Assembly (NCBI RefSeq): GCF_001029105.3 | Contig: NZ_CP011807.3 | Span: forward strand, 3,472,001 to 3,536,000 | DNA from: Pandoraea faecigallinarum | GTDB lineage: Bacteria > Pseudomonadota > Gammaproteobacteria > Burkholderiales > Burkholderiaceae | Length of the DNA stretch: 64,000 nucleotides | Direction: 5' to 3' | Part shown: one piece after another, positions 1 through 64,000 of the stretch | Layout: every line of letters begins with the position of its first letter | Position numbering within the stretch: the stretch's first letter is position 1 | Program-made: the position numbers and the translations under genes | The notes under the pieces: generated by a model | The model's database searches: none | Told to the model about the DNA's origin: nothing | The model's input: only the letters and a program-made list of their open reading frames with translations

Positions 1-123
1 GCACCGAATTGTTAAAGAACCGTCCCGAGAACCCCGGTCGCACTGCCGGGCGGGTGCTGCTGTGTTGCTGGTGCCGAACTAGCTTTTGCTTGTTGCTGCA
101 CCGTGAGACGAACTTTAAACAAG

Positions 124-201
124 CAAATGCTAACCATCAAATACTGATTTTTAATCACCAAATGATGGCGATAGGGAAAAATTATCAAATGCTGGTAGCA
201 T
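124..201. promoter_or_regulatory. Operator-like repeats upstream of the phage repressor
   Basis: Four direct copies of an octamer close to CAAATGCT lie at 124-131, 138-145, 159-166 and 186-193. The last runs into a perfect dyad, ATGCT-GGT-AGCAT, at 189-201. The DNA is clearly more AT-rich than the surroundings. A TATACT hexamer at 229-234 could be the -10 of the repressor promoter. Phage repressors of this class normally bind two or three operators between divergent promoters, so this is probably the immunity control region, but the exact operator unit is inferred. Confidence 0.4.
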
Positions 202-269
202 CCACTCACCGCGCCCAGCATATGCATGTATACTTTGCGTCACGACCAACTCACAGATAGACGACGACC

Positions 270-971
270 ATGAGCGAAACTCAAACGGCGGCTGCGTTCA
301 TAGAGCGCCTGTTCACGGCCATCGGGCATGACAACCTGTATAGCTGGGGACGGAAGGTGGGCATAACCGAAGGGACGATGCAGACCATCAAGCGAGGAAG
401 CATCCCGAAGGCGGACGGCCTACTCGCAATCAGCAAAGCAACGGGGAAAACGGTTGACTGGCTATTAGGTGCCGACAGCGAGCAAGGAAATGCTAACTAC
501 AGCACGCGCCATTCAGCAGATACCACGCCAGCAAATACTGACGAGTTCGTTTACATCCCGCGTTACGATGCTTGCGCATCAGCGGGTACGGGCTACTGGC
601 TGGGAGACGAGGCGCAAGCCCGGTTCACGATGGCATTCCGCCGTCATTGGGTGGAGAACTACTTGCGAGCAAGGCCGGAGGATTTGAGCGTCCTTCGCGT
701 TAAGGGCGACTCTATGGAGGATGTTCTTTTCGACGGGGACAACATCCTGATTAACCGAGCCGATACAGCCGCCACCGATGGGATATTTTTGATTACGGTG
801 GACGGTGAACTACTCGTGAAGCGTCTGCAACGCCTTCCGGGCGGTAGGCTGCAAGTTATATCCGACAACCCCGATTACCCGCCATTCGAAGTCCCCGTTA
901 AGGAAGACGACGACCAGCGGGCCGGGTTTAACGTCGTTGGCCGCGTTGTCTGGTTCGGTCGGCAGTTGTGA
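270..971 (+). CDS. Phage-type repressor, HTH plus S24 peptidase (CI/LexA-like)
   Basis: This 233-residue protein has an N-terminal helix-turn-helix (about residues 10-65, ending in the phrase TVDWLLGAD that is typical of CI-type repressors). A C-terminal S24 self-cleavage domain follows. The serine of the catalytic dyad is visible in GDSMEDVLFDGD and the lysine in ELLVKRLQRL. An Ala-Gly pair in CASAGTGYW is the likely cleavage point. It would hold a prophage silent and be inactivated by RecA filaments after DNA damage. The start codon follows an AT-rich region with repeated operator-like octamers and has only a weak ribosome site. Lytic genes and an integrase are not in the window, so the element must continue to the left or be a remnant. 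Family assignment is firm; its target is inferred. Confidence 0.88.
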   Translation: MSETQTAAAFIERLFTAIGHDNLYSWGRKVGITEGTMQTIKRGSIPKADGLLAISKATGKTVDWLLGADSEQGNANYSTRHSADTTPANTDEFVYIPRYDACASAGTGYWLGDEAQARFTMAFRRHWVENYLRARPEDLSVLRVKGDSMEDVLFDGDNILINRADTAATDGIFLITVDGELLVKRLQRLPGGRLQVISDNPDYPPFEVPVKEDDDQRAGFNVVGRVVWFGRQL

Positions 972-979
972 GCTAAAGA

Positions 980-1345
980 TCAGTCCCGCCCCTCCGACTC
1001 CAGTCTAGACACCGCTCGCTTCACACGCCCATTAGCGATACGAACACCGCCCCTCGCTACATGAGCGATACGGATGCGGTTTTGGTAAACAGCCCGGACC
1101 ACCCGGTAACACGCAGACACCGCTACGTAGAGCAAGAACATCACCGTAAAGTGAAAGAAAGGAACTGCGATAATGTCTATCGGCTTGTTAAAGTAGGTGG
1201 GCGGAATGACCACACGGGCCAACCCCCAAACCCCGGACATGAGGCCCACACCAAAGGCACGCCACGCGGTGGTAGCCCACCGATTACCGGTGTCACCGGA
1301 AGGCACCTCAGAATGCGCTTCCTGTTCATTCTGCCCCATCCCCAT
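980..1345 (-). CDS. Small membrane protein, unknown function
   Basis: This is a 121-residue protein I do not recognise. I chose the internal ATG at 1345 over the longer frame (to 1462) because a strong ribosome site, GGGGAGGT, sits 6-7 bases upstream of it. A short polar N-terminus is followed by two hydrophobic stretches (about residues 30-47 and 55-75) and a basic, Arg-rich C-terminal tail, which suggests an inner-membrane protein with a cytoplasmic tail. It converges on the repressor gene with only 8 bases between the stop codons. Position in the immunity region suggests a phage accessory gene such as a lysogenic-conversion or exclusion factor, but nothing in the sequence proves it. Confidence 0.55.
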   Translation of the reverse strand: MGMGQNEQEAHSEVPSGDTGNRWATTAWRAFGVGLMSGVWGLARVVIPPTYFNKPIDIIAVPFFHFTVMFLLYVAVSACYRVVRAVYQNRIRIAHVARGGVRIANGRVKRAVSRLESEGRD

Positions 1346-1381
1346 ACAGTGACCTCCCCTCGCTGATCTTATATACCGGCT

Positions 1382-1765
1382 CCTGTACCGGCCCGCCCTC
1401 GGCGGCCTGTCATTATATCCGTACGGAGTGCTTACTACGCAGTGGCTCCCCGTGCCCTGCATCTGTCAGGCTCGTCTCATACCAGCACCTGTGATTCTTG
1501 GTAGGTCGCTCTCCCCCGCCCGGTTCCCTGTACCCGCTGCCCTGTGTTCGGTCATGTGTTGCTGACCTGTGACGTATTCCTGTGTGGTGTCCTGTTCACC
1601 TCATCCTATCCCGGCGTCCTGTCCCCGCTCCCTGTCTATGTTTCCCTGACCGGCCTAGCTGCGCTGGCCTTCGCATCCGCTCGTCAGGCCGACAGATACC
1701 GGTCATGGTTTCTGTGTCTTTCTAGGGAACCGAAATAGGAACGGCACCAATCAACCGCGTCCTGT
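1382..1765 (+). repeat. Degenerate CCTGT repeat array
   Basis: The pentamer CCTGT occurs on this strand at 1382, 1406, 1488, 1527, 1541, 1566, 1579, 1591, 1618, 1631 and 1761. Successive spacings are 24, 82, 39, 14, 25, 13, 12, 27, 13 and 130, most of them near multiples of 13. I see no convincing gene here: the one open frame (1544-1738, GTG start) has no ribosome site. The array sits in the 929-base interval 1346-2274, which otherwise holds nothing I can identify. Confidence 0.5.
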
Positions 1766-2274
1766 CCCCGCCCAACGCACCCGCCCAGCCGGAAAAGAAG
1801 AAACAGATGCCGCACTCGCACGCACGCGTTCAATGCGACGGAACCACAGACGCGAGCCTACCGCTCGCCCGGATACAGGCGGATAGACGTGCGTACAGCC
1901 CGCACAATGGCCCGGCACTGGCCCGGTAATGCCAACTTACACCCAGCAACCGGTAAACCAGCACAGCCCCTGTAAGCGGCCCGTGTCCCGGATTGTCTCG
2001 CCCAGCTAGTACAGCCCCACTCCCCGCCCCGTCAGCCGGTCATGGTCGCCGGTTCCGGCCCCTGCCTTTGCAGGGCAGTCACAGCCCCGTCAGCCATCCC
2101 CGCACCCGCTCCCCGGCACCGTCCCCCGGCCAGAAACCGGACAGTCATCCAGCCGACCCCGGCATGGGGGAAACCGACTCGTGGCGAGCGGCGCAATCCC
2201 CGCAGAAAATCGCAGCAAAATTTGGTCCGGTTCAGATACGATTCAGCCTACTCAGTCACCAACAAGATCTGCCG

Positions 2275-2460
2275 ATGGTAACGACTAGCAGTCTCATTGA
2301 ATTCCTGAACAAGTGGCAAACGCTGCTCGGCTCCCTCATCGGGTCGCTTGTAGCCATCGTCGTAGCCCTCATTGTCGCCGACCGCGCCCCAAGAGCGCAC
2401 TCTCATTTGATCAGGGCCATCGCGGTATCATCCGACAAAACTGTACGGGGGCGCGAGTGA
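2275..2460 (+). CDS. Single-pass small membrane protein, first gene of a pair
   Basis: This is a 61-residue protein starting MVTTSSLIEFLNKWQTLLG. A hydrophobic helix follows (about residues 17-36) and then a short basic tail. The pattern of a 'FLNKWQTLLGSLIGSL' amphipathic lead into one membrane helix is common in small proteobacterial and phage membrane proteins. Its stop codon overlaps the GTG start of the next gene (GTGA), so the two are probably translationally coupled. The ribosome site is weak. The longer upstream frame back to 1993 is low-complexity proline-rich sequence and was not used. The function is unknown; a holin-like or exclusion partner role is only a guess. Confidence 0.5.
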   Translation: MVTTSSLIEFLNKWQTLLGSLIGSLVAIVVALIVADRAPRAHSHLIRAIAVSSDKTVRGRE

Positions 2461-3005
2461 ATATGGGTCAGATAGTCGATGCGGTATTGAAGGCGTTCGA
2501 TAAATTATCCAAAGCAAACATCGCAACGTTCGGAGTATTCATAGCGAGCGTTGCCGCACTCAATCTACCCCGCATAGCCCAATTATTCGGGTCGGACGTT
2601 GGCGCGGGCGTACCCGTTGAATGGCGTTGGATTGCGTGGCTGGTCGCGGTCTTTTCAGTCACGGTGCTAGTGTGCGACATAGCTGCACGGGGATGGCGAC
2701 TAGGTGCTACTGCGGCCGCAAAGACGATCCACTCGATAAAGTGGTCGCCACGATTCACTCCCCTGACGGGGAGCGAGGAATGGATTTTTGAATCGTGGAC
2801 CCCGAGTTTACCGCCTATGACCATAGGCCGAATTGAGGAGGTGGTTGGCCCGTTCATTAAAAGCGTCGACCTCCATAAAACAATGGAGACCTTGATTGAG
2901 CGGGGGTACTTCTCCCGATCAACAGCCGGGTATATTAGTCTAACGAAAGCCGGTCTGGATGAGCTATACCGTCGCAAATTGACCTCGAAGAAAGAGTCGC
3001 CTTGA
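2457..3005 (+). CDS. SieB-like superinfection exclusion membrane protein (putative)
   Basis: This protein is 182 residues from the GTG at 2457, or 180 from the ATG at 2463; GGGGG just upstream could serve either. Two membrane helices (about residues 22-38 and 56-78) are separated by a loop. A cytoplasmic C-terminal region (about 100-180) resembles a winged-helix fold, with ETLIERGYFSR then YISLTKAGLDEL. Two helices plus a small soluble tail is the architecture of phage super-infection exclusion protein B, whose gene in lambdoid phages lies close to the immunity region, as here. The start overlaps the stop of the preceding small membrane gene. I recognise architecture rather than clear sequence identity, so the name is tentative. 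A generic membrane protein with a C-terminal DNA- or protein-binding domain is the alternative. Confidence 0.45.
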   Translation: MNMGQIVDAVLKAFDKLSKANIATFGVFIASVAALNLPRIAQLFGSDVGAGVPVEWRWIAWLVAVFSVTVLVCDIAARGWRLGATAAAKTIHSIKWSPRFTPLTGSEEWIFESWTPSLPPMTIGRIEEVVGPFIKSVDLHKTMETLIERGYFSRSTAGYISLTKAGLDELYRRKLTSKKESP

Positions 3006-3042
3006 AGTGCTACGAGCCACGAGATACCGAGAGACAATTCTG

Positions 3043-3071
3043 TTGACTACAGAAAAAGGCATAGGTACAGT
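3043..3071 (+). promoter_or_regulatory. Possible sigma-70 promoter facing the tRNA fragment
   Basis: TTGACT (3043-3048) and TACAGT (3066-3071) are separated by exactly 17 bases. The promoter would read toward the tRNA-Val fragment, with no protein gene in between. No start site can be confirmed from sequence. Confidence 0.3.
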
Positions 3072-3171
3072 TTGCCGAGTCGCACAGGGGCGACGGCAGG
3101 GGTCATAATTTTGAGACTTGCCGAGCCAATAGTGAGACAAGCCACCGGGATTTGCGCGGATTTGCACCGAT

Positions 3172-3275
3172 GTTAGCAACCCAGCGGTAGAGCAGGAGCG
3201 GCTGCGCGGAGCGTGGACGCGAAGGGGGCCTTCACACGGCAGGGGTCACAGGTTCAATCCCTGTACCACCCACCA
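3172..3275 (+). pseudogene. tRNA-Val(CAC) 3' fragment, probable attachment site
   Basis: From about 3228 to 3275 the sequence is the 3' half of a tRNA: anticodon loop TTCACAC (anticodon CAC), T stem-loop ACAGG-TTCAATC-CCTGT at 3248-3264, acceptor strand ACCACCC and encoded CCA at 3273-3275. The 5' acceptor strand GGGTGGT that should pair with it is absent. Only three base pairs of the anticodon stem survive. Upstream, 3172-3194 still resembles a D arm (CAGCGGTAGAGCA), but it is separated from the anticodon arm by about 33 extra bases. This is what integration of an element into a tRNA gene leaves at the far end, so the element would extend leftward and the complete tRNA would lie outside the window. 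Confidence 0.65.
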
Positions 3276-3283
3276 GATTCGAA

Positions 3284-3309
3284 GGGCCGACGACACGTCG
3301 GCCCTTTTT
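3284..3309 (+). terminator. Rho-independent terminator of the tRNA locus
   Basis: A perfect 9-bp stem (GGGCCGACG / CGTCGGCCC) with a three-base loop is followed by five Ts. It lies 8 bases after the CCA end of the tRNA-Val fragment, so it is presumably the original tRNA terminator and marks the start of core chromosome. Confidence 0.8.
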
Positions 3310-3906
3310 GCATTCCGCACGGGAATCTGCAAACTGTCGATGGGCGCATACACGTACCCCCATCATGTCACGTTTGCTACGCGTGCCCGGTCGTTTGAAT
3401 CCCCTCCCCCACTAACAACCAACCCACGCAACGTTGCAAGCTCCGGTGGTCGCAGAGGCCGACCGCGCCTGAAGATGATGCCTTCCGAGGCCGCCGCGTC
3501 GGGCGCTGTTCAAGGGCAAACCTCTCCCCGCCAGCCAGCGCGAACTCCGACCGTCACATCGCTGGCGTCGGCGACATCGCTCTCGCCCAGCCAACGGGCA
3601 GCGCATCGGCATTTCATATATTTTTACTATTAAATGAAAGTCGCAATCGCAAAAATCATCAGCGCAATCCACTGGAATATCTCGATTTGCCGAACGTCCA
3701 CCCCTGCCTGCGGGGTTTTCGACGGAGTGATGGGGACTTCCGTGGCAGTCTTATATAAGACCCAAGCATTCACATTACGAAAAGGCATTTCAGTTTTGCC
3801 CCTGACCCGTGTCACAATCAGAGAAAATTTGTCATGGCTAGCGGACTGTCACCCCAGTCGGCGGCGTTCCCCCACCTTTTCCTGATTCTTGAATCCGAGA
3901 CCAGCG
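3310..3906. other. Non-coding interval before icd
   Basis: About 600 bases have no convincing gene. The open frames across it have no ribosome sites and biased composition. A run of AT-rich DNA at about 3617-3660 and the perfect palindrome at 3748-3761 are the only structures I can point to; the right-hand part is probably the icd promoter region. Confidence 0.5.
3748..3761. promoter_or_regulatory. 14-bp perfect palindrome, candidate icd operator
   Basis: GTCTTATATAAGAC reads identically on both strands and lies about 145 bases upstream of the icd start, in AT-rich DNA. Its size and symmetry fit a dimeric repressor of GntR type, and it could also include a -10 element. The cognate regulator is not in the window, so binding is inferred. 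Confidence 0.45.
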
Positions 3907-6147
3907 ATGAGTACGCAGCAACCCAGCATCATCTACACCCTGACCGACGAAGCACCGCTTCTGGCCACCAGTTCCTTCCTCCCGATCATCCGCACGTTCA
4001 CCGCTCCGGCGGGCGTGGCGATCGAGACGAGCGACATCTCGGTCGCGGGCCGTATCCTCGGCGAATTCCCCGAATTCCTGACCGAAGAGCAGCGCGTGCC
4101 GGACAACCTGGCCGAACTCGGTCGCCTGACGCAGGACCCGAACACGAACATCATCAAGCTGCCGAACATCAGCGCTTCGGTGTTCCAGCTCCAGAGCGCG
4201 ATCAAGGAACTCCAGTCGAAGGGCTACAAGGTCCCCGATTACCCGGAAGATCCGAAGACCGACGAAGAGAAGGCCATCCAGAAGCGCTACTCGAAGTGCC
4301 TCGGTTCGGCCGTGAACCCTGTCCTGCGCGAAGGCAACTCGGATCGCCGCGCGCCGCTCGCCGTCAAGAACTACGCCAGGAAGCACCCGCACAGCATGGG
4401 TGAGTGGAGCATGGCGTCGCGCACGCACGTCGCGCACATGAAGCATGGCGACTTCTACCACGGCGAAAAGTCGATGACGATCGACAAGGCCCGCGACGTG
4501 AAGATGGAACTCGTCACCAACAGCGGCAAGACGATTGTTCTGAAGCCGAAGGTCTCGCTGCTCGACGGCGAAATCATCGACAGCATGTTCATGAGCAAGA
4601 AGGCGCTGTGCGACTTCTACGAGGAACAGATGGAAGACGCCCGCAAGACCGGCGTCATGTTCTCGCTGCACGTGAAAGCGACCATGATGAAGGTCTCGCA
4701 CCCGATCGTGTTCGGCCACGCCGTGAAGATCTTCTACAAGGAAGCCTTCGAAAAGCACGGCAAGCTGTTCGACGAACTGGGTGTGAACGTCAACAACGGT
4801 CTCGTGAACCTGTACGAGAAGATCGAAGCGCTGCCGAGCACGCAGCGTGAAGAGATCATCCGCGATCTGCACGCCTGCCATGAACACCGCCCGGAACTGG
4901 CGATGGTCGACTCGGCCAAGGGGATCTCGAACCTGCACGCGCCGAACGACGTGATCGTCGACGCATCGATGCCCGCCATGATCCGAATCGGCGGCAAGAT
5001 GTGGGGCGCCGATGGCCGTCCGAAGGACACGAAGGCCGTGATTCCGGAAAGCACGTTCGCCCGCATCTATCAGGAAATCATCAACTTCTGCAAAACGAAC
5101 GGCGCATTCGACCCGACCACGATGGGTACGGTACCGAACGTCGGCCTGATGGCGCAGAAAGCAGAAGAGTATGGCTCGCACGACAAGACGTTCGAGATCG
5201 CCGAAGACGGCGTGGCGAACATCGTCGACATTGCCACGGGTGAAGTGCTGCTCTCGCAAAACGTGGAAGCCGGCGACATCTGGCGCATGTGCCAGGTCAA
5301 GGACGCGCCGATCCGCGACTGGGTGAAGCTCGCCGTGAACCGTGTGCGCAACTCGGGCATGCCGGCCGTGTTCTGGCTCGACCCGTACCGTCCGCACGAA
5401 GCCGAACTGATCAAGAAGGTGGAAAAGTACCTGAAGGATCACGACACCAACGGTCTCGACATCCAGATCATGTCGCAGGTGCGCGCCATGCGCTACACGC
5501 TCGAGCGCGTGATCCGCGGCCTGGACACGATTTCGGTGACTGGCAACATTCTGCGCGACTACCTGACCGACCTGTTCCCGATCATGGAACTGGGCACCAG
5601 CGCCAAGATGCTCTCCATCGTGCCGCTGATGGCCGGTGGCGGTATGTACGAAACGGGCGCCGGCGGTTCGGCACCGAAGCACGTCAAGCAGTTGGTGGAA
5701 GAAAACCACCTGCGCTGGGACTCGCTGGGTGAATTCCTGGCACTGGCCGTTTCGCTGGAAGATCTGGGTATCAAGACGGGTAACGAACGCGCCAAGATCC
5801 TGGCCAGGACGCTCGACGCCGCAACGGGCAAGCTGCTCGACAACAACAAGGGTCCCTCGCCGAAGACCGGCGAGTTGGACAACCGCGGCAGCCAGTTCTA
5901 TCTGTCGATGTACTGGGCGCAGGAACTGGCCGGGCAGAAGGACGACGCCGAACTGGCCAAGCTGTTCGCACCGCTCGCCAAGCAACTGACCGAGAACGAG
6001 AAGACGATCGTGGGCGAACTCGCCGACGTGCAAGGCAAGCCGACCGACATCGGCGGTTACTACAAGCCGGACTTCGAAAAGCTCGAACAGGTCATGCGCC
6101 CGAGCAAGACGTTCAACGCGGCACTGGCGAGCGTCGCAACGGCGTAA
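3907..6147 (+). CDS. icd: NADP-dependent isocitrate dehydrogenase, monomeric type
   Basis: Oxidatively decarboxylates isocitrate to 2-oxoglutarate with NADP in the TCA cycle; cytoplasmic. The 746-residue length and the opening [20 protein letters not shown] are those of the monomeric IDH family, not the 415-residue dimeric enzyme. The substrate-binding segment [11 protein letters not shown] lies near residue 140, followed by the conserved [27 protein letters not shown] block. The ATG at 3907 matches the family N-terminus; a TTG at 3889 would add six residues. The gene stands alone, with a perfect palindrome upstream and a hairpin terminator downstream that has been split by an insertion sequence. 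Its 2-oxoglutarate product links it to the NAD-glutamate dehydrogenase further along the window. Confidence 0.97.
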
Positions 6148-6208
6148 GTCGCAGCGACTCGACCCGGGCGGCCTGCAAGGGTTGCCCGACAGTCGGCAGA
6201 CGGAAAAA

Positions 6209-6236
6209 AAGCTGGTCCATTCCCATGGACCAGCTT
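6209..6236. terminator. icd terminator hairpin, left copy (target-site duplication)
   Basis: A 12-bp perfect stem (AAGCTGGTCCAT / ATGGACCAGCTT) closes a TCCC loop. It is preceded by a run of As but followed by the insertion-sequence end instead of Ts. In this state it can terminate only leftward transcription, that is, the transposase message. The same 28 bases recur in direct orientation at 7806-7833. Confidence 0.85.
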
Positions 6237-7805
6237 CAGATTGCTGACGAACCCCTCGTTTTTCGGAGCGAGGGGTTTTATCTTTTAGGCAAGGGCGAAT
6301 GGGCAGCGTAAGGGCGCGCACATTGAGAGACAAGCCCTCAGGACGCTCGTGAGCCACCGAAACGGGCGCCAAAGGGACGAACGCTCGCCTAAACGCGCCC
6401 GTAGGCGCGCCACCAGCATCGCAATTTTTTTGATGTTCTGCGCCGCCGCAGCCAACAAGCACTGCTCGGCCACCTTGCGCAGCCCGCGCATGCGCGCATA
6501 GCGATGCCCATGCAGTTGCTTGGCATCGGCAAAGCTGCGTTCCACCGTCTCCTTGCGCCGCGCGTAAATGCGTCGCCCCCACTCGCTCAGCCGCCTCGCG
6601 TCCACCCGCTGCTTGGCGCGCTCCCAGACGTGGCGCGTCACCACCTTCACCGCGTTGGCACTGTTCGTGCACTGTGCTCGTACCGGGCAGCACCGGCATA
6701 TCCGAGCATCGGATTTGTATTCTCGATAGCCGAGCCGGTTAGTCGTGCTGTACGGCAGCGCCTGTCCCTGCGGGCACACGTACTCGTTGCGGTACGCGTC
6801 GTATTGGAACTGCCGTTTGTAGAACAGCCCCGGCTTGTGGTTCGGCGTGCGATAGCCCATCACCCCGGCAATCTCCCGCTCCTCGAGCCCCTGGCACACC
6901 GCCGGCGTGAAGTAGCCAGCATCCAGCCCCACCGCTTCCACCTTGAACTCGAAGCGCTCGCGCTGTCGATCCAGCCGCTCCAGATACGGCTGGCTGTCGT
7001 GCACCGAGGCCGGCGTCACATGCGTATCGGTGATGATCGCGTGCTTGGCGTCCACCGTGCGGTGGTCCAGATAGAAGAAGCCCTTCGGCTTGTCGTCCCG
7101 CACCATGTAGCCGCTGTCCGGATCGGTCCGGCTAATCTTGGTGTCCTTGCTCGACGGCGGCTCATCGTCGTCCCGATTCAGCGGCTTCTTGCCATGCGCG
7201 GCCCGGTCCGCATCCACTGCCGCATTGAGCTTCTCCAGATAGGCCGCAGGCGTCTGTTCCAGCTTTACCACGTCGAACTTGTTCTTGTTCGCGTTGGCCT
7301 TCAGGTGCGTGCTGTCGGTGTACAGCACACGGCCATCGACCAGACCACGGCCCATCGCCTGGCGCACGATCTCGTCGAAGATCTCCTGATACACCGTCGT
7401 GTCCGTGAAGCGTCGGCGGCGATTCTGTGAGAACGTCGACGCATCCGGCACCTTGTCGGTCAGCCGAAACCGGGCGAACCACCGATAGGCGACGTTGACC
7501 TGGACCTCGCGCATCAACTGCCGCTCACTGCGCACTCCAAACAGGTAGCCGATGAACAGCAGCTTGAACATCACCACCGGATCGAGCGCCGGACGACCGT
7601 TGTCTGCGCAGTACAGATGCGCGACCTTTTCGCGGATGAATTCGAAATCCACTGCCGCGTCGATCTGGCGCAGCAGGTGGTCCTTCGGCACGAGTTCCTC
7701 GAGCGTCACCATCTCGAGTTCGTGCTGCGTGGGCGTCGGGATCTTTAGCATCCTGCTATTAAAAAACAAAACCCTCGCACTTGGCGAGGGTTTGTCAGCA
7801 ATCTG
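6237..7805 (-). mobile_element. IS1182-family insertion sequence, complete
   Basis: The element is 1569 bases, bounded by inverted repeats beginning CAGATTGCTGAC at both ends (6237 inward; 7805 inward on the other strand). It is flanked by a 28-bp direct duplication that is a whole terminator hairpin. Each end carries its own hairpin just inside the inverted repeat: stem 6250-6258/6269-6277, followed rightward by TTATCTTTT, and stem 7769-7778/7784-7793, followed leftward by a T-rich run. These face transcription entering from the host on either side. One transposase gene fills the element. Ends, duplication and frame are intact, so it may be active. Confidence 0.9.
6285..7751 (-). CDS. IS1182-family transposase
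   Basis: A DDE transposase of 488 residues that moves the surrounding element. An N-terminal DUF772-type region (PALDPVVMFKLLFIGYLFGVRSERQLMREV, about residues 55-85) precedes the catalytic core. The acidic triad is visible in VLYTDSTHLKAN, VEAVGLDAGYF and RKETVERSFADAKQLHG. A cluster of cysteines (CRCCPVRAQC) near the C-terminus is typical of the family. I chose the ATG at 7751 (MLKIPTPTQHELEMV); the open frame continues into the inverted repeat and hairpin up to 7823, but that part is not conserved coding sequence. A terminator-like hairpin directly upstream should keep host read-through from driving it. The frame is intact. Confidence 0.93.
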   Translation of the reverse strand: MLKIPTPTQHELEMVTLEELVPKDHLLRQIDAAVDFEFIREKVAHLYCADNGRPALDPVVMFKLLFIGYLFGVRSERQLMREVQVNVAYRWFARFRLTDKVPDASTFSQNRRRRFTDTTVYQEIFDEIVRQAMGRGLVDGRVLYTDSTHLKANANKNKFDVVKLEQTPAAYLEKLNAAVDADRAAHGKKPLNRDDDEPPSSKDTKISRTDPDSGYMVRDDKPKGFFYLDHRTVDAKHAIITDTHVTPASVHDSQPYLERLDRQRERFEFKVEAVGLDAGYFTPAVCQGLEEREIAGVMGYRTPNHKPGLFYKRQFQYDAYRNEYVCPQGQALPYSTTNRLGYREYKSDARICRCCPVRAQCTNSANAVKVVTRHVWERAKQRVDARRLSEWGRRIYARRKETVERSFADAKQLHGHRYARMRGLRKVAEQCLLAAAAQNIKKIAMLVARLRARLGERSSLWRPFRWLTSVLRACLSMCAPLRCPFALA

Positions 7806-7833
7806 AAGCTGGTCCATTCCCATGGACCAGCTT
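7806..7833. terminator. icd/MFS terminator hairpin, right copy (target-site duplication)
   Basis: This is the second copy of the 28-base hairpin, here followed by a T run (7834-7838) but preceded by the insertion-sequence end. It can terminate rightward transcription only. Before insertion, one hairpin with As on the left and Ts on the right must have served icd and the convergent MFS gene together. Confidence 0.85.
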
Positions 7834-7868
7834 TTTTCGTTAACAGCCGCTCACACTGCGCGGAACGA

Positions 7869-9179
7869 TCAGCGGTTGACCTGCTCCTTCGATTGCGTCA
7901 ATGCCAGCACGGCGCCCAGCGCCAGCGCGGCGGAAACGCAGTACATCCCCGCGTTGGTGCTCTGCGTGACGTCCTTGAGCCAGCCGATGATGAACGGGCT
8001 CACGAAGCCTGCGAGGTTACCGATCGAGTTGATCATGCCGATGGCTGCCGCGGCGGAGCCGCCGACGAGCAATGCGCTCGGGTACGTCCAGAACACCGGC
8101 ATCGTTGCCAGCATGCCGGCCGTGCCGACCGACAGGGCCACCATCGCGAGCGGCACATTGCTGCCCCAGACGGTGCTCAGGTACAGACCGGCGGCGCCGG
8201 CGAACGACACCACGGCGAAGTGCCAGCGTCGCTCACGCGTGCGGTCCGAGCTGCGCGCCACACCGATCATGCTGACGACGGCGCAAGCGTAAGGAATCGC
8301 GGTCAGCAGCCCCACGTCGAGCGCGCTTTTCACGCCACTGGCCTTGATGAGCGTCGGCAGGTAAAAGCCGATGCCGTAGAGGCCCATCATGCAGCAGAAG
8401 TAAATCACCGCCATGAGCCACACGCGGCCGTTCGCGAACACCGACGCAACCGACTGCGGCGCCTTGCCGGCGCTGTCCTGCGCGATGTTGTGTTCGAGCA
8501 CCGCCTTTTCCTCTTCCGTGAGCCACTTCGCGGCGCGGATGCCGTTCGGCAGGTACATCAGCGTGATCACGCCGAGAATCACCGACGGAATGGCTTCGAT
8601 GAAGAACAGCCACTGCCAGGCCTTCCAGCCGCCCACGCCGTTGAACGCTTGCAGAATCCAACCCGAGAGCGGGCCGCCGAACACACCTGCGACAGGGATC
8701 CCGATCATGAACAACGCGTTCATACGGCCACGGCGCTGTGCCGGGAACCAGTACGTGAGGTACAGCACGATGCCGGGGAAGAAGCCCGCTTCGGCCACAC
8801 CGAGCAGGAAGCGCACGACATAGAACTGCGTGGGCGTCGTCACGAACAGCGTTGCTGCCGAGAGCACGGCCCAGGAGATCATGATGCGCGCGATCCAGCG
8901 GCGCGCACCGACCTTGTGCATGATGATGTTACTCGGCACTTCGAAGAAGAAGTAACCGATGAAGAAGATACCGGCGCCCAGACCGTAGACGGTCTCGCTG
9001 AACTGGAGGTCGTTCAGCATTTGCAGCTTGGCGAAGCCAACATTCACGCGGTCCAGATAGGCCGCGACATAACACAGGAAAAGGAACGGCAACAAACGCC
9101 AGGTCGCTTTTGCGTAGGCTTGCGCCTCGATCTCGCGCGTGTGCGCGTTGGCTTTGACACCGTTAGCGATAGTACTCAT
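7869..9179 (-). CDS. MFS transporter, anion:cation symporter (ACS) family
   Basis: A 436-residue, 12-helix inner-membrane permease. The N-terminal signature LPFLFLCYVAAYLDRVNVGFAKLQM and the segment GYFFFEVPSNIIMHKVGARRWIARIM are characteristic of the ACS branch, which takes up organic anions such as tartrate, phthalate or hexuronates. A central cytoplasmic loop (about residues 205-240, LPNGIRAAKWLTEEEKAVLE) separates the two halves. The start at 9179 has GTGGAG just upstream; the longer frame to 9257 has no family support. The substrate cannot be told from sequence, and no catabolic genes are adjacent. It converges on icd across the terminator now split by the IS element. Confidence 0.88.
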   Translation of the reverse strand: MSTIANGVKANAHTREIEAQAYAKATWRLLPFLFLCYVAAYLDRVNVGFAKLQMLNDLQFSETVYGLGAGIFFIGYFFFEVPSNIIMHKVGARRWIARIMISWAVLSAATLFVTTPTQFYVVRFLLGVAEAGFFPGIVLYLTYWFPAQRRGRMNALFMIGIPVAGVFGGPLSGWILQAFNGVGGWKAWQWLFFIEAIPSVILGVITLMYLPNGIRAAKWLTEEEKAVLEHNIAQDSAGKAPQSVASVFANGRVWLMAVIYFCCMMGLYGIGFYLPTLIKASGVKSALDVGLLTAIPYACAVVSMIGVARSSDRTRERRWHFAVVSFAGAAGLYLSTVWGSNVPLAMVALSVGTAGMLATMPVFWTYPSALLVGGSAAAAIGMINSIGNLAGFVSPFIIGWLKDVTQSTNAGMYCVSAALALGAVLALTQSKEQVNR

Positions 9180-9841
9180 GGTCTCCACTTCGAACCTCGG
9201 CTGCCCAGCAGCCTGAATTGACTGCAACGCCGCACCCGGACCACTCGCACCGATCACGCTGCCTTACCTGCTCGACCGCTCTGACGACCTCACGATTCCC
9301 GTCGTACGAGAATCGATCCCGCGGGGGTCCGGAGGCATTGTCTCCGGACGTCGCGCCCGGCTCGCAAGCCGTTTCGCGACGTTTCTCACCCTGCCATCCC
9401 CTTCTGTTATTGGGAGGCCGACGCGGATTGTAAACCATAGGACACCTCTCAATTTGGAACGCCCACTCAATCTCTAAGCGAATTCTTAAAGCGTCATCTT
9501 CGCGAATGTCGTATCGGCGCGACGCAACGCGCCACTGACACGCGCCGCCCGGTGACGCCACGTCAATCGCAGGATGCCGCATGTCACGGCCAGCGCCACG
9601 GCTGACACGCACGGACTCACTCGGTGATGTCCGAAAATTTGCGCCGTGCACGGCCGGTGCGCCGCTGACAGGCGCGCCCTTTCGCGCGTAATCTTGACGT
9701 TGATCGGCCTCCGGCAGCGTTGCGCAATGACGACCCTTCCGAGCGCCGTCGAGGCCTGACGATGCCGCCGAGGCCGTCGTTGCCCACCTGCCCGTGTCGA
9801 CGGCGGGGCCATCACACCCTCCGCCATTTGCCAACCGCCGA
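9180..9841. other. Intergenic interval, no gene seen
   Basis: This 660-base space lies between the divergent MFS and PhzF-like genes. The open frames here are Arg-rich shadows without ribosome sites. The part near 9430-9490 is AT-richer and probably holds the MFS promoter. No clear -35/-10 pair or operator stands out. Confidence 0.45.
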
Positions 9842-10753
9842 ATGCCTACCGTCATGTCGTCCCACGCTCCGCTCTCGCTTCGCGCACCCGCCACTATTTC
9901 GCTGGTCAGCGTCTTTCCCGCAGGGGACAACGGCGGCAACCCCGCCCCCATCGTGCTCGATGCCGATGCGATGACATCCGGGGAGATGCGGGCCGTCGCC
10001 GCCCATTACGGCCACGAAAGCGCCTTCGTCATGAACGCGCGAGCCCCGGAGAACGCCTGGCGTTTTCGCTTCTTCGTTCCGAATCACGAAATGGAGATGT
10101 GCGGACACGCCACGCTGGGGGCGTTATGGGTCCTGCGTCGTGGGGGACGATGGGACGGCAGCCCCGTCACCATCGAGACACTGAGCGGACGCGTTCAGGG
10201 GCGTCTCGCAGCCGATGGCGAGCACATCGAAGTGAGCCAGCCCGCCGGGCGCACCGAACCGGTCGTCGATGCCAGCGCGATTGCGGCCATCTGCGCCACG
10301 TTGCGCATCGCGCCGGACGACATCGCGCTCGAAGGCGTCTGCAACGCGGCAACCAGCCGGGTGAAGACACTCGTGCCGCTGCGCAGCATCGCGCAATTGC
10401 AGGCGCTCTGCCCCGACTTCACGACGCTGCTCGCCACGTGCGACGCCATCGGTTCGACCGGGCTTTACCCTTGCGCCCGCGAAGCGGTAGAAGACGGGCA
10501 CGCGTTGCCGGTGTTGCAAGCGCGTCAGTTCCCGCGCTCGTCCGGCTATCCCGAGGACGCGGCGACAGGCATTGCCGCCGCCGCACTGCTCTACGGTGCA
10601 CGCCGTTATGGCTGGCTCGCGCCGGGCGAGCGCGGCGTGGTCGTGCGTCAGGGCGTGGCGATGGGACGGCCGTCCGCCATCACCGTGACGCTGCGCGACG
10701 CGCTCGACGCGAGTGCCGGTTGCTGGATCAGCGGTGACGTGCACGCAATATGA
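9842..10753 (+). CDS. PhzF family epimerase/isomerase-like protein
   Basis: This is a member of the PhzF / diaminopimelate-epimerase fold, cytoplasmic, of about 300 residues. Family hallmarks are visible: VFPAGDNGGNPAPIVLDA at the N-terminus, HESAFVM (the conserved catalytic glutamate region), FFVPNHEMEMCGHATLGALWVL, and the C-terminal PEDAATGIAAAAL, where Pandoraea/Burkholderia relatives usually read GxxEDPATGSAA. The last motif is altered here (YPEDAATGIAAA), which may shift specificity. Most PhzF-like proteins outside phenazine clusters have no known substrate, and no phenazine genes are present. The start is uncertain: ATGs at 9842 and 9854 both lack a good ribosome site. Its 3' end overlaps the convergent MFS gene by 26 bases. 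Confidence 0.85.
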   Translation: MPTVMSSHAPLSLRAPATISLVSVFPAGDNGGNPAPIVLDADAMTSGEMRAVAAHYGHESAFVMNARAPENAWRFRFFVPNHEMEMCGHATLGALWVLRRGGRWDGSPVTIETLSGRVQGRLAADGEHIEVSQPAGRTEPVVDASAIAAICATLRIAPDDIALEGVCNAATSRVKTLVPLRSIAQLQALCPDFTTLLATCDAIGSTGLYPCAREAVEDGHALPVLQARQFPRSSGYPEDAATGIAAAALLYGARRYGWLAPGERGVVVRQGVAMGRPSAITVTLRDALDASAGCWISGDVHAI

Positions 10754-11936
10754 CAACCACCATCACGCCGACGACTGCCGCAAGCGCACCGCACAGAAAC
10801 ACGGCACGGTAACCGAACGGGTTCGCCACCGCCCCGGCGAGCGGGCCGGTCGTGAGAATCGCGACGTCCTGGAACGCGGCGTAAGTTCCCAGACTTGTGC
10901 CACGGCTCGCCGCCGGCGCGCGCTTGACCACTTCGATGCCCAGCGATGGAAAGATCAGCGACGCGCCCGCACCGGCGAGCGCCGTGCCCAGCAACGCGAG
11001 CCACGCGAGCGGCGCCTGCCAGACAATCAGCAGACCGATGGCCTCCACCGCGAGCGACGCCTGCGCGACACGCAGATTGCCGAAGCGCTCGGGCCAGCGT
11101 CCGCCGATCAGACGCATGAGCACGAACGCCGCACCGAATGCGGACAGCGCAATGGCCGCCCCCGGCCAGCGCGACGCTTCGAAGTACAACACCACGAATG
11201 CACCGACCACCGCGAAGCCAACGCCCTGCAACGCCAGCGCCAGTCCGGGCATGAACACGATGCGCAGCACCTGCGAATACGGCAGCGCACCACCCGCATG
11301 GTGCGCGGGCGCGACCGCTGCGATCCGCGAGATGACCGCCCAGCCGGCCAGCGGCAGCAGGCAGATCGCGATGGCGACACCGCTGAGTGCCGTCGCACCG
11401 TACAACGTCAACCCGAGCGGCGCGCCGACGGCGAAGCCGCCGAAAACGGCCGCGCCGGTCCACGACATCACACGCCCCGATTGCGGCGCACCGAGACTGC
11501 CGATGGCCCACGTGAGAGTACCGGTAATGCACAGGCTCTCCCCCACGCCGAGCAGCAGACGCGCGAGCGTGAGCACCGCCAGCCGGGGCTCCGGCGCGAT
11601 CGGCAACAATCCGGGCGCGAGCAGCGCGACGCCCGAGAGCGCGACGAACCGCAAACCGCGCATCAGCGCGACGCGCGCGCCGCGCTGATCGGCGGTGCGC
11701 CCGGCGAACTTGCGGGTGAGCACCGTGGCGAGCGACTGTACGCCCACGGCAAAACCGACGACGACGTTGTGATAGCCGAGTGTGTCATGCACGAACAGCG
11801 GCACCACCGAGAGGGACATGCCGATGGTCAGGCACGCGAGAAAAACGTTCAGCGAGAAGCGCACCAGCAACGCCGTAGCGTTGGCAGGCGCCGGGGTTGC
11901 GGCCGTCTGACGGGCCGATGCAGCGGAGGACGACAT
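10728..11936 (-). CDS. MFS transporter, YhhS-like
   Basis: A 402-residue permease with 12 predicted helices. The start LLVRFSLNVFLACLTIGMSLSVVPLFVHDTLGY and the motif-A-like KFAGRTADQRGARVALMRG place it with the YhhS/arabinose-efflux-like group, which are putative exporters of unclear substrate. The ATG at 11936 has GGAG about ten bases upstream, and the longer reading to 12074 is low-complexity. A second, clearly related permease lies at 20991-22340; both share VV(P/L)xFVHxxLxY and GRTAD near helices 1-3. It converges with the PhzF-like gene, overlapping by 26 bases. Confidence 0.85.
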   Translation of the reverse strand: MSSSAASARQTAATPAPANATALLVRFSLNVFLACLTIGMSLSVVPLFVHDTLGYHNVVVGFAVGVQSLATVLTRKFAGRTADQRGARVALMRGLRFVALSGVALLAPGLLPIAPEPRLAVLTLARLLLGVGESLCITGTLTWAIGSLGAPQSGRVMSWTGAAVFGGFAVGAPLGLTLYGATALSGVAIAICLLPLAGWAVISRIAAVAPAHHAGGALPYSQVLRIVFMPGLALALQGVGFAVVGAFVVLYFEASRWPGAAIALSAFGAAFVLMRLIGGRWPERFGNLRVAQASLAVEAIGLLIVWQAPLAWLALLGTALAGAGASLIFPSLGIEVVKRAPAASRGTSLGTYAAFQDVAILTTGPLAGAVANPFGYRAVFLCGALAAVVGVMVVVILRARHR

Positions 11937-12431
11937 GCGAAAAGACTCCAAAGGTTGCCGGGCAACGCTGGACGAATGGCGGACACGCAAAAACGCGGAC
12001 ATGCCAGACGCAGGACGACGGACGCCAGCCGGCGGACGAACAACCGCAACGGGGCATCGGATCGGTACAGGCAAATCGGGAAGAGACGGCGCTTGTGGCG
12101 CTCAGGGAACCCGGACAGCGCTGAATGGGCTGACCGGCCGTTCACCGACAAACGCACGCCCCTCGACCGACGTGCCGGTCTGACCGGCCGCTGTCGCGGA
12201 GAATGCGTTGAATGACGTGAACGCTTACGTGACATCGACGATGGTTTGCCGAAGTCAGAAATCTGTGGCCATTCTAGCCACGCATATTGCGTTGCGCAAG
12301 CGGCAAGGATCCGGCGAAGAAGCGGCAAGGAAGCGGCAAGGAAGCGGCGGGGATGAGGCGCATCGGAGCGACGGCGTCGCTGCACTGCGACGCTGCGGCA
12401 CGAGACAGGCTGCTCGCCGACGGTGTCCCGA
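11937..12431. other. Intergenic interval with short AAGCGGCAAGG repeats
   Basis: The roughly 495 bases between the MFS gene and the Na/Pi cotransporter gene hold no credible frame. At 12298-12345 the words GCGGCAAGGA and AAGCGGCAAGG recur four times in imperfect tandem. The rest shows nothing I recognise. Confidence 0.45.
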
Positions 12432-14027
12432 TCAGTCGATCGGATCCGTTCCCCTGGCCCGATGGGTGCTGGCCTTGACCGTCTGCTGCAACGCGCTGTA
12501 GCGGCGCAACGCCTCTTCCATGACGGAGATGCGCACGCTGCCGGCCGCGCCGTCGGCCAGCAACTTGGCCTTGAGTCCGCCGTAGGCGGCTTCCATGGAC
12601 GCCGCGTGCGTACCGAGCGATTCGCCGCCATCCGCAGGCAACGTGTCGCTCTCTACGTGGTCCAGCAATGCGGTCGACTCGCGCAGGAACGCGGTGTAGA
12701 CATCGGCCTGCCCCGTTGCCGTAGTCGTCCGATCGTGCAACGCCGCCGCCGCAACCGCCTGCTCGGCTGCGCTCTCGTAGTAGCGCAAGGTCCTCAGTGT
12801 GTCCGCCAGCTGCTCCGCGGCGACGGCCTCCATTGCCACCCGGCTCATTCGCTCCGCGAACGACTGGCAGACGCTCGCCAGTCGCGTCACCGACGCATGT
12901 TCCTGCCCCAGCACCCCAGGGCTCGCCGCCGCGAGCGCACCGCGCACCATGTGCCGGGTCATCGCGCCCAGTCGCTCAACCTCGCGCCTGAGGGCGTCCA
13001 CGGCGAGTTGGGGCACCTGCAGAACGTTGTCGTCGAGGAACTGCGGCGCGCCTTCGTCCTCCTCGCGAGTACGGAAGCGTCGTTGCAGCCAGTGCAGCAA
13101 CGGCGTGGCGAGCGGAATCATCAGCAGTACGCCAAGCACGTTGAACGTGGTATGGAAGATGGCGAGCTGGATGGCAGGATCGACTGCGTACCCTGCCCAC
13201 GACAGGCCAATGGCGATCGCGCGGATCATCCACGGCAACAGCAGCAAGGCGAGCACGGCGGCGACCACGTTGAAAGCGACGTGCGCCATCGAGGCACGGC
13301 GCGCATTGGGCGTCGCGCCGACGGCGGCGATCACTGCCGTGACGGTGGTGCCCACATTCGCCCCGATCACGACGGCCGCCGCGCCCTGCGCGCTCAACAG
13401 GCCGTTCTGCGCCGCCGTCAGCGTGATCGCCATCGCCGCGGCCGAGGACTGCACGATACAGGTGAGCACGAACCCGACGATCACTTGCAGCAGCACGTCG
13501 AGCGGCCCATCGCCGTCGGGCAGGCGAATCATGCCGGCCATGTCGACGAAGGCCGATTGCAGCAGCGAGATGCCGAAGAAGAGCAGGCCGAAGCCCGCGA
13601 GCGCGTTGCCGATGGCGCCACGTCGCGACGCCGCGCCGCTCAGCCGCATGGCCACGCCGATGGCGATCATCGGCAGGGCGAAGGCGTCGATATTGAGCTT
13701 GAGGCCGATGACAGCGACGATCCAGCCCATCATGGTGGAGCCGAGGTTGGAGCCGAACATCAGCCATAGCGCCCCGCCGAGCTTGAGCAATCCCGCGTTG
13801 ACGAAACCGATGGTCGCAATCGTCACGACGGACGAGCTTTGCGTGATGGCCGTGACGAGCACGCCCGAAGCGAAGGCCTGCCAGCGCGTGCGCGTCGCTC
13901 CGGAGAGAATGCGCGCGAGCGCCGGGCCGGCAGCGAGCTTGAGGCCGTCGGTCATCATCGCCATGCCGATGAGGAAGATACCGACACCGCCCGCCAGAAT
14001 ACTGACCGCCTTGATGATTTCAGCCAT
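12432..14027 (-). CDS. Na/Pi cotransporter family protein with PhoU-like tail
   Basis: An inner-membrane protein of 531 residues. The N-terminal two-thirds carries two repeats of the Na/Pi cotransporter domain. Signatures such as GVLVTAITQSSSVVTIATIGFVNAG and QSSAAAMAITLTAAQNG contain the QSS motif found once in each repeat. The C-terminal part (about residues 340-520) is helical and resembles PhoU, the usual fusion in this NptA/YjbB-like group. It probably moves phosphate with sodium, possibly as an efflux or low-affinity route. The start at 14027 (MAEIIKAVSILAGGVGIFLIG) fits the family; the longer frame does not. It follows the TetR gene 40 bases downstream on the same strand, so the two may be cotranscribed. 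Confidence 0.9.
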   Translation of the reverse strand: MAEIIKAVSILAGGVGIFLIGMAMMTDGLKLAAGPALARILSGATRTRWQAFASGVLVTAITQSSSVVTIATIGFVNAGLLKLGGALWLMFGSNLGSTMMGWIVAVIGLKLNIDAFALPMIAIGVAMRLSGAASRRGAIGNALAGFGLLFFGISLLQSAFVDMAGMIRLPDGDGPLDVLLQVIVGFVLTCIVQSSAAAMAITLTAAQNGLLSAQGAAAVVIGANVGTTVTAVIAAVGATPNARRASMAHVAFNVVAAVLALLLLPWMIRAIAIGLSWAGYAVDPAIQLAIFHTTFNVLGVLLMIPLATPLLHWLQRRFRTREEDEGAPQFLDDNVLQVPQLAVDALRREVERLGAMTRHMVRGALAAASPGVLGQEHASVTRLASVCQSFAERMSRVAMEAVAAEQLADTLRTLRYYESAAEQAVAAAALHDRTTTATGQADVYTAFLRESTALLDHVESDTLPADGGESLGTHAASMEAAYGGLKAKLLADGAAGSVRISVMEEALRRYSALQQTVKASTHRARGTDPID

Positions 14028-14067
14028 GCAACGCGTTCCCGAATAAAGGAGTTCAAGCGATGGAGCG

Positions 14068-14718
14068 TCAGACGTCGGCGCGCAACAGCCCCCAGCATAA
14101 CCGGTAAAGCTCGTCCTCGAATTCCGGAGTGCCAAGCAATGGGGAGTCTTCGAGCACCGCCGAGCGAAGCGTACCCATGACGGCGCGCGTGAGAACGAAC
14201 ACGGTGGCGGCCGTGGGCTTTCGCATCTCCGGCGCGGCGCGGCGCGACATGGCGATGGCGATGTGTTCGGCCGCCTCGCGCATCGCCTGCATGACATTCT
14301 CGTGGTGATCCAGTTGCCACGCCATCTTGATGAGCGAGCGCTTCACGCGCCCGCCCGAACCGAAGGCCTCGATCAGCAACCGGATACGCTCGCGAATCAC
14401 GCGTTCGGGGTCGTCGCCCTGCGCGGCCGCCTGGGCAAGACGCTCGTTCTGCTCGTCCATCACACGGCGACGCTCGCGCGCAATCATCGCCAGCAGGATC
14501 GCCTCTTTGGTCGGAAAGTACTGATACAGCGTACCGATGGAAAACCCGGCCTTTCTGGCGATGCGATTCGTGGTGAGCGCCGCTTCGCCTTCTTCGTCGA
14601 GAATCTGAGCAGTGGCCTCGAAAATGGTCTCGACAGTGTGTTGCGCGCGCGCCTGCATCGGCCGCTTACGCATGGTCGACGCGGCATTCGGGGTAGTGGG
14701 CGGCTTGGATGCTGGCAT
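14068..14718 (-). CDS. TetR family transcriptional regulator
   Basis: A 216-residue repressor. The N-terminal helix-turn-helix (about residues 25-70) reads ILDEEGEAALTTNRIARKAGFSIGTLYQYFPTKEAILLAM, a typical TetR motif. The ligand-binding C-terminal domain is not diagnostic. The start at 14718 gives MPASKPP and is preceded by AGG. The gene is divergent from the PF10118 gene at 14841, and the 122-base interval has an inverted repeat (14767-14785) that could be its operator. It therefore probably controls itself and that neighbour. Confidence 0.88.
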   Translation of the reverse strand: MPASKPPTTPNAASTMRKRPMQARAQHTVETIFEATAQILDEEGEAALTTNRIARKAGFSIGTLYQYFPTKEAILLAMIARERRRVMDEQNERLAQAAAQGDDPERVIRERIRLLIEAFGSGGRVKRSLIKMAWQLDHHENVMQAMREAAEHIAIAMSRRAAPEMRKPTAATVFVLTRAVMGTLRSAVLEDSPLLGTPEFEDELYRLCWGLLRADV

Positions 14719-14766
14719 AACGGAAAACCTGAGCGGGAAGCGAGTTGCGGGCAAGCGTCTGAAAAA

Positions 14767-14785
14767 TGAATGATGCTCACATTCA
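14767..14785. promoter_or_regulatory. Candidate TetR operator
   Basis: TGAATG and CATTCA flank a seven-base centre in the divergent promoter interval. Position and symmetry suit autoregulation by the neighbouring TetR protein, but the arms are only six bases long. Confidence 0.35.
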
Positions 14786-14840
14786 AGACGAAATTCAAGA
14801 GACGGCGTCATTGCGTCACATTGAAGAGAGGTCCGCCATC

Positions 14841-15680
14841 ATGAGCAACGACATTTCGGCCCTGACCGTACGCAAGCTGACCGTCGATCTGGCGAGCGGC
14901 TTCGATCGTCACTGGCATAGCGGCTGCGCTTACCGCACGATGTATTACAACGCCCTGTCGATGAGTTTTCCGGTCGGCGAGCAATCGTTCATCGACTCGG
15001 TACGCGACACGATGGATCGTTTGCCTGACGACGCGCGCTACGACAAGCTGCGTGCCGACATCGCGCAGTTCATCGGGCAGGAGGCGACCCACCGCCATCT
15101 GCACGGGCAGTACAACGCCCAGCTCGCCCGGCAAGGTCTCGTGAACCATTGGGAAAACTGGGCCACGCGGCGCATCCGGTTCGCGCGCCGCCGCCGTTTC
15201 TCGCCGATGTACATGCTGGCGATTACCGCCGCCTACGAACATTGCACGGCGGTGTTCGGCGACGGTGCGCTGCGTTACGAGGGCTGGCTCGCGAAGGCCG
15301 AGCCGAAGATGCGCCTGATGTGGCGCTGGCATGCCGCCGAGGAAACCGAGCACAAGGCCGTGGCGTTCGATCTGTATCGCGCACTGGGCGGCAGCGAGCG
15401 GCAGCGCGTGCTGTCGTTCGTCTACGTGCTGTTCATGTTCGGACTCGAAAGCCATGCGCAGACGATCAATAACCTCTGGCACGACGGCACGCTCTTCAAG
15501 CCGCGCACCTGGTTGGGATTCGTCTCGATGTTCTTCGGACGCGACGCGCTGGTGTGGCGCACCACCGGACCGATGCTCAAGTACCTGCTGCCCTCCTTCC
15601 ATCCGAATCGCCACGGCGATCCGAAGTTGGCCGAACGCTGGCTCGAAGCCCATAACGCAAGCTGGCGCGCCGTTCGCTGA
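14841..15680 (+). CDS. PF10118-type predicted metal-dependent hydrolase
   Basis: A 279-residue soluble protein of the PF10118 family, annotated as metal-dependent hydrolase and related in fold to ferritin-like di-iron proteins. Conserved acidic/histidine clusters are visible in QFIGQEATHRHLHGQYN, AAYEHCTAVFGD and WRWHAAEETEHKAVAFDLY, the EExxH-like pattern expected to bind two metals. The real substrate is unknown for most members. The ATG at 14841 has GAGAGG nine bases upstream; the frame extending to 14766 would run through the presumed operator. It is divergent from the TetR gene, which probably represses it. Confidence 0.85.
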   Translation: MSNDISALTVRKLTVDLASGFDRHWHSGCAYRTMYYNALSMSFPVGEQSFIDSVRDTMDRLPDDARYDKLRADIAQFIGQEATHRHLHGQYNAQLARQGLVNHWENWATRRIRFARRRRFSPMYMLAITAAYEHCTAVFGDGALRYEGWLAKAEPKMRLMWRWHAAEETEHKAVAFDLYRALGGSERQRVLSFVYVLFMFGLESHAQTINNLWHDGTLFKPRTWLGFVSMFFGRDALVWRTTGPMLKYLLPSFHPNRHGDPKLAERWLEAHNASWRAVR

Positions 15681-16038
15681 CTGGCCGTTGGCGCAACCGC
15701 CGCCGGGACGCACCTCGCACGCCGCAGGCGATCGTTGCCGGCGGCGTTTTCGCGTCTGCCCCGCCCGCTTTCGTCTCCCCGTAAATTGCGCTACGCAAGA
15801 GCAAAACCGCCCGTGTTAACCCGCGAAGTGTGACGGTAACAACGGAATACCGAGTATCAACGCCGCGTGATATTTCGCGTGAGGCAAGTTGATAATAATG
15901 ATCACGCCTCAATGCAGCACCGATAACCGCGCGATGCGAAGTCAGTGTGTCAATGACTCAGGCGTGCCCCCTTGCACTGTTCGGTGAAAAGAGAAGTTCA
16001 GAGGCACGCACAGACTAAAACGAGACGGAGACACATTC
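15681..16038. other. Intergenic interval before the porin gene
   Basis: This contains the terminator of the preceding gene (15720-15750). It then has an AT-richer stretch around 15880-15905 (TTGATAATAATGATCA) likely to be part of the porin promoter. No small gene is seen. Confidence 0.4.
15720..15750 (+). terminator. Rho-independent terminator
   Basis: A 10-bp stem with one mismatch (CGCCGCAGGC / GCCGGCGGCG) and a seven-base loop is followed by four Ts, 40 bases after the PF10118 gene. Confidence 0.65.
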
Positions 16039-17079
16039 ATGAGCAAGGCAGCAGGTTGGCTGCGGGGCGCGCTCGCCCTCGCGGTTTGCGGCGCGGCGGG
16101 CGTCGCCAACGCACAATCGAACGTATCCCTTTACGGCCAGGTCGACGCCTGGGTCGGCGCGGCCAAGGCCCCCGGGGGCGAGCGCGCGTGGACGCAGGGC
16201 GGCGGCGGCATGTCGACCTCGTACTGGGGAATGAAGGGATCGGAGGATCTCGGCGACGGCCTCAAGGCAATCTTCACGCTGGAAGACTTTTTCCTCCCGC
16301 AAAACGGGCACTACGGCCGATTCACCGGCGACAGCTTCTTCTCGCGCAACGCGTATGTCGGTCTGCAATCGAATACGCTCGGCACGGTCACGATGGGCCG
16401 GCTTACCACGTCGTACTTCGTCTCGACGATTCTCTTCAACCCGTTCATCGACTCCTACACGTTCAGTCCGATGGTGTATCACACGTTCCTCGGCCTCGCG
16501 GGTCAGGGGATCGTGGGCGACTCGGGGTGGAGCAACGCGGTCATGTATGCCACGCCGGATTACAAGGGCCTCGGCGCGAGCTTTTCGTATGCGTTCGGCA
16601 ACAAGGCAGGCGAGACGGGACAGAACAAGTGGAGCGCCGCCGCGATGTACTTCCATGGCCCGCTCGCGGCCACCCTCGCCTACCAGCAGGTCAAATTCGA
16701 CGCGGTGCCCGACGACCAGGCCGGCATCACGGGTTTTCGCAATCAGCAGGCGCTGCAAGCCGGTCTGACGTACGACTTCAAGGTGGTCAAGTTCTTCGGG
16801 CAGTATCAGTACATCAAGAACACCATCACCGGCGGCAATCTGACTTCCAACGGCGGTCAACTCGGCTTTACCGTGCCTTTGGGTGGCGGCAACGTGATGG
16901 CGTCCTATGCTTATACGAAGAACTCCGGGGCGAACACCAGCAGCCGCAATACGTGGGCCATCGGCTATGACTATGGTCTGTCCAAGCGCACCGACGTGTA
17001 CACCGCCTACCTCAACGACAAGGTCTCCGGGCTGGATGCCGGGAATACTTTCGGGGTGGGCATGCGCATGAAGTTCTGA
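16039..17079 (+). CDS. Outer-membrane porin, Burkholderiales type
   Basis: A 346-residue general diffusion porin. A signal peptide (residues 1-24, cleaved after GVANA) leads directly into QSNVSLYGQVDAWVG, the standard first strand of Burkholderiales porins. Alternating strand patterns continue to the C-terminal GNTFGVGMRMKF, whose terminal Phe is the usual BAM recognition signal. SYWGMKGSEDLGDGLKAIFTLEDFF is the conserved second-third strand block. Forms trimeric pores for small hydrophilic solutes in the outer membrane. It is transcribed from a long AT-rich leader. The specific solute is unknown. Confidence 0.93.
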   Translation: MSKAAGWLRGALALAVCGAAGVANAQSNVSLYGQVDAWVGAAKAPGGERAWTQGGGGMSTSYWGMKGSEDLGDGLKAIFTLEDFFLPQNGHYGRFTGDSFFSRNAYVGLQSNTLGTVTMGRLTTSYFVSTILFNPFIDSYTFSPMVYHTFLGLAGQGIVGDSGWSNAVMYATPDYKGLGASFSYAFGNKAGETGQNKWSAAAMYFHGPLAATLAYQQVKFDAVPDDQAGITGFRNQQALQAGLTYDFKVVKFFGQYQYIKNTITGGNLTSNGGQLGFTVPLGGGNVMASYAYTKNSGANTSSRNTWAIGYDYGLSKRTDVYTAYLNDKVSGLDAGNTFGVGMRMKF

Positions 17080-17183
17080 CAAACTCGTCGCACAAACCCG
17101 GTAGTACGCACGCGCGCGCAGTACAATGCGCGCGCCCCCGCTGCACACGGACAACGGCATAACAAAGTCACAAGGAGAGCGCG

Positions 17184-18476
17184 TTGCTGACCAAATTCTT
17201 CAAACTCCAGGAGCATGGCTCCAATGTACGGACGGAAATGGTGGCGGGTCTCACGACCTTCCTGACCATGTCGTACATCATTTTCGTCAACCCCAACATC
17301 CTCGGCACGACGGGCATGGACAAGAGCGCCGTGTTCGTGGCGACGTGCCTTGCCGCCGCCATCGGTTCGGTGGTGATGGCCTTCGTCGCGAATTACCCGA
17401 TCGGCATGGCGCCGGGCATGGGCCTGAACGCCTTCTTCGCCTTCACGGTCGTGGGCGCCATGGGCTACACCTGGCAACAGGCGCTCGGCGCGGTGTTCAT
17501 CTCGGGGTGTCTGTTCATTATCCTGACCGTCACGGGGGTGCGATCCTGGCTCATTGCCGGGGTACCCAAATCGTTACGATGCGCCATCGCCGCGGGTATC
17601 GGCCTGTTCCTCGCCATCATCGCACTGGGTAACGCCGGTGTGGTCGTCGCCAATCCGGCAACGAAGATCGGCCTGGGGGACCTGCACTCGCCACAGGCGC
17701 TGCTCGCGATCTTCGGCTTCTTCCTGATCGCCGTGCTCGACGCGCTGCGGGTTCGCGGCGCCATCCTGATCGGCATTCTGGTGGTGACCGTGCTCTCGAT
17801 GGTGCTGGGCCTGAACCAGTTCCAGGGCGTGTTCGCCATGCCGCCGAGCCTCGCCCCGACGTTCCTTCAACTGGACATTCCAGGCGCACTGCACGCGGGC
17901 TTCGTGCACGTGATTCTGGCCTTCGTGCTGGTGGAAGTGTTCGACGCGACAGGCACGCTCATGGGTGTGGCCAAACGCGCCGGCCTGCTCGAAGGCACGC
18001 ATTACAAGGGGTTGGGACGTGCGCTTTTCGCCGACTCGATCGCGATCTTCATCGGCTCGCTGCTGGGCACCAGCAGCACGACGGCCTATGTCGAGAGCGC
18101 CTCGGGCGTTCAGGCCGGTGGCCGTACGGGTCTCACCGCGCTGACGATTGCCGTGCTGTTCATCCTCGCGCTGTTCATCGCCCCGCTGGCGGGATCGGTC
18201 CCGGCCTACGCGGCGGCACCGGCGTTGCTGTATGTGGCGGGCCTGATGTTGCGCGAACTGCTCGACGTCGAGTGGGACGACATCACCGAAGCCACGCCGG
18301 CCGCGCTGACCGCACTGGCCATGCCGTTCACGTACTCGATCGCCACCGGTCTGGCCTTCGGCTTCATCTCGTACGCCGTGCTCAAGCTGTTCACGGGCCG
18401 TGCCAAGGAAGTGCATCCGGCAGCGTGGGTCATCGCCGTGCTCTTCGTTCTGAAGTACATCTTCTTCCCCGGCTGA
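17184..18476 (+). CDS. NCS2/AzgA-like purine permease (guanine/hypoxanthine)
   Basis: An inner-membrane permease of 430 residues related to AzgA/GhxP/PbuG, which import hypoxanthine, guanine or adenine with protons. Typical segments are MVAGLTTFLTMSYIIFVNPNIL near the N-terminus, APGMGLNAFFAFTVV, FVLVEVFDATGTLMGVAKRAGLL and GTSSTTAYVESASGVQAGGRTGLTA. The start is a TTG at 17184, unusual but supported by AAGGAG centred about ten bases upstream and by no ATG nearby; the family N-terminus begins here. A second, unrelated-branch purine/uracil permease lies at 38525. Confidence 0.9.
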   Translation: MLTKFFKLQEHGSNVRTEMVAGLTTFLTMSYIIFVNPNILGTTGMDKSAVFVATCLAAAIGSVVMAFVANYPIGMAPGMGLNAFFAFTVVGAMGYTWQQALGAVFISGCLFIILTVTGVRSWLIAGVPKSLRCAIAAGIGLFLAIIALGNAGVVVANPATKIGLGDLHSPQALLAIFGFFLIAVLDALRVRGAILIGILVVTVLSMVLGLNQFQGVFAMPPSLAPTFLQLDIPGALHAGFVHVILAFVLVEVFDATGTLMGVAKRAGLLEGTHYKGLGRALFADSIAIFIGSLLGTSSTTAYVESASGVQAGGRTGLTALTIAVLFILALFIAPLAGSVPAYAAAPALLYVAGLMLRELLDVEWDDITEATPAALTALAMPFTYSIATGLAFGFISYAVLKLFTGRAKEVHPAAWVIAVLFVLKYIFFPG

Positions 18477-18499
18477 GCGGATCGACAAAGCCCAACGAT

Positions 18500-18567
18500 T
18501 CTCCCGAAAACGGGAGATGTCGCGAAACGGCCCCCCGGAAAACTTCCCGGCGGGCCGTTCGCTTTTT
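18500..18567 (+). terminator. Two hairpins, terminator after the purine permease
   Basis: A first hairpin TCTCCCG-AAAA-CGGGAGA (18500-18517) is followed by a second (AACGGCCC 18526-18533 / GGGCCGTT 18552-18559) and a T run at 18563-18567. It separates the permease from the convergent GNAT gene. Confidence 0.7.
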
Positions 18568-18581
18568 GCGTTGCGCCCGGC

Positions 18582-19307
18582 TTATGCCCTGGCCGCCGCG
18601 ATCAGCGCCGCCAGGCCTGCGCGATGCTGGCCCCGGGCGTCGAAATTCTCTGGCGAGAGCCACTGCTCGAAGCCGCGACTGATGGCCGGCCATTCACCGT
18701 CCGTGATCGAGAACCACGCGGTGTCCCGGCTACGGCCGCGATAGACGATGGCCTGACGGAAGATGCCCTCGAAGGTGAAGCCATAGCGGGCGGCCGCGCG
18801 GCGCGACGCAGCGTTGAGCGCGTCGCACTTCCATTCGTAGCGACGGTAGCCGAGTTCGTCGAAGGCGCGGCGCATGAGCAGGTATTGCGCCTCGGTGCCC
18901 GCACGCGTGCGCTTGAGCAACGGCGAGTAAGCCACGTGTCCGACTTCCACCACGCCGTTGGCGGGATCGATGCGCATGAGCGCGAGCGTCCCGACGGCCT
19001 TGCCGGTCCCGACATCGACGATGGCGTGATGCAGCGGATCGGTGGATGCCGAGAGCCTGGTGGCATATGCGTAGTAGCTGTCGAAGTCGGGGAACGGTCC
19101 GCCGCTCATGTAGGTCCAGTCGCGGCCATCGGGCGCGGTGGCGTACGCATCGTACAACTCCCTGGCGTGACGCTCCACGTCGATCGGCTCCAGGCGGCAA
19201 TATCGCCCCTGGATCGGCGTTCGCGGCGGCAGGGCACGCGGCGTCCAGCCGGGCAGCGGCGGACCGATCGGCTGATCGTATTCGTTGAAGTTCGGGACGT
19301 CGGTCAT
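18582..19307 (-). CDS. GNAT family N-acetyltransferase, RimJ/RimL-like
   Basis: A 241-residue acetyl-CoA-dependent acetyltransferase of the RimJ/RimL type, judging from LEPIDVERHARELYDAY near the N-terminus. The core VGTLALMRIDPANGVVEVGHVAYSPLLKRTRAGTEAQYLLMRRAFDELGYRRYEWKCDALNAASRRAAARYGFTFEGIFRQ contains the acetyl-CoA binding loop and the conserved Asn-Ser/Ala-Ala segment. Members acetylate protein N-termini or small amines; the target here is unknown. The ATG at 19307 has GGAGATGAGA upstream. It is divergent from the MocR-type regulator, which could control it. Confidence 0.88.
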   Translation of the reverse strand: MTDVPNFNEYDQPIGPPLPGWTPRALPPRTPIQGRYCRLEPIDVERHARELYDAYATAPDGRDWTYMSGGPFPDFDSYYAYATRLSASTDPLHHAIVDVGTGKAVGTLALMRIDPANGVVEVGHVAYSPLLKRTRAGTEAQYLLMRRAFDELGYRRYEWKCDALNAASRRAAARYGFTFEGIFRQAIVYRGRSRDTAWFSITDGEWPAISRGFEQWLSPENFDARGQHRAGLAALIAAARA

Positions 19308-19414
19308 TTCTCTCTCATCTCCGGCAAAGTGGCAGGGCAAGCGTCTGGCGATGTTTAGGTTACCCCTTCAGTGGTACGATTAAAAGCACCACAGCAAGCC
19401 AATCTCTTGGTGCC

Positions 19415-20959
19415 ATGACTGCGCTCCCCAAAGCCCCGCCTGCCCCATCGGCGCTCCCGCCCGAGAGTGTCGCCGCGCTCTTCGACAGCCCGCTCGCGAC
19501 CGGCCCGGGCCGCGGCACCTCGCTTCAGAAGCAACTGCTCGCGCGTCTCAAACACGCGATTCTCGAAGGGCGCCTGCCCGCCGGCGCGCGGCTACCCGCG
19601 TCGCGCACGCTCGCCGAAGACCTCGCCGTTTCGCGCAACACGGTGTCCATCGTCTACGACCAGCTCGCCGCCGAGGGCTTCATCGTGCCCCATCGGCTCG
19701 GCACGCGCGTGGCACAGCTCTCGCTCGACCCGCACATTGCCGCACAGGCGGCGCACGCCGGCGCCGCTTCCGCCATGGCGACGCAAAGCGTTGCCGCACC
19801 ACTCGCGTCGCGCCGCATCCAGCGCCTGCCCGCCACGCGCCACGCCGCGCGCGCCGACGAAACGCCATTGCCGTTCACGCCCGGCGTGCCGGCCCTCACC
19901 CGCTTTCCCGCAAGCACGTGGCGCCGCACGCTCGAACGTGTGATGCGCGAGGCGCTGCCGCGTCACTATCACTACGGAGATCCGTTGGGCGAGCCAGCGT
20001 TGCGCGAAGCGATTGCGGGCCACTTGCGGATCTCTCGCGGTGTGCGCTGCGAGGCGTCTCAAGTCGTGATTACGGAAGGCGCGCACGAGGCGCTGATGCT
20101 TTGCGTGCGCCTGCTGACGGACCCAGGCGATACGGTATGGATGGAAGATCCGGGATATCGCGGCGCGAAGGCGGCCTTCCATTCGAGCGACGTGCGCCTG
20201 CAGGCGCTGCGTGTCGACGACGAGGGCATCGTGATTCCGCAAGCGTTGTGGACACGCTCGCCACCCCGGCTGGTGTACGTCACGCCGTCGCACCAATACC
20301 CGCTGGGCAGTGTGCTCTCGGCGTCGCGCCGTCTCGATCTGATTGCGCAGGCGCGACGCCACGGCGCGTGGATTCTCGAAGACGATTACGACAGCGAGTT
20401 TCGCCATCAGGGCGAACCGATCGCGGCGATGCAGGGCATGGTGCCGGATGCGCCCGTGGTCTATGTCGGCACCTTCAGCAAGACAATGTTCCCGGCCCTG
20501 CGGCTAGGCTTTCTGGTCCTGCCGACGGCGCTCGCCACGCAGGCTCGCGATGCCCTCGACGAACTGCTGCGTGGCGGCCATCGCTTCGAACAGCTCGCGC
20601 TCGCCGATTTCATTCGCAGCGGACATTTCGCACGGCATCTGGGGCGTATGCGCCGGTTGTACCGAGAGCGTCAGACGGCATTGCGCGACGCACTGGCAAC
20701 CCACTTCGACCCCGCCTACGCGGTGATCGGCGAGCGCTGCGGACTCCATTTGACGGTACGGCTCGATCCGGCGTTTCCCGACAAGGCGATCGTGGCGGCA
20801 GCGCAGCGCGAAGGCATTGGCCCTCGCGCGCTGTCGAGCTTTGCGCTCGACCCACAACCGGCGGACAACGGGTTGGTAATCGGCTATGGGGACACGGATG
20901 CGTCACGTATCCCCGGGCTGGTCCGGCGATTGGCCGCGATTGTGGCGGCGCAGTCCTGA
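19415..20959 (+). CDS. MocR/PdxR-type regulator (GntR HTH plus aminotransferase fold)
   Basis: A 514-residue fusion: an N-terminal winged helix of GntR type (about residues 28-95, ILEGRLPAGARLPASRTLAEDLAVSRNTVSIVYDQLAAEGFI) and a fold-type I aminotransferase-like domain (about 140-510). The PLP-binding lysine is in GTFSKTMFPALRLGF, near residue 354. MocR proteins bind PLP or an aldimine and act mainly as regulators, often of neighbouring divergent genes, here the GNAT acetyltransferase. No pyridoxal synthase genes (pdxST) are adjacent, so PdxR itself is not established. No strong ribosome site precedes the ATG. Confidence 0.9.
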   Translation: MTALPKAPPAPSALPPESVAALFDSPLATGPGRGTSLQKQLLARLKHAILEGRLPAGARLPASRTLAEDLAVSRNTVSIVYDQLAAEGFIVPHRLGTRVAQLSLDPHIAAQAAHAGAASAMATQSVAAPLASRRIQRLPATRHAARADETPLPFTPGVPALTRFPASTWRRTLERVMREALPRHYHYGDPLGEPALREAIAGHLRISRGVRCEASQVVITEGAHEALMLCVRLLTDPGDTVWMEDPGYRGAKAAFHSSDVRLQALRVDDEGIVIPQALWTRSPPRLVYVTPSHQYPLGSVLSASRRLDLIAQARRHGAWILEDDYDSEFRHQGEPIAAMQGMVPDAPVVYVGTFSKTMFPALRLGFLVLPTALATQARDALDELLRGGHRFEQLALADFIRSGHFARHLGRMRRLYRERQTALRDALATHFDPAYAVIGERCGLHLTVRLDPAFPDKAIVAAAQREGIGPRALSSFALDPQPADNGLVIGYGDTDASRIPGLVRRLAAIVAAQS

Positions 20960-20990
20960 CAGTCCCACCGGCGGGCGAGGCGTAGTGTTC

Positions 20991-22340
20991 TTACGCGCAC
21001 GTGGCGGAGGGTGCCGGCGTTGCGGACGTGGTGCTTTGTGCCGGCTTGCCGGCCGCCGCCGTGTCGCCCGCCGTTTCGCCCGCCGTTTCGTCCGCCGTCT
21101 CGCCCGCCGTTTCGTCCGCCGTCTCGCCAGCCATTTCGCTGCCGTGCGCCGCGTCGACGGCGGCATTGCGCGCCATCCAAAGCGTAAGCAGAACGGCAGC
21201 CATCGCGGCGAGCGCGGCACACAGATACACTTCGGCGTAGCCATACGCACCGACAATCAGACCGGCGACGGGGCCGGTCACGCCGAGCGCAACGTCGAGA
21301 AATACGGAGTATGCGCCAAGCGCCGCGCCGCGGTTTTGCGCCGGGACGAGATTGACCGCCGCCACACCCAGCGACGGGAACACGAGCGAGAAGCCCGCAC
21401 CGGACAGTGCGGCGCCCAGCAACGCCGTGAAGCCGGTCGGCGCGATGCCGAGCACGATCAGGCCGAAGGCCTCCAGCGCGAACGACGCCATCGCGACACG
21501 ATAACCGCCGAAACGCCCGATGCTGCTACCGAACAGCAGACGCACGCCCATGAAGCACAGGCCGAACGCCGTCAGCGCCAACGCGGCGTTGTCCCAGCGA
21601 TGGCTGGCGTAGTACAGCGTGATGAACGTGGAAATCGCACCGAAGCCGATGGAACCCAGCGCGAGACCCATGCCGAACGGAAGTACACGGCCGAGCACGG
21701 CCCGGAACGCCAGACGCTCGCCATGAATCACTGGCGTTGCCCGCTTCATGCGCGCCAGCAGCAGACCGGCGGCGCCGGCAAGCGCCACGGCGCCCCCCAC
21801 GGCCTCAATGCCGTATGCGTGGTCGAGCGCCACGCCCAGCGGTGCGCCGAGCGCCAGCGCGCCGTAGGTCGCCACCCCGTTCCACGAGATGACACGCGCA
21901 GTGTGCGACGGGCCGACCTGTCCGATACCCCACATGATCGCGCCCGTCGACACCCAGCTCTCGCCGAAGCCGAGCACCAGACGTGCCGCGATCAGCGCCA
22001 GCAGTGCGAGCCAGGGCACACTGGAGAACACGCCCCCGAGCGCAACGAGCAAGCCGGACGCACCGCACGCCGCCAGACCGCACAGAACAGTGCGCTTGGG
22101 CCCCCAGGCGTCAGCCGTTCGCCCGGCGTAGGGGCGCGAGAGCAACGTGGCAAGGTATTGCACGCTGATAGCCAGCCCGGCGATCACCGAGCTATACGCC
22201 AGATCGACATGGACAAACGACGGCAGCACCGCGAGCGGCAGGCCGATCGTCAAATAGCAGAGAAACGTGAAGAACACGGTGGAGACGATCTGCAACGTCG
22301 TGGCGAACTGGCCGTTCGCGGGGCGGGTGTCGGTAGGCAT
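20991..22340 (-). CDS. MFS transporter, YhhS-like, with repeat-encoded C-terminal tail
   Basis: A 449-residue permease of 12 helices, related to the one at 10728-11936 (shared [38 protein letters not shown] pattern). The substrate is unknown; the group is regarded as drug or sugar efflux. After the last helix the protein runs into a 50-residue hydrophilic tail in which AGETADET units recur. It is encoded by 12-bp imperfect DNA repeats at about 21060-21130. The length is a multiple of three, so unit changes would not break the frame. The start at 22340 suits the family; upstream residues to 22421 are not conserved. Confidence 0.85.
21060..21131. repeat. 12-bp tandem repeats in an MFS gene
   Basis: Units of CGCCCGCCGTTT and CGTCCGCCGTCT alternate about six times. 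They encode the acidic Gly-Glu-Thr-Ala / Asp-Glu-Thr-Ala tail of the MFS transporter on the other strand. Confidence 0.7.
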
Positions 22341-22483
22341 TGCGCAGGGGATCAGGAATCGACGAAACCCCAGGAAGCGACAACCCGCACGACGGGCAAG
22401 CATGCGTGCGGGTTGACTCAATCCTAGGGTTTTCCCGGATGATACGCCGTTTCCCCCGTTTTGTGTAAACGCTTAAAAGCGCT

Positions 22484-25400
22484 TTAGCGCCCCACTTCTG
22501 CCAACGATTTCATGCTGACCGACAACATGGCAAGGTCGGGATTGCCGCTCGCGACCTGATCGGCCAACACGCGGTGGTACCGTGCGAGCGCTTCCGCATG
22601 GGTGGTCTGCCAGCTCGCCACGAGCCGGCCCGCGGGACTGCCCCCGGCAGTTTCGTCCGACGGGGCATCGTTGCCCTGCGCGTGGCCCACGCCTTCGAGC
22701 ACGCTCGCCGTCAGCCGGCGCCGCAGCGCCGACAACTCCTCAAGCAACGTGGCGCGCGCGAGCCGCTGCCAGTGCGTCTGTATGGGCAAGCCGAGCACGC
22801 CCGTGTGCAACCAGCGGTAGCCGAGCGGCGTATCCAGTGCGAAATACACCTGCGCGGCAAGCGCCGGTTCGCAACCGGTCGTGCTCGCGACTTCGGCGAT
22901 ATCGAGCAACGCCACGCGCGCACCGATGCCGGCCGCCGTCTGCGCGAGCAACGGCGGCACGCCTGCGTCGATCAACGTCTGGCATCGGGCCTGAGCGTCC
23001 TGTGCGGCGTCGCCGCTCACCAGCGTATCGAGCGTCGGCAGGATTGGATCGAGCACGCCGCGCAAGCGCGCAACGGTTTGCGGCACGTCCGTCAGCCGAC
23101 GTCGCAAGAACCACAGGGTCGCCTGCTCGTGCCACTGTGCAAGCGCCGTGAAGAGCGAGGCCTGCGTTTCATGCGAGACACGCGCGTCGAGGGCGTCGAC
23201 ATCGAGCCACAGCGCGTCGAGTCCGTACGCGCCCCGCGCCGCCAGGCTGGCCCGCACGACATCCGCCGGTTCGGCGCCCGTTTCCTCGCTCAGCCGGTGA
23301 ACGAACGTCACCCCTGCGCGGTTGACCAGCGCATTGGCGTGCATTGTCGCGAGAATTTCCCGTTTGAGCGGATGGCGCTGCATCGCCGCGGCACACCGGT
23401 TTGCCAGTGGCGCTGGAAAATAGGACGGCAAGCCGTGCGCGACGAACTCGGCGTCCGGCAGATCGCTCGCGAGCAACAGGTCGTACAGCCACATCTTGCC
23501 GTAGGCCATGAGGACCGCCCGCTCCGGCGACGTCAGGCCGGTACCCGCTGCGCGCCGGGCGTCGAGCGCTTCGTCGTCGGGCAGGAACTCGATGGTGCGC
23601 GAGAGCCGCTGCGCCCGCTCCAGATACCGCATGAAGCGGGCATCGTCGTCGAGCGCCGCCGCCGAGCGCAACCGGCCGAGCGACAAAGCCTGCGTTTGCA
23701 GGTAGTTGTCGCGCAGCACGAGCGTGCCGACTTCCTCCGTCATTTCCGCAAGCAGGGCGTTGCGCTGCTTGAGCGTCATTTCGCCATCGGTGACGACCAG
23801 ACCCAGCAGGATCTTGATGTTGACCTCATGGTCGGAACAGTCGACGCCGGCGGAGTTGTCGATGGCATCGGTGTTGATGCGTCCGCCGTGCTGTGCATAC
23901 TCGATACGTCCGAGTTGCGTAAGCCCCAGGTTGCCGCCTTCGGCCACCACCTTGCAACGCAACTCTGCGCCATTCACCCGCAGCCCATCGTTCGCACGGT
24001 CGCCGACTTGCGCGTGCGTCTCGGTACTCGCCTTGACGTAAGTCCCGATCCCGCCGTTGTACAGCAGGTCCACCGGCGCACTCAGCAGCGCGCGCAGCAA
24101 GTCGTTGGGGGCCATCTCCGGGGCGTCGACCCCCAGCCACTCCCGAATCTGCGGCGACAACACAATGGCCTTCGCGGTACGCGCAAAGACGCCGCCGCCC
24201 GCCGAGATCAGCCGGGTGTCGTAGTCGGCCCAGCTGGAGCGCGGCAGCTCGAACAACCGCTGGCGCTCGGCATACGACGTCGCCGCATCGGGCGTGGGGT
24301 CGAGGAAAATGTGACGATGGTCGAACGCGGCAACGAGCCGGATGTGCTTCGAGAGCAGCATGCCGTTGCCGAACACGTCGCCCGACATATCGCCGATGCC
24401 CACGACCGTGAAGTCCTGCGTTTGCGTATCCACGCCCATCTCGCTGAAATGCCGCTTGACGGACTCCCAGGCGCCGCGTGCGGTGATGGCCATCTTCTTG
24501 TGGTCGTAACCGACGGAGCCGCCCGACGCAAATGCGTCTCCCAGCCAGAAGCCGTACTCCGCGGATATGGCATTCGCATAATCGGAGAAGGTGGCCGTGC
24601 CCTTGTCGGCAGCGACGACCAGATACGGATCGTCACCATCGATGCGCACCGTCTGCGGCGGCGGCACCAATTGCCCGTCGACGTAGTTGTCCGTGAGGTC
24701 CAGCAGCCCGCGCAGGAATGTCTGGTAACACGCCACGCCCTCGGCCAGATAGGCATCGCGGTCCCCGGGCGGCGGCGGCTGCTTGACCACGAAACCGCCC
24801 TTCGAGCCGACCGGCACGATGACGGTGTTCTTCACCATCTGCGCCTTCACCAGTCCGAGCACCTCCGTGCGGAAATCCTCACGACGGTCGGACCAGCGCA
24901 GTCCGCCGCGCGCCACACGCCCTCCACGCAAATGCACGCCCTCGACGCGCGGCGAGTAGACCCAGATCTCGAACATCGGCTTGGGCTCGGGCAGGCCGGG
25001 CACCTTCGACGGATCGAACTTGAACGACAGATATGCCTTCTGTTCGGTCTGTGCAGCGCCACCCCGGGCGCTTTGGAAATAGTTGGTGCGCAGCGTGGCT
25101 TCGAGCACGCCGAGGAACTGGCGCAGGATGCGGTCTTCGTCGAGGTTGGGAACGTCTTCGAGCGCCGCGTGGACTTGCGCGCGCAGCCGCTCGGCGCGCG
25201 AATCGCGGACATCCGCACTCAGCGCCGGATCGAAGCGCGCCAGGAACAGCCGCACCAGCATGCCCGCAATCGCCGGGTTGCCGGTGAGCGCGTTCTCGAT
25301 GTACGCATTGCTGAAGGTCGAACCGACTTGCCGGATGTACTTTGCGTACGCCCGCAAAATGCGCACCTCACGCCACGTGAGACCGGCTTGCAGCACCAGA

Positions 25401-27445
25401 CGGTTGAGATCGTCGTTCTCCACATCGCCTGCCCAGATGCGGGCGAAGGCGTCTTCGAAACGCGAGCGAGCGTATTCCAGATCCACATCCGCGCCGTCGA
25501 GACTCGTCATGCCGAAGTCGTGCATCCACACCACGCCGGCATCCGCCGGCTCGATGCGATACGGCCGCTCGTCGTTCACCCGCACGCCGAGATGTTCGAG
25601 CATCGGCAAACTGCGGGACAGCGCGATCGGCTCGCCCACCTGATAGATCTTGAAGCGCAGCGTGCCGGGGGCCGCCTCCAGCGGTCGATACAGTTGCATG
25701 GCGAGCGGTGTCGCCGCCGATGGACCCGATGCACCTCCGGCATCCGCCTGCGAGGGCGGCGTGCGAGCGGCCAACAGCGGCTCGATCAGCGCGACGTCGC
25801 GTACGGCGACGCGCGCCGCGTAGTCCTCGCGATACCCCGCAGGAAACGCCCGTACGTAACGACGCAGCGCCTGCGTGCCACGCTCCTCCCCCAGTTGCTC
25901 GCGCAGAGCGTCGGACAGATCGTCCTGCCAGCGCCGGGTCGTCTCGACGATGCGGGCTTCCAGTTCGTTGACGTCGACATCCGGCACTTTGCCCGGCTCC
26001 GTCCGCACGGTGATGTGAATACGCGCGAGCATCGACTCCGAGAGCTGTGGCGTGAACTCCACGCTGGTGCCGTGATAGGCCGCGAGCAAGAGGTTCTGCA
26101 CGCGCACGCGCAGATCGGTGTTGAACTTCTCGCGCGGCACGAACACGAGGCATGACACGTACCGGTCGAAGCGGTCGCGCCGCACGAACAGCCGGGTGCG
26201 CTGACGCTCCTGCAAGCGCAGAATGCCCAACGCGATGTCGGCAAGCGGATCGACGTCGATCTGGAACAATTCGTCGCGCGGATATTGTTCGAGGATGGTG
26301 GCCAGCGTCTTGGCGAGATGGCCGTTCGGCAGGAAACCGGTGCGTCGAATGACTTCGGCAACCTTGCGGCGTACCAGCGGTATCTCGTCGGCCGGCACCA
26401 TATAGACGGTAGACGTGTAAAGGCCGAGGAAGCGCCGCTCGCCGCAGACCTTGCCCTGAGCGTCGAAGCGCTTCACCCCCACGTAATCGAGGTAACCGGG
26501 ACGATGGACGCTCGCCCGCGAGTTCGCCTTCGTCAGAAAAATCGGGGAGCTTGCCTGCACGATGCCGATGGCGCCCGGCGAAAGACGTGTCACGTCGGGG
26601 GCGCCCGCGTCGCGTAGCGACTCGCGCAGCACACCGAGGCCGGTGCCCGTCACGCCTTGGAGATAGTGCTCGCCGTCGCGCTCGACGAGTTCGTAGTCGC
26701 GATAGCCGAGAAAGGTGAAGTGACGGCCGAGCATCCAGTCGAGAAAGGCCTGCGCTTCGTCGATCTCCTCACGCTCCCGGGCCGTCACGTCCTGTTGTTC
26801 GGCGCGCTGCGTGAGCGATTCGATGGCCGCATGGGCGGCGGCCTGCATCGCGCGCCAGTCCTCGACTGCGGCCCGCACGTCGCCCAGCACGCGCTGCAGG
26901 CCGTCGGCCAGCGCCTGAACGCGCTCGGGTTCGGAGAACCGGTCGACCTCGATGTGGATGTACGACTCGAAGCGGCTGCCGTCGTCTTCCGTGGCGGCGC
27001 CGGTATTGCTGCTGCCGGGCGCGACGCCCAGGCGCTTGCCCGACGTGTCGCGCCGGATGCGATAGACCGGGTGAAACGCCGAGTGAAGCGCCAGCCCCTG
27101 ACGGTTGATCTCCATCGTCACCGAATCGACGAGGAACGGCATGTCGTCGTTGACGATCTCCACGACGGTGTGACTGCAATGCCAACCGTGCTGGTCGAGC
27201 GTGGGGTTGTAGATGCGGATGCACGGCTCGCCGGAGACGAACTTCCGGCCGAGTTGCCAGTGCGCCATGGCCGCACCGTACAGATCGGCGACACTGCGCG
27301 AGACAACGTCGTCGGCATCGGCCAGACCGTAGTAATGCCGGACGAAAGCCTCGAACAGGGTCGCCACGTCGGGCGCTCGCTCGCGGGCCATCGTAACGAC
27401 TTCCGCCATGTGCTGGCGGACCTTCTCTTCCGAATTCGCGGGCAT
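22484..27445 (-). CDS. NAD-specific glutamate dehydrogenase, large (180-kDa) type
   Basis: At 1653 residues this is the large L180-class GDH. It converts L-glutamate to 2-oxoglutarate and ammonium with NAD, a catabolic role. An extended N-terminal region with ACT-like segments (DDMPFLVDSVTMEINRQGLALHSAFHPVYRI) precedes the catalytic domain. That domain contains GGRVARGGLRWSDRREDFRTEVLGLVKAQMVKNTVIVPVGSKGGFV (about residues 850-895) with the substrate lysines, then the NAD-binding region (VVGIGDMSGDVFGNGML). The ATG at 27445 has GAGG six bases upstream. The gene is divergent from dbpA and stands alone. The product links amino-acid breakdown to the TCA cycle alongside icd. Confidence 0.95.
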   Translation of the reverse strand: MPANSEEKVRQHMAEVVTMARERAPDVATLFEAFVRHYYGLADADDVVSRSVADLYGAAMAHWQLGRKFVSGEPCIRIYNPTLDQHGWHCSHTVVEIVNDDMPFLVDSVTMEINRQGLALHSAFHPVYRIRRDTSGKRLGVAPGSSNTGAATEDDGSRFESYIHIEVDRFSEPERVQALADGLQRVLGDVRAAVEDWRAMQAAAHAAIESLTQRAEQQDVTAREREEIDEAQAFLDWMLGRHFTFLGYRDYELVERDGEHYLQGVTGTGLGVLRESLRDAGAPDVTRLSPGAIGIVQASSPIFLTKANSRASVHRPGYLDYVGVKRFDAQGKVCGERRFLGLYTSTVYMVPADEIPLVRRKVAEVIRRTGFLPNGHLAKTLATILEQYPRDELFQIDVDPLADIALGILRLQERQRTRLFVRRDRFDRYVSCLVFVPREKFNTDLRVRVQNLLLAAYHGTSVEFTPQLSESMLARIHITVRTEPGKVPDVDVNELEARIVETTRRWQDDLSDALREQLGEERGTQALRRYVRAFPAGYREDYAARVAVRDVALIEPLLAARTPPSQADAGGASGPSAATPLAMQLYRPLEAAPGTLRFKIYQVGEPIALSRSLPMLEHLGVRVNDERPYRIEPADAGVVWMHDFGMTSLDGADVDLEYARSRFEDAFARIWAGDVENDDLNRLVLQAGLTWREVRILRAYAKYIRQVGSTFSNAYIENALTGNPAIAGMLVRLFLARFDPALSADVRDSRAERLRAQVHAALEDVPNLDEDRILRQFLGVLEATLRTNYFQSARGGAAQTEQKAYLSFKFDPSKVPGLPEPKPMFEIWVYSPRVEGVHLRGGRVARGGLRWSDRREDFRTEVLGLVKAQMVKNTVIVPVGSKGGFVVKQPPPPGDRDAYLAEGVACYQTFLRGLLDLTDNYVDGQLVPPPQTVRIDGDDPYLVVAADKGTATFSDYANAISAEYGFWLGDAFASGGSVGYDHKKMAITARGAWESVKRHFSEMGVDTQTQDFTVVGIGDMSGDVFGNGMLLSKHIRLVAAFDHRHIFLDPTPDAATSYAERQRLFELPRSSWADYDTRLISAGGGVFARTAKAIVLSPQIREWLGVDAPEMAPNDLLRALLSAPVDLLYNGGIGTYVKASTETHAQVGDRANDGLRVNGAELRCKVVAEGGNLGLTQLGRIEYAQHGGRINTDAIDNSAGVDCSDHEVNIKILLGLVVTDGEMTLKQRNALLAEMTEEVGTLVLRDNYLQTQALSLGRLRSAAALDDDARFMRYLERAQRLSRTIEFLPDDEALDARRAAGTGLTSPERAVLMAYGKMWLYDLLLASDLPDAEFVAHGLPSYFPAPLANRCAAAMQRHPLKREILATMHANALVNRAGVTFVHRLSEETGAEPADVVRASLAARGAYGLDALWLDVDALDARVSHETQASLFTALAQWHEQATLWFLRRRLTDVPQTVARLRGVLDPILPTLDTLVSGDAAQDAQARCQTLIDAGVPPLLAQTAAGIGARVALLDIAEVASTTGCEPALAAQVYFALDTPLGYRWLHTGVLGLPIQTHWQRLARATLLEELSALRRRLTASVLEGVGHAQGNDAPSDETAGGSPAGRLVASWQTTHAEALARYHRVLADQVASGNPDLAMLSVSMKSLAEVGR

Positions 27446-27575
27446 GATGACCTCGGCGGGAATGGGACAGGGACAGGCAAAGCCATGCTACGCCCGGCGG
27501 CCCCGGGCTGGCAACGGCGGTTTTCCTGAGGGCGGGCAGGCCGGAGCGCCACGAAAAACGGGATGCCTCCGACGG

Positions 27576-27581
27576 TATAAT
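27576..27581 (+). promoter_or_regulatory. TATAAT hexamer five bases before dbpA
   Basis: A perfect -10 hexamer ends five bases before the dbpA ATG. If used, transcription would start at or next to the A of the start codon and give a leaderless message. No good -35 is visible. Confidence 0.35.
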
Positions 27582-27586
27582 CGCGC

Positions 27587-29008
27587 ATGACCTCAAAAGC
27601 CCCCGACTCGCGCAACGACAGCGCACCCGCGACGCCCTTCTCGAGCCTGCCGCTCTCGCCTGCCATGCAGGAGAACCTCGCACGGCTCGGTTATGTCTCG
27701 ATGACACCGATTCAGCAGGCATCGCTTCCCGGCATTCTCGCGGGCCACGACATCATCGCCCAGGCCCGGACCGGCAGCGGCAAGACCGCCGCGTTCTCGT
27801 TGGGCCTGCTCCAGCGTGTGGACGCCCGCGATTTCGCCGTTCAGGCCGCCGTGCTGTGCCCGACGCGCGAACTCGCCGAACAGGTCGCGCAGGAAGTGCG
27901 CCGCATCGCGCGCGCCGAGGACAACATCAAGGTACTCACGTTGTGCGGCGGTTCGCCGCTGCGCCCGCAGGCCGAAAGCCTCGCCCACGGCGCGCACGTG
28001 ATCGTCGGTACGCCGGGGCGCATCATGGATCACCTCGATCGCGGCACGCTCTCGCTCACCGGCATCAAGACGCTGGTGCTCGACGAAGCGGATCGCATGC
28101 TGGACATGGGTTTTTTCGACGATATCGCGGCAGTGGCGCGGCAAACGCCCGCTACGCGTCAGACGCTGCTGTTCTCGGCCACCTACCCCGAAGGCATCGG
28201 CAAGCTTGCCCAGCGCTTTTTGAAAGCGCCGCGCGAGATCCGTCTGGAAGAGAAACACGACGCCGGCAAGATACGCCAACGCTTTTACGAAGTGCGCGAC
28301 GACGAGCGTCTGCACGCCGTGGGCCAGCTGCTCGACCACTTCCGCCCGGTAAGCACCATCGCGTTCTGCAATACACGCGCCCAGTGCAACGACCTGACGG
28401 ATGTGCTGCGCGCCGAAGGCTTTCACGCATTGACACTGCACGGCGATCTGGAGCAGCGCGAACGCGACATGGTGCTGATCCGGTTCGCTAACCGCAGTTG
28501 CTCCGTGCTGGTAGCGACGGATGTGGCCGCACGCGGGCTGGATATCGCGCAGCTCGAAGCGGTCATCAACGTGGACGTCACGCCCGACCCCGAGGTCTAC
28601 GTCCACCGCATCGGCCGCACGGGCCGCGCCGGCGAAGACGGCTGGGCGTTCAGTCTGGCGACGATGGACGAGATGGGCCGCGTCGGCAACATCGAAGCCG
28701 CGATGGGCGCGGAAGTCCAGTGGCACAAGCTCTCGGAGCTCACGCCTACCGGCAGTGGCCACCTGCTCCCGCCGATGGTGACGATTCAGATGCTCGGCGG
28801 CAAGAAAGACAAGATCCGCCCGGGCGACGTGCTCGGCGCGCTCACGGGGGAAGCCGGTTTCGCGGCCTCGCAGATCGGCAAGATCAACGTGCTGGAGAAC
28901 TTCACGTATATTGCGGTTGAACGCGACATCGCGCCGGTGGCGTTGCGCAAGATGTCCGAGGGTCGTGTCAAGGGCCGCAAGGTCAAGGTAAGATTTCTTC
29001 AGGATTAG
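27587..29008 (+). CDS. dbpA: ATP-dependent RNA helicase DbpA
   Basis: A 473-residue DEAD-box helicase that remodels 23S rRNA during 50S subunit assembly. Motif I is ARTGSGKT (60-67), motif II DEAD (166-169) and motif III SAT (197-199). The helicase C domain carries VATDVAARGLDI and HRIGRTGRAG. The C-terminal DbpA RNA-binding domain starts near 395 (GGKKDKIRPGDVLGALTGEAGFAASQIGKI) and contacts 23S hairpin 92, which distinguishes DbpA from RhlE or SrmB. There is no ribosome site before the ATG, and a TATAAT lies five bases upstream, so a leaderless message is possible. The lipoprotein gene follows 40 bases later. Confidence 0.95.
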   Translation: MTSKAPDSRNDSAPATPFSSLPLSPAMQENLARLGYVSMTPIQQASLPGILAGHDIIAQARTGSGKTAAFSLGLLQRVDARDFAVQAAVLCPTRELAEQVAQEVRRIARAEDNIKVLTLCGGSPLRPQAESLAHGAHVIVGTPGRIMDHLDRGTLSLTGIKTLVLDEADRMLDMGFFDDIAAVARQTPATRQTLLFSATYPEGIGKLAQRFLKAPREIRLEEKHDAGKIRQRFYEVRDDERLHAVGQLLDHFRPVSTIAFCNTRAQCNDLTDVLRAEGFHALTLHGDLEQRERDMVLIRFANRSCSVLVATDVAARGLDIAQLEAVINVDVTPDPEVYVHRIGRTGRAGEDGWAFSLATMDEMGRVGNIEAAMGAEVQWHKLSELTPTGSGHLLPPMVTIQMLGGKKDKIRPGDVLGALTGEAGFAASQIGKINVLENFTYIAVERDIAPVALRKMSEGRVKGRKVKVRFLQD

Positions 29009-29048
29009 TTTCCGTCCCCTGAGCGCCGCGCGCCACAAGGAGGCTGCA

Positions 29049-29651
29049 ATGAGGTCACTGCGTACCCTGTTGTTCTTCCCTTCGACGTGGCGCCGGGCGC
29101 TTCTCGTCATGGCGGCCGGCGTGCTGGCCGCATGCAGCACCAAGGGCGTTCCGCCCAACCCCACGCTCACCGACGACACGCTCGACGAATACGCCATCGT
29201 CATCGTCGGCCTCGACACGCCACTGCAAAGCACGTGGGGGCCGTGGAGCTACTCGGACTTCAATCAGACGGTCAACGGCATCATCGGCGGCAAGATCACG
29301 CGCACGCTCAACAGCAATCCGCCCACACGCGGCTACCTCGCCATGCGTGTCTCGCCGCTCATGCGCAACGAGCGTTTCGGTCCGTTGGAATTCACACCCG
29401 CCGACAACAGCTACCGCTTCCGCTACTGCAAGGGACGCAAGGTGCCGACCGTCCAGGTCAAGCGCGGCGATGTGATCTACGCAGGCACACTCGTGCTCGA
29501 TAGCCGCGACGGCAAGATCTGGCTGCGTACCGAATTCGACATGGCGGGCGCGCGACGCTTCGTACAGGCGAACTATCCCTCGCTCGCCGACAAGCTCCAG
29601 CCGCAGCCGTTTACCTATTACGAAGTGAAAAGCGAGCCGGGCTGCCGGTGA
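29049..29651 (+). CDS. Putative lipoprotein, unknown function
   Basis: A 200-residue protein with a lipoprotein signal: a basic N-terminus, a hydrophobic stretch and the lipobox LAAC with Cys at residue 29. The mature part is soluble and I do not recognise a domain. A strong AAGGAGG ribosome site precedes the ATG. It may be cotranscribed with dbpA, whose stop is 40 bases upstream, though no functional link is evident. An envelope location is likely. Confidence 0.75.
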   Translation: MRSLRTLLFFPSTWRRALLVMAAGVLAACSTKGVPPNPTLTDDTLDEYAIVIVGLDTPLQSTWGPWSYSDFNQTVNGIIGGKITRTLNSNPPTRGYLAMRVSPLMRNERFGPLEFTPADNSYRFRYCKGRKVPTVQVKRGDVIYAGTLVLDSRDGKIWLRTEFDMAGARRFVQANYPSLADKLQPQPFTYYEVKSEPGCR

Positions 29652-29660
29652 GTCGCAGCA

Positions 29661-30620
29661 TCAGCCGGGATCGGCTTCGTCGCTCGGCGTGAGCACGATC
29701 TCGCGGCCTTCGCAAAGCGCGTCGGCGCGTTCGCCGAGTTCCGCGGCAACGTCCGCCAGATGCCGCAACAGCGTGTCGGCCAGCACCGACTCGGGCGCAT
29801 GCGCGGGACGCAACATCTCGACCGGAAAGTCGATCGCCGGCGCAACGCGATACAAACGCTGCGCCTGCACATGCGCGCTTGCTGCCGTGAATTGATCCAG
29901 TAACGCATAGCCGAGGCCATGCTCGACGAGCGCGGCGGCGAGCGAATAGGTCTGCACCATGACTTCGGCGTCTTGCAGCAACGCCGTCTGGTCGAGACGC
30001 TCGTTGATCAGCGCCCCCAGCGGCGTGTCGTCGTGGAGTTTGATGAGGTCGCGCCCGGCCAGTGCATCGGCGCTGGCCGGGCCGCGCCGCGAGAGCTTCG
30101 GCCAAGAAGCCGGCACGGCCAGCACGATGTGGCCCTGCGCCACCGGACGGCTCACGATACCGGCCGCCATCGGCGGCGCCGACACGATACCCACGTCGAC
30201 CGATGAGGTCAGGATCGCGGTAATCGTCTCGCTGGTGTGATGGGTGATGAGCTCGAAGACCACGTCCGGATGCGCGCGCCGCATGCGCTCAATGGCCGCG
30301 GGCAGCAGACTCTGCGCGAGACTGGGCGTGACCGCAATGCGCAGATGACCGACGCCATGCGCGCGCAGATTGCGCGACGTCGTCCGAAGCCGCTCCAGAT
30401 CCATGAAGATCCGCTCGACGTCGGGATACAGACGCTGCGCTTCGGCCGTCGGCACGAGACGCCCCTTGACGCGATCGAACAGCTTGAAGCCGAGTTGCTG
30501 CTCCGCGTGCTGCAACACGCGCGAGACGACCGGTTGCGAGACGTTGAGCAGTTGCGCCGCGCCGCTGGCCGACCCGGTCAGCACCACCGCGCGAAATGTC
30601 TCGATATGCCGCAATTTCAT
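29661..30620 (-). CDS. LysR family regulator
   Basis: A 319-residue LysR protein. The N-terminal winged helix (residues 1-60) reads MKLRHIETFRAVVLTGSASGAAQLLNVSQPVVSRVLQHAEQQLGFKLF. A periplasmic-binding-protein-like effector domain occupies about 90-290. It is divergent from the DadA-like gene, with a 203-base interval that contains an inverted repeat suited to LysR binding. By position it probably activates the downstream oxidase, binding-protein and racemase genes in response to an amino acid. The effector cannot be read from sequence. Confidence 0.9.
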   Translation of the reverse strand: MKLRHIETFRAVVLTGSASGAAQLLNVSQPVVSRVLQHAEQQLGFKLFDRVKGRLVPTAEAQRLYPDVERIFMDLERLRTTSRNLRAHGVGHLRIAVTPSLAQSLLPAAIERMRRAHPDVVFELITHHTSETITAILTSSVDVGIVSAPPMAAGIVSRPVAQGHIVLAVPASWPKLSRRGPASADALAGRDLIKLHDDTPLGALINERLDQTALLQDAEVMVQTYSLAAALVEHGLGYALLDQFTAASAHVQAQRLYRVAPAIDFPVEMLRPAHAPESVLADTLLRHLADVAAELGERADALCEGREIVLTPSDEADPG

Positions 30621-30690
30621 GCCTGATGTCGTCTCCCCGTCGTCCTCGCTACCGTGCCGGCACTCGCGCCGAACCTATAGCCAAAAGACA

Positions 30691-30712
30691 TATGCTGCCT
30701 CAAATCCGCATA
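30691..30712. promoter_or_regulatory. Candidate LysR binding site
   Basis: The inverted repeat TATGC-N12-GCATA lies midway between the divergent LysR and DadA-like genes. Interrupted dyads in this position are typical recognition sites for LysR proteins. Confidence 0.4.
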
Positions 30713-30823
30713 GGTTACCGAATTTTCTCCCTCTACACTGCGTAGCAAAGGCGGGTGTACACCCGCCCGGGCGAATTTTTTCCGCCTTGCTTTCCCTCGC
30801 GTTTTTCGTTGTTATTTATCGTC

Positions 30824-32080
30824 ATGCACATTGGAGTTATCGGGGCGGGCATCGTCGGCCTCGCCAGCGCGTACCAGCTGCTTCGCGCGGGCCACGAAGT
30901 TACCGTGATCGACGCCGCACGCGCGCCGGGGCTGGGCACCAGTTTCGCCAACGGCGGCCAGCTCAGCTACGGCTACGTGTCGCCGCTCGCCGCCCCGGGC
31001 GTGCTATCGCAACTGCCCTCGCTGGTGTTTTCCCGCACCGGGCCGCTGAGAATCAAACCGTCGCTCGATCCGGACTTCTGGCGCTGGTCGCTCGAATTCG
31101 TCAGGCATTGCAACGCGAGAGCGAATGCCGATTCGACGCTGCGTCTGCTCGCGCTCGGCCTGCACAGCCGCGAGGTGATGCTGGAGTTTCTGGCGCAGGA
31201 GTCGGCGTCGTTCGCCTACCGTCTGAGCGGCAAGCTCGTGGTGTATCGCGACGCGGGCAAACTCGCCGCCGCGGAACGATCGCTCGAACTGGCCAACGGC
31301 CTGGGTTACCCGCAACGCCGTGTGGACGCGGCAACGTGCGCCACGCTCGAACCCGCGCTGGGCAGGATCGCCGGCGAACTGGCTGGCGGCATCCACACGC
31401 CGGGCGAAGGCACCGGCGACTGCCAGATGCTGTGCACGGAACTGGCACGGATCGTCGGTGCGCACGAGCGCGGCACGCTGCGCTTCGAGCATGAAGTGAC
31501 CGGCTTCGACATACGCGGCAACGCGGTGCGAGCCGTGCGCACGCGCACCGAAGACATTGCGGTCGATGCCTGTGTCGTCGCCAACGGGCTGGCGGCCGCA
31601 CCGCTGCTGCGCGCGGCCGGCGAGCCGGTGTCGATGTATCCGCTCAAGGGCTACAGCCTGACGTATTGCGACGCCCCCGCGGACGCCCGCCCGCAAGTCT
31701 CGGTCACGGACGCCGACAACAAGGTCGTCTATGCCAGTCTCGGTGCGCGTCTGCGCGTGGCGGGCATTGCCGATCTGGTGGGGTACGACTATCGCATCGC
31801 CGCGCATCGCATCGACGCGCTGCGCACGTTGTCCGCCGCACTGTTCCCGTCGCTGCGCGGCACGCCCGCGCCGCTGGAGTGGACCGGCATGCGCCCGTCC
31901 ACTCCGCATGGTCGCCCGATCCTGGGCCGCGCGGAAAAGGTGGGCAATCTGTGGCTGAACGTGGGCCACGGCGCACTGGGTTTCACGTTGTCGATGGGGG
32001 CCGCACGCGCCATCGCCGACGCTATCGACGGCAAGCGTCCTGCCGTCGATCTTGCAGGGTTTGCCCGTCTGGCCGCCTAG
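30824..32080 (+). CDS. FAD-dependent D-amino-acid dehydrogenase (DadA-like)
   Basis: A 418-residue DAO-superfamily flavoenzyme. The dinucleotide-binding GxGxxG is residues 7-12 of MHIGVIGAGIVGLASAYQLLRAGHEVTVIDA. FANGGQLSYGYVSPLAAPG is the signature of DadA-type membrane-associated dehydrogenases, and WTGMRPSTPHGRPILGRA plus NVGHGALGFTLSMGAAR near the C-terminus is the conserved closing segment. It would oxidise D-amino acids to 2-oxo acids and pass electrons to the respiratory chain. It is followed by an Asp/Glu-type binding protein and an Asp/Glu racemase, so acidic D-amino acids are plausible substrates. The ATG at 30824 matches the family start. Confidence 0.88.
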   Translation: MHIGVIGAGIVGLASAYQLLRAGHEVTVIDAARAPGLGTSFANGGQLSYGYVSPLAAPGVLSQLPSLVFSRTGPLRIKPSLDPDFWRWSLEFVRHCNARANADSTLRLLALGLHSREVMLEFLAQESASFAYRLSGKLVVYRDAGKLAAAERSLELANGLGYPQRRVDAATCATLEPALGRIAGELAGGIHTPGEGTGDCQMLCTELARIVGAHERGTLRFEHEVTGFDIRGNAVRAVRTRTEDIAVDACVVANGLAAAPLLRAAGEPVSMYPLKGYSLTYCDAPADARPQVSVTDADNKVVYASLGARLRVAGIADLVGYDYRIAAHRIDALRTLSAALFPSLRGTPAPLEWTGMRPSTPHGRPILGRAEKVGNLWLNVGHGALGFTLSMGAARAIADAIDGKRPAVDLAGFARLAA

Positions 32081-32225
32081 CGGCCGGTGTCCGACCATGA
32101 CGGGCCATTGGCATCGCTCCCCCGGGGACCGTTGGGGAAGGTGCCGGGTTGTATCAGTGTGTTTGGCTTTTGACATTCCAACGGCGCGGACCACCGTGCC
32201 ATTCACTTCCGATAGGACAGAGACC

Positions 32226-33128
32226 ATGAAGAAGCTGTTTGCTCCCTTGCTGCTCGTCAGCGCTGCTGCCGCCCTGTTCGCCCAAACCGCGAGCGCGCAG
32301 GAACTGACTGGCACGCTCAAGAAAATCAAGGACACCGGCGTGATCGCTCTGGGTGTGCGCGAGTCGTCGATTCCGTTCTCATACTCGGACAACAACGGCA
32401 AGACCATCGGCTACTCGCAGGAAATCGCGCTCAAGATCGTCGACGCGGTCAAGAAGGAACTGAACGCGCCGAACCTGAAAGTGACGGAAACGCCGATCAC
32501 GTCGCAAAATCGCATCGCGCTGATGCAAAACGGCACCATCGACCTGGAATGCGGCTCGACCACGCACACCTTCGAGCGCGCCAAGCAAGTCGGCTTCTCG
32601 CACAACATCTTCCTTTACTCGATCAAGATGATCGCGAAGACGGGCTCCGGCATCACCGATCTGAACAGCCTGAAGGACAAGACCATCGCGACGACGGCCG
32701 GCACGACGGCCGACCGCATTCTGTCGGGCAAGAAAGGCGAGATCGGCTTCAACCTGATCCAGACGAAGGAACACTCCGACGGCTTCCTGACCGTCAAGCA
32801 GGGCCGCGCCGTCGCGTTTGTGATGGACGAACCGCTGCTCTACGGCCAGCGCGCCGCCCTGCCGCCCGGCGAAGCCAAGAACTTTGAAATCGTCGGCCCG
32901 AACCTTCAGTTCGAAAACTACGCCTGCATGATGCGCAAGGACGACCCGGCATTCACCAAGGTGGTAAACACCGTGATCGCCGACATGCAGAAGTCCGGCG
33001 AGATGACCAGGCTCTACGACAAGTGGTTCACCCAGCCGGTGCCGCCGAAGAACCAGAACATGAACTATCCGATGACGCCGGAAATGCGCGCCATGTTCAG
33101 GGATCCGATCACGAAGGCTTACGACTGA
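32226..33128 (+). CDS. gltI: Amino-acid ABC transporter substrate-binding protein, GltI-like
   Basis: A periplasmic solute-binding protein of 300 residues. Its signal peptide (1-24) is cleaved after TASA. The mature protein starts with QELTGTLKKIKDTGVIALGVRESSIPFSY and includes the type-3 binding-protein block NRIALMQNGTIDLECGSTTHTFERAKQVGFSHNIF, characteristic of the glutamate/aspartate receptor GltI. No permease or ATPase gene is adjacent, so it must dock with a transporter encoded elsewhere or act as an orphan receptor. A hairpin with a T run follows the gene and separates it from the racemase. Confidence 0.85.
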   Translation: MKKLFAPLLLVSAAAALFAQTASAQELTGTLKKIKDTGVIALGVRESSIPFSYSDNNGKTIGYSQEIALKIVDAVKKELNAPNLKVTETPITSQNRIALMQNGTIDLECGSTTHTFERAKQVGFSHNIFLYSIKMIAKTGSGITDLNSLKDKTIATTAGTTADRILSGKKGEIGFNLIQTKEHSDGFLTVKQGRAVAFVMDEPLLYGQRAALPPGEAKNFEIVGPNLQFENYACMMRKDDPAFTKVVNTVIADMQKSGEMTRLYDKWFTQPVPPKNQNMNYPMTPEMRAMFRDPITKAYD

Positions 33129-33140
33129 TCCTGACGGACG

Positions 33141-33190
33141 GTCCGTTGTGCGGGGGCCACGGTCCCCGCACCGGACGATCCCGTTTTTTG
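33141..33190 (+). terminator. Hairpin with T run between gltI and the racemase gene
   Basis: GTGCGGGG (33148-33155) pairs with CCCCGCAC (33164-33171), extended by GTCCG/CGGAC on the outside. A run of Ts ends at 33189. It could act as a partial terminator that lowers racemase expression relative to the binding protein. Confidence 0.6.
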
Positions 33191-33214
33191 CCGTTCCCGC
33201 AGATTGCCATCGCC

Positions 33215-33943
33215 ATGAATTCGCACGCCACCCTCGGCATCCTCGGCGGCATGGGCCCCGCCGCCGGCATCGACCTCTGCCGCAAGATCGTCGATCAACA
33301 TCCCGCCGACCGCGATCAGGATCACATCCCGTTCATCCTGTATTCGGTGCCCCAGATCCCCGACCGGACCGAAGCCCTGCTGCGCGACGGCGCCTCGCCG
33401 CTCGACGGCATGCTCGACGGGGTGCACGCGCTGGAGCAGTCCGGCGTGGGCTGCATTGCCATCGCCTGCAACACCGCCCATGCGTGGCTCGACGCGCTGC
33501 GTCATCGCACCCGGCTGCCGGTGCTCGACGTAGTCGAGGCCGTCGCCGGCGAGTTGTCCAAATGCGTGCCGCCCGGCTCGCCCATCGGCCTGATGGCGAC
33601 CGAAGGCACGCACCACGCGAACGTCTACCGTCCCCGCCTCGAAGCGCTCGGCTACCGCTTCGTCTCGGCGAACGAACCGCTCGCGCATCAAACCCTTGTG
33701 AACGAAGGCATCCGCCTGACCAAGGCGGGCGAAATTCGCCGCGGCGGTGAAGCGCTTGCCATGGCGATGGAACAGTTGCTCGCGGCCGGCGCGCAACGCG
33801 TCATTCTCGGCTGCACGGAAATTCCGGTGGCGCTGGCCACTTGCGAAACGCCGCTCGTACGCTTCGGCCTGGACGCCTCCGCAGCACTGGCCCGGGCCTG
33901 CATTGCGTGGTCGCTCGCGCACGAGGCACCCGCTCACGCCTGA
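33215..33943 (+). CDS. Aspartate/glutamate racemase family protein
   Basis: A 242-residue cofactor-independent racemase. The two catalytic cysteines are Cys85 in IACNTAH and Cys200 in LGCTEIP, and GILGGMGPAAGIDLCRKIV at the N-terminus is the signature of the Asp/Glu/hydantoin racemase family (YgeA branch). It interconverts L- and D-forms of aspartate or a related amino acid in the cytoplasm. Next to a DadA-like oxidase and an Asp/Glu binding protein, the likely purpose is to feed imported acidic amino acids into oxidation. The ATG at 33215 was chosen on family match; there is no strong ribosome site. Confidence 0.88.
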   Translation: MNSHATLGILGGMGPAAGIDLCRKIVDQHPADRDQDHIPFILYSVPQIPDRTEALLRDGASPLDGMLDGVHALEQSGVGCIAIACNTAHAWLDALRHRTRLPVLDVVEAVAGELSKCVPPGSPIGLMATEGTHHANVYRPRLEALGYRFVSANEPLAHQTLVNEGIRLTKAGEIRRGGEALAMAMEQLLAAGAQRVILGCTEIPVALATCETPLVRFGLDASAALARACIAWSLAHEAPAHA

Positions 33944-34398
33944 AGCTTCGCCGTGGCGGCGTTCGCCGCCCGGCCATTCTCAATTTCCCGATTTCACGCT
34001 CACCGACCGCGAATCGTGCGCCCTGCGACGACATGGGTGCCGTTGCGATGTTGCATCGCAATGTTAAAAATCCACGATGGCGATGCCCTCAAGTGGGCCG
34101 CGCTTGGGTAGACTGGCGCACGCGAGTCGATCGCACCGGTGAGAATACCGGCGGCGTGACGGTTTCCAGGCGGACGATGTCGACCGGCTTCGGTCAAACG
34201 CCACCGGTCATGCAGGAAAAAACTCCGATCGCCTTGTAGGAAAAAATCCAACACCGGAAATCCGTTGGAAAGCGGCATGAAACGGGGATTGTGGTCACCA
34301 AAATCGCTGGCGTCTTTGGCTATAATGGCCGACAATCCATCGGACACCTGCCGGACCGAAGTCCGGCCATGAGCGCGTTTGCCTGAACGGGGAAGCAC
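33944..34398. other. Intergenic interval with an 8-bp hairpin
   Basis: The roughly 455 bases before the GGDEF-EAL gene carry no convincing frame. TTGCGATG (34043-34050) and CATCGCAA (34054-34061) form a tight hairpin with a TTG loop. A TATAAT hexamer at 34321-34326 is the likely -10 of the downstream operon. I looked for a c-di-GMP riboswitch and could not identify one. Confidence 0.45.
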
Positions 34399-36225
34399 AT
34401 GAGCGGCAGCGCGCTCGACGTGATGCATGCACAGACAACAACAATGAGTTCAGATCGACTCCCAGCCGGTGTGCCTTTGGTCGAGCCTTCGACGCTGGCA
34501 CCGGCAATCGCCGAGGCGAGTGCCGCGGCGCCGGCCCCGGCGTTATCCCGGGCGCTGGTCGAGCTGACCGGCGGACTTTCGGCTCACGTTGCAGCCGATG
34601 GCCGTTTCCTTTTCATTGCCGAAGCTTCTCTACGTCTGCTTGAGTACTCGCGCGAGTACATCGACCATGCCACGCTTTTCGAGCTGACCGGCATCGAAGA
34701 CGTTCCCCTGTTGCAGGACGCCTTTTCCGCCGCCCAGACGCTCGGCCCCCAGCAGTGCACCGTGCGCCTGCTGCGCGGCCTGACCGACCGGGTCTGGATG
34801 CGTCTGCGCATTGCGCAGTACACGCCCCGTATCGGAGGTGCTGGCGGGGCCGGCGCCACGTTCATCGTGCATGGCGAAGACATTACCGCCTTCAAGGAAA
34901 ACGAAGCGCGCCTGTCCGACCTGGCGGTACGCGACGCGGTGACCGGACTCGGCAATCGTCAATATATTCAGCAGTGCATCGTCGAGACGATTCAGCACGC
35001 GCGCGAAGGCGGTCCGAACTTCGCCGTCGCCCTGCTCGACCTCGACGGCTTCAAGAAGGTCAACGACTCGCTCGGTCACGACGTGGGCGATCAGTTGCTG
35101 CGCGACGCGGGGCAGCGTCTGATCGCCCAGATTCGCGAAACGGACATGGCCGCACGCATGGGCGGCGACGAATTTGTTCTGGTGCTGCCCGGTTGCGATA
35201 ACGAACAGGCGCTCGGCGGCATCGTGAAGCGACTGCTCTCGGCCGTGCAGCAACCGTTTCAGGTCGGCGACCAGTTGCTGCACCTGACGACGAGCATCGG
35301 CGTGTCGTTCTATCCGCAGCATGGCGACTCTGCCGGCTTGCTGATCAAGCATGCGGACGCCGCCATGTATTGCGCCAAGGATCGCGGCCGCAACGGTCTG
35401 TTCGTCTATACGGACGATCTGGGCGATTTGCACCGCAAGGCGTTTTCGCTGGAATCGGCGATGTTCGAGGCGATTCACAACGGTGAATTCAGCCTGCATT
35501 ATCAGCCGATCTGCGATCCGATTTCGCTGAACGTGAAGGGTGTCGAGGCGCTGATGCGCTGGCATCCGGCGCTCGGCCCGGTCTCGCCGGCCGAGTTCAT
35601 TCCGCTGGCCGAAGCCAACGGTCTGATCAATCTGCTGGGCGGCTGGGCGTTGCGCGCGGCGTGCATGCAACTCGCGCGCTGGGATCGCACCCGGCTCGAC
35701 GGCCTGTACATGTCGGTCAACGTCTCGGCACAACAGTTTCACCATCCGTCGTTCCCGAGTCTGGTGTGGCAGGCCATTGCCGACTCCGGCGTGGAAGGTC
35801 ACCGGCTGGTGCTCGAAATTACCGAAAGCGTGCTCATGCGTGACCCGGAGCAAGCCAATCTGGTGCTGCGCGAGTTGCAGACGCTCGGCGTGCGTTTCGC
35901 CGTCGATGACTTCGGCGCGGGCTATTCGAGCCTCGGATATCTCAAGCGATTCCCGCTCTCCGCGCTCAAGATCGACCGCAGCTTCGTCAAAGACATGCCG
36001 ACGTCACCGAACGACCGTACGATCGTGACGGCAGTTCTGGGACTGGCACGCGAGCTGGGACTGTCGGCTGTCGCCGAAGGGGTCGAAACGGAAGAACAAC
36101 GGCAGATGCTGATCGATCGCGGCTGTCATTCCATCCAGGGCTGGCTGGTGTCGAAGGCCTTGCCTGCGGGAGAACTGGAGGCAGCCTTTGCGAGCGGGCG
36201 TCTCAACGTGGATGCCGGCCACTGA
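34399..36225 (+). CDS. Diguanylate cyclase/phosphodiesterase (PAS-like, GGDEF, EAL)
   Basis: A 608-residue cytoplasmic c-di-GMP enzyme. It has a PAS-like sensor (about 55-165), a GGDEF domain with the intact active motif GGDEF at 255-259 and an RETD inhibitory site exactly five residues before it, and an EAL domain with EAL at 383-385 and DDFGAGYSS further on. Both catalytic halves look competent, so it could make or degrade c-di-GMP according to its signal. It has no membrane segments. The ATG at 34399 has GGGGAA upstream; an internal ATG at 34444 is an alternative. An HDOD gene follows after 14 bases, almost certainly in the same operon. Confidence 0.93.
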   Translation: MSGSALDVMHAQTTTMSSDRLPAGVPLVEPSTLAPAIAEASAAAPAPALSRALVELTGGLSAHVAADGRFLFIAEASLRLLEYSREYIDHATLFELTGIEDVPLLQDAFSAAQTLGPQQCTVRLLRGLTDRVWMRLRIAQYTPRIGGAGGAGATFIVHGEDITAFKENEARLSDLAVRDAVTGLGNRQYIQQCIVETIQHAREGGPNFAVALLDLDGFKKVNDSLGHDVGDQLLRDAGQRLIAQIRETDMAARMGGDEFVLVLPGCDNEQALGGIVKRLLSAVQQPFQVGDQLLHLTTSIGVSFYPQHGDSAGLLIKHADAAMYCAKDRGRNGLFVYTDDLGDLHRKAFSLESAMFEAIHNGEFSLHYQPICDPISLNVKGVEALMRWHPALGPVSPAEFIPLAEANGLINLLGGWALRAACMQLARWDRTRLDGLYMSVNVSAQQFHHPSFPSLVWQAIADSGVEGHRLVLEITESVLMRDPEQANLVLRELQTLGVRFAVDDFGAGYSSLGYLKRFPLSALKIDRSFVKDMPTSPNDRTIVTAVLGLARELGLSAVAEGVETEEQRQMLIDRGCHSIQGWLVSKALPAGELEAAFASGRLNVDAGH

Positions 36226-36239
36226 CCGGACCCGCTACC

Positions 36240-37739
36240 ATGAGTCTTACCAAAGAAAAAACGCTCGAATTGCTCTGGCAGCGCATGGCTGAGCGCGGCG
36301 ACTTTCCGTCGCTGCAACGCTCGGTCACGGGCATCGTGTCTGCCATGCAAAGCGAGAACACCAGCACGGCCGACCTCGCGTCGTCGGTACTCTCCGACTT
36401 TGCCCTCACCCAGAAAGTGATCCGGCTGGCCAACTCCGCCATGTACGCGCCGTTCGGCTGCAACGTGACGACGGTCTCGCGCGCCATCATGATCCTTGGC
36501 GTCGACACGATCGGTCACCTGGCGCTGAGTTTGAAGCTGCTCGAAGGTTTCGGCGAAGTCGCGGCGCGTCGCGACGACATGGCTCGCGAGCTTGCCCGGG
36601 CGACGCTCGCCGGGGCATTCGCACGCGACATTACGTCCAAGAACGGCATTCGCGACGGTGAAGAGGCCGTCGTGTGCACGCTGCTGCATCATGTGGCGCG
36701 CCTGCTGGTGACCTATTGCTTCCCCAACGAATGGGCGCAGATTCAGGACATCGCCGCCGGGCAAGGCATCAGCGACAGCGACGCTTGCGAGCAGGTCCTG
36801 GGCATTTCGTTCCCCGAGCTTGCCGAAGCGGCGGCCCGCAAGTGGGGACTACCGGAGTCGATCGCGACAAGCATGCGCCCGATCGATCTGGAAGGCGATG
36901 CACCGCTCTCGCACGCCGACTGGCTGTGCGCCGTGGCGAACATGTCCAACGAGATGGTGACGGAACTCACGCGCGGCGCCGATGCCACGCGTCTGGCCGA
37001 GCTGGCCGAGCGCTATGCCGATCGTCTCGCGCTGGACATCGGCGAAGTCGTTTCCGTCGGCGAAGAGATGGTTCGCGACACGAGCCATCAGGAATTCATC
37101 GCGATCAGCACCGGCGCGTCGAACACGCGTCAACCGCCCGCGGGCAAGCCGCTGGATTCGGCGCGGCGTCTGGCCGACGGGTTGTCCGAAGTGCGCGCCG
37201 CGACCGGGGAGACCGACGCCGTCGGGCTGCTCAATCTGACGCTCGAAGCGATTCTGCAATCGCTGGGCTTCGTCAACTGCGCCGCGTTCGTGCGAGCACC
37301 GGCGGGCAAGTGTTTCGAGATGCGCTTCGGGATCGGGCGCGACGTGCAGCCCCTGCTGGGCCTCACCTTCCCGGAAGCCTTCGAGCCGGATGTCTTCCAT
37401 CTTGCGCTGACCAACGGTCGTGCGATCCTGATCGACAACGCCCGCGAGCCGCGCATCGTGCCGCGTATCCCGCTGTGGCACCGCCAGCATTTCTCGAATG
37501 TGAAGTCGTTCTTCCTGCTGCCGGTTCGCCAGCGCAACCAGACCGTGGCTTTGCTCTACGGTGACTGGGGCGGTGCGTTGTGTGCGGGCGGTATCGGGGC
37601 AAAGGAAATGGAGTTCCTGCATTACATGGGGGATGAGATCTCCAGCAAGCTCGAGAGCGTGGCGCAGCAAAATGCCGCCACGGGCAAGATCACCGATTCG
37701 CTGGCCCGCAGGCCATCGGGTACGACCGGCGGGCGCTGA
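36240..37739 (+). CDS. HDOD domain protein with C-terminal GAF-like domain
   Basis: A 499-residue protein. The HDOD domain (about residues 20-220) shows LQRSVTGIVSAMQSENTSTADLASSVLSDFALTQKVIRLANSAMY and a later HHVARLLVTYCFP. HDOD domains resemble HD phosphodiesterases but lack the full metal site and serve as signalling scaffolds. A GAF-like region (about 310-470, VGLLNLTLEAILQSLGFVNCAAFVR) follows. It is encoded 14 bases after the c-di-GMP enzyme and is probably its signalling partner, for instance in motility or stress output. The 3' untranslated region holds a 9-bp tandem repeat. Confidence 0.9.
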   Translation: MSLTKEKTLELLWQRMAERGDFPSLQRSVTGIVSAMQSENTSTADLASSVLSDFALTQKVIRLANSAMYAPFGCNVTTVSRAIMILGVDTIGHLALSLKLLEGFGEVAARRDDMARELARATLAGAFARDITSKNGIRDGEEAVVCTLLHHVARLLVTYCFPNEWAQIQDIAAGQGISDSDACEQVLGISFPELAEAAARKWGLPESIATSMRPIDLEGDAPLSHADWLCAVANMSNEMVTELTRGADATRLAELAERYADRLALDIGEVVSVGEEMVRDTSHQEFIAISTGASNTRQPPAGKPLDSARRLADGLSEVRAATGETDAVGLLNLTLEAILQSLGFVNCAAFVRAPAGKCFEMRFGIGRDVQPLLGLTFPEAFEPDVFHLALTNGRAILIDNAREPRIVPRIPLWHRQHFSNVKSFFLLPVRQRNQTVALLYGDWGGALCAGGIGAKEMEFLHYMGDEISSKLESVAQQNAATGKITDSLARRPSGTTGGR

Positions 37740-37769
37740 GACGACCGCCCCACGATGGCCGGCCTTTTC

Positions 37770-38013
37770 GATTTGCCCGATTTGGCCGGTTTGCCCGATT
37801 TGGCCGGTTTGCCCGATTTGCCCGATTTGCCCGATTTGCCCGATTTGCCCGATTTGCCCGATTTGCCCGATTTGCCCGATTTGCCCGATTTGCCCGATTT
37901 GCCCGATTTGCCCGATTTGCCCGATTTGCCCGATTTGCCCGATTTGCCCGATTTGGCCGGTTTGCCCGGTTTGCCCGGTTTGCCCGGTTTGCCCGGTTTG
38001 CCCGGTTTGCCCG
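37770..38013 (+). repeat. 27-copy 9-bp tandem repeat (GATTTGCCC)
   Basis: About 244 bases are built of 9-bp units. The central block is some 15 identical GATTTGCCC units, bordered by GATTTGGCC and GGTTTGCCC variants on both sides. It starts 31 bases after the HDOD stop codon and ends at a terminator. An open frame through it (37755-38051) would read Leu-Pro-Asp repeats but has no ribosome site. High identity of the centre suggests recent slippage. Confidence 0.92.
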
Positions 38014-38014
38014 G

Positions 38015-38045
38015 CGCCCGTCCGACCTTTGTCGACGGGCGTTTT
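38015..38045 (+). terminator. Rho-independent terminator after the tandem repeat
   Basis: CGCCCGTC (38015-38022) pairs with GACGGGCG (38034-38041), followed by four Ts. It places the tandem repeat inside the transcript of the GGDEF-EAL/HDOD operon. Confidence 0.75.
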
Positions 38046-38051
38046 CGTTAG

Positions 38052-38524
38052 GCCGGGGGGGTTCGGGTTGCGTTGGCAAGTTGCGTTTGCCGGTTGCGTT
38101 TGCCTTGTCGAACGCTCCAGTGTCGGCACAATTCATATGCCAAATGCAATCTTTGGTATTTGAAATCCGGTATGTTCCACCCGCTGGCGTTCGGCAGCGT
38201 GCATGGCGCCCAGGGCCGCGTTGGATATTTCGTCCGTCTCCAGGCATCCGCCGTCCTCGCGAATTCCGCCCGGCCCTGCCTCGCCCGCCACGCGGCATAA
38301 GGCTTTCACGCCGTGTGCCGCCATCCGTGCGCTCGGGCGTACCATGTCGGCAGACCGCAGTTTTTCTCCATGACTGTGCGTTGATGGCGGGCGAGTACAC
38401 CATGCTCGGTGCGCGCATGCGTTTTTTGACGCGACTCGCTGTCTCCCGGTAAAGAATTTACGCTCGGTTTCACCTTGTGAATCACCCCTGTAAATCAAAT
38501 CGTACCGACGGACCAGGAGAAGAC
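38052..38524. other. Intergenic interval before the NCS2 permease
   Basis: No gene is evident in these 470 bases. A near-perfect inverted repeat, ATGCCAAA-N7-TTTGGTAT, at 38137-38159 is a possible operator. I could not recognise a purine or xanthine riboswitch. Confidence 0.4.
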
Positions 38525-39895
38525 ATGACGCAATCTGCTGCTGTACCGGTGCATCCGGTCGACGAGCGCCTGCCGCTGCCGAAGTTGTTCATGCTGGGAT
38601 TGCAGCACGTGCTCGTGATGTACGCAGGAGCGGTCGCCGTACCGCTGATCATTGGCGGCGCCCTCAAGATGTCGGTCGACCAGATTGCGTTTCTGATCAA
38701 CGCGGACCTTTTTGCCTGCGGCATTGCGACGCTGATTCAGACGCTTGGTCTCTGGATCTTCGGCCTTCGCCTGCCGATCATGATGGGCGTCACGTTTACC
38801 GCTGTCACGCCGATGATCGCCATCGGCACGAATCCCGACCTCGGGTTGCTCGACATTTACGGCGCCACGATTGCGGCCGGCATCATCGGTATTCTGATCG
38901 CACCGTTCATCGGCAAACTGTTGCGGTTGTTTCCGCCGGTCGTGACGGGCACCGTCATTACGGTGATCGGCATCTCGCTCATGGGGGTGGGGATCAATTG
39001 GGCGGCGGGCGGTTTCGGCAACCCCGATTACGGCAACCCACTGTACCTGGGCGTCTCGTTTGCGGTGCTGCTGTGCATTCTGTTCATCACGAAATATGTG
39101 CGCGGTTTCTTCGCCAACATCGCGGTGCTGCTCGGCATTCTGTTCGGAACGCTCGTGGCGATCGCGTTGGGCAAGGTGTCGTTTGCAGGGGTATCGGAGG
39201 CCCCGTGGTTCGGCTTCGTCATGCCGTTCCATTTCGGTGTGCCGCGCTTCGATCCAATCGCCATCGCAACGATGACACTGGTCATGCTCGTGACGTTCAT
39301 CGAGTCGACGGGCATGTTCCTCGCGGTGGGCGACATCGTGGGACGGCCGGTCGATCAGAAGACGCTGGTGCGAGGCTTGCGTGTCGATGGACTGGGCACG
39401 CTGATCGGCGGCATTTTCAACACCTTTCCGTACACGTCGTTCTCGCAAAACGTGGGACTGGTTGGCGTGACGGGTGTGAAAAGCCGTTGGGTGTGCGCGA
39501 TGGGCGGCGCGATTCTGATTGTGCTCGGCCTGTTTCCGAAGGTCGCGCACATCGTGGCGTCAGTGCCGCAGTTCGTGCTTGGCGGCGCGGGCATTGTGAT
39601 GTTCGGCATGGTGACGGCCACCGGCATCAAGATTCTGTCGAGCGTCGACCTCTCGAAGAACCGCTACAACCTGTACATCATCGCGATCAGTATCGGCGTG
39701 GGGATGATTCCGGTGGCGTCGGACAAATTCTTCATGAAACTGCCGCATGCGCTCGCCCCGTTCTTCCACAGCGGCATTCTGCTCGCATCGATCAGTGCTG
39801 TTCTGCTCAATGCGCATTTCAACGGCTTGCGCAGCGAAGAGGAGGCAAGTGCGCTGGCGCAGGAAGCGGCCAGGCAAGCGGACGCTGCGCATTGA
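38525..39895 (+). CDS. NCS2 nucleobase:cation symporter (xanthine/urate/uracil permease)
   Basis: An inner-membrane permease of 456 residues with about 14 helices. The opening LPLPKLFMLGLQHVLVMYAGAVAVPLIIG contains the conserved QH motif of NCS2. The later GVPRFDPIAIATMTLVMLVTFIESTGMFLAVGDIVGRPV and GGIFNTFPYTSFSQNVGLVGVTGVKSRWV are the substrate-binding signature regions of the xanthine/uric-acid branch (XanP/UacT). The substrate is most likely xanthine or urate, with uracil less so. The ATG at 38525 has AGGAG seven bases upstream. No urate-catabolism genes are adjacent. Confidence 0.9.
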   Translation: MTQSAAVPVHPVDERLPLPKLFMLGLQHVLVMYAGAVAVPLIIGGALKMSVDQIAFLINADLFACGIATLIQTLGLWIFGLRLPIMMGVTFTAVTPMIAIGTNPDLGLLDIYGATIAAGIIGILIAPFIGKLLRLFPPVVTGTVITVIGISLMGVGINWAAGGFGNPDYGNPLYLGVSFAVLLCILFITKYVRGFFANIAVLLGILFGTLVAIALGKVSFAGVSEAPWFGFVMPFHFGVPRFDPIAIATMTLVMLVTFIESTGMFLAVGDIVGRPVDQKTLVRGLRVDGLGTLIGGIFNTFPYTSFSQNVGLVGVTGVKSRWVCAMGGAILIVLGLFPKVAHIVASVPQFVLGGAGIVMFGMVTATGIKILSSVDLSKNRYNLYIIAISIGVGMIPVASDKFFMKLPHALAPFFHSGILLASISAVLLNAHFNGLRSEEEASALAQEAARQADAAH

Positions 39896-40076
39896 GGCAC
39901 ATGGCGGCAAGTCGCGAAGTCGCAAATCAGCATGGTTCCGGGCGGTGTGGAACGCCCTGCCGGTCGACGCGATGTGGGGGCGCTGACCGGCAGGACGCCG
40001 TGATCGGACTATGGCGAGCCAATTCCGCATATCCCTCAATACCCCCCGATATCCCCCGATATTCCGCAACATCCCA

Positions 40077-43000
40077 TCAGTGAAAGTTCCGACTTGAGAT
40101 CGTCAGTTCGCCGAGCATCGGCGAGAGATCGATCAGCCGATGTGCGACCAGATGGGTGACTCGCTCCTCGCGCTGCCACACGCCCTCCACGCCCAATAAC
40201 GACGACGCGAGCAACTCCCTGCGCTGCGCCTCGACCAGATCCGGCCAGACAATCACATTGATGATGCCCGTCTCGTCTTCCAGGGACACAAAAACCGTGC
40301 CGTTGGCCGTGCCAGGCCGCTGACGTCCCGTCACAATGCCGGCCGTGCGTACCCGTCGCCCATGCACGCCCTCGGATTGCAAGTCCTTCGCCGTGCGCAC
40401 GCGCAGCTTCGCCAGTTTCTCTCGCAATAACAGCAGCGGATGGCGACGCAGCGTCAGTCCCGTACTCGCATAATCGGCCACGATGTCCTGCCCTTCGGGC
40501 ATCGGCGGTAGCGCGACCTGTTCGTCCGCACTGCCCGGCGCGGCGTCGCGCAAAACCGTTGCGCCGAGCAGCGGTGTCGGCGGCTGCCATGCTGCTACCG
40601 TCCAGCGCGCCTGACGTCGTCCGCCCAGCAGCGCCGATAGCGCATCCGCCGCGGCCAGTGCATCGAGATCCCGGCGCGATAACGCGGCCCGTGCCGTCAG
40701 ATCGTCGATATCGGTGAAGGGCCGCTGTCTGCGCGCCGCCTCGATCGCCTTCGCCCCCTCCTCCGACAGTCCCTTGACCAGCGACAGGCCCAGTCGCACT
40801 GCCGGTCGACGCGCGTTCCCGTACCGGCCGATCCGCGCCTCGGGACGCGATTCGACATCGCTCACGCATACATCCACCGCACGCACTTCGACACGGTGCC
40901 GCCGCGCGTCCTGCACCAGTTGCGACGCCGAATAGAACCCCATGGGCAAACTGTTGAGCAATCCGCACAGGAACATCTCCGGCGCATGACACTTGAGCCA
41001 TGCACTGGCGTACGCAAGCAACGCAAAACTCGCCGCATGACTCTCGGGAAATCCGTACTCGCCGAACCCCTCGATCTGGCGACAGATCGCCTCGGCGAAT
41101 TCGCGCGGATAACCGTTCTTCAGCATCCCGCTGACGATGCGGTTCTGAAATTTCTCCAGCCCGCCTTTGCGTTTCCATGCCGCCATCGAACGGCGTAATT
41201 CGTCTGCCTCCCCCGCCGTGAAGTCGGCAGCGATCATCGCGATCTGCATCACCTGCTCCTGAAAGATTGGCACGCCGAGTGTGCGCTCCAGCGCCGGTTT
41301 GATCGCGTCGCAAGGATAGTCGACCAGTTTCCGATCCTTTCGCCGCTTCAGATACGGATGCACCATGCCGCCCTGAATCGGCCCCGGACGCACAATCGCG
41401 ACCTGTACCACCAGGTCGTAGAACACCTTGGGTTGCAAACGCGGCAACATGCTCATCTGTGCCCGCGACTCGATCTGGAAGACGCCCACGGTGTCGGCCC
41501 GTCGAATCATGCCGAACGTAGCCGGATCGTCACGCGGAATGTCGGCCAGTTCAAGCGGCGCCCCCCGCCACTCGCCAAGCAGATCGAGCGTGCGACGCAA
41601 CGCACTCAGCATGCCGAGGGCAAGCACATCGACCTTGAGCAGTTCGAGCGTCTCGATATCGTCCTTGTCCCACTGAATGACGTAGCGCCCTTCCATCGCC
41701 GCCGGGGCAATCGGCACGAGACGCGACAGTCTGTTGCGCGAGATCACGAAACCGCCCACGTGCTGCGACAGATGCCGGGGAAAACCGATCAACCGCGCCA
41801 CCAGATCGGCCCACAGGCGTGTCGTCGGTGCATCGGGCGACAGGCCTTGCGCGGCCATGCGCGCGAGCAGATTCTCCTTGCCGTCCCACCATTGCTGACT
41901 CTGCGCGACCTGCTCGACGATGGACAGGTCGATGCCCAACGCGCGTCCCGTGTCGCGCACCGCGCTGCGCATGCGATAGCTGATGACCGTCGCCGCCAGC
42001 GCCGCCCGGTCGTTGCCATACTTCCTGTAGATGTACTGGATGACGATTTCGCGCTTCTGATGCTCGAAGTCGACGTCGATATCCGGCGGCTCCTTGCGTT
42101 CCTTCGACAGAAACCGGCCGAACAGCACTTGCGCTTCGTCGGGATTCACCGCCGTAATCCCGAGGCAATAGCACACGGCTGAATTCGCCGCCGAGCCACG
42201 CCCCTGACACAGTATTCCCTGACTACGGGCGAAGCTCACGATGTCGTAGACGGTCAGAAAGTACGGCTCGTACTCAAGCTCTCGAATGAGGTTCAGTTCC
42301 GTTTCCAGAAGATTCCTTACCTTCTCCGGCACGCCGTTCGGGTAGCGGCGCTTCGCTCCCGCCTGGACTTCCCGATGCAGATACGATTCCGGTGTGTACC
42401 CGGCAGGCACCAGTTCCTCCGGATACTCATAACGCAGCGTGCGCAAGTCGAAATGGCATCGCGATGCCATCTCTATCGTCGCGGCCAGCGCATCTTGCGG
42501 AAAAAGCCATGAAAGCCGCAGTCGGGGACGCAAATGCTGCTCGGCATTGGCCGTGAGCGACAACCCGCATGCCTGCACAGGCTTGCCCAAGCCGATTGCC
42601 GTGAGCGTGTCCAGCAACGGTTTGCGCGAGCGCACATGCATGAGCACATGCCCGGTGGCGACAAGCGGCACACCACACTCGGCCGAGATCGCGCGCAAAC
42701 GCGCCAGATGCGCTTCGTCGTCGGCCCGGTAGCGACGCTCCAGGGCCAGCCATAGGCGCGCCTCTCCGAACGTTTGCGCCGCCCAGCGCGTCTGGGCCAG
42801 CGTGCGCTCATGACTCGCATCGGGATCGGGCACGAGAATGATCAGGCATCCCCGCAGACCGCGCAGATGCGCGTGCTCCCCGGTCGGTGCGCTGAAATCC
42901 CTCGCGTGCAGACGGTAGCTGCGGTTCGGCCCTCGCATGCGTCCGAGCGTAATCATCTCGGACAGGTTGCCGTAACCGTCCCGGTGCTGTGCAAGCGCCA

Positions 43001-43532
43001 CCAGATGTAGGGTGCCGAGGGCATCGAGGACATCGGAATCGTGGCCATCCGGCGCGTTTGCATCGATACCGGACAGTGGGGGCCGGGAGGGTCGATGGGG
43101 CTGATGGGGCTGAAATTGCTGAGCTGATGAGCGATTCGACGATCGTCCCTCCGACGCTATCGGTGTTTGTAACGATGCGTCTTCGGGCGTCAGACGAAAC
43201 TCGCTGCCCACGATCAACGACATGTGCTTGTGCTCGGCCTTCTCCACTTCAGCCAGCGCCCGAACGACACCTGCGAGCGAGCACTCATCGGTAATGGCTA
43301 ACGCGGTGTAACCGAGATGCACCGCGCGCGCGACCAACTCCTCCGGGTGCGACGCCCCGCGCTGAAACGAGAAATTCGACAGGCAATGCAACTCGGCATA
43401 CGCAGGCAAGCCGCCGTCGTCCTCCCCGCGCAATCGGGAAGGATCGGCATCGGGGGTATCGATACCGTCGTCGTTGGCCGCCAGCCCTTTGGCCACCGCC
43501 CCTTGCCATGAGAAGTCATCGTCAAAATTCAT
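40077..43532 (-). CDS. dnaE2: Error-prone DNA polymerase DnaE2 (ImuC)
   Basis: A 1151-residue C-family polymerase. An N-terminal PHP domain (YAELHCLSNFSFQRGASHPEELVARAVHLGYTALAITDECSLAGVVRA) is followed by the polymerase core with catalytic aspartates in PPDIDVDFEHQKREIVIQYIYRKYG. The C-terminal region has HhH and OB-fold parts (VRTAGIVTGRQRPGTANGTVFVSLEDETGIINVIVWPDL). It performs mutagenic lesion bypass with ImuA and ImuB. A proline/glutamine-rich insert around residues 115-165 is unlike typical members and may be a local expansion. It ends the SOS cassette, 21 bases after imuB. The start ATG at 43532 fits MNFDDDF. Confidence 0.96.
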   Translation of the reverse strand: MNFDDDFSWQGAVAKGLAANDDGIDTPDADPSRLRGEDDGGLPAYAELHCLSNFSFQRGASHPEELVARAVHLGYTALAITDECSLAGVVRALAEVEKAEHKHMSLIVGSEFRLTPEDASLQTPIASEGRSSNRSSAQQFQPHQPHRPSRPPLSGIDANAPDGHDSDVLDALGTLHLVALAQHRDGYGNLSEMITLGRMRGPNRSYRLHARDFSAPTGEHAHLRGLRGCLIILVPDPDASHERTLAQTRWAAQTFGEARLWLALERRYRADDEAHLARLRAISAECGVPLVATGHVLMHVRSRKPLLDTLTAIGLGKPVQACGLSLTANAEQHLRPRLRLSWLFPQDALAATIEMASRCHFDLRTLRYEYPEELVPAGYTPESYLHREVQAGAKRRYPNGVPEKVRNLLETELNLIRELEYEPYFLTVYDIVSFARSQGILCQGRGSAANSAVCYCLGITAVNPDEAQVLFGRFLSKERKEPPDIDVDFEHQKREIVIQYIYRKYGNDRAALAATVISYRMRSAVRDTGRALGIDLSIVEQVAQSQQWWDGKENLLARMAAQGLSPDAPTTRLWADLVARLIGFPRHLSQHVGGFVISRNRLSRLVPIAPAAMEGRYVIQWDKDDIETLELLKVDVLALGMLSALRRTLDLLGEWRGAPLELADIPRDDPATFGMIRRADTVGVFQIESRAQMSMLPRLQPKVFYDLVVQVAIVRPGPIQGGMVHPYLKRRKDRKLVDYPCDAIKPALERTLGVPIFQEQVMQIAMIAADFTAGEADELRRSMAAWKRKGGLEKFQNRIVSGMLKNGYPREFAEAICRQIEGFGEYGFPESHAASFALLAYASAWLKCHAPEMFLCGLLNSLPMGFYSASQLVQDARRHRVEVRAVDVCVSDVESRPEARIGRYGNARRPAVRLGLSLVKGLSEEGAKAIEAARRQRPFTDIDDLTARAALSRRDLDALAAADALSALLGGRRQARWTVAAWQPPTPLLGATVLRDAAPGSADEQVALPPMPEGQDIVADYASTGLTLRRHPLLLLREKLAKLRVRTAKDLQSEGVHGRRVRTAGIVTGRQRPGTANGTVFVSLEDETGIINVIVWPDLVEAQRRELLASSLLGVEGVWQREERVTHLVAHRLIDLSPMLGELTISSRNFH

Positions 43533-43553
43533 AAGACAGCCGCCCCGTCGATC

Positions 43554-45212
43554 TCAGCCAAACAGGCCGTGCAAATACCACGCAGCATCGGCCCCCTTCA
43601 CCGGACGCTCCCGAAATACCCACAACAACGCGCCCGACGTATCGGCGGCGATGAAGTAGTCGCGCGTTACCGTGCCCGGCTCCCACCATCCCGCCTCGAT
43701 ACGCTCGGGACCGCTCACCAGTCGCAACGGTCCTTGCCGCCACGGACGCTCCTGCTGCACGCTCAAGCGCTGTGGCGCATCGAGCAGCCATACCGGACGA
43801 GGCGGCGATATGCGCCTGGTCTGCGGCAGATGACGGTTCGCACCGGATGCCGCCCCTTGCCCCGCCGACGCAATACTCGCAATCCTTGCCTCCACCTGCC
43901 CACCGGCATTCGTCGCCCCATACGGCACGCTCACGAACGCCGCCTCGGGACGGTGATCGCCGCGCACCTGCAACCGTCGCACGTGCTCATCTCCCAGACG
44001 CGCCACCACGCGCTCCATCAATTGCACGAAATCCTGCCGCTCGCGCCCCGGCTCCGGCAGCAACGCGCCGCTTTGCGCAACGTGGGGTGCCGTTTGCGTA
44101 ATGTCGAGCCGCAGAGTCAGCACCGGTGCGATCAGCGCAGCGCGTGCGAGCCGTTCTTTGCACAACGACAACAGGTGCGCGGGCGCAGCACTCGCTTCGG
44201 CCAGCCGAATGTCGAAGCGCGTCGGCGCCAGTGTTTCTCTGCCGAGCGGTTCGTGTTCGAGTATCAGCGTCAATGCGCGTGCGGCCAGTTGCCCGGCGGC
44301 GAGCCATCCCGTCAACTGCGCCAACAGACGACGCAAACCGAAGAGCAGCACTTCGACGTCGTGAGTGAGCGAGGGCAATGGCAGTACCGCTTCGAAATGA
44401 GGCGGCGCGCGATACCAAGTGGGGGCCTCCGGCGTCTCGCCATACGCCCGGGAAAGCGCGGCCGGCAGGTCTGCGCCACAGCGGCGTCTCACGCCGGCCG
44501 ATGGCAGCGCCCGCAATTCGCCCAGCGTTGCGCAGCCGATGTGCTCCAGCCAGTCGAGCCATGGCTGCGCCTCGGGCAATAACGCAACCGATAGCGGGTC
44601 GAGCTGCTCGGGTAGCGCCGCCAGCGGTGGTGGCCGCCAGGATTCGGAATGCCATGCCGAGGCGCCAGCCTCGCTGTACGGTGCACAAAGGTCGACGTGC
44701 AGCAGGTCGGCGTGCATCGGCACCGCCTCTGCGGCGCGCGCCAGCAACGACGCCGCGCTGGCCGTCGCCGCAATCCCCACCGAAGCCCGATGCCCCAATG
44801 CCTGCGCGCTCTCGAGCACTTGCGCCGCCAGCGAAGCCAGCCCGCCGAACAATCGCAAACTCGGTGCGACGTCGATCACTACGCACTGTGGGGCGACAAT
44901 CGCCACGTCGGGGCCAAAACGCAACAATGCCAACGCCAGCGCTTCGAGAGCGAGTGTCTCGGCGGCTTCATCGCGGTCGTGAAACCGGGCCTGCGACAAC
45001 AGCGCCAGCACACCGCCACGACGCATGCCTGGCCGCACCCCGGCTGCCTGTGCCACCTCGCCCGCCTGCCAGACACGCGACTGCGCCAGCACCACCGTCG
45101 TATCGGGGGACGCCTCGGCCTGCCCGTCCGCCCATAGGCGCGCAGAGGCGATCTCAAGTGCCAGATATGGCAGATGCAGAGCGATCCAGCAGGCCATGCG
45201 AGACTCCGGCAA
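43554..45212 (-). CDS. imuB: ImuB, Y-family-like mutasome hub protein
   Basis: A 552-residue protein of the Y-family polymerase fold that has lost catalytic acidic residues. The N-terminal segment that should carry the first metal aspartate reads MACWIALHLPYLALE, with no DxD pattern. ImuB connects ImuA, DnaE2 and the beta clamp in SOS mutagenesis. The central polymerase-like region (about 1-350) and a variable C-terminal tail are visible. It overlaps the 3' end of imuA by 59 bases, so the two are coupled. Start at 45212 or at the internal ATG at 45197. Confidence 0.93.
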   Translation of the reverse strand: MPESRMACWIALHLPYLALEIASARLWADGQAEASPDTTVVLAQSRVWQAGEVAQAAGVRPGMRRGGVLALLSQARFHDRDEAAETLALEALALALLRFGPDVAIVAPQCVVIDVAPSLRLFGGLASLAAQVLESAQALGHRASVGIAATASAASLLARAAEAVPMHADLLHVDLCAPYSEAGASAWHSESWRPPPLAALPEQLDPLSVALLPEAQPWLDWLEHIGCATLGELRALPSAGVRRRCGADLPAALSRAYGETPEAPTWYRAPPHFEAVLPLPSLTHDVEVLLFGLRRLLAQLTGWLAAGQLAARALTLILEHEPLGRETLAPTRFDIRLAEASAAPAHLLSLCKERLARAALIAPVLTLRLDITQTAPHVAQSGALLPEPGRERQDFVQLMERVVARLGDEHVRRLQVRGDHRPEAAFVSVPYGATNAGGQVEARIASIASAGQGAASGANRHLPQTRRISPPRPVWLLDAPQRLSVQQERPWRQGPLRLVSGPERIEAGWWEPGTVTRDYFIAADTSGALLWVFRERPVKGADAAWYLHGLFG

Positions 45213-46068
45213 CAGATACGAAAGACACCACGGACGTGACGGACGTGGCGGACGTGGCGGACGAAGGAGCAGGATTCGGCTGGGCGTGCAACGGCGACGC
45301 GTCGTCGCGGGTGTCGGCCGCCGGTTGCGGGGCGCGCGTATAAGGTGCAGGCAACGTCAGCCAGAGCGGATCGAGACGCGGCGGCCCGCGGCGCTTGTGA
45401 AACTGCACGCCGAGCCGGCTGCCCTCACCGACCGTCAGCGCCAACCTCAGCGGTGCGGCCGAAGCGCTCGAAACCGCCGCCGGGGGACGCATTACCCACG
45501 TCAGCGTCTCACTCCCGCCAGCCGCCACCTGAAGACGCCGAATCTGCTCCGGCGTAGCCGTTGGCAGCCATGTCAGCACCGCGCCGCAGCAAGCACTCTT
45601 GAGCGCCTGCTCGGCACACCAGAGCATGTCTCGGTCTTCGGCCCGGACGTCCTTCCCGCTTCCGCCTGTGCTCCCCCCCCCTCTCCCCGCTCGTCCCTCG
45701 ATGCCTCGCGCCAGCCATTCCCGTGAGCTTTTGGATGCCCCGGATACCGGGCGCATCACCACGCTGAGCCAACGCAGATCGATGCCCCACCCTGCCAGCG
45801 CCGGGGCATACGGCAACATCGGCGGCGCAATCACCATCACCGGTTTGCCCGCCTGCGTCAGCTCACGCAGCACCGGCACCAACAGACGCCACTCCCCGAT
45901 TCCCGGACGATCGCTCAACAACTCTGTCACCGCACCATGCGGCCACCCGGCACCGGGCAGTTCGGCATCCAGCGCCGCAAAACCGGTGGCGTGGCCCGCC
46001 CGATGGCAGTGCGCCAGTTCACTGGCGCGCCATAACCCGGCAGGCAGAGAGGAAAGCGGCAGAGCCAT
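45154..46068 (-). CDS. imuA: ImuA, RecA-like mutasome accessory protein
   Basis: A 304-residue protein of the ImuA family, distantly related to RecA/SulA. It modulates DnaE2-dependent mutagenesis. The N-terminal MALPLSSLPAGLWRASELAHCHRAGHATGFAALDAELPGAGWPHGAVTELLSD is the family signature; the Walker A is degenerate, as is usual for this group. The C-terminal 40 residues become Ser/Thr/Val-rich and repetitive (SATSATSVTSVVSF), encoded by short GTGACGGACGTGGCG-like repeats. The start at 46068 lies 25 bases from a perfect LexA box, so SOS control of the whole imuA-imuB-dnaE2 operon is very likely. Confidence 0.93.
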   Translation of the reverse strand: MALPLSSLPAGLWRASELAHCHRAGHATGFAALDAELPGAGWPHGAVTELLSDRPGIGEWRLLVPVLRELTQAGKPVMVIAPPMLPYAPALAGWGIDLRWLSVVMRPVSGASKSSREWLARGIEGRAGRGGGSTGGSGKDVRAEDRDMLWCAEQALKSACCGAVLTWLPTATPEQIRRLQVAAGGSETLTWVMRPPAAVSSASAAPLRLALTVGEGSRLGVQFHKRRGPPRLDPLWLTLPAPYTRAPQPAADTRDDASPLHAQPNPAPSSATSATSVTSVVSFVSVAGVSHGLLDRSASAISGT

Positions 46069-46092
46069 CTGGAGAATCAAGCGCTCAGAATA

Positions 46093-46108
46093 CTGTATGA
46101 ATGTACAG
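46093..46108. promoter_or_regulatory. LexA (SOS) box of the imuA operon
   Basis: CTGTATGAATGTACAG fits the CTGT-N8-ACAG LexA consensus and lies inside a larger perfect inverted end (TACTGT/ACAGTA, 46091-46110). It is 25 bases upstream of the imuA start and 118 bases from mntH on the other side. Confidence 0.9.
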
Positions 46109-46171
46109 TATAGCAGTTCGTCGGCCCAGGACAGCATCTCAATGGCCCGGCGATGACGACGATCTCGCTTG

Positions 46172-46189
46172 CGGGCGAACGTTCGCCCG
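46172..46189. promoter_or_regulatory. 18-bp perfect palindrome before mntH
   Basis: CGGGCGAACGTTCGCCCG is self-complementary throughout and lies 37 bases upstream of the chosen mntH start. Size and position suit an operator for a dimeric metal regulator, but the regulator is not in the window and the sequence does not match a Fur or MntR box I know. Confidence 0.45.
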
Positions 46190-46225
46190 GCTAACGTGAG
46201 CGACATTGCACGAACCCCATCTCTC

Positions 46226-47536
46226 ATGCCGCTCCCGACTACCGCCACCGCCCCCTTCTGCCCCTCCGAGGTCAAGGGCAGCATCGTTATCGACGCGCGC
46301 GAATCGCGCTGGACCAAACTCAAACGCTTCGCCGGCCCGGGATTGCTCGTCGCCATCGGCTATATGGATCCGGGGAACTGGGCGACGGATATTCAGGCCG
46401 GCTCGCAATTCGGCTACTCGTTGCTCTGGGTGGTGGCCCTATCGAGCCTCGCGGCCATCTTTCTGCAAATGCTCGCGGCACGCCTGGGGCTGGTCGCCGG
46501 ACGCGATCTCGCACAGGCCAGCTACGAACGCTACGGCCGCACGGGCCGTCTCGTGCAATGGATCACCGCCGAAATTTCCATCATCGCTTGCGATATCGCC
46601 GAGGTGCTAGGCTGCGCACTGGCCTTCAAGCTGCTGCTGGGAGTGCCCGTGACCTGGGGCATCGTGCTTACCGCGCTCGACACCATGATCGTGCTTGGGC
46701 TGCAAGGCAAAGGCTTTCGTCAGATCGAAGCCATCGTTTTCGGATTAATCGGAACGATGGCGTTCTGCTTCGTGGCGCAAGTTGCGATGGTGCCCCCCGA
46801 CTGGCATGCCGTGGCCGCGGGTCTCGTACCGGGCGCACCCAGCCACGACCGGCGCGACGCCATCGTGCTGGCGCTGGGCATCGTCGGTGCGACGATCATG
46901 CCGCACAACCTGTACCTGCATTCGTCCGTCGTGCAAACCCGGCGAGTGATCGGCGGCAAGCGGGGCGATGTCCCCGACACGCTTGCATTGGTGCGTATCG
47001 ACACGTGGGGTTCGCTGTTGATCGCCATGTGCGTGAATGCGGCCATTCTGATTCTTGCCGGCTCGGTCTTTCATGCCAGCGGCCAGACCAACGTCACCGA
47101 TATCGAGCAGGCGTATCAGTTGATAACGCCGATTGCGGGCGGCGCCGCTGCATTCATGTTCGGCCTCGCACTGCTCGCTTCCGGGCAAAGCTCGACACTC
47201 ACCGGTACCATCGCCGGGCAAGTCATCATGGACGGTTTCCTGCACATGAAGATTCCGTGCTATCAGCGGCGTCTGATCACACGCGGACTTGCGCTCGTCC
47301 CCGCGCTGATCGGGGTGCTGTGGCTCGGCGACGGCGCCGTGGGCAAGTTGCTCGTGTGGAGCCAGGTCCTGCTCAGCCTGCAACTGCCGTTCGCGATGTG
47401 GCCGCTCATTCGCTCGGTGAGCGACTCGCGTGTGATGAAAGGCCATGCGATCGGGGGGCCGGCGCAGGTGTTCGCCTGGTGCCTCTTCGTCGTGATCACC
47501 GGCACCAATCTGCTATTGATTTTCGGATTGAATTGA
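46226..47536 (+). CDS. mntH: Nramp family Mn(II)/Fe(II) transporter
   Basis: A proton-coupled divalent-metal importer of 436 residues with 11 helices. The hallmark DPGN motif is in IGYMDPGNWATD, helix 1, and MPHNLYLHSSVV in helix 6; both coordinate Mn(II). The frame is open upstream to a TTG at 46169 that would run through the perfect palindrome. I chose the ATG at 46226, though no strong ribosome site is visible and the start remains uncertain. It is divergent from the SOS cassette. Manganese import commonly supports oxidative-stress resistance. Confidence 0.93.
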   Translation: MPLPTTATAPFCPSEVKGSIVIDARESRWTKLKRFAGPGLLVAIGYMDPGNWATDIQAGSQFGYSLLWVVALSSLAAIFLQMLAARLGLVAGRDLAQASYERYGRTGRLVQWITAEISIIACDIAEVLGCALAFKLLLGVPVTWGIVLTALDTMIVLGLQGKGFRQIEAIVFGLIGTMAFCFVAQVAMVPPDWHAVAAGLVPGAPSHDRRDAIVLALGIVGATIMPHNLYLHSSVVQTRRVIGGKRGDVPDTLALVRIDTWGSLLIAMCVNAAILILAGSVFHASGQTNVTDIEQAYQLITPIAGGAAAFMFGLALLASGQSSTLTGTIAGQVIMDGFLHMKIPCYQRRLITRGLALVPALIGVLWLGDGAVGKLLVWSQVLLSLQLPFAMWPLIRSVSDSRVMKGHAIGGPAQVFAWCLFVVITGTNLLLIFGLN

Positions 47537-47788
47537 GCGGCGCAACGCGATGGCGGCGCGACATCGTCGTGCGCCGCCATCGCGTTGCGCCGTGCAAACC
47601 GCCTGACAACCCGAGATCGCTCAGCCCGGGGGATCGTCCAACACAGCGATAACGCGTGCTACCATCAGCACCCCTTACCAAGTCATACAAACAAAAGTCG
47701 TCACAAGAAAGTAAGGGCATCAGAGGTCCGCGAAGCCGATGCCAACGCGCATCGTCCAGTGGGCACCAACACACTCAGGGGTATCACC

Positions 47789-48472
47789 GTGCAGAAAAAG
47801 AAGTTCAGCTTTGCATTGCTCAGCGCTGCCATGGTCTCTGCGGCCGTGCTCGGCGGCTGCGCCACCGAAAGCTCGCGTTCCGTGGAAGTCGCCAAAGTCG
47901 AAAGCGCCAGCCGCCCGTATGTTGGCGCGCGTACGCCGATTGCTGTGGGCAAATTCGATAACCGTTCTGCGTACATGCGTGGCGTTTTTTCCGATAACGT
48001 CGATCGCCTCGGCAGTCAGGCCAAGACGATTCTTATCACCCATCTGCAACAAACCCATCGCTTCAACGTGCTCGACCGCGACAACATGGCCGAGACTCGT
48101 CAGGAAGCCGACATCAAGAAGACGCAGCAGACGCTCAAGGGTGCCGACTACGTCATCACTGGCGACGTCGTCGAGTTCGGCCGCAAGGAAGTGGGCGACA
48201 AGCAGCTCTTCGGCATTCTCGGGCGAGGCCGCGAGCAAATCGCTTACGCGAAGGTCAACCTGAACGTGGTGGACATCGCCACGTCGGAAGTCGTCTACTC
48301 GAGCGGCGGTGCAGGCGAGTTCGCCCTGTCCAACCGCGAGGTCATCGGCTTCGGCGGCACGGCGGGCTACGACTCGACGCTCAACGGCAAGGTGCTCGAC
48401 CTCGCCATGCGCGAGGCCGTCAACAACCTCGTCGCCGGGATCGAAAGCGGCGCCTGGAAGCCCGGCAAGTAA
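47789..48472 (+). CDS. CsgG/HfaB family lipoprotein
   Basis: A 227-residue lipoprotein of the CsgG family. The signal ends in a lipobox around LGGC with Cys at residue 24. The body (ARTPIAVGKFDNRSAYMRGVFSDNVDRLGSQAKTILITHLQQTHRFNVLDRDNMAE) is the conserved CsgG core. CsgG itself forms the curli secretion channel, but curli genes are absent, and in this three-gene context the family is thought to serve an envelope-assembly or LpoB-like role. The start is a GTG at 47789, preceded by AGGGG; no ATG fits the signal peptide. It is the first gene of a three-lipoprotein operon. Confidence 0.9.
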   Translation: MQKKKFSFALLSAAMVSAAVLGGCATESSRSVEVAKVESASRPYVGARTPIAVGKFDNRSAYMRGVFSDNVDRLGSQAKTILITHLQQTHRFNVLDRDNMAETRQEADIKKTQQTLKGADYVITGDVVEFGRKEVGDKQLFGILGRGREQIAYAKVNLNVVDIATSEVVYSSGGAGEFALSNREVIGFGGTAGYDSTLNGKVLDLAMREAVNNLVAGIESGAWKPGK

Positions 48473-48603
48473 GCCAACCATCCCATTTTTGCAGCATGCC
48501 GTAGCGCGTGAGCCGACACGCGCCCGAACTTGCGCGTCAGACGCAGGCGCGGGTGCGACGTGGTGACACGTGCGGCGGCATGCCTGTCAGGATCTCTCTC
48601 ATC

Positions 48604-48981
48604 ATGAATCGCACACGCTCATTCGGCCGTTCGGCCGTGGCGGTCATCGCCGGCGGCGTCATCGTCGCCCTGTCGGGTTGCGCCACGCCACCCAAGCCGC
48701 TTTACGACTGGGAAAGCTACCAGCCGCAAGTCTACGAGTACTTCAAGGGCGAATCGAAAGAAGCCCAGATCATTGCGCTCGAACGCGACCTGCAAAAAAT
48801 CAAGGCGTCCAATAACGCCGCGCCTCCCGGCTACCACGCTCACCTCGGTTTGCTTTACGCCTCGGTCGGCAAGTCCGACAAGATGGTCGAGCAGTTCCAG
48901 ATCGAAAAGCAGTTATTCCCCGAGTCCGGCAATTACATCGACTTCCTGCTCAAGAACAAGACCACGGAGGCCAAGCAATGA
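48604..48981 (+). CDS. DUF4810 lipoprotein
   Basis: A 125-residue lipoprotein, with signal and lipobox LSGC (Cys at residue 26), followed by PPKPLYDWESYQPQVYEYFKGESKEAQIIALERDLQKIK, the DUF4810 core. A short TPR-like tail (HAHLGLLYASVGKSDKMVEQFQIEKQLFPES) suggests protein binding. Its ATGA overlaps the next gene. Members nearly always sit between a CsgG-like and a DUF799 gene, implying one complex in the outer membrane. The function is unknown. The start could also be the ATG at 48580. Confidence 0.88.
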   Translation: MNRTRSFGRSAVAVIAGGVIVALSGCATPPKPLYDWESYQPQVYEYFKGESKEAQIIALERDLQKIKASNNAAPPGYHAHLGLLYASVGKSDKMVEQFQIEKQLFPESGNYIDFLLKNKTTEAKQ

Positions 48982-49643
48982 TCGCCCGACTCTTTCAATG
49001 GATGACGGTGGCCGCGCTGGCCGCCGTGATGACCGGTTGTGCCGTACATCAGGCCAAGCCGTACGACTACACCGCGTTCAAGGAAAGCAAGCCAAAGTCG
49101 ATTCTGGTGTTGCCGCCGCTGAACGAATCGCCGGATATCGACGCGACCTATAGTGTGCTGTCGCAGGTTACGGTACCGCTGGGTGAAGCGGGCTACTACG
49201 TGATGCCCGTGGCGCTGGTCGATGAGTCGTTCCGTCAGAACGGCCTGACCGTGGCTGGCGACATTCATCAGGTCAGCCCCGCCAAGCTGCGCGAAATTTT
49301 CGGAGCGGACGCCGCGCTGTACATCAAGATCACGCAATACGGCACGAAGTACATGGTGCTCGACAGCGCCACGGTGGTGACCGTCTCTGCGGAATTGATC
49401 GATCTGCGCAACGGCGCGAAGCTGTGGAGCGGCGCTTCCAGCGCGTCGAGCAACGAAGGCAACAACAGCGGTGGCGGCGGGCTGATCGGCATGTTGATCA
49501 CGGCGGCCGTCAAGCAAATCGTCAACAGCGTGTCGAACGCCGGTTACACCGTTGCCGGCACCGCCAACGCCCGTCTGCTCTCGGCAGGACGCCCGAACGG
49601 CATGCTCTACGGTCCGCGCTCGCCGAAGTACGGTACGGACTGA
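48978..49643 (+). CDS. DUF799 / GNA1162-type lipoprotein
   Basis: A 221-residue lipoprotein, with lipobox MTGC (Cys at residue 21) and a mature region beginning VHQAKPYDYTAFKESKPKSILVLPPLNESPDIDATYSVLSQVTVPLGEAGYYVMPVALVDE, the DUF799 signature. Neisserial GNA1162 belongs here and has been studied as a surface antigen. The C-terminal Gly-rich segment (SSNEGNNSGGGGLIG) is followed by a hydrophobic patch. ATGA overlap with the DUF4810 gene indicates tight coupling. The trio is widespread in proteobacteria without an assigned job. Confidence 0.9.
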   Translation: MIARLFQWMTVAALAAVMTGCAVHQAKPYDYTAFKESKPKSILVLPPLNESPDIDATYSVLSQVTVPLGEAGYYVMPVALVDESFRQNGLTVAGDIHQVSPAKLREIFGADAALYIKITQYGTKYMVLDSATVVTVSAELIDLRNGAKLWSGASSASSNEGNNSGGGGLIGMLITAAVKQIVNSVSNAGYTVAGTANARLLSAGRPNGMLYGPRSPKYGTD

Positions 49644-50079
49644 GTTGCCGCTTCCGTGGAGAAATCTGCGTAGCGTAGCGTACCGGGTACCGGGCACCGG
49701 GATCGAAACGGTCCCGTGCCGGATTCGACGCCGCGTTCGCAATGTATGCGTACTCGCGGCCGGTACGAATCCGGCGAGCCTTGAGCGTGAGTTCCGGCAC
49801 TCACGCGGAGTGACCTGTGGATATGGCCCGAGCGCATCGTTGCGCCGTATTGCAGCGGCGTAAGCGACAAAGTGACAAAGCGACAAGCCACAAAACGACA
49901 AAGCCCGCCGAAGTGGCGGGCTTGCTTTTGCCCATCCCCGGAACAGCGGGGATGGCATCCGGACTCACGGTTGGGCGCCGTCGCACGTCATTACACAATG
50001 ACGGGAATCGCCCGATGAGACGATCACTTGCCTGGCTGCGCCAGCGACGACCGTTCGTCCGGAAGCACTTCGGACTTGC
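49644..50079. other. Intergenic interval after the lipoprotein operon
   Basis: There is no credible gene in about 435 bases. Just before the terminator, CGACAAAG-like words recur (49865-49902). The terminator at 49901-49929 is the only clear structure. Confidence 0.45.
49901..49929 (+). terminator. Rho-independent terminator
   Basis: AAGCCCGCC and GGCGGGCTT pair across a five-base loop, followed by GC and four Ts. It probably ends the lipoprotein operon transcript. Confidence 0.7.
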
Positions 50080-50220
50080 TTAGTAACCGGCGGTTTCGAG
50101 CGCGCGGATACGTTGTTCCAACTCAATGATGTCCTTCGACTCAGCCAAAAACGCTTCACGACGACGACGCTCAGCGGTTTCAAACCAAGTGTTCACGACT
50201 TCAAACAGGGCGGCAAACAT
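50080..50220 (-). CDS. DUF3563 family small protein (46 aa)
   Basis: A 46-residue protein, MFAALFEVVNTWFETAERRR at the start, then a basic RRRR stretch, an acidic/leucine stretch and LETAGY at the end. This is the compact layout of DUF3563, a family found almost only in Burkholderiales. GGAG lies seven bases before the ATG. An amphipathic helix with a basic patch could bind membrane or nucleic acid, but no function is known. Its promoter has TATAAT (minus strand, 50269-50274) and a large hairpin-forming element directly upstream of it, which suggests conditional expression. Confidence 0.85.
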   Translation of the reverse strand: MFAALFEVVNTWFETAERRRREAFLAESKDIIELEQRIRALETAGY

Positions 50221-50268
50221 GACGTTTCTCCATTTCAATTAGTGTGCTGCATCGCAGCAGTGCTTCGC

Positions 50269-50317
50269 ATTATATAGGGTTTTCCCGGTAAGGGTTAGCC
50301 CTTATGCGGGAAAAACC
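50269..50317 (-). promoter_or_regulatory. DUF3563 promoter with nested inverted repeats
   Basis: TATAAT (50269-50274 on this strand) lies about 50 bases before the start codon. Directly upstream, GGTTTTCCCG / CGGGAAAAACC and an inner AAGGG / CCCTT form a nested dyad (50278-50317) covering the -35 position, which itself is poor (TAACCC). This is the expected layout of an activator- or repressor-controlled promoter. Confidence 0.5.
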
Positions 50318-50453
50318 AACAAAACCTGCTAGAGCAGTGCTTCGAATGGAGTCAATTCCATCAAAAACAATTAAAAATCAATAACTTATATAAACAACAA
50401 CGCCACCTCATGCCGTCCACGGCACACTGTCGCACGGCACGATCAAAATTCGA

Positions 50454-50483
50454 GAGACAAAAAAAGCGCCGCTACTGCGGCGC
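50454..50483 (-). terminator. Terminator of cueR
   Basis: GCGCCGC and GCGGCGC (50466-50483) pair around TACT. The As to the left form a U run on the minus strand, as expected for the cueR transcript. Confidence 0.75.
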
Positions 50484-50546
50484 ATCACGAAGTCAACCAG
50501 GGCTCACGTGTGACATCGATCAAACGTCATATCATCGTCGAGAGCC

Positions 50547-51131
50547 TTATGGGGCGTGGCGTACCACTTGAGCATCCCCGTCGCTGACTGGCCCGTCAGT
50601 CGCGGTTCCAGTCGTGGTTCCGGTCGTGGTCACGGTACCGGTTGCACCTGCGTCCGACGCCGTGTTCTGATGCGCCGCAGTGCCGCAGGCGGCTGTGGCA
50701 TGCGTACCACTATCGCGCTTCGTACCCGGTCCGCCCGGCAGTTCCGCCCCCGCCAGCCCCTCAAGGATCGGACAATCGGGACGCTCGTCGCCATGGCAAT
50801 GCATCGCCAGATGGGACAGCGTGTCGCGCATCGCCACCAGTTCGCCGATGCGCTGATTGAGTTCGTCGACGTGAGACTGCGCCAGGGCCTTCACCTGAGC
50901 GCTGGAGCGCCCGCGATCCTGCCACAGCGCCAGCAGTTGGCGAATCTGGTCGATGCCGAACCCCAGACGCCGCGCCTGACGAATGAAGCGCAGCAGATGG
51001 AGATCCTGCTCGCCGTAACGCCGGTAACCCGCCTCGGAGCGGGGGCTCGGGGGCATCAGGCCGATACTCTCGTAGTACCGGATCATCTTGGCCGTAACGC
51101 CGCTGGCCTGCGCCGCTTGTCCGATGTTCAT
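50547..51131 (-). CDS. cueR: CueR-type copper-responsive MerR regulator
   Basis: A 194-residue MerR activator. The winged helix (MNIGQAAQASGVTAKMIRYYESIGLMPPSPRSEAGYRRYGEQD) is followed by a coiled-coil dimer helix and the metal loop around HCHGDERPDCPIL near residue 112, with Cys residues positioned as in CueR. An unusual 60-residue low-complexity tail rich in Gly and Thr (GATGTVTTTGTTTGTATDGP) extends past the normal end (about 135). The start at 51131 has GAGG six bases upstream. Two promoters with CueR layout lie near copA and copZ, its likely targets. Confidence 0.92.
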   Translation of the reverse strand: MNIGQAAQASGVTAKMIRYYESIGLMPPSPRSEAGYRRYGEQDLHLLRFIRQARRLGFGIDQIRQLLALWQDRGRSSAQVKALAQSHVDELNQRIGELVAMRDTLSHLAMHCHGDERPDCPILEGLAGAELPGGPGTKRDSGTHATAACGTAAHQNTASDAGATGTVTTTGTTTGTATDGPVSDGDAQVVRHAP

Positions 51132-51138
51132 GGCGACC

Positions 51139-51957
51139 TCACTGGGGGGAACGAGGGTTGAACGACGGGAGAGAAGATCCGTTCGCGGCCTTTTCGGTGT
51201 CCGACAGCACGAGTCGTGCACTGATTGGCGCATGATCGGAAATCCGCGACCAGGGGCGCCCGTGCAACACTTGCGCCCCTTCGATATGAAAACCGCGTGC
51301 GTAAATGCGGTCAAGTCGTAAAAGCGGCAATCCGCTCGGAAAACTGCGGGCAGGACGACCGACGCTGTTCTGAAACACCTCCGTCAGCGCCAGCTTTTCG
51401 GCCAGCAGACGGTCCGCCTGATTGCTCCAGTCGTTGAAGTCACCCGCGATGATCAGCGGGGCATCCGAAGGAATGGCATCGGCCACCCGCTCCGTGAGCA
51501 TTTCGAACTGCCGGCGGCGCCCCTGCCCGGCGAGCGACAAATGCACGCACAAACAATGCAGCGGCTGCGACAGTCCCGGCACGGCAATTTCGCAGTGAAG
51601 CATGCCGCGCTTCTCGAAACTATAGGTCGTGATGTCGTGATTGTCCGACTTAACGATCGGATAACGACTCAAAATCGCATTGCCGTGGTGCCCGTGTTCA
51701 TAGACCACATTGCGGCCATAAGCGTGATCCCGCCACATCGCACCGGCCAGGAACTCATGCTGAGGCTGTACCGGCCAGTTGCTGTGGCGCACCGCGTGGC
51801 GCTGGTGCATGCCCTGCACTTCCTGGAGGAAAACCAGATCGGGCGCCAGCCCCTCCAACCCCGCGCGCAATTCGTGAACGCGCAAACGGTTGAATGCGGA
51901 AAAGCCTTTGTGGATGTTGTAACTCGCGATATGCAGACTATTCATATTCGGCAGCAT
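51139..51957 (-). CDS. Endonuclease/exonuclease/phosphatase family protein
   Basis: A 272-residue EEP-fold hydrolase. Metal-site motifs visible are SYNIHKG, VFLQEV, IIAGDFNDW and ISDHAPISA, the conserved Asn/Glu/Asp/His set of the superfamily. It could cleave nucleic acid, phosphoinositide-like or phospholipid substrates. Relatives in Burkholderiales often neighbour cardiolipin synthase, absent here. It lies 7 bases upstream of cueR on the same strand, so cueR may be its cotranscribed partner. Start at 51957 or at 51945. Confidence 0.9.
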   Translation of the reverse strand: MLPNMNSLHIASYNIHKGFSAFNRLRVHELRAGLEGLAPDLVFLQEVQGMHQRHAVRHSNWPVQPQHEFLAGAMWRDHAYGRNVVYEHGHHGNAILSRYPIVKSDNHDITTYSFEKRGMLHCEIAVPGLSQPLHCLCVHLSLAGQGRRRQFEMLTERVADAIPSDAPLIIAGDFNDWSNQADRLLAEKLALTEVFQNSVGRPARSFPSGLPLLRLDRIYARGFHIEGAQVLHGRPWSRISDHAPISARLVLSDTEKAANGSSLPSFNPRSPQ

Positions 51958-52119
51958 CGACTCCGTGCCGGAAGACAGACGATATCACCTAGATGATGCC
52001 GCTTTCGGCGAATTTCAAGACAAATGAAAATCCGGGCGACAACTTCGCGGTGTCCGCCAATCCGTCGCCCCCGATCGGTTCATTATGCGCCGTCCGCCTT
52101 GTGCGCGGGCGAACACCCG

Positions 52120-54666
52120 TCAAACGCCCGCCCGGCGGGCCACTTCGCCCTTTGCGCCCTCGGTTTTTACGGCACCGTCCGTGTCGTGCGCCACGCTCCC
52201 CTGATCGGCAGGACGCCACCGGCGCAGCAACAACGCATTACTGACGACGCTAACGCTACTGAGCGCCATCGCCGCCCCCGCGATCACCGGACTCAACAGG
52301 CCGAACGCCGCCAGCGGAATGCCCACCACGTTGTACGCGAACGCCCAAAACAGGTTCTGACGGATTTTCGACCACGTACGGCGCGAGACATCGATCGCGT
52401 CGGCCACGCGCAGCGGATCGCCGCGCATCAGCGTAATGCCCGCCGTCTGCATCGCCACATCCGTTCCCGAGCCCATGGCAATGCCGACATCGGCAGCCGC
52501 AAGGGCAGGCGCATCGTTGATGCCGTCACCGACCATCGCTACGACTCCGCCATCCCGTTTGAGTTGCGCCACGACCTCGGCCTTGTTCTCAGGCAGCACG
52601 TCCGCATGAACCTCGTCGAGCCCCAGCGCGTCTGCCACCGCCCTGGCGCTTCCCGCGTTGTCGCCCGTCACCATCACACACCGCACGCCCAGCGCATGCA
52701 GCCGTTCGACAGCAGCTCGCGCGCTCTCCTTGAGCGTGTCGCCGAACGCCAGCAATCCGAGCAGACGCGCTGCACCGCCCCCCCCGGTCGACGCGCCGCC
52801 CTCCGCCACGGTCTCCACCAACCACGATACCGTGCGGCCCTCACTGGCCAGTCGAGCGGCTTCCTGCGCCAGCGCTCCCTGCGAAACACCGAGTTCATCG
52901 AGCAATCGGGCGTTCCCTAACTGAAGCGAATGGCGGACATCGTCCCCCGCGGCCGAAGCGATCCGGATACTGGCCCGCATGCCGCGGCCCGGCAACGCCA
53001 CGATATCGGATGCCACCGGCACCGCCGACGTTTGCCCGGCTTGCTCGACCGCCGTCGTCACCGCCCTGGCCAACGGATGCGAACTCCCCGACTGCACTGC
53101 GGCAGCCCACTGCAAGAGTGTGTCGGCACGGACGCCTTGCGCCGGCAGATACGCGACCAGACGCGGCTTACCTTCCGTTAGCGTACCGGTCTTGTCGAAT
53201 GCCACGACGTCGATGCGATGCGCCAGTTCGAGCGCCTCGGCGTCCTTGATGAGAATGCCCTGCCGCGCCGCTGCCCCCGTGCCGACCATGATGGCCGCCG
53301 GTGTGGCGAGACCCAGTGCGCAAGGACACGCGATCACCAGCACCGCCACGGCATTCAGTAACGACGCTTCCAGCCCGATTCCGGATAGCCATCCGCCGAT
53401 CACCGTGGCGATAGCGATCAGCACCACCACCGGCACAAACACCGCTGCCACTCGATCCACAGCCCGCTGGATCGGCGCCTTGCCTGCCTGAGCGTCTTCG
53501 ACCATGCGAATGATGCGCGCCAGCGCGGTATCGGCGCCAACGGCAGTCGTCTGCACGCGCAAAGTGCCCGAACCGTTGATCGACCCGCCCACGACCTTGT
53601 CGCCGCCGGCCTTGTCGATGGGCAGCGGCTCACCGGTCAGCAATGACTCATCGAGCTGGCTCGCGCCCTCGCGAATCACACCGTCGACCGGCACCCGCTC
53701 ACCGGCGCGCACGACGACCCAGTCGCCGACCTTTACCTGCGCAAGCGGCACCGATACCTCAGTGGCAGCCCCCTGCGGATCGCGCAGCACGCGTGCCGTC
53801 TCGGGGCGCAACGCCGCCAGCGCACGAATCGCTTCCACGGTACGCCGCTTGGCGCGCGCTTCGAGCCATTTGCCGAGAAGCACCAGCGTGATAACCACCG
53901 CCGCCGCTTCGAAATACAGATGCGGCATGCTGCCGGCGGGCGCTCGCCACCACTCGTACACACTGAGGCCATATGCTGCCGACGTGCCCAGCGCCACGAG
54001 CAAATCCATGTTGCCGCTACCTGCCACTACCGCCTTGTACCCTGCCCGGTAGAACCGCGCACCGAGCCAGAACTGCACCGGCGTGGCGAGCAACCATTGC
54101 ACCCACGGCGGCGGCATCAGATGCACGCCGAACGGCTCGACGAGCATGGGCAACAGCAACGGCAGCGACAACACCGCCGCCACAGCCACCGGCCACCATG
54201 CCGGGCCACGCTCGACGGCGGCAGCCTGCGCCGGGTCGGTGACCGGCGACGCCTCGTAACCGGCTTTCTCCACGGCCGCGCTCAACACCGCAACGTCCAC
54301 CACACCGCGTACGCCGCGCACTGCGGCACGCTCGGTTGCCAGATTGACGCTGGCCTCCACCACGCCCGGCACGTTGCGCAGAGCCTTTTCCACCCGTCCC
54401 GCACATGACGCGCACGTCATGCCGCCAATGGCAAGTTCGAACGATTGCTCCGCGACCTGATAACCGGCATCGCTCACCGCCGCCTCGACCGCGTCCAGCA
54501 ACGCCGTCGGCGCCACATCGCCGGCCGCCTCGACGGCGGCCGTTTCGGTTGCAAGGTTCACATTCGCGCCCGCTACGCCGGGGGCGCGGCGCAACGCCTT
54601 CTCCACCCGCGTCACACACGATGCGCAGGTCATGCCTTCGATACCGACCGACCAGTTCTGAGTCAT
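52120..54666 (-). CDS. copA: Cu(I)-exporting P1B-type ATPase
   Basis: An 848-residue copper pump for export to the periplasm. Two N-terminal HMA domains carry GMTCASC at 11-17 and 82-88. The membrane metal site CPCALGLA is in helix 6, the phosphorylation motif DKTGT follows, and [22 protein letters not shown] is the hinge motif. The promoter upstream has a 19-base spacer as bound by CueR. copZ and a second such promoter lie on the opposite side, and cueR is 1 kb downstream, so the whole copper module is local. Confidence 0.97.
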
Positions 54667-54702
54667 CTATGGGCCTCCACGAGGACTGTCATCATGCGTC
54701 AC

Positions 54703-54733
54703 AGCATAGACCTTGCCATGACAGGAAGGTCAA
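54703..54733 (-). promoter_or_regulatory. CueR-type promoter of copA
   Basis: On the minus strand TTGACC and TATGCT are separated by exactly 19 bases. The spacer holds the dyad CTTCC...CAAGG expected for MerR/CueR underwinding. The distance to copA is about 37 bases. Confidence 0.88.
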
Positions 54734-54901
54734 GCACTATGCGGTAACTCGTCGCGAATTGCGTTCCGTTCGCGAACGGGTATGGACGGGTATGGGTATA
54801 TAGGTGTGGTTCTGCCGTCGCGCCTTATCACGATAGCGCCGCCGCGACCGCACGTGTTTAGGGGACGTCCGAGCCGTTACCCGACATGTCCGAAAAAAGG
54901 C

Positions 54902-54932
54902 TTGAGCTTCCCGCCGTAGGAAGGTCTATCAT
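54902..54932 (+). promoter_or_regulatory. CueR-type promoter of copZ
   Basis: TTGAGC and TATCAT are separated by exactly 19 bases; the spacer reads CTTCCCGCCGTAGGAAG, a near-perfect dyad. It lies 57 bases before copZ. Confidence 0.88.
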
Positions 54933-54988
54933 CGATTCAACTGATCAGTGCCATCTGTGCAACCGAACCTCTTGAAAGGAGAGCAAAC

Positions 54989-55189
54989 ATGCAAGTGCAA
55001 GTCGAGGGTATGAGCTGCGGTCATTGCGTCAAGGCTGTCACGCGGGCGATCATCGAGCGCGATCCAAACGCGAAGGTCAATGTGGACCTGGGTGCGGGAA
55101 GTGTCGACGTACAAAGCGGTCTGTCGGCAGCCGAAGTCAGCGCCGCCATTACCGAAGCGGGTTATACGGTCAGGGGCACCCAGACCTGA
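54989..55189 (+). CDS. copZ: CopZ-like copper chaperone
   Basis: A 66-residue HMA-domain protein with the copper-binding GMSCGHC motif at residues 7-13. It would carry Cu(I) in the cytoplasm and hand it to CopA or CueR. AAGGAG lies ten bases before the ATG. Divergent from copA and preceded by its own CueR-type promoter, it should be induced together with the pump. Length and fold match CopZ exactly. Confidence 0.92.
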   Translation: MQVQVEGMSCGHCVKAVTRAIIERDPNAKVNVDLGAGSVDVQSGLSAAEVSAAITEAGYTVRGTQT

Positions 55190-55465
55190 ACGTTCGTTCG
55201 GCGCCGGTTCGGCCAACCGGCGCATTAACGTCGCGGGCGGCGCCTCGCCCTGCGACATCCCCTGCGACATCCCCTGCGACATCTTTTCCGGCCCTCCTCG
55301 CCTGCCTCCCCCCTCCCTTGCTCGCCTCACCGCCTCCATTCCCACGCACGCCACGCGGCCTTCCCTGCGCCTCGCAACGCCTTGTGCTACGCTTTGTCCC
55401 GCCGAGTACGCAATGACACCGCGCGATGCGTGACAGCACAGCGACATTCGTACGGCATACACGTC

Positions 55466-55632
55466 TTCAGGGCGGGGTGAAAGTCCCCACCGGCGGTATA
55501 TGACACTGCGCAGTTCGCTGCGACGTCATGAGCCCGCGAGCGCCTGCCACCGTTGTTTCGCAACATCGGCGGGGTCAGCAGATCTGGTGCGAAGCCAGAG
55601 CCGACGGTCATAGTCCGGATGAGAGAAGATGC
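55466..55632 (+). ncRNA. FMN riboswitch (RFN element)
   Basis: The conserved core is complete: GGGCGGGGTGAAAGTCCCC and ACCGGCGGTA at the start, GAGCCCGCGAGCG in the middle, and TCAGCAGATCTGGTGCGAAG, CCGACGGTCATAGTCCGGAT, GAGAGAAGA at the end. It lies 100 bases upstream of ribB and would reduce its expression when FMN is abundant. How it does so (terminator or ribosome-site sequestering) is not clear from sequence. Confidence 0.97.
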
Positions 55633-55731
55633 GTCGACACCCGCGTGCCTTGGGATGCCATCCCATGGTCACGTCCGTTCGCATGCCCCGAAAACGTTTT
55701 TCGCCCGATTGACTTACGCGAGGAGCGTTTC

Positions 55732-56448
55732 ATGTCCACCAGCAACAACCGCCATACCCAAGCCGCATCGCAAGACACCGCCTCGACCGACGATCTGTAC
55801 GCCTATCCGGCATTCGCCGATCTGCCGCCGGTCGAAATGCGTCTGGCCGCCGCGCTCGAGGCCATGCGCGAAGGTCGTCCCGTCATTCTGATGGATGATC
55901 TCGACCGCGAAAACGAAGCCGATCTGATTGTCGCCGCAGAGAAAATCACCCCCGCCACGATGGCGATGCTGATCCGCGAATGCAGCGGCATCGTGTGCCT
56001 GTGTCTGCCCGACGAAACGCTGCGCCGTCTCGATCTGCCGCCGATGGTCGAACAGAATCAGAGCCGTTACGGCACTGCGTTCACGGTGACGATCGAAGCG
56101 CGTCAGGGCGTGAGCACCGGCGTGTCGGCAGCGGACCGCGTGACCACGATCCGCGCGGCAATTGCCGACGACGCCCAGCCGTCCGACCTTTCCCGGCCAG
56201 GCCACGTGTTCCCGCTGCGCGCGCAGCCGGGTGGCGTGCTCACGCGGCGCGGTCACACGGAAGGCTCGGTCGACCTGGCAATTCTCGCCGGACTCAAGCC
56301 CGCCGCCGTGCTGTGCGAACTGATGAACCCGGATGGCACAATGACGCGCGGCGCCGACATCGAGCGCTTTGCCAGGCAGCACGATCTGCCCATTCTGACC
56401 ATCGACGAACTCGCGACCTACCGCCTCGGCCGCGCTCAGGCCGCCTGA
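55732..56448 (+). CDS. ribB: 3,4-dihydroxy-2-butanone-4-phosphate synthase
   Basis: A 238-residue riboflavin-pathway enzyme that makes the four-carbon unit from ribulose 5-phosphate. Key motifs are [21 protein letters not shown] (acidic metal site), [10 protein letters not shown], and [34 protein letters not shown] with RxGHTE at the active site. It lacks the C-terminal GTP cyclohydrolase II domain, so it is RibB and not RibBA. An N-terminal 30-residue extension precedes the usual start. GAGGAG lies ahead of the ATG, and an FMN riboswitch leader precedes it. Confidence 0.96.
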
Positions 56449-56635
56449 GACGCCCCGGCCCCTTCCCCCTCCCCTCACCCCCTGCTCTCCTCGGCCATTC
56501 GAGCCGCGAAACGGGAGCACTGCCCGCAGCAACGGCGGTCACCGCCGTTGCCGCGATGCCGGTTTGCGCCCCTCCCCCTGCAACCCGTCGACGCTTCCCT
56601 CTAACGCAAGATGAGCAATCGAGCGCGGGCACTCC

Positions 56636-56641
56636 TATAAT
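56636..56641 (+). promoter_or_regulatory. -10 element of the thioesterase gene
   Basis: TATAAT lies about 52 bases before the start codon. A clear -35 is not seen. Confidence 0.4.
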
Positions 56642-56692
56642 CGGCCAGACAAGTCGAATGCCTAGCATTATAAAAGTTACGAGGAAGACGTC

Positions 56693-57271
56693 ATGAGCAC
56701 GAAACCGGGCAACGCCACCGATGCCGCCGCCGTTCTGGCGCAATGGGAAGCTGACGAAGCTGCCGTGCGCGAGCGCATGACGCGTAACGGCCCCGCGCGC
56801 TACGGTGTGGCGACACCGTCCGACGTGATCGGTCTCACCGGTCAGGAAATCTTCGACGCCATGTTCGACGGCAAGCTGCCGATGCCGCCGATCAGCGAAA
56901 CGCTCGGCTTCATCGCCGTCGAAGTCGCCAACGGCCGCGCCGTCTTCCAGGGACGCCCGGCACTGCCCTACTACAACCCGCTCGGCTCGATTCACGGTGG
57001 CTGGTTCGCCACGCTGCTCGACTCGGCCGTCGCCTGCGCGATTCATTCGACGCTGCCCGCCGGGCGCAGCTATACGACGCTCGAACTGAAGACCAACATG
57101 GTCCGTGCCCTCACGCGCGACGTTCCGCTCGTGCGCGCCGAAGGCAAGGTGATTCAGGCGGGACGTCAGGTGGGTATTGCCGAAGGCCGCATCGTCGGCC
57201 CGGACGGCACGCTCTACGCCCATGCCACGACCACGTGTCTGATCTTCGACTTCCCGCCGAAGAAGGCTTGA
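56693..57271 (+). CDS. PaaI-type hotdog thioesterase
   Basis: A 192-residue acyl-CoA thioesterase of the PaaI family. The core has NPLGSIHGGWFATLLDSAVACAIHSTLPAG, the HGG helix motif, and then TTLELKTNMVRALTRDVPLVRAEGKVIQAGRQVGIAEGRIV, the conserved strands. It has an N-terminal helical extension of about 55 residues relative to minimal members. It would hydrolyse aromatic or short-chain acyl-CoA; the substrate is unknown. GAGGAAG precedes the ATG. It is unrelated to ribB functionally as far as can be seen and has its own TATAAT. Confidence 0.9.
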   Translation: MSTKPGNATDAAAVLAQWEADEAAVRERMTRNGPARYGVATPSDVIGLTGQEIFDAMFDGKLPMPPISETLGFIAVEVANGRAVFQGRPALPYYNPLGSIHGGWFATLLDSAVACAIHSTLPAGRSYTTLELKTNMVRALTRDVPLVRAEGKVIQAGRQVGIAEGRIVGPDGTLYAHATTTCLIFDFPPKKA

Positions 57272-57381
57272 GCGGATCAGGCGCGTAATCGGGCATGTAA
57301 TTTGACAAGTCATTAGGCATGTAAGCGGTGTCACGGGGACAGGCGCCACGCCGGATACGCGCAGATGCTGCCGACATGAAA

Positions 57382-57416
57382 AAGCCCGCCGGGGATGTCC
57401 CTCGGCGGGCTTCTTT
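57382..57416. terminator. Bidirectional terminator
   Basis: AAGCCCGCC and GGCGGGCTT pair across a 13-base loop that is itself partly paired. It has As on one side and CTTTC on the other, between the convergent thioesterase and antiporter genes. Confidence 0.7.
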
Positions 57417-57470
57417 CATGCCCTCTCCGGACCCTGTGCGTCGCGATGGGTCGACGACACGGAGTCCCGC

Positions 57471-59255
57471 TCAGTGTGACGACGACCCGCCGCCGTGCTC
57501 GCCGTCGGGCTGATGTTCGAGCGTTTCTTTCAACGCGATCTGCAATTTGGCGTGCATGCGCACGAACCAGCTACGCATGATGACGGCCAGCACCAGCGTG
57601 CCGGCGACGATCAACACGATCATCTCCGTCGACGGCAGAATGCTTGCCGAGAGTGCCGCCACCAGCAGAATCACACCGACCATGGCGGCGATGGGCAGGA
57701 TCTCGGCGACCACGCGCCGCACCTGAAACGTGTAACGTCCGGTCAGGCTCGGCGGCACCGACAACTCCACGAGCAGCAACGACAGCGACTTGAGCTTGCG
57801 ATACACCGCGATCAGGAACGGCAGCGACAACACGAGCGCCCCGCCCCAGACCACGGCGCTTTGCAGGCTGGGGTCCGCCACCCACGGCTTCATCAGTTCC
57901 GCCAGACGACGATAGAAGAATGCGCCGCCGAGGAAGATGGTGACGACGAGCGCCAGATTGATCGCCACACTGACCACGATACGACGCACGATGGTCACGA
58001 TGGTCGCGCTGTCGCCCGTCAACTGAATGCTCTGCAGCCACTGCGTGTATTGCCCGAGCACATACGACAGACGCCCGGGCATGGCGCGTCCGAGCCAGCC
58101 GGTGAAAGGATCGGCGCTCTTGATGAGATACGGCGTGAGCAGCGTGGTAATGACCGAGACGGCCACGGCAATCGGATAGAGAAAGTCGCTGGTCACTTTG
58201 AGCGACAGGCCGAGCGACGCGATGATGAACGAGAATTCCCCGATCTGCGAAAGCCCCATGCCCACGCGCATCGACGTCCGTCCATCCTGCCCCGAAAGAT
58301 ACGACCCCAACCCGCACGACACGATCTTGCCGAGCACCACCGCCACCGTAATGACCAGGATCGGCCACACGTAGGTGACCAGCACATGCGGATCGAGCAA
58401 CAGGCCGATCGTGACGAAGAACACTGCGCTGAACATGTCGCGCAGCGGCGCGACGAGCCTCTCGATGGTGTGCAACTCGCGTGCTTCGGCCATGATCGCC
58501 CCGATCAGGAAGGCGCCGAGCGCCACGCTGTAACCCATCTGGATCACAAGCAGGCAGAAGCCGAAGCACAGCCCGAGTACGACGACGAGCAGCATCTCGT
58601 CGCTTTTGAACTTCGCCACGTACGCGAGGACGCGCGGCACCAGCAGAATGCCCACGACCAGCGATACGACCATGAACAGCAGCAGCTTGCCCAGCGTGAA
58701 GGTGGCCTCGCCTGCGTCGACCTGGCCGCTGATGGCGATCCCGGAGAGCAACGCGATCATGCCGATGGCGAGGACATCCTCCACGATCAGCACACCGAAG
58801 ATCAGTTGCGCGAACCGCTCGCGCTTCATGCCGAGTTCGTCGAGCGCCTTGACGATGATCGTGGTCGACGAGACCGCCAGCATCGCCCCGAGGAAGATCG
58901 AGTCCATCGCCTTCCAGCCGAAGAAACGGCCGATCTCGTAACCGATCCACAACATCAGCACGATCTCGGTAATCGCCGCCACGAACGCCGTTACGCCCAC
59001 CCGCGCGAGCTTGCGCAGGCTGAATTCCAGTCCCAGAGAGAACATCAGGAACACAACACCGAGTTCGGCAAGGATCCCGATGGTCTTCTCGTCATGGATG
59101 AGCGCAAACGGCGGCGTGTACGGTCCGATGATGACACCCGCCACGATATAGCCGAGCACGACCGGTTGCCGGAACCGGTTGAAGATGACCGTCACGACGC
59201 CTGCCAGCAGCATGATGACGGCCAGATCCTGAATGAAGTCGATGGCGTGATGCAT
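57471..59255 (-). CDS. CPA2 family cation:proton antiporter, no RCK domain
   Basis: A 594-residue inner-membrane antiporter (K+ or Na+ for H+). The YbaL/KefB-type core reads FRQPVVLGYIVAGVIIGPYTPPFALIHDEKTIGILAELGVVFLMFSLGLEFSLRKL, with later GAFLIGAIMAEARELHTIERLVAPLRDMFSAVFFVTIGLL. Unlike KefB/KefC/YbaL, there is no cytoplasmic TrkA-N nucleotide-binding domain. The C-terminal third has four more helices and a short soluble tail rich in His and Ser. The ATG at 59255 fits the family start; the longer frame does not. Regulation by glutathione or NAD through RCK is therefore unlikely. Confidence 0.9.
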   Translation of the reverse strand: MHHAIDFIQDLAVIMLLAGVVTVIFNRFRQPVVLGYIVAGVIIGPYTPPFALIHDEKTIGILAELGVVFLMFSLGLEFSLRKLARVGVTAFVAAITEIVLMLWIGYEIGRFFGWKAMDSIFLGAMLAVSSTTIIVKALDELGMKRERFAQLIFGVLIVEDVLAIGMIALLSGIAISGQVDAGEATFTLGKLLLFMVVSLVVGILLVPRVLAYVAKFKSDEMLLVVVLGLCFGFCLLVIQMGYSVALGAFLIGAIMAEARELHTIERLVAPLRDMFSAVFFVTIGLLLDPHVLVTYVWPILVITVAVVLGKIVSCGLGSYLSGQDGRTSMRVGMGLSQIGEFSFIIASLGLSLKVTSDFLYPIAVAVSVITTLLTPYLIKSADPFTGWLGRAMPGRLSYVLGQYTQWLQSIQLTGDSATIVTIVRRIVVSVAINLALVVTIFLGGAFFYRRLAELMKPWVADPSLQSAVVWGGALVLSLPFLIAVYRKLKSLSLLLVELSVPPSLTGRYTFQVRRVVAEILPIAAMVGVILLVAALSASILPSTEMIVLIVAGTLVLAVIMRSWFVRMHAKLQIALKETLEHQPDGEHGGGSSSH

Positions 59256-59700
59256 CCGATACGTTCTCCCCGCAGCGCGTTGCGCCGATATTGATGTTCT
59301 TGACCCACGCCCGCGACACGCCGTGTCTCGACAGGAGACGCAGCGCTCACACAAGACGTGATGCTCGATGAAGGTGGGAAGCCGGTCAGGCGTTGCCTCC
59401 TGCCGACTTGATAGACGTTGCGTTCGTTCGCCCGGGCTTGCCGCTTACCTGCTCGCCCGGCCTCCCGGTTTCCCGGAACGACCTGCCGCCGAACCGCCCG
59501 CTTGCATACCCTGAAGGGCCTCCGGTTCGCACACCGAAACCGTGCACCGGGCAAACATTCGGCCAAAAACTGGCGCCGAATCAATATACGCGATGGCCGG
59601 ACACGCGCGCAACCCAAGATTGACGGGGCTTTTCATAAAAAATTCCCGTTTTTCACGGTGTCGTCGGAAATTTTTTTTCTTGCTTTTTGTCTTCTTCGCC

Positions 59701-59714
59701 TGTGAAATATCACA
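59701..59714. promoter_or_regulatory. TGTGA-N4-TCACA operator candidate
   Basis: The sequence TGTGAAATATCACA is a dyad with perfect five-base arms, 123 bases before the DUF2848 gene. The arms resemble CRP half sites but the spacer is four bases instead of six. The GntR protein encoded in the operon is the likelier ligand. Confidence 0.4.
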
Positions 59715-59786
59715 CAAATATCAATCGAATTTCACGAGAGACGCAAATTGCTCGTTCATCGTGCGCTCGCCCGGTGCCCCATCCCT

Positions 59787-59813
59787 GCATTGACCGCATT
59801 GACCGCATTGACC
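59787..59813 (+). repeat. Three tandem 9-bp repeats GCATTGACC
   Basis: Three perfect copies of GCATTGACC end 23 bases before the DUF2848 start codon. The same 9-bp unit length recurs in the much larger tandem array at 37770. Confidence 0.85.
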
Positions 59814-59836
59814 GATTTCACAGGAGTTGTCGACGT

Positions 59837-60559
59837 ATGAGTTCCCGCTTGTCCTTTGTGGTTTCTCCGGCTTCCCCGGTGTCTGCCGCGTCGTCGACCT
59901 GCGCCGATGCCGCGCCCGCGCGCGTCGACGTCGTGCTCGACACATTGATCGTTGCCGGCTGGGCCGGGCGCGATCAGGACGCTGTCGAACATCACATCGC
60001 CGAACTTGCCGCGTTGGGCGTGCGCCGGCCGTCGAGCACGCCCTGCTTCTACCGTCTCGCCCCCGCGCTGCTGGTGCAGGACGACACCATCGACGTGGTC
60101 GGCCAGACCAGCAGCGGGGAAGCCGAATGCGTGCTTCTGCGTCAGGGCGACGAATGGCTCGTGAGCGTCGGATCCGATCACACCGACCGCGAAGTGGAAG
60201 CGTATGGCGTGACCGTCTCCAAGCAGGTCTGTGCCAAGCCGGTCGCCCGCCACGCGTGGCGCTATACCGATGTCGCCGCGCACTGGGACCAGTTGGAACT
60301 GCGCTCATGGGTGACACGCGAGGGCAAGCGCCGCCTCTATCAGGAAGGCACGGTCGCCGGGCTCTTGTCGCCACGGGAATTGATGGCGAAGCTCGGCCCG
60401 CTGGGCCTGCCGTCGGGCGCCGCAATGTTCTGTGGCACACTCGCTGCCATTGGCGGCGTGGCTGGTGGCGAGCAGTTCGAGATCGAACTGCTCGACCCGG
60501 TTCTCGGCCGCGCGATCCGGCATCGCTACGCCACGCAGGCGCTGGCGATTGCCGACTGA
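59837..60559 (+). CDS. DUF2848 domain protein
   Basis: A 240-residue protein of DUF2848, a family with a fumarylacetoacetate-hydrolase-like fold. Distinctive segments are VDVVLDTLIVAGWAGRDQDAVEHHIAELAALGVRRPSSTPCFYRLAPALL and EAECVLLRQGDEWLVSVGSDHTDREVEAYGVTVSKQVCAKPVARHAWRY. The function is unproven. It leads an operon with a GntR regulator (14 bases after) and an amidase, suggesting a catabolic step on an amide-containing compound. AGGAG lies ten bases before the ATG. Confidence 0.88.
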   Translation: MSSRLSFVVSPASPVSAASSTCADAAPARVDVVLDTLIVAGWAGRDQDAVEHHIAELAALGVRRPSSTPCFYRLAPALLVQDDTIDVVGQTSSGEAECVLLRQGDEWLVSVGSDHTDREVEAYGVTVSKQVCAKPVARHAWRYTDVAAHWDQLELRSWVTREGKRRLYQEGTVAGLLSPRELMAKLGPLGLPSGAAMFCGTLAAIGGVAGGEQFEIELLDPVLGRAIRHRYATQALAIAD

Positions 60560-60573
60560 CTGCCTTCCATCCG

Positions 60574-61284
60574 ATGCCCAACGACACTGCTTTCGAGTCC
60601 CGCTCCACGGTTTCCGCTGCGGCCGCCACCGTCCTTTCGCAAACGGCCGCCGATGACCGCAGCCTGACAGAGCGCGCTTATGAAGCGATCAAGCACGACA
60701 TCATCACGTTGCGTCTGCGCCCGGGTGAAACGCTCAACGAAGCGCAACTGATGCAGTCGACCGGGCTCGGGCGCACGCCGGTCCATCAGGCAATGCACCG
60801 GCTGGCACTCGAAGGGTTGTTGGTGATCCTGCCGCGCAAAGGCGCGATGGTTGCCCCCGTCTCGCTGAACGACGCGCTCGAAATCATCGACGTGCGCATG
60901 ATCAATGAGACGTATTGCGTCGAACTCGCGGCGCGCGCGGCCACGCCGGACGACCTCGCTGCCATCGGGTCCGTACTGGAACGATCGCGCGAGGCCATCG
61001 CGTCGCGCGACGTGGCCGCGATGATGCGCATCGACCGGGACTTTCACCTGGCGATTTCGCGCGCCTCGCGCAACCAGACGCTCGCCGAACTGTTGCGCGG
61101 TCTGCACGAGCGGTCGCTGCGCTTCTGGTTCCTCGCCCTCTCCACGCCCAGTCATCTGGAAGGCGTCTACGAAGAGCATCTCGAACTGTTTGAAGCGCTC
61201 GCCGCGCATGACGGCGAGCGCGCCCGCCGGGCGATCGCCCGTCACATCGAAGAATTCCGCACCCAGATCCTGAAAGCGATCTGA
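60574..61284 (+). CDS. GntR family regulator, FCD (FadR) type
   Basis: A 236-residue regulator. The N-terminal winged helix (about 25-95) has LTERAYEAIKHDIITLRLRPGETLNEAQLMQSTGLGRTPVHQAMHRLALEGLLVILPRKGAMV. The C-terminal FCD effector domain (about 105-230) carries the histidines expected for metal binding, for example in DRDFHLAISRASRN and ARHIEEF. It probably controls its own operon (DUF2848, amidase). An operator candidate lies upstream at 59701. Its stop is separated from the amidase start by two bases, so the genes are coupled. Confidence 0.92.
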   Translation: MPNDTAFESRSTVSAAAATVLSQTAADDRSLTERAYEAIKHDIITLRLRPGETLNEAQLMQSTGLGRTPVHQAMHRLALEGLLVILPRKGAMVAPVSLNDALEIIDVRMINETYCVELAARAATPDDLAAIGSVLERSREAIASRDVAAMMRIDRDFHLAISRASRNQTLAELLRGLHERSLRFWFLALSTPSHLEGVYEEHLELFEALAAHDGERARRAIARHIEEFRTQILKAI

Positions 61285-61286
61285 AC

Positions 61287-62672
61287 ATGAGCACCGACGC
61301 CATCGATCTGCAACGCCCCCTGCCCGAACTCGCCGCCGCGCTGGACGCCGGTCGCACCACCAGCCGCGCGCTCACCGAACAGGCGCTCTCGCGCATCGCC
61401 GATCCGGCCGGTCAGGGCAACGTCGTTTTCACGCAGGTGGACGCACAGGCCGCACGCGAGGCCGCCGACGGTCTCGACGCCTTGCGCCGCGCGGGCACGC
61501 GTTTGTCGCCGCTGATGGGGATCCCCGTCTCGGTCAAGGATCTGTTCGACATTGCCGGTCAGGTCACGCGCGCGGGCTCCAAAATACTTGCCGATGCCGC
61601 CCCCGCCACGCACGACGCTCTCGCCGTGGCCCGGCTGCGTCGGGCCGGCGCCGTGATCGTCGGACGCACCAACATGACGGAGTTCGCCTTCTCGGGCCTT
61701 GGTCTGAACCCGCACTACGGGACGCCGCGCTCGCCCTGGCAGCGCGAGGCGGGACACATTGCCGGCGGCTCGTCCTCGGGCGCTGCGGCATCGGTGGCCG
61801 ACGGCATGGCCGCCGTCGCTCTGGGCACCGACACGGGCGGCTCGATCCGTATTCCGTCGGCATTCTGCGGCCTGACGGGCTTCAAGCCGACGGCCGCACG
61901 CACACCGCGCGACGGCGCCCTGCCGCTGTCCACGTCGCTCGACTCCGTCGGCCCCATCGGTCGTTCGGTCGATTGCTGCGCGTGGGTCGATGCAATTCTT
62001 TCGGGCAACACGGTGAATGAAACGCCAGTCGCTGCGCGCGACGTGCGCGGCATGCGCTTCGGCGTCTTGACGAATGTCGTGCTCGACGGCGCGGAGCCTG
62101 CCGCCCTCGCCATCTACGAGCGTGCACTCGCCGCGCTCGCCAAGGCCGGTGCGACCCTCGTCGAATTCAGGTTCGCGCCCTTCGACAATCTGCCCGCCAT
62201 CAACCGGTTCGGCTTCTCGCCCATCGAGGCGTACGCCTGGCATCGGAAACTGCTCGCCGAGCGGGCCGATGGCTACGATCCCCGGGTGCTCGTGCGCATC
62301 CGCAAGGGGGAACCGGCGGGTGCAGCGGATTACATCGACTTGCTCAATGCCCGGGCCGCGCTGATTGCCGCCGCGACCCCGGTCTGGCAGCGCTTCGACG
62401 CGGTGCTGTGCCCCACCGTGCCGCTCACGCCGCCGGCCATCGCCCCGCTCGAAGCCAGCGACGAATCGTTCACCGCGACCAATGCGTTGGTGCTGCGCAA
62501 CCCCACCGCCATCAACATGATCGACGGGTGCGCGTTCTCGCTGCCGTGTCAGGCCAGGGGAGAAGCCCCAACTGGGCTGATGGCCAGCGGCGCAGCGGGC
62601 GACGACGCACGTCTTTTCCCGATCGCCCGCGCGATCGAGCAAACCCTGCGCTCGGCAGGTCTGGGCGGTTGA
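61287..62672 (+). CDS. Amidase signature enzyme
   Basis: A 461-residue amide hydrolase. The catalytic triad is visible: Lys in GIPVSVKDLFD, the cis-serine in GGSSSGAAASVADGM and the nucleophile in LGTDTGGSIRIPSAFCGLTGFKPT. It resembles the AtzF/GatA-like branch but stands apart from gatB, so a catabolic role is likely. It ends the DUF2848-GntR-amidase operon. The substrate is unknown, possibly an amide or hydantoin-derived acid. Start at 61287, two bases after the GntR stop. Confidence 0.93.
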   Translation: MSTDAIDLQRPLPELAAALDAGRTTSRALTEQALSRIADPAGQGNVVFTQVDAQAAREAADGLDALRRAGTRLSPLMGIPVSVKDLFDIAGQVTRAGSKILADAAPATHDALAVARLRRAGAVIVGRTNMTEFAFSGLGLNPHYGTPRSPWQREAGHIAGGSSSGAAASVADGMAAVALGTDTGGSIRIPSAFCGLTGFKPTAARTPRDGALPLSTSLDSVGPIGRSVDCCAWVDAILSGNTVNETPVAARDVRGMRFGVLTNVVLDGAEPAALAIYERALAALAKAGATLVEFRFAPFDNLPAINRFGFSPIEAYAWHRKLLAERADGYDPRVLVRIRKGEPAGAADYIDLLNARAALIAAATPVWQRFDAVLCPTVPLTPPAIAPLEASDESFTATNALVLRNPTAINMIDGCAFSLPCQARGEAPTGLMASGAAGDDARLFPIARAIEQTLRSAGLGG

Positions 62673-62901
62673 CGCCGGCGGCGCGCGCGCCGTGAGGCCG
62701 CAATCCTCGCCGGCCTGCGTGCTCGGGCGCCGCCGCAGGACCTCAGCGCACGCGCAAACGTCTGATTTTCGGGCGAAAAGTTCCGTAATTTTTCGACTCA
62801 CACGCGGCTCGGGCCGGGGTTACAATCCCAGCCCAAGTGCCTGCCGCCCCGCGTCATGCGGGGACCTGCGGGATTTGTGATGGCCTACCGCCCGAAGTGA
62901 A

Positions 62902-63414
62902 ATGAACGCTCAAATCGACCCGGCCCTGCGCCGCGAACGTCTGCTGTATCTCCTGCTCACCGTGGTTTGCCTGGCCTTGCTGGGCGGTGCGCTGTACTTC
63001 CAGTACGTGCGGCACGAAGACCCTTGTCCGCTGTGCATTCTGGCGCGTTACGCGCTCGTGCTGATCGCGATTTTCGGTCTGGTCGGGGCAGTCTCGCGGG
63101 GGTGGGCGGGCATCCAGGTCGCACGCCTGCTCGCGGCGCTTTGCGCAATTGGCGGGATGGCGGCTTCTGCGTATCTCATCTACGTGCAGGCCAATCCGAT
63201 GGTGAGTTGCGGTTACGACGTGGTCGAAGCGTTCGTCGACAATCTGCCCACGTCGCGGCTGCTGCCGCAGGTCTTCCAGGTCCAGGGCATGTGCCAGACG
63301 ACGTATCCGCCAATACTCGGCCTGACGCTGCCGATGTGGTCGCTCGCCGCGTTCGTCGTGATTTTCCTGTCGCTGGCGCTGAGTCGCCCGCGCCGCGCGA
63401 TTTCGCTTCGCTGA
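62902..63414 (+). CDS. dsbB: Disulfide bond formation protein DsbB
   Basis: An inner-membrane quinone reductase of 170 residues with four helices. It reoxidises DsbA. The first redox pair is CPLC in DPCPLCILARYAL (about residues 43-46). The second pair is Cys in VSCGYD and Cys in QGMCQTTY, in the periplasmic loop. It fits the family length exactly. It stands alone, 229 bases after the amidase. No ribosome site of note precedes the ATG. Confidence 0.95.
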   Translation: MNAQIDPALRRERLLYLLLTVVCLALLGGALYFQYVRHEDPCPLCILARYALVLIAIFGLVGAVSRGWAGIQVARLLAALCAIGGMAASAYLIYVQANPMVSCGYDVVEAFVDNLPTSRLLPQVFQVQGMCQTTYPPILGLTLPMWSLAAFVVIFLSLALSRPRRAISLR

Positions 63415-63473
63415 CCGATTGCGCGTATTGCCCGGCGCACCGTCGTGCCGTTGCACGATCGCGCCGGCGCCGG

Positions 63474-63508
63474 CAACGGCCGTTCGCCCGCAGGGCCACG
63501 GCCGTTGT
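63474..63508. terminator. Hairpin between dsbB and the LysR gene
   Basis: CAACGGCCGT and ACGGCCGTTG pair perfectly around a 14-base loop between the convergent genes. No T run follows on either side, so termination is only inferred. Confidence 0.4.
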
Positions 63509-63518
63509 CGTTACGCGC

Positions 63519-64000
63519 TCAGGGACGCACCAACGCCGGTGCGTCCGTCCCGGGGGTGCCGGCCGCGTCGAGTTCGGTGGCCACTTCCGCAATCCGCCGA
63601 CGCAGCCACGTCACTTCGGGCGCTGCGTGGGTACGCTCGTGCCATAGCTGGTAGAAGCGCATCGGCGGGAAACCGATGGGCGAAGGCACCACACGAATCG
63701 GCAGATAGCGCGCGTAATGCTGCGCAAACTGGCGTCCCGTCGTGAATACGAGATCGGTGCGCATGAGCACGTACGGCACGAGCCCGAAATAAGGCATCGT
63801 CATCTGGATGTTGCGCCGCAGGCCCTGCTCGGCCAGATAACCGTCGATGAAGCTCTGGCGCTCCGCCACGTAAGGCATCGGCGCGAGATGCGGCAACTCC
63901 AGATAGTGCTTGAGCGAGATGCCCTTGTTGGCAAGTGGATGCTGCGCGCCGAGCATGCAGACGACCTCGTCGTCGAACAGGCGCGACATGTGCAATTGCG
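63519..64000 (-). CDS. LysR family regulator, C-terminal part (cut by window edge)
   Basis: This is the C-terminal effector domain of a LysR protein, read into the right edge. Its N-terminal DNA-binding part lies beyond 64000. Recognisable segments are DDEVVCMLGAQHPLANKGISLKHYLELPHLAPMPYV and TDLVFTTGRQFAQHYARYLPIRVVPSPIGFPPMRFYQLWHERTHAAPEVTWLRRRI, typical of the NodD-like subgroup. At least 158 residues are present. The effector and targets are unknown. Confidence 0.88.
   Translation of the reverse strand, partial: QLHMSRLFDDEVVCMLGAQHPLANKGISLKHYLELPHLAPMPYVAERQSFIDGYLAEQGLRRNIQMTMPYFGLVPYVLMRTDLVFTTGRQFAQHYARYLPIRVVPSPIGFPPMRFYQLWHERTHAAPEVTWLRRRIAEVATELDAAGTPGTDAPALVRP

Follow-up and report, generated by a model that had tools for sequence, protein, structure and literature searches.

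The window, a stretch of 64,000 nucleotides of the Pandoraea faecigallinarum chromosome, carries an IS1182-family element between icd and a convergent MFS gene (Table 1). The element encodes a single transposase on the minus strand; the start of the longer open reading frame falls within the duplicated hairpin, and the conserved start lies at 7751. The protein scores 498.7 bits against the curated IS1182 model NF033551 (cut-off 270), contains the DDE_Tnp_1 and DDE_Tnp_1_6 domains and retains an intact DDE triad, which is conserved in both IS1182 transposase groups compared. Its predicted structure (mean pLDDT 82) gives four matches at E ≤ 0.001, all of Tn5 or piggyBac type and with low TM values of 0.27-0.34, and a sequence search of the solved structures returned no transposase and two unrelated matches at E 0.75. 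Four cysteines located between the second aspartate and the glutamate (C326, C352, C355 and C361, numbered from 7751) are also conserved in both groups, and this cluster may bind zinc. A consensus scan around the element found no sigma-70 promoter match.

Table 1. Features of the element and of its junctions (positions in the window; strand given where a feature has one)
Feature	Position	Strand	Basis or remark
A-tract of the old two-way terminator	6204-6208		Retained with the left hairpin; would act as T-run for minus-strand transcripts exiting the element; sequence
Left host hairpin copy (28 nt target duplication)	6209-6236		Identical to 7806-7833
IS1182-family element, 1569 bp	6237-7805	- (transposase strand)	Family model; 19 copies; 19 different flanks fix the ends
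Terminal inverted repeat CAGATTGCTGAC, transposase 3' side	6237-6248		Tip comparison
Element-borne inward terminator-like hairpin, tail TTATCTTTT	6250-6277	+	Predicted to stop the icd transcript; position conserved in relatives
Transposase gene, conserved start MLKIPTPT at 7751	6285-7751	-	DDE residues D146, D277, E404, numbered from 7751
Element-borne inward terminator-like hairpin upstream of the transposase, tail TGTTTTTTAAT	7769-7793	-	Predicted to stop the MFS transcript
Terminal inverted repeat GTCAGCAATCTG, transposase 5' side	7794-7805		Tip comparison
Right host hairpin copy	7806-7833		Identical to 6209-6236
T-tract of the old terminator, retained with the right hairpin	7834-7837	+	Plus-strand terminator-like site 7805-7834

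The element ends in perfect 12-bp inverted repeats, CAGATTGCTGAC and its reverse complement, as expected of a member of the IS1182 family. Directly outside the tips lie the two identical host hairpins of 28 nt, each with a 12-bp stem and a 4-nt loop. The original prediction, that the insertion had duplicated one complete 28-base hairpin and deprived each host copy of one flank, is confirmed: the left copy keeps the upstream A-tract, with the element beginning directly after 6236, and the right copy keeps the T-tract.

A consensus scan of positions 6050-7950 returned six terminator-like sites against 1.7 expected from shuffles. Two of them are short stems within the transposase gene; the other four (plus strand 6249-6278 and 7805-7834, minus strand 6237-6208 and 7793-7769) correspond to the junction hairpins, all of which, the two of the host as well as the two of the element, fold better than every shuffle (0/200 shuffles fold as well as either element-borne hairpin, z -3.9 and -4.2). 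The element's hairpins read inward and the host copies outward, each host copy using its one retained tract. This agrees with the earlier claims that the element supplies its own hairpin for the icd direction and another for the MFS direction, and that the left host hairpin with its As is terminator-like on the minus strand. Taken together, the host copies and the element's hairpins lead to the prediction that each junction stops transcription both ways; transcripts entering and leaving the element would be stopped there, and the neighbouring genes would be kept separated.

Copies of the element and their target hairpins

The genome contains 19 complete copies of the element on one contig, with 98-100% DNA identity. 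The exact tip pattern is found 38 times, 19 in each direction, and consequently there are no solo ends carrying this pattern. No strand rule is apparent among the copies: 10 have a minus-strand transposase and 9 a plus-strand one. They span positions 907,257-4,791,179; dnaA lies at 1,264, and the regions of about 4.79-5.24 Mb and 0-0.907 Mb are empty, so that ~1.36 of 5.24 Mb around the likely origin is without a copy. Two subtypes are distinguished by what follows the internal hairpin, namely TTGGCTTTT in 8/19 copies (L009, L010, L012-L017) and the TATC type in 11/19; from these subtypes, two transposing lineages of the element may be active.

Each of the 19 copies lies between exact direct repeats of 18-28 nt, and the repeated unit equals one complete terminator-like hairpin. 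The target hairpins have stems of 7-12 bp, loops of 3-6 nt and 19 different sequences; in 19/19 copies the 8 nt preceding the stem contain four or more A or the 8 nt following it four or more T, and in 15/19 both. Left and right flanks taken from different copies share a 16-mer in 0/342 pairs. As background, 400 kb of the same chromosome in 20 stretches was searched with the same hairpin rule, yielding 253 hairpins, of which 48 are terminator-like; for 0.084% of the background positions, the foot of a terminator-like hairpin is no more than 3 nt away. The complete set of repeats, the absence of shared 16-mers and this low background indicate that hairpin duplication is not due to chance. Absence of a hairpin preference among other copies had been named beforehand as an outcome that would refute the original prediction; the preference is found in all 19 own copies and in most relatives.

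The state of the target before insertion is apparent from sister species. The transposase is matched at E ≤ 1e-60 in 3/32 genomes of the genus (in one, G025, in part only), and the icd 3' region was located in 31/32, with 30 loci compared. All 25 sister icd loci at least 88% identical carry a single unbroken hairpin with A and T flanks after icd (assessed by eye, some with one mispair), and the four loci less than 81% identical are, also by eye, without such a single hairpin. A strict rule permitting no mispair detects a strong hairpin in 23/30 icd loci, a count that includes the occupied site itself and L059, where the hairpin is a different, upstream one. At a second site, L014, for which 30/32 genomes matched and 12 loci were taken, one of them our own, a single hairpin is present in 11/11 sister loci examined. 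The position of the icd terminator is constant across the sister species (L044-L068) and its stem sequence and loop vary; these sister terminators represent a natural series of A/T-flanked perfect palindromes.

The search for relatives covered 398 phylum genomes, 45 of which gave a match at E ≤ 1e-60, 299 family genomes, of which 6 matched at E ≤ 1e-100, and a named collection, from which the best 80 of 135 loci were taken; 134 loci entered the flank analysis. After removal of own copies, three duplicates and loci below 50% identity, 88 were left, and 30 of these were cut by contig ends. The 58 untruncated relatives come from several phyla and have a transposase at least 50% identical; in 40 of them one and the same hairpin flanks both ends, 37 exactly and 3 with 1-2 mismatches. 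Of the remaining 18, nine exhibit a different hairpin on each side (the left tip of L140 is doubtful, and L144 has the same stem with an inverted loop), which is the product that would be expected of recombination between copies. Four have a hairpin on one side only, two have a hairpin at one tip and another tip that was not found, and three (L142, L143 and L164) fail the hairpin rule; in L164 an exact repeat of 15 nt folds into a 5-bp stem, and the hairpins of L142 are imperfect by eye. L167 and L171 have identical flanks and are not independent. An exact repeat of at least 16 nt is shared by 57/77 true left/right pairs, own copies included, versus 1/757 mismatched pairs. In L144, an Ignavibacteriae MAG, both ends display an equal 7-bp stem with the 3-nt loop reverse-complemented on one side (TCC vs GGA); this flipped hairpin might be what cruciform resolution leaves.

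An exact 16-nt repeat was found in 0/24 loci below 50% identity (23 at 25-33%, L169 at 42%), which were scored for direct repeats only, so that hairpin replacement would escape this count. In L169, a Tenericutes MAG, the 5' tip comes after a hairpin and five T, at the end of the T-tract rather than at the stem foot, and the opposite side has no repeat. Plasmid and phage copies at 38-65% identity carry the hairpin repeat (L186, L188, L191). No repeat is common to both sides of the two ISEfa7-type copies from Enterococcus (44%): L187 shows a right hairpin and an imperfect left one, and L193 a right hairpin only. For L192 a clear element end was not found, and the hairpin repeat is absent from ISCfr1 (L189) and ISPpu20 (L190). 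In a tree of 79 transposases (74 different), obtained by a quick method whose program warned of long branches and leaving out IS1272, for which the open piece comprises 330 aa, the 24 rows without hairpin repeat (22 survey loci, L189 and L190) are split from the other 55 with an SH-aLRT of 100. Of the 55 rows across that branch, 41 are hairpin-duplicating, and this side spans Pseudomonadota, Bacillota, Lentisphaerota, Thermodesulfobacteriota and Ignavibacteriota.

The replacement hairpins near the tips, described in the original prediction for a single element, are conserved in the clade. Hairpins that read inward and have four or more T in the next 8 nt are present at 47/54 testable 5' ends and 41/51 testable 3' ends (relatives at least 50% identical and the window element), giving 88/105 ends versus 22/590 control positions inside the transposase gene in the same test. 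In relatives these hairpins mostly begin 9-15 nt from the tip; the tips read CAGACTGCTGAC, followed by A/G-AA and then the stem, and the element hairpins consequently resemble the A/T-flanked targets. The 5'-end tails of relatives are often just four T, which makes strong termination there less sure than in the window element. At the seven closest 3' ends of the same geometry, 98.4% of cells pair and compensatory, both-side changes occur at 3/9 pairs, compared with at most 63.5% pairing for slid structures on the same ends; this count concerns 3' ends only, and its structure was named after the sequences had been inspected. RNAalifold on all relatives' ends gives 0 compensatory pairs for the 3' ends and 2 for the 5' ends, a low covariation that arises because the stems vary in length and are misaligned by MAFFT.

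Placement of the cut

Across 56 sites (19 own and 37 relatives), every repeat length from 17 to 29 nt is represented, and the repeat is symmetric about the loop in 48/56. This variable length, together with the loop symmetry, excludes a transpososome of fixed stagger as the source; a structure joining both feet would fit. In 44/56 sites, the left edge of the repeat lies 0-2 nt beyond the perfect palindrome's outermost G:C pair, and in the other 12 the palindrome has another G:C pair outside the repeat. Furthermore, the perfect palindrome extends past the repeat in 33/56 sites. The edge positions and the extended palindromes indicate that the cut falls at the foot of the G:C core rather than where the longest possible palindrome ends; the cut is consequently not at the base of the longest possible cruciform, and partial extrusion must be assumed. 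Since the repeat length tracks the hairpin, the cut is probably set by DNA structure. We hold with good confidence that insertion is guided by structure and duplicates the whole hairpin, and moderately favour a cruciform as the structure that brings the feet together.

Alternatively, RNA polymerase at terminators, or the nascent RNA hairpin formed there, could recruit the transposase, the DNA palindrome being irrelevant. The terminator-like character of 19/19 own targets, compared with 48/253 hairpins of the background, speaks for such recruitment, but this excess over other hairpins can equally stem from the loss of in-gene insertions. Moreover, the duplication is symmetric about the loop on both strands, and the targets are perfect palindromes and more two-sided than the background terminators (Mann-Whitney p = 0.009). 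A stem mispair or G-T is present in 0/19 targets versus 17/42 background terminators under the same looser rule (p = 0.0006); under a stricter terminator rule, 0/11 targets versus 6/21 background stems are imperfect and significance is lost (p = 0.07), with block shuffling giving ~6 chance matches in the looser background and 0 in the stricter one. Target stems without G-T or mispair point to DNA, since RNA hairpins tolerate G-U, and we consider recruitment through transcription unlikely. A first version of the stem-perfection test (169/210 background stems imperfect) was set aside, as chance hairpins made up most of its background matches.

Recognition of the B-DNA sequence, in which flanking A- and T-tracts, one to each side, direct the cut beside the G:C core and the hairpin is incidental, appears quite improbable. 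It would account for the composition of the own sites, where the repeat begins with A in 18/19 and ends with T in 14/19, with a mean of 5.5 A in the preceding 8 nt and 4.9 T in the following 8 nt; however, sites with just 2-3 A or T on one side are also used (L005, L007, L008, L015). In addition, a spacing of 17-29 bp rotates the second cut round the helix, a change that a rigid complex on B-DNA could hardly follow. Selection alone, with near-random insertions surviving only in intergenic terminators, is scarcely credible: 17/19 copies are separated from the nearest ORF edge on both sides by 28 nt or more, and 12/19 lie between convergent ORFs (crude ORF calls; an open frame comes within 1-2 nt of L005 and L012), but selection cannot make the repeat equal one whole hairpin of variable length at 19/19 sites, nor in relatives, and loci below 50% identity show no such repeat (0/24).

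In the structure-guided insertion proposed here, the DDE transposase would pick its target as a perfect hairpin-forming palindrome, which in practice means an A/T-flanked intrinsic terminator. This palindrome is most likely extruded as a cruciform; the repeat lengths and their symmetry suggest strand transfer to the feet of the extruded cruciform, whereby the element's two 3' ends would be joined to the hairpin's 5' foot, one per strand. Repair would then copy the whole hairpin to both sides, the product that is observed, and would leave each copy with one flank of the old terminator, as is also seen. With the inward hairpin found behind each terminal repeat, the resulting junction would act in both directions of transcription. 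Landing in terminators may, as originally suggested, be a deliberate low-damage strategy; an enzyme recognising perfect DNA palindromes with A/T flanks would arrive at terminators in any case, and the loss of harmful insertions would sharpen the pattern. Tentatively, the element could belong to a cross-phylum clade of DDE transposases with hairpin-set cut spacing, in which the end hairpins both insulate and are recognised, a single rule serving end and target.

Relation to known systems and significance

IS1272 / TnSha1, an IS1182-family element of staphylococci, targets inverted repeats or stem-loops without sequence consensus, several of them confirmed terminators, and removes the stem-loop wholly or partly, without target duplication (PMC5678879, PMC4923244). 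The hairpin target is common to IS1272 and the present element (19/19 here). In contrast, the present element duplicates the whole stem-loop, and removal of the IS1272 type is not encountered (19/19 copies; a single hairpin at both empty sites); the two transposases share ~24% identity over 47% of the length. Pathway b in Fig 13 of PMC5678879, in which the whole stem-loop is duplicated when the element is joined to the 5' feet of a cruciform, is drawn there as a possibility for IS1272. Its product, a whole stem-loop on both sides, is a possibility on paper in that figure, whereas here it is seen in 19/19 copies and in the clade.

For the IS1182 family as a whole, direct repeats ranging from 2 to 60 bp are given (PMC7335449), some members are described as targeting palindromic sequences (Siguier 2015, cited in PMC4923244 and PMC5678879), ISPse1 and the IS1182-like MITEs of Paracoccus are reported to have 4-bp repeats (PMC3281130, PMC11578231), and the family is among those over-represented between convergent genes (PMC9208149). 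The family at large shares its model, the DDE transposase and terminal inverted repeats with the present element; the hairpin repeat sets the latter apart from the loci below 50% identity, ISCfr1 and ISPpu20. In IS200-type elements, a hairpin within the element stops outside transcripts (PMC3196728), whereas the present element has a hairpin at both ends, close behind the terminal repeats, standing in for the split target terminator. In the portions of the open-licence literature covered, no report was found of an IS1182 subclade that regularly duplicates whole hairpins, nor of the paired internal terminators. Stem-loop targeting is known in the family from IS1272, a distant member.

The copies described here provide a real and very regular instance of the stem-loop-duplicating outcome once drawn for IS1272, and offer a possible explanation for the broad range of direct repeats among IS1182 elements. 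Each new insertion would record a cruciform, so that cruciform formation at terminators in living cells becomes testable. In practical terms, the targeting rule could serve for placing DNA between genes, and the duplicated hairpin is a clear guide to element ends in annotation. For the element itself, splitting a shared terminator and bringing the replacements along could allow many copies to sit beside active genes.
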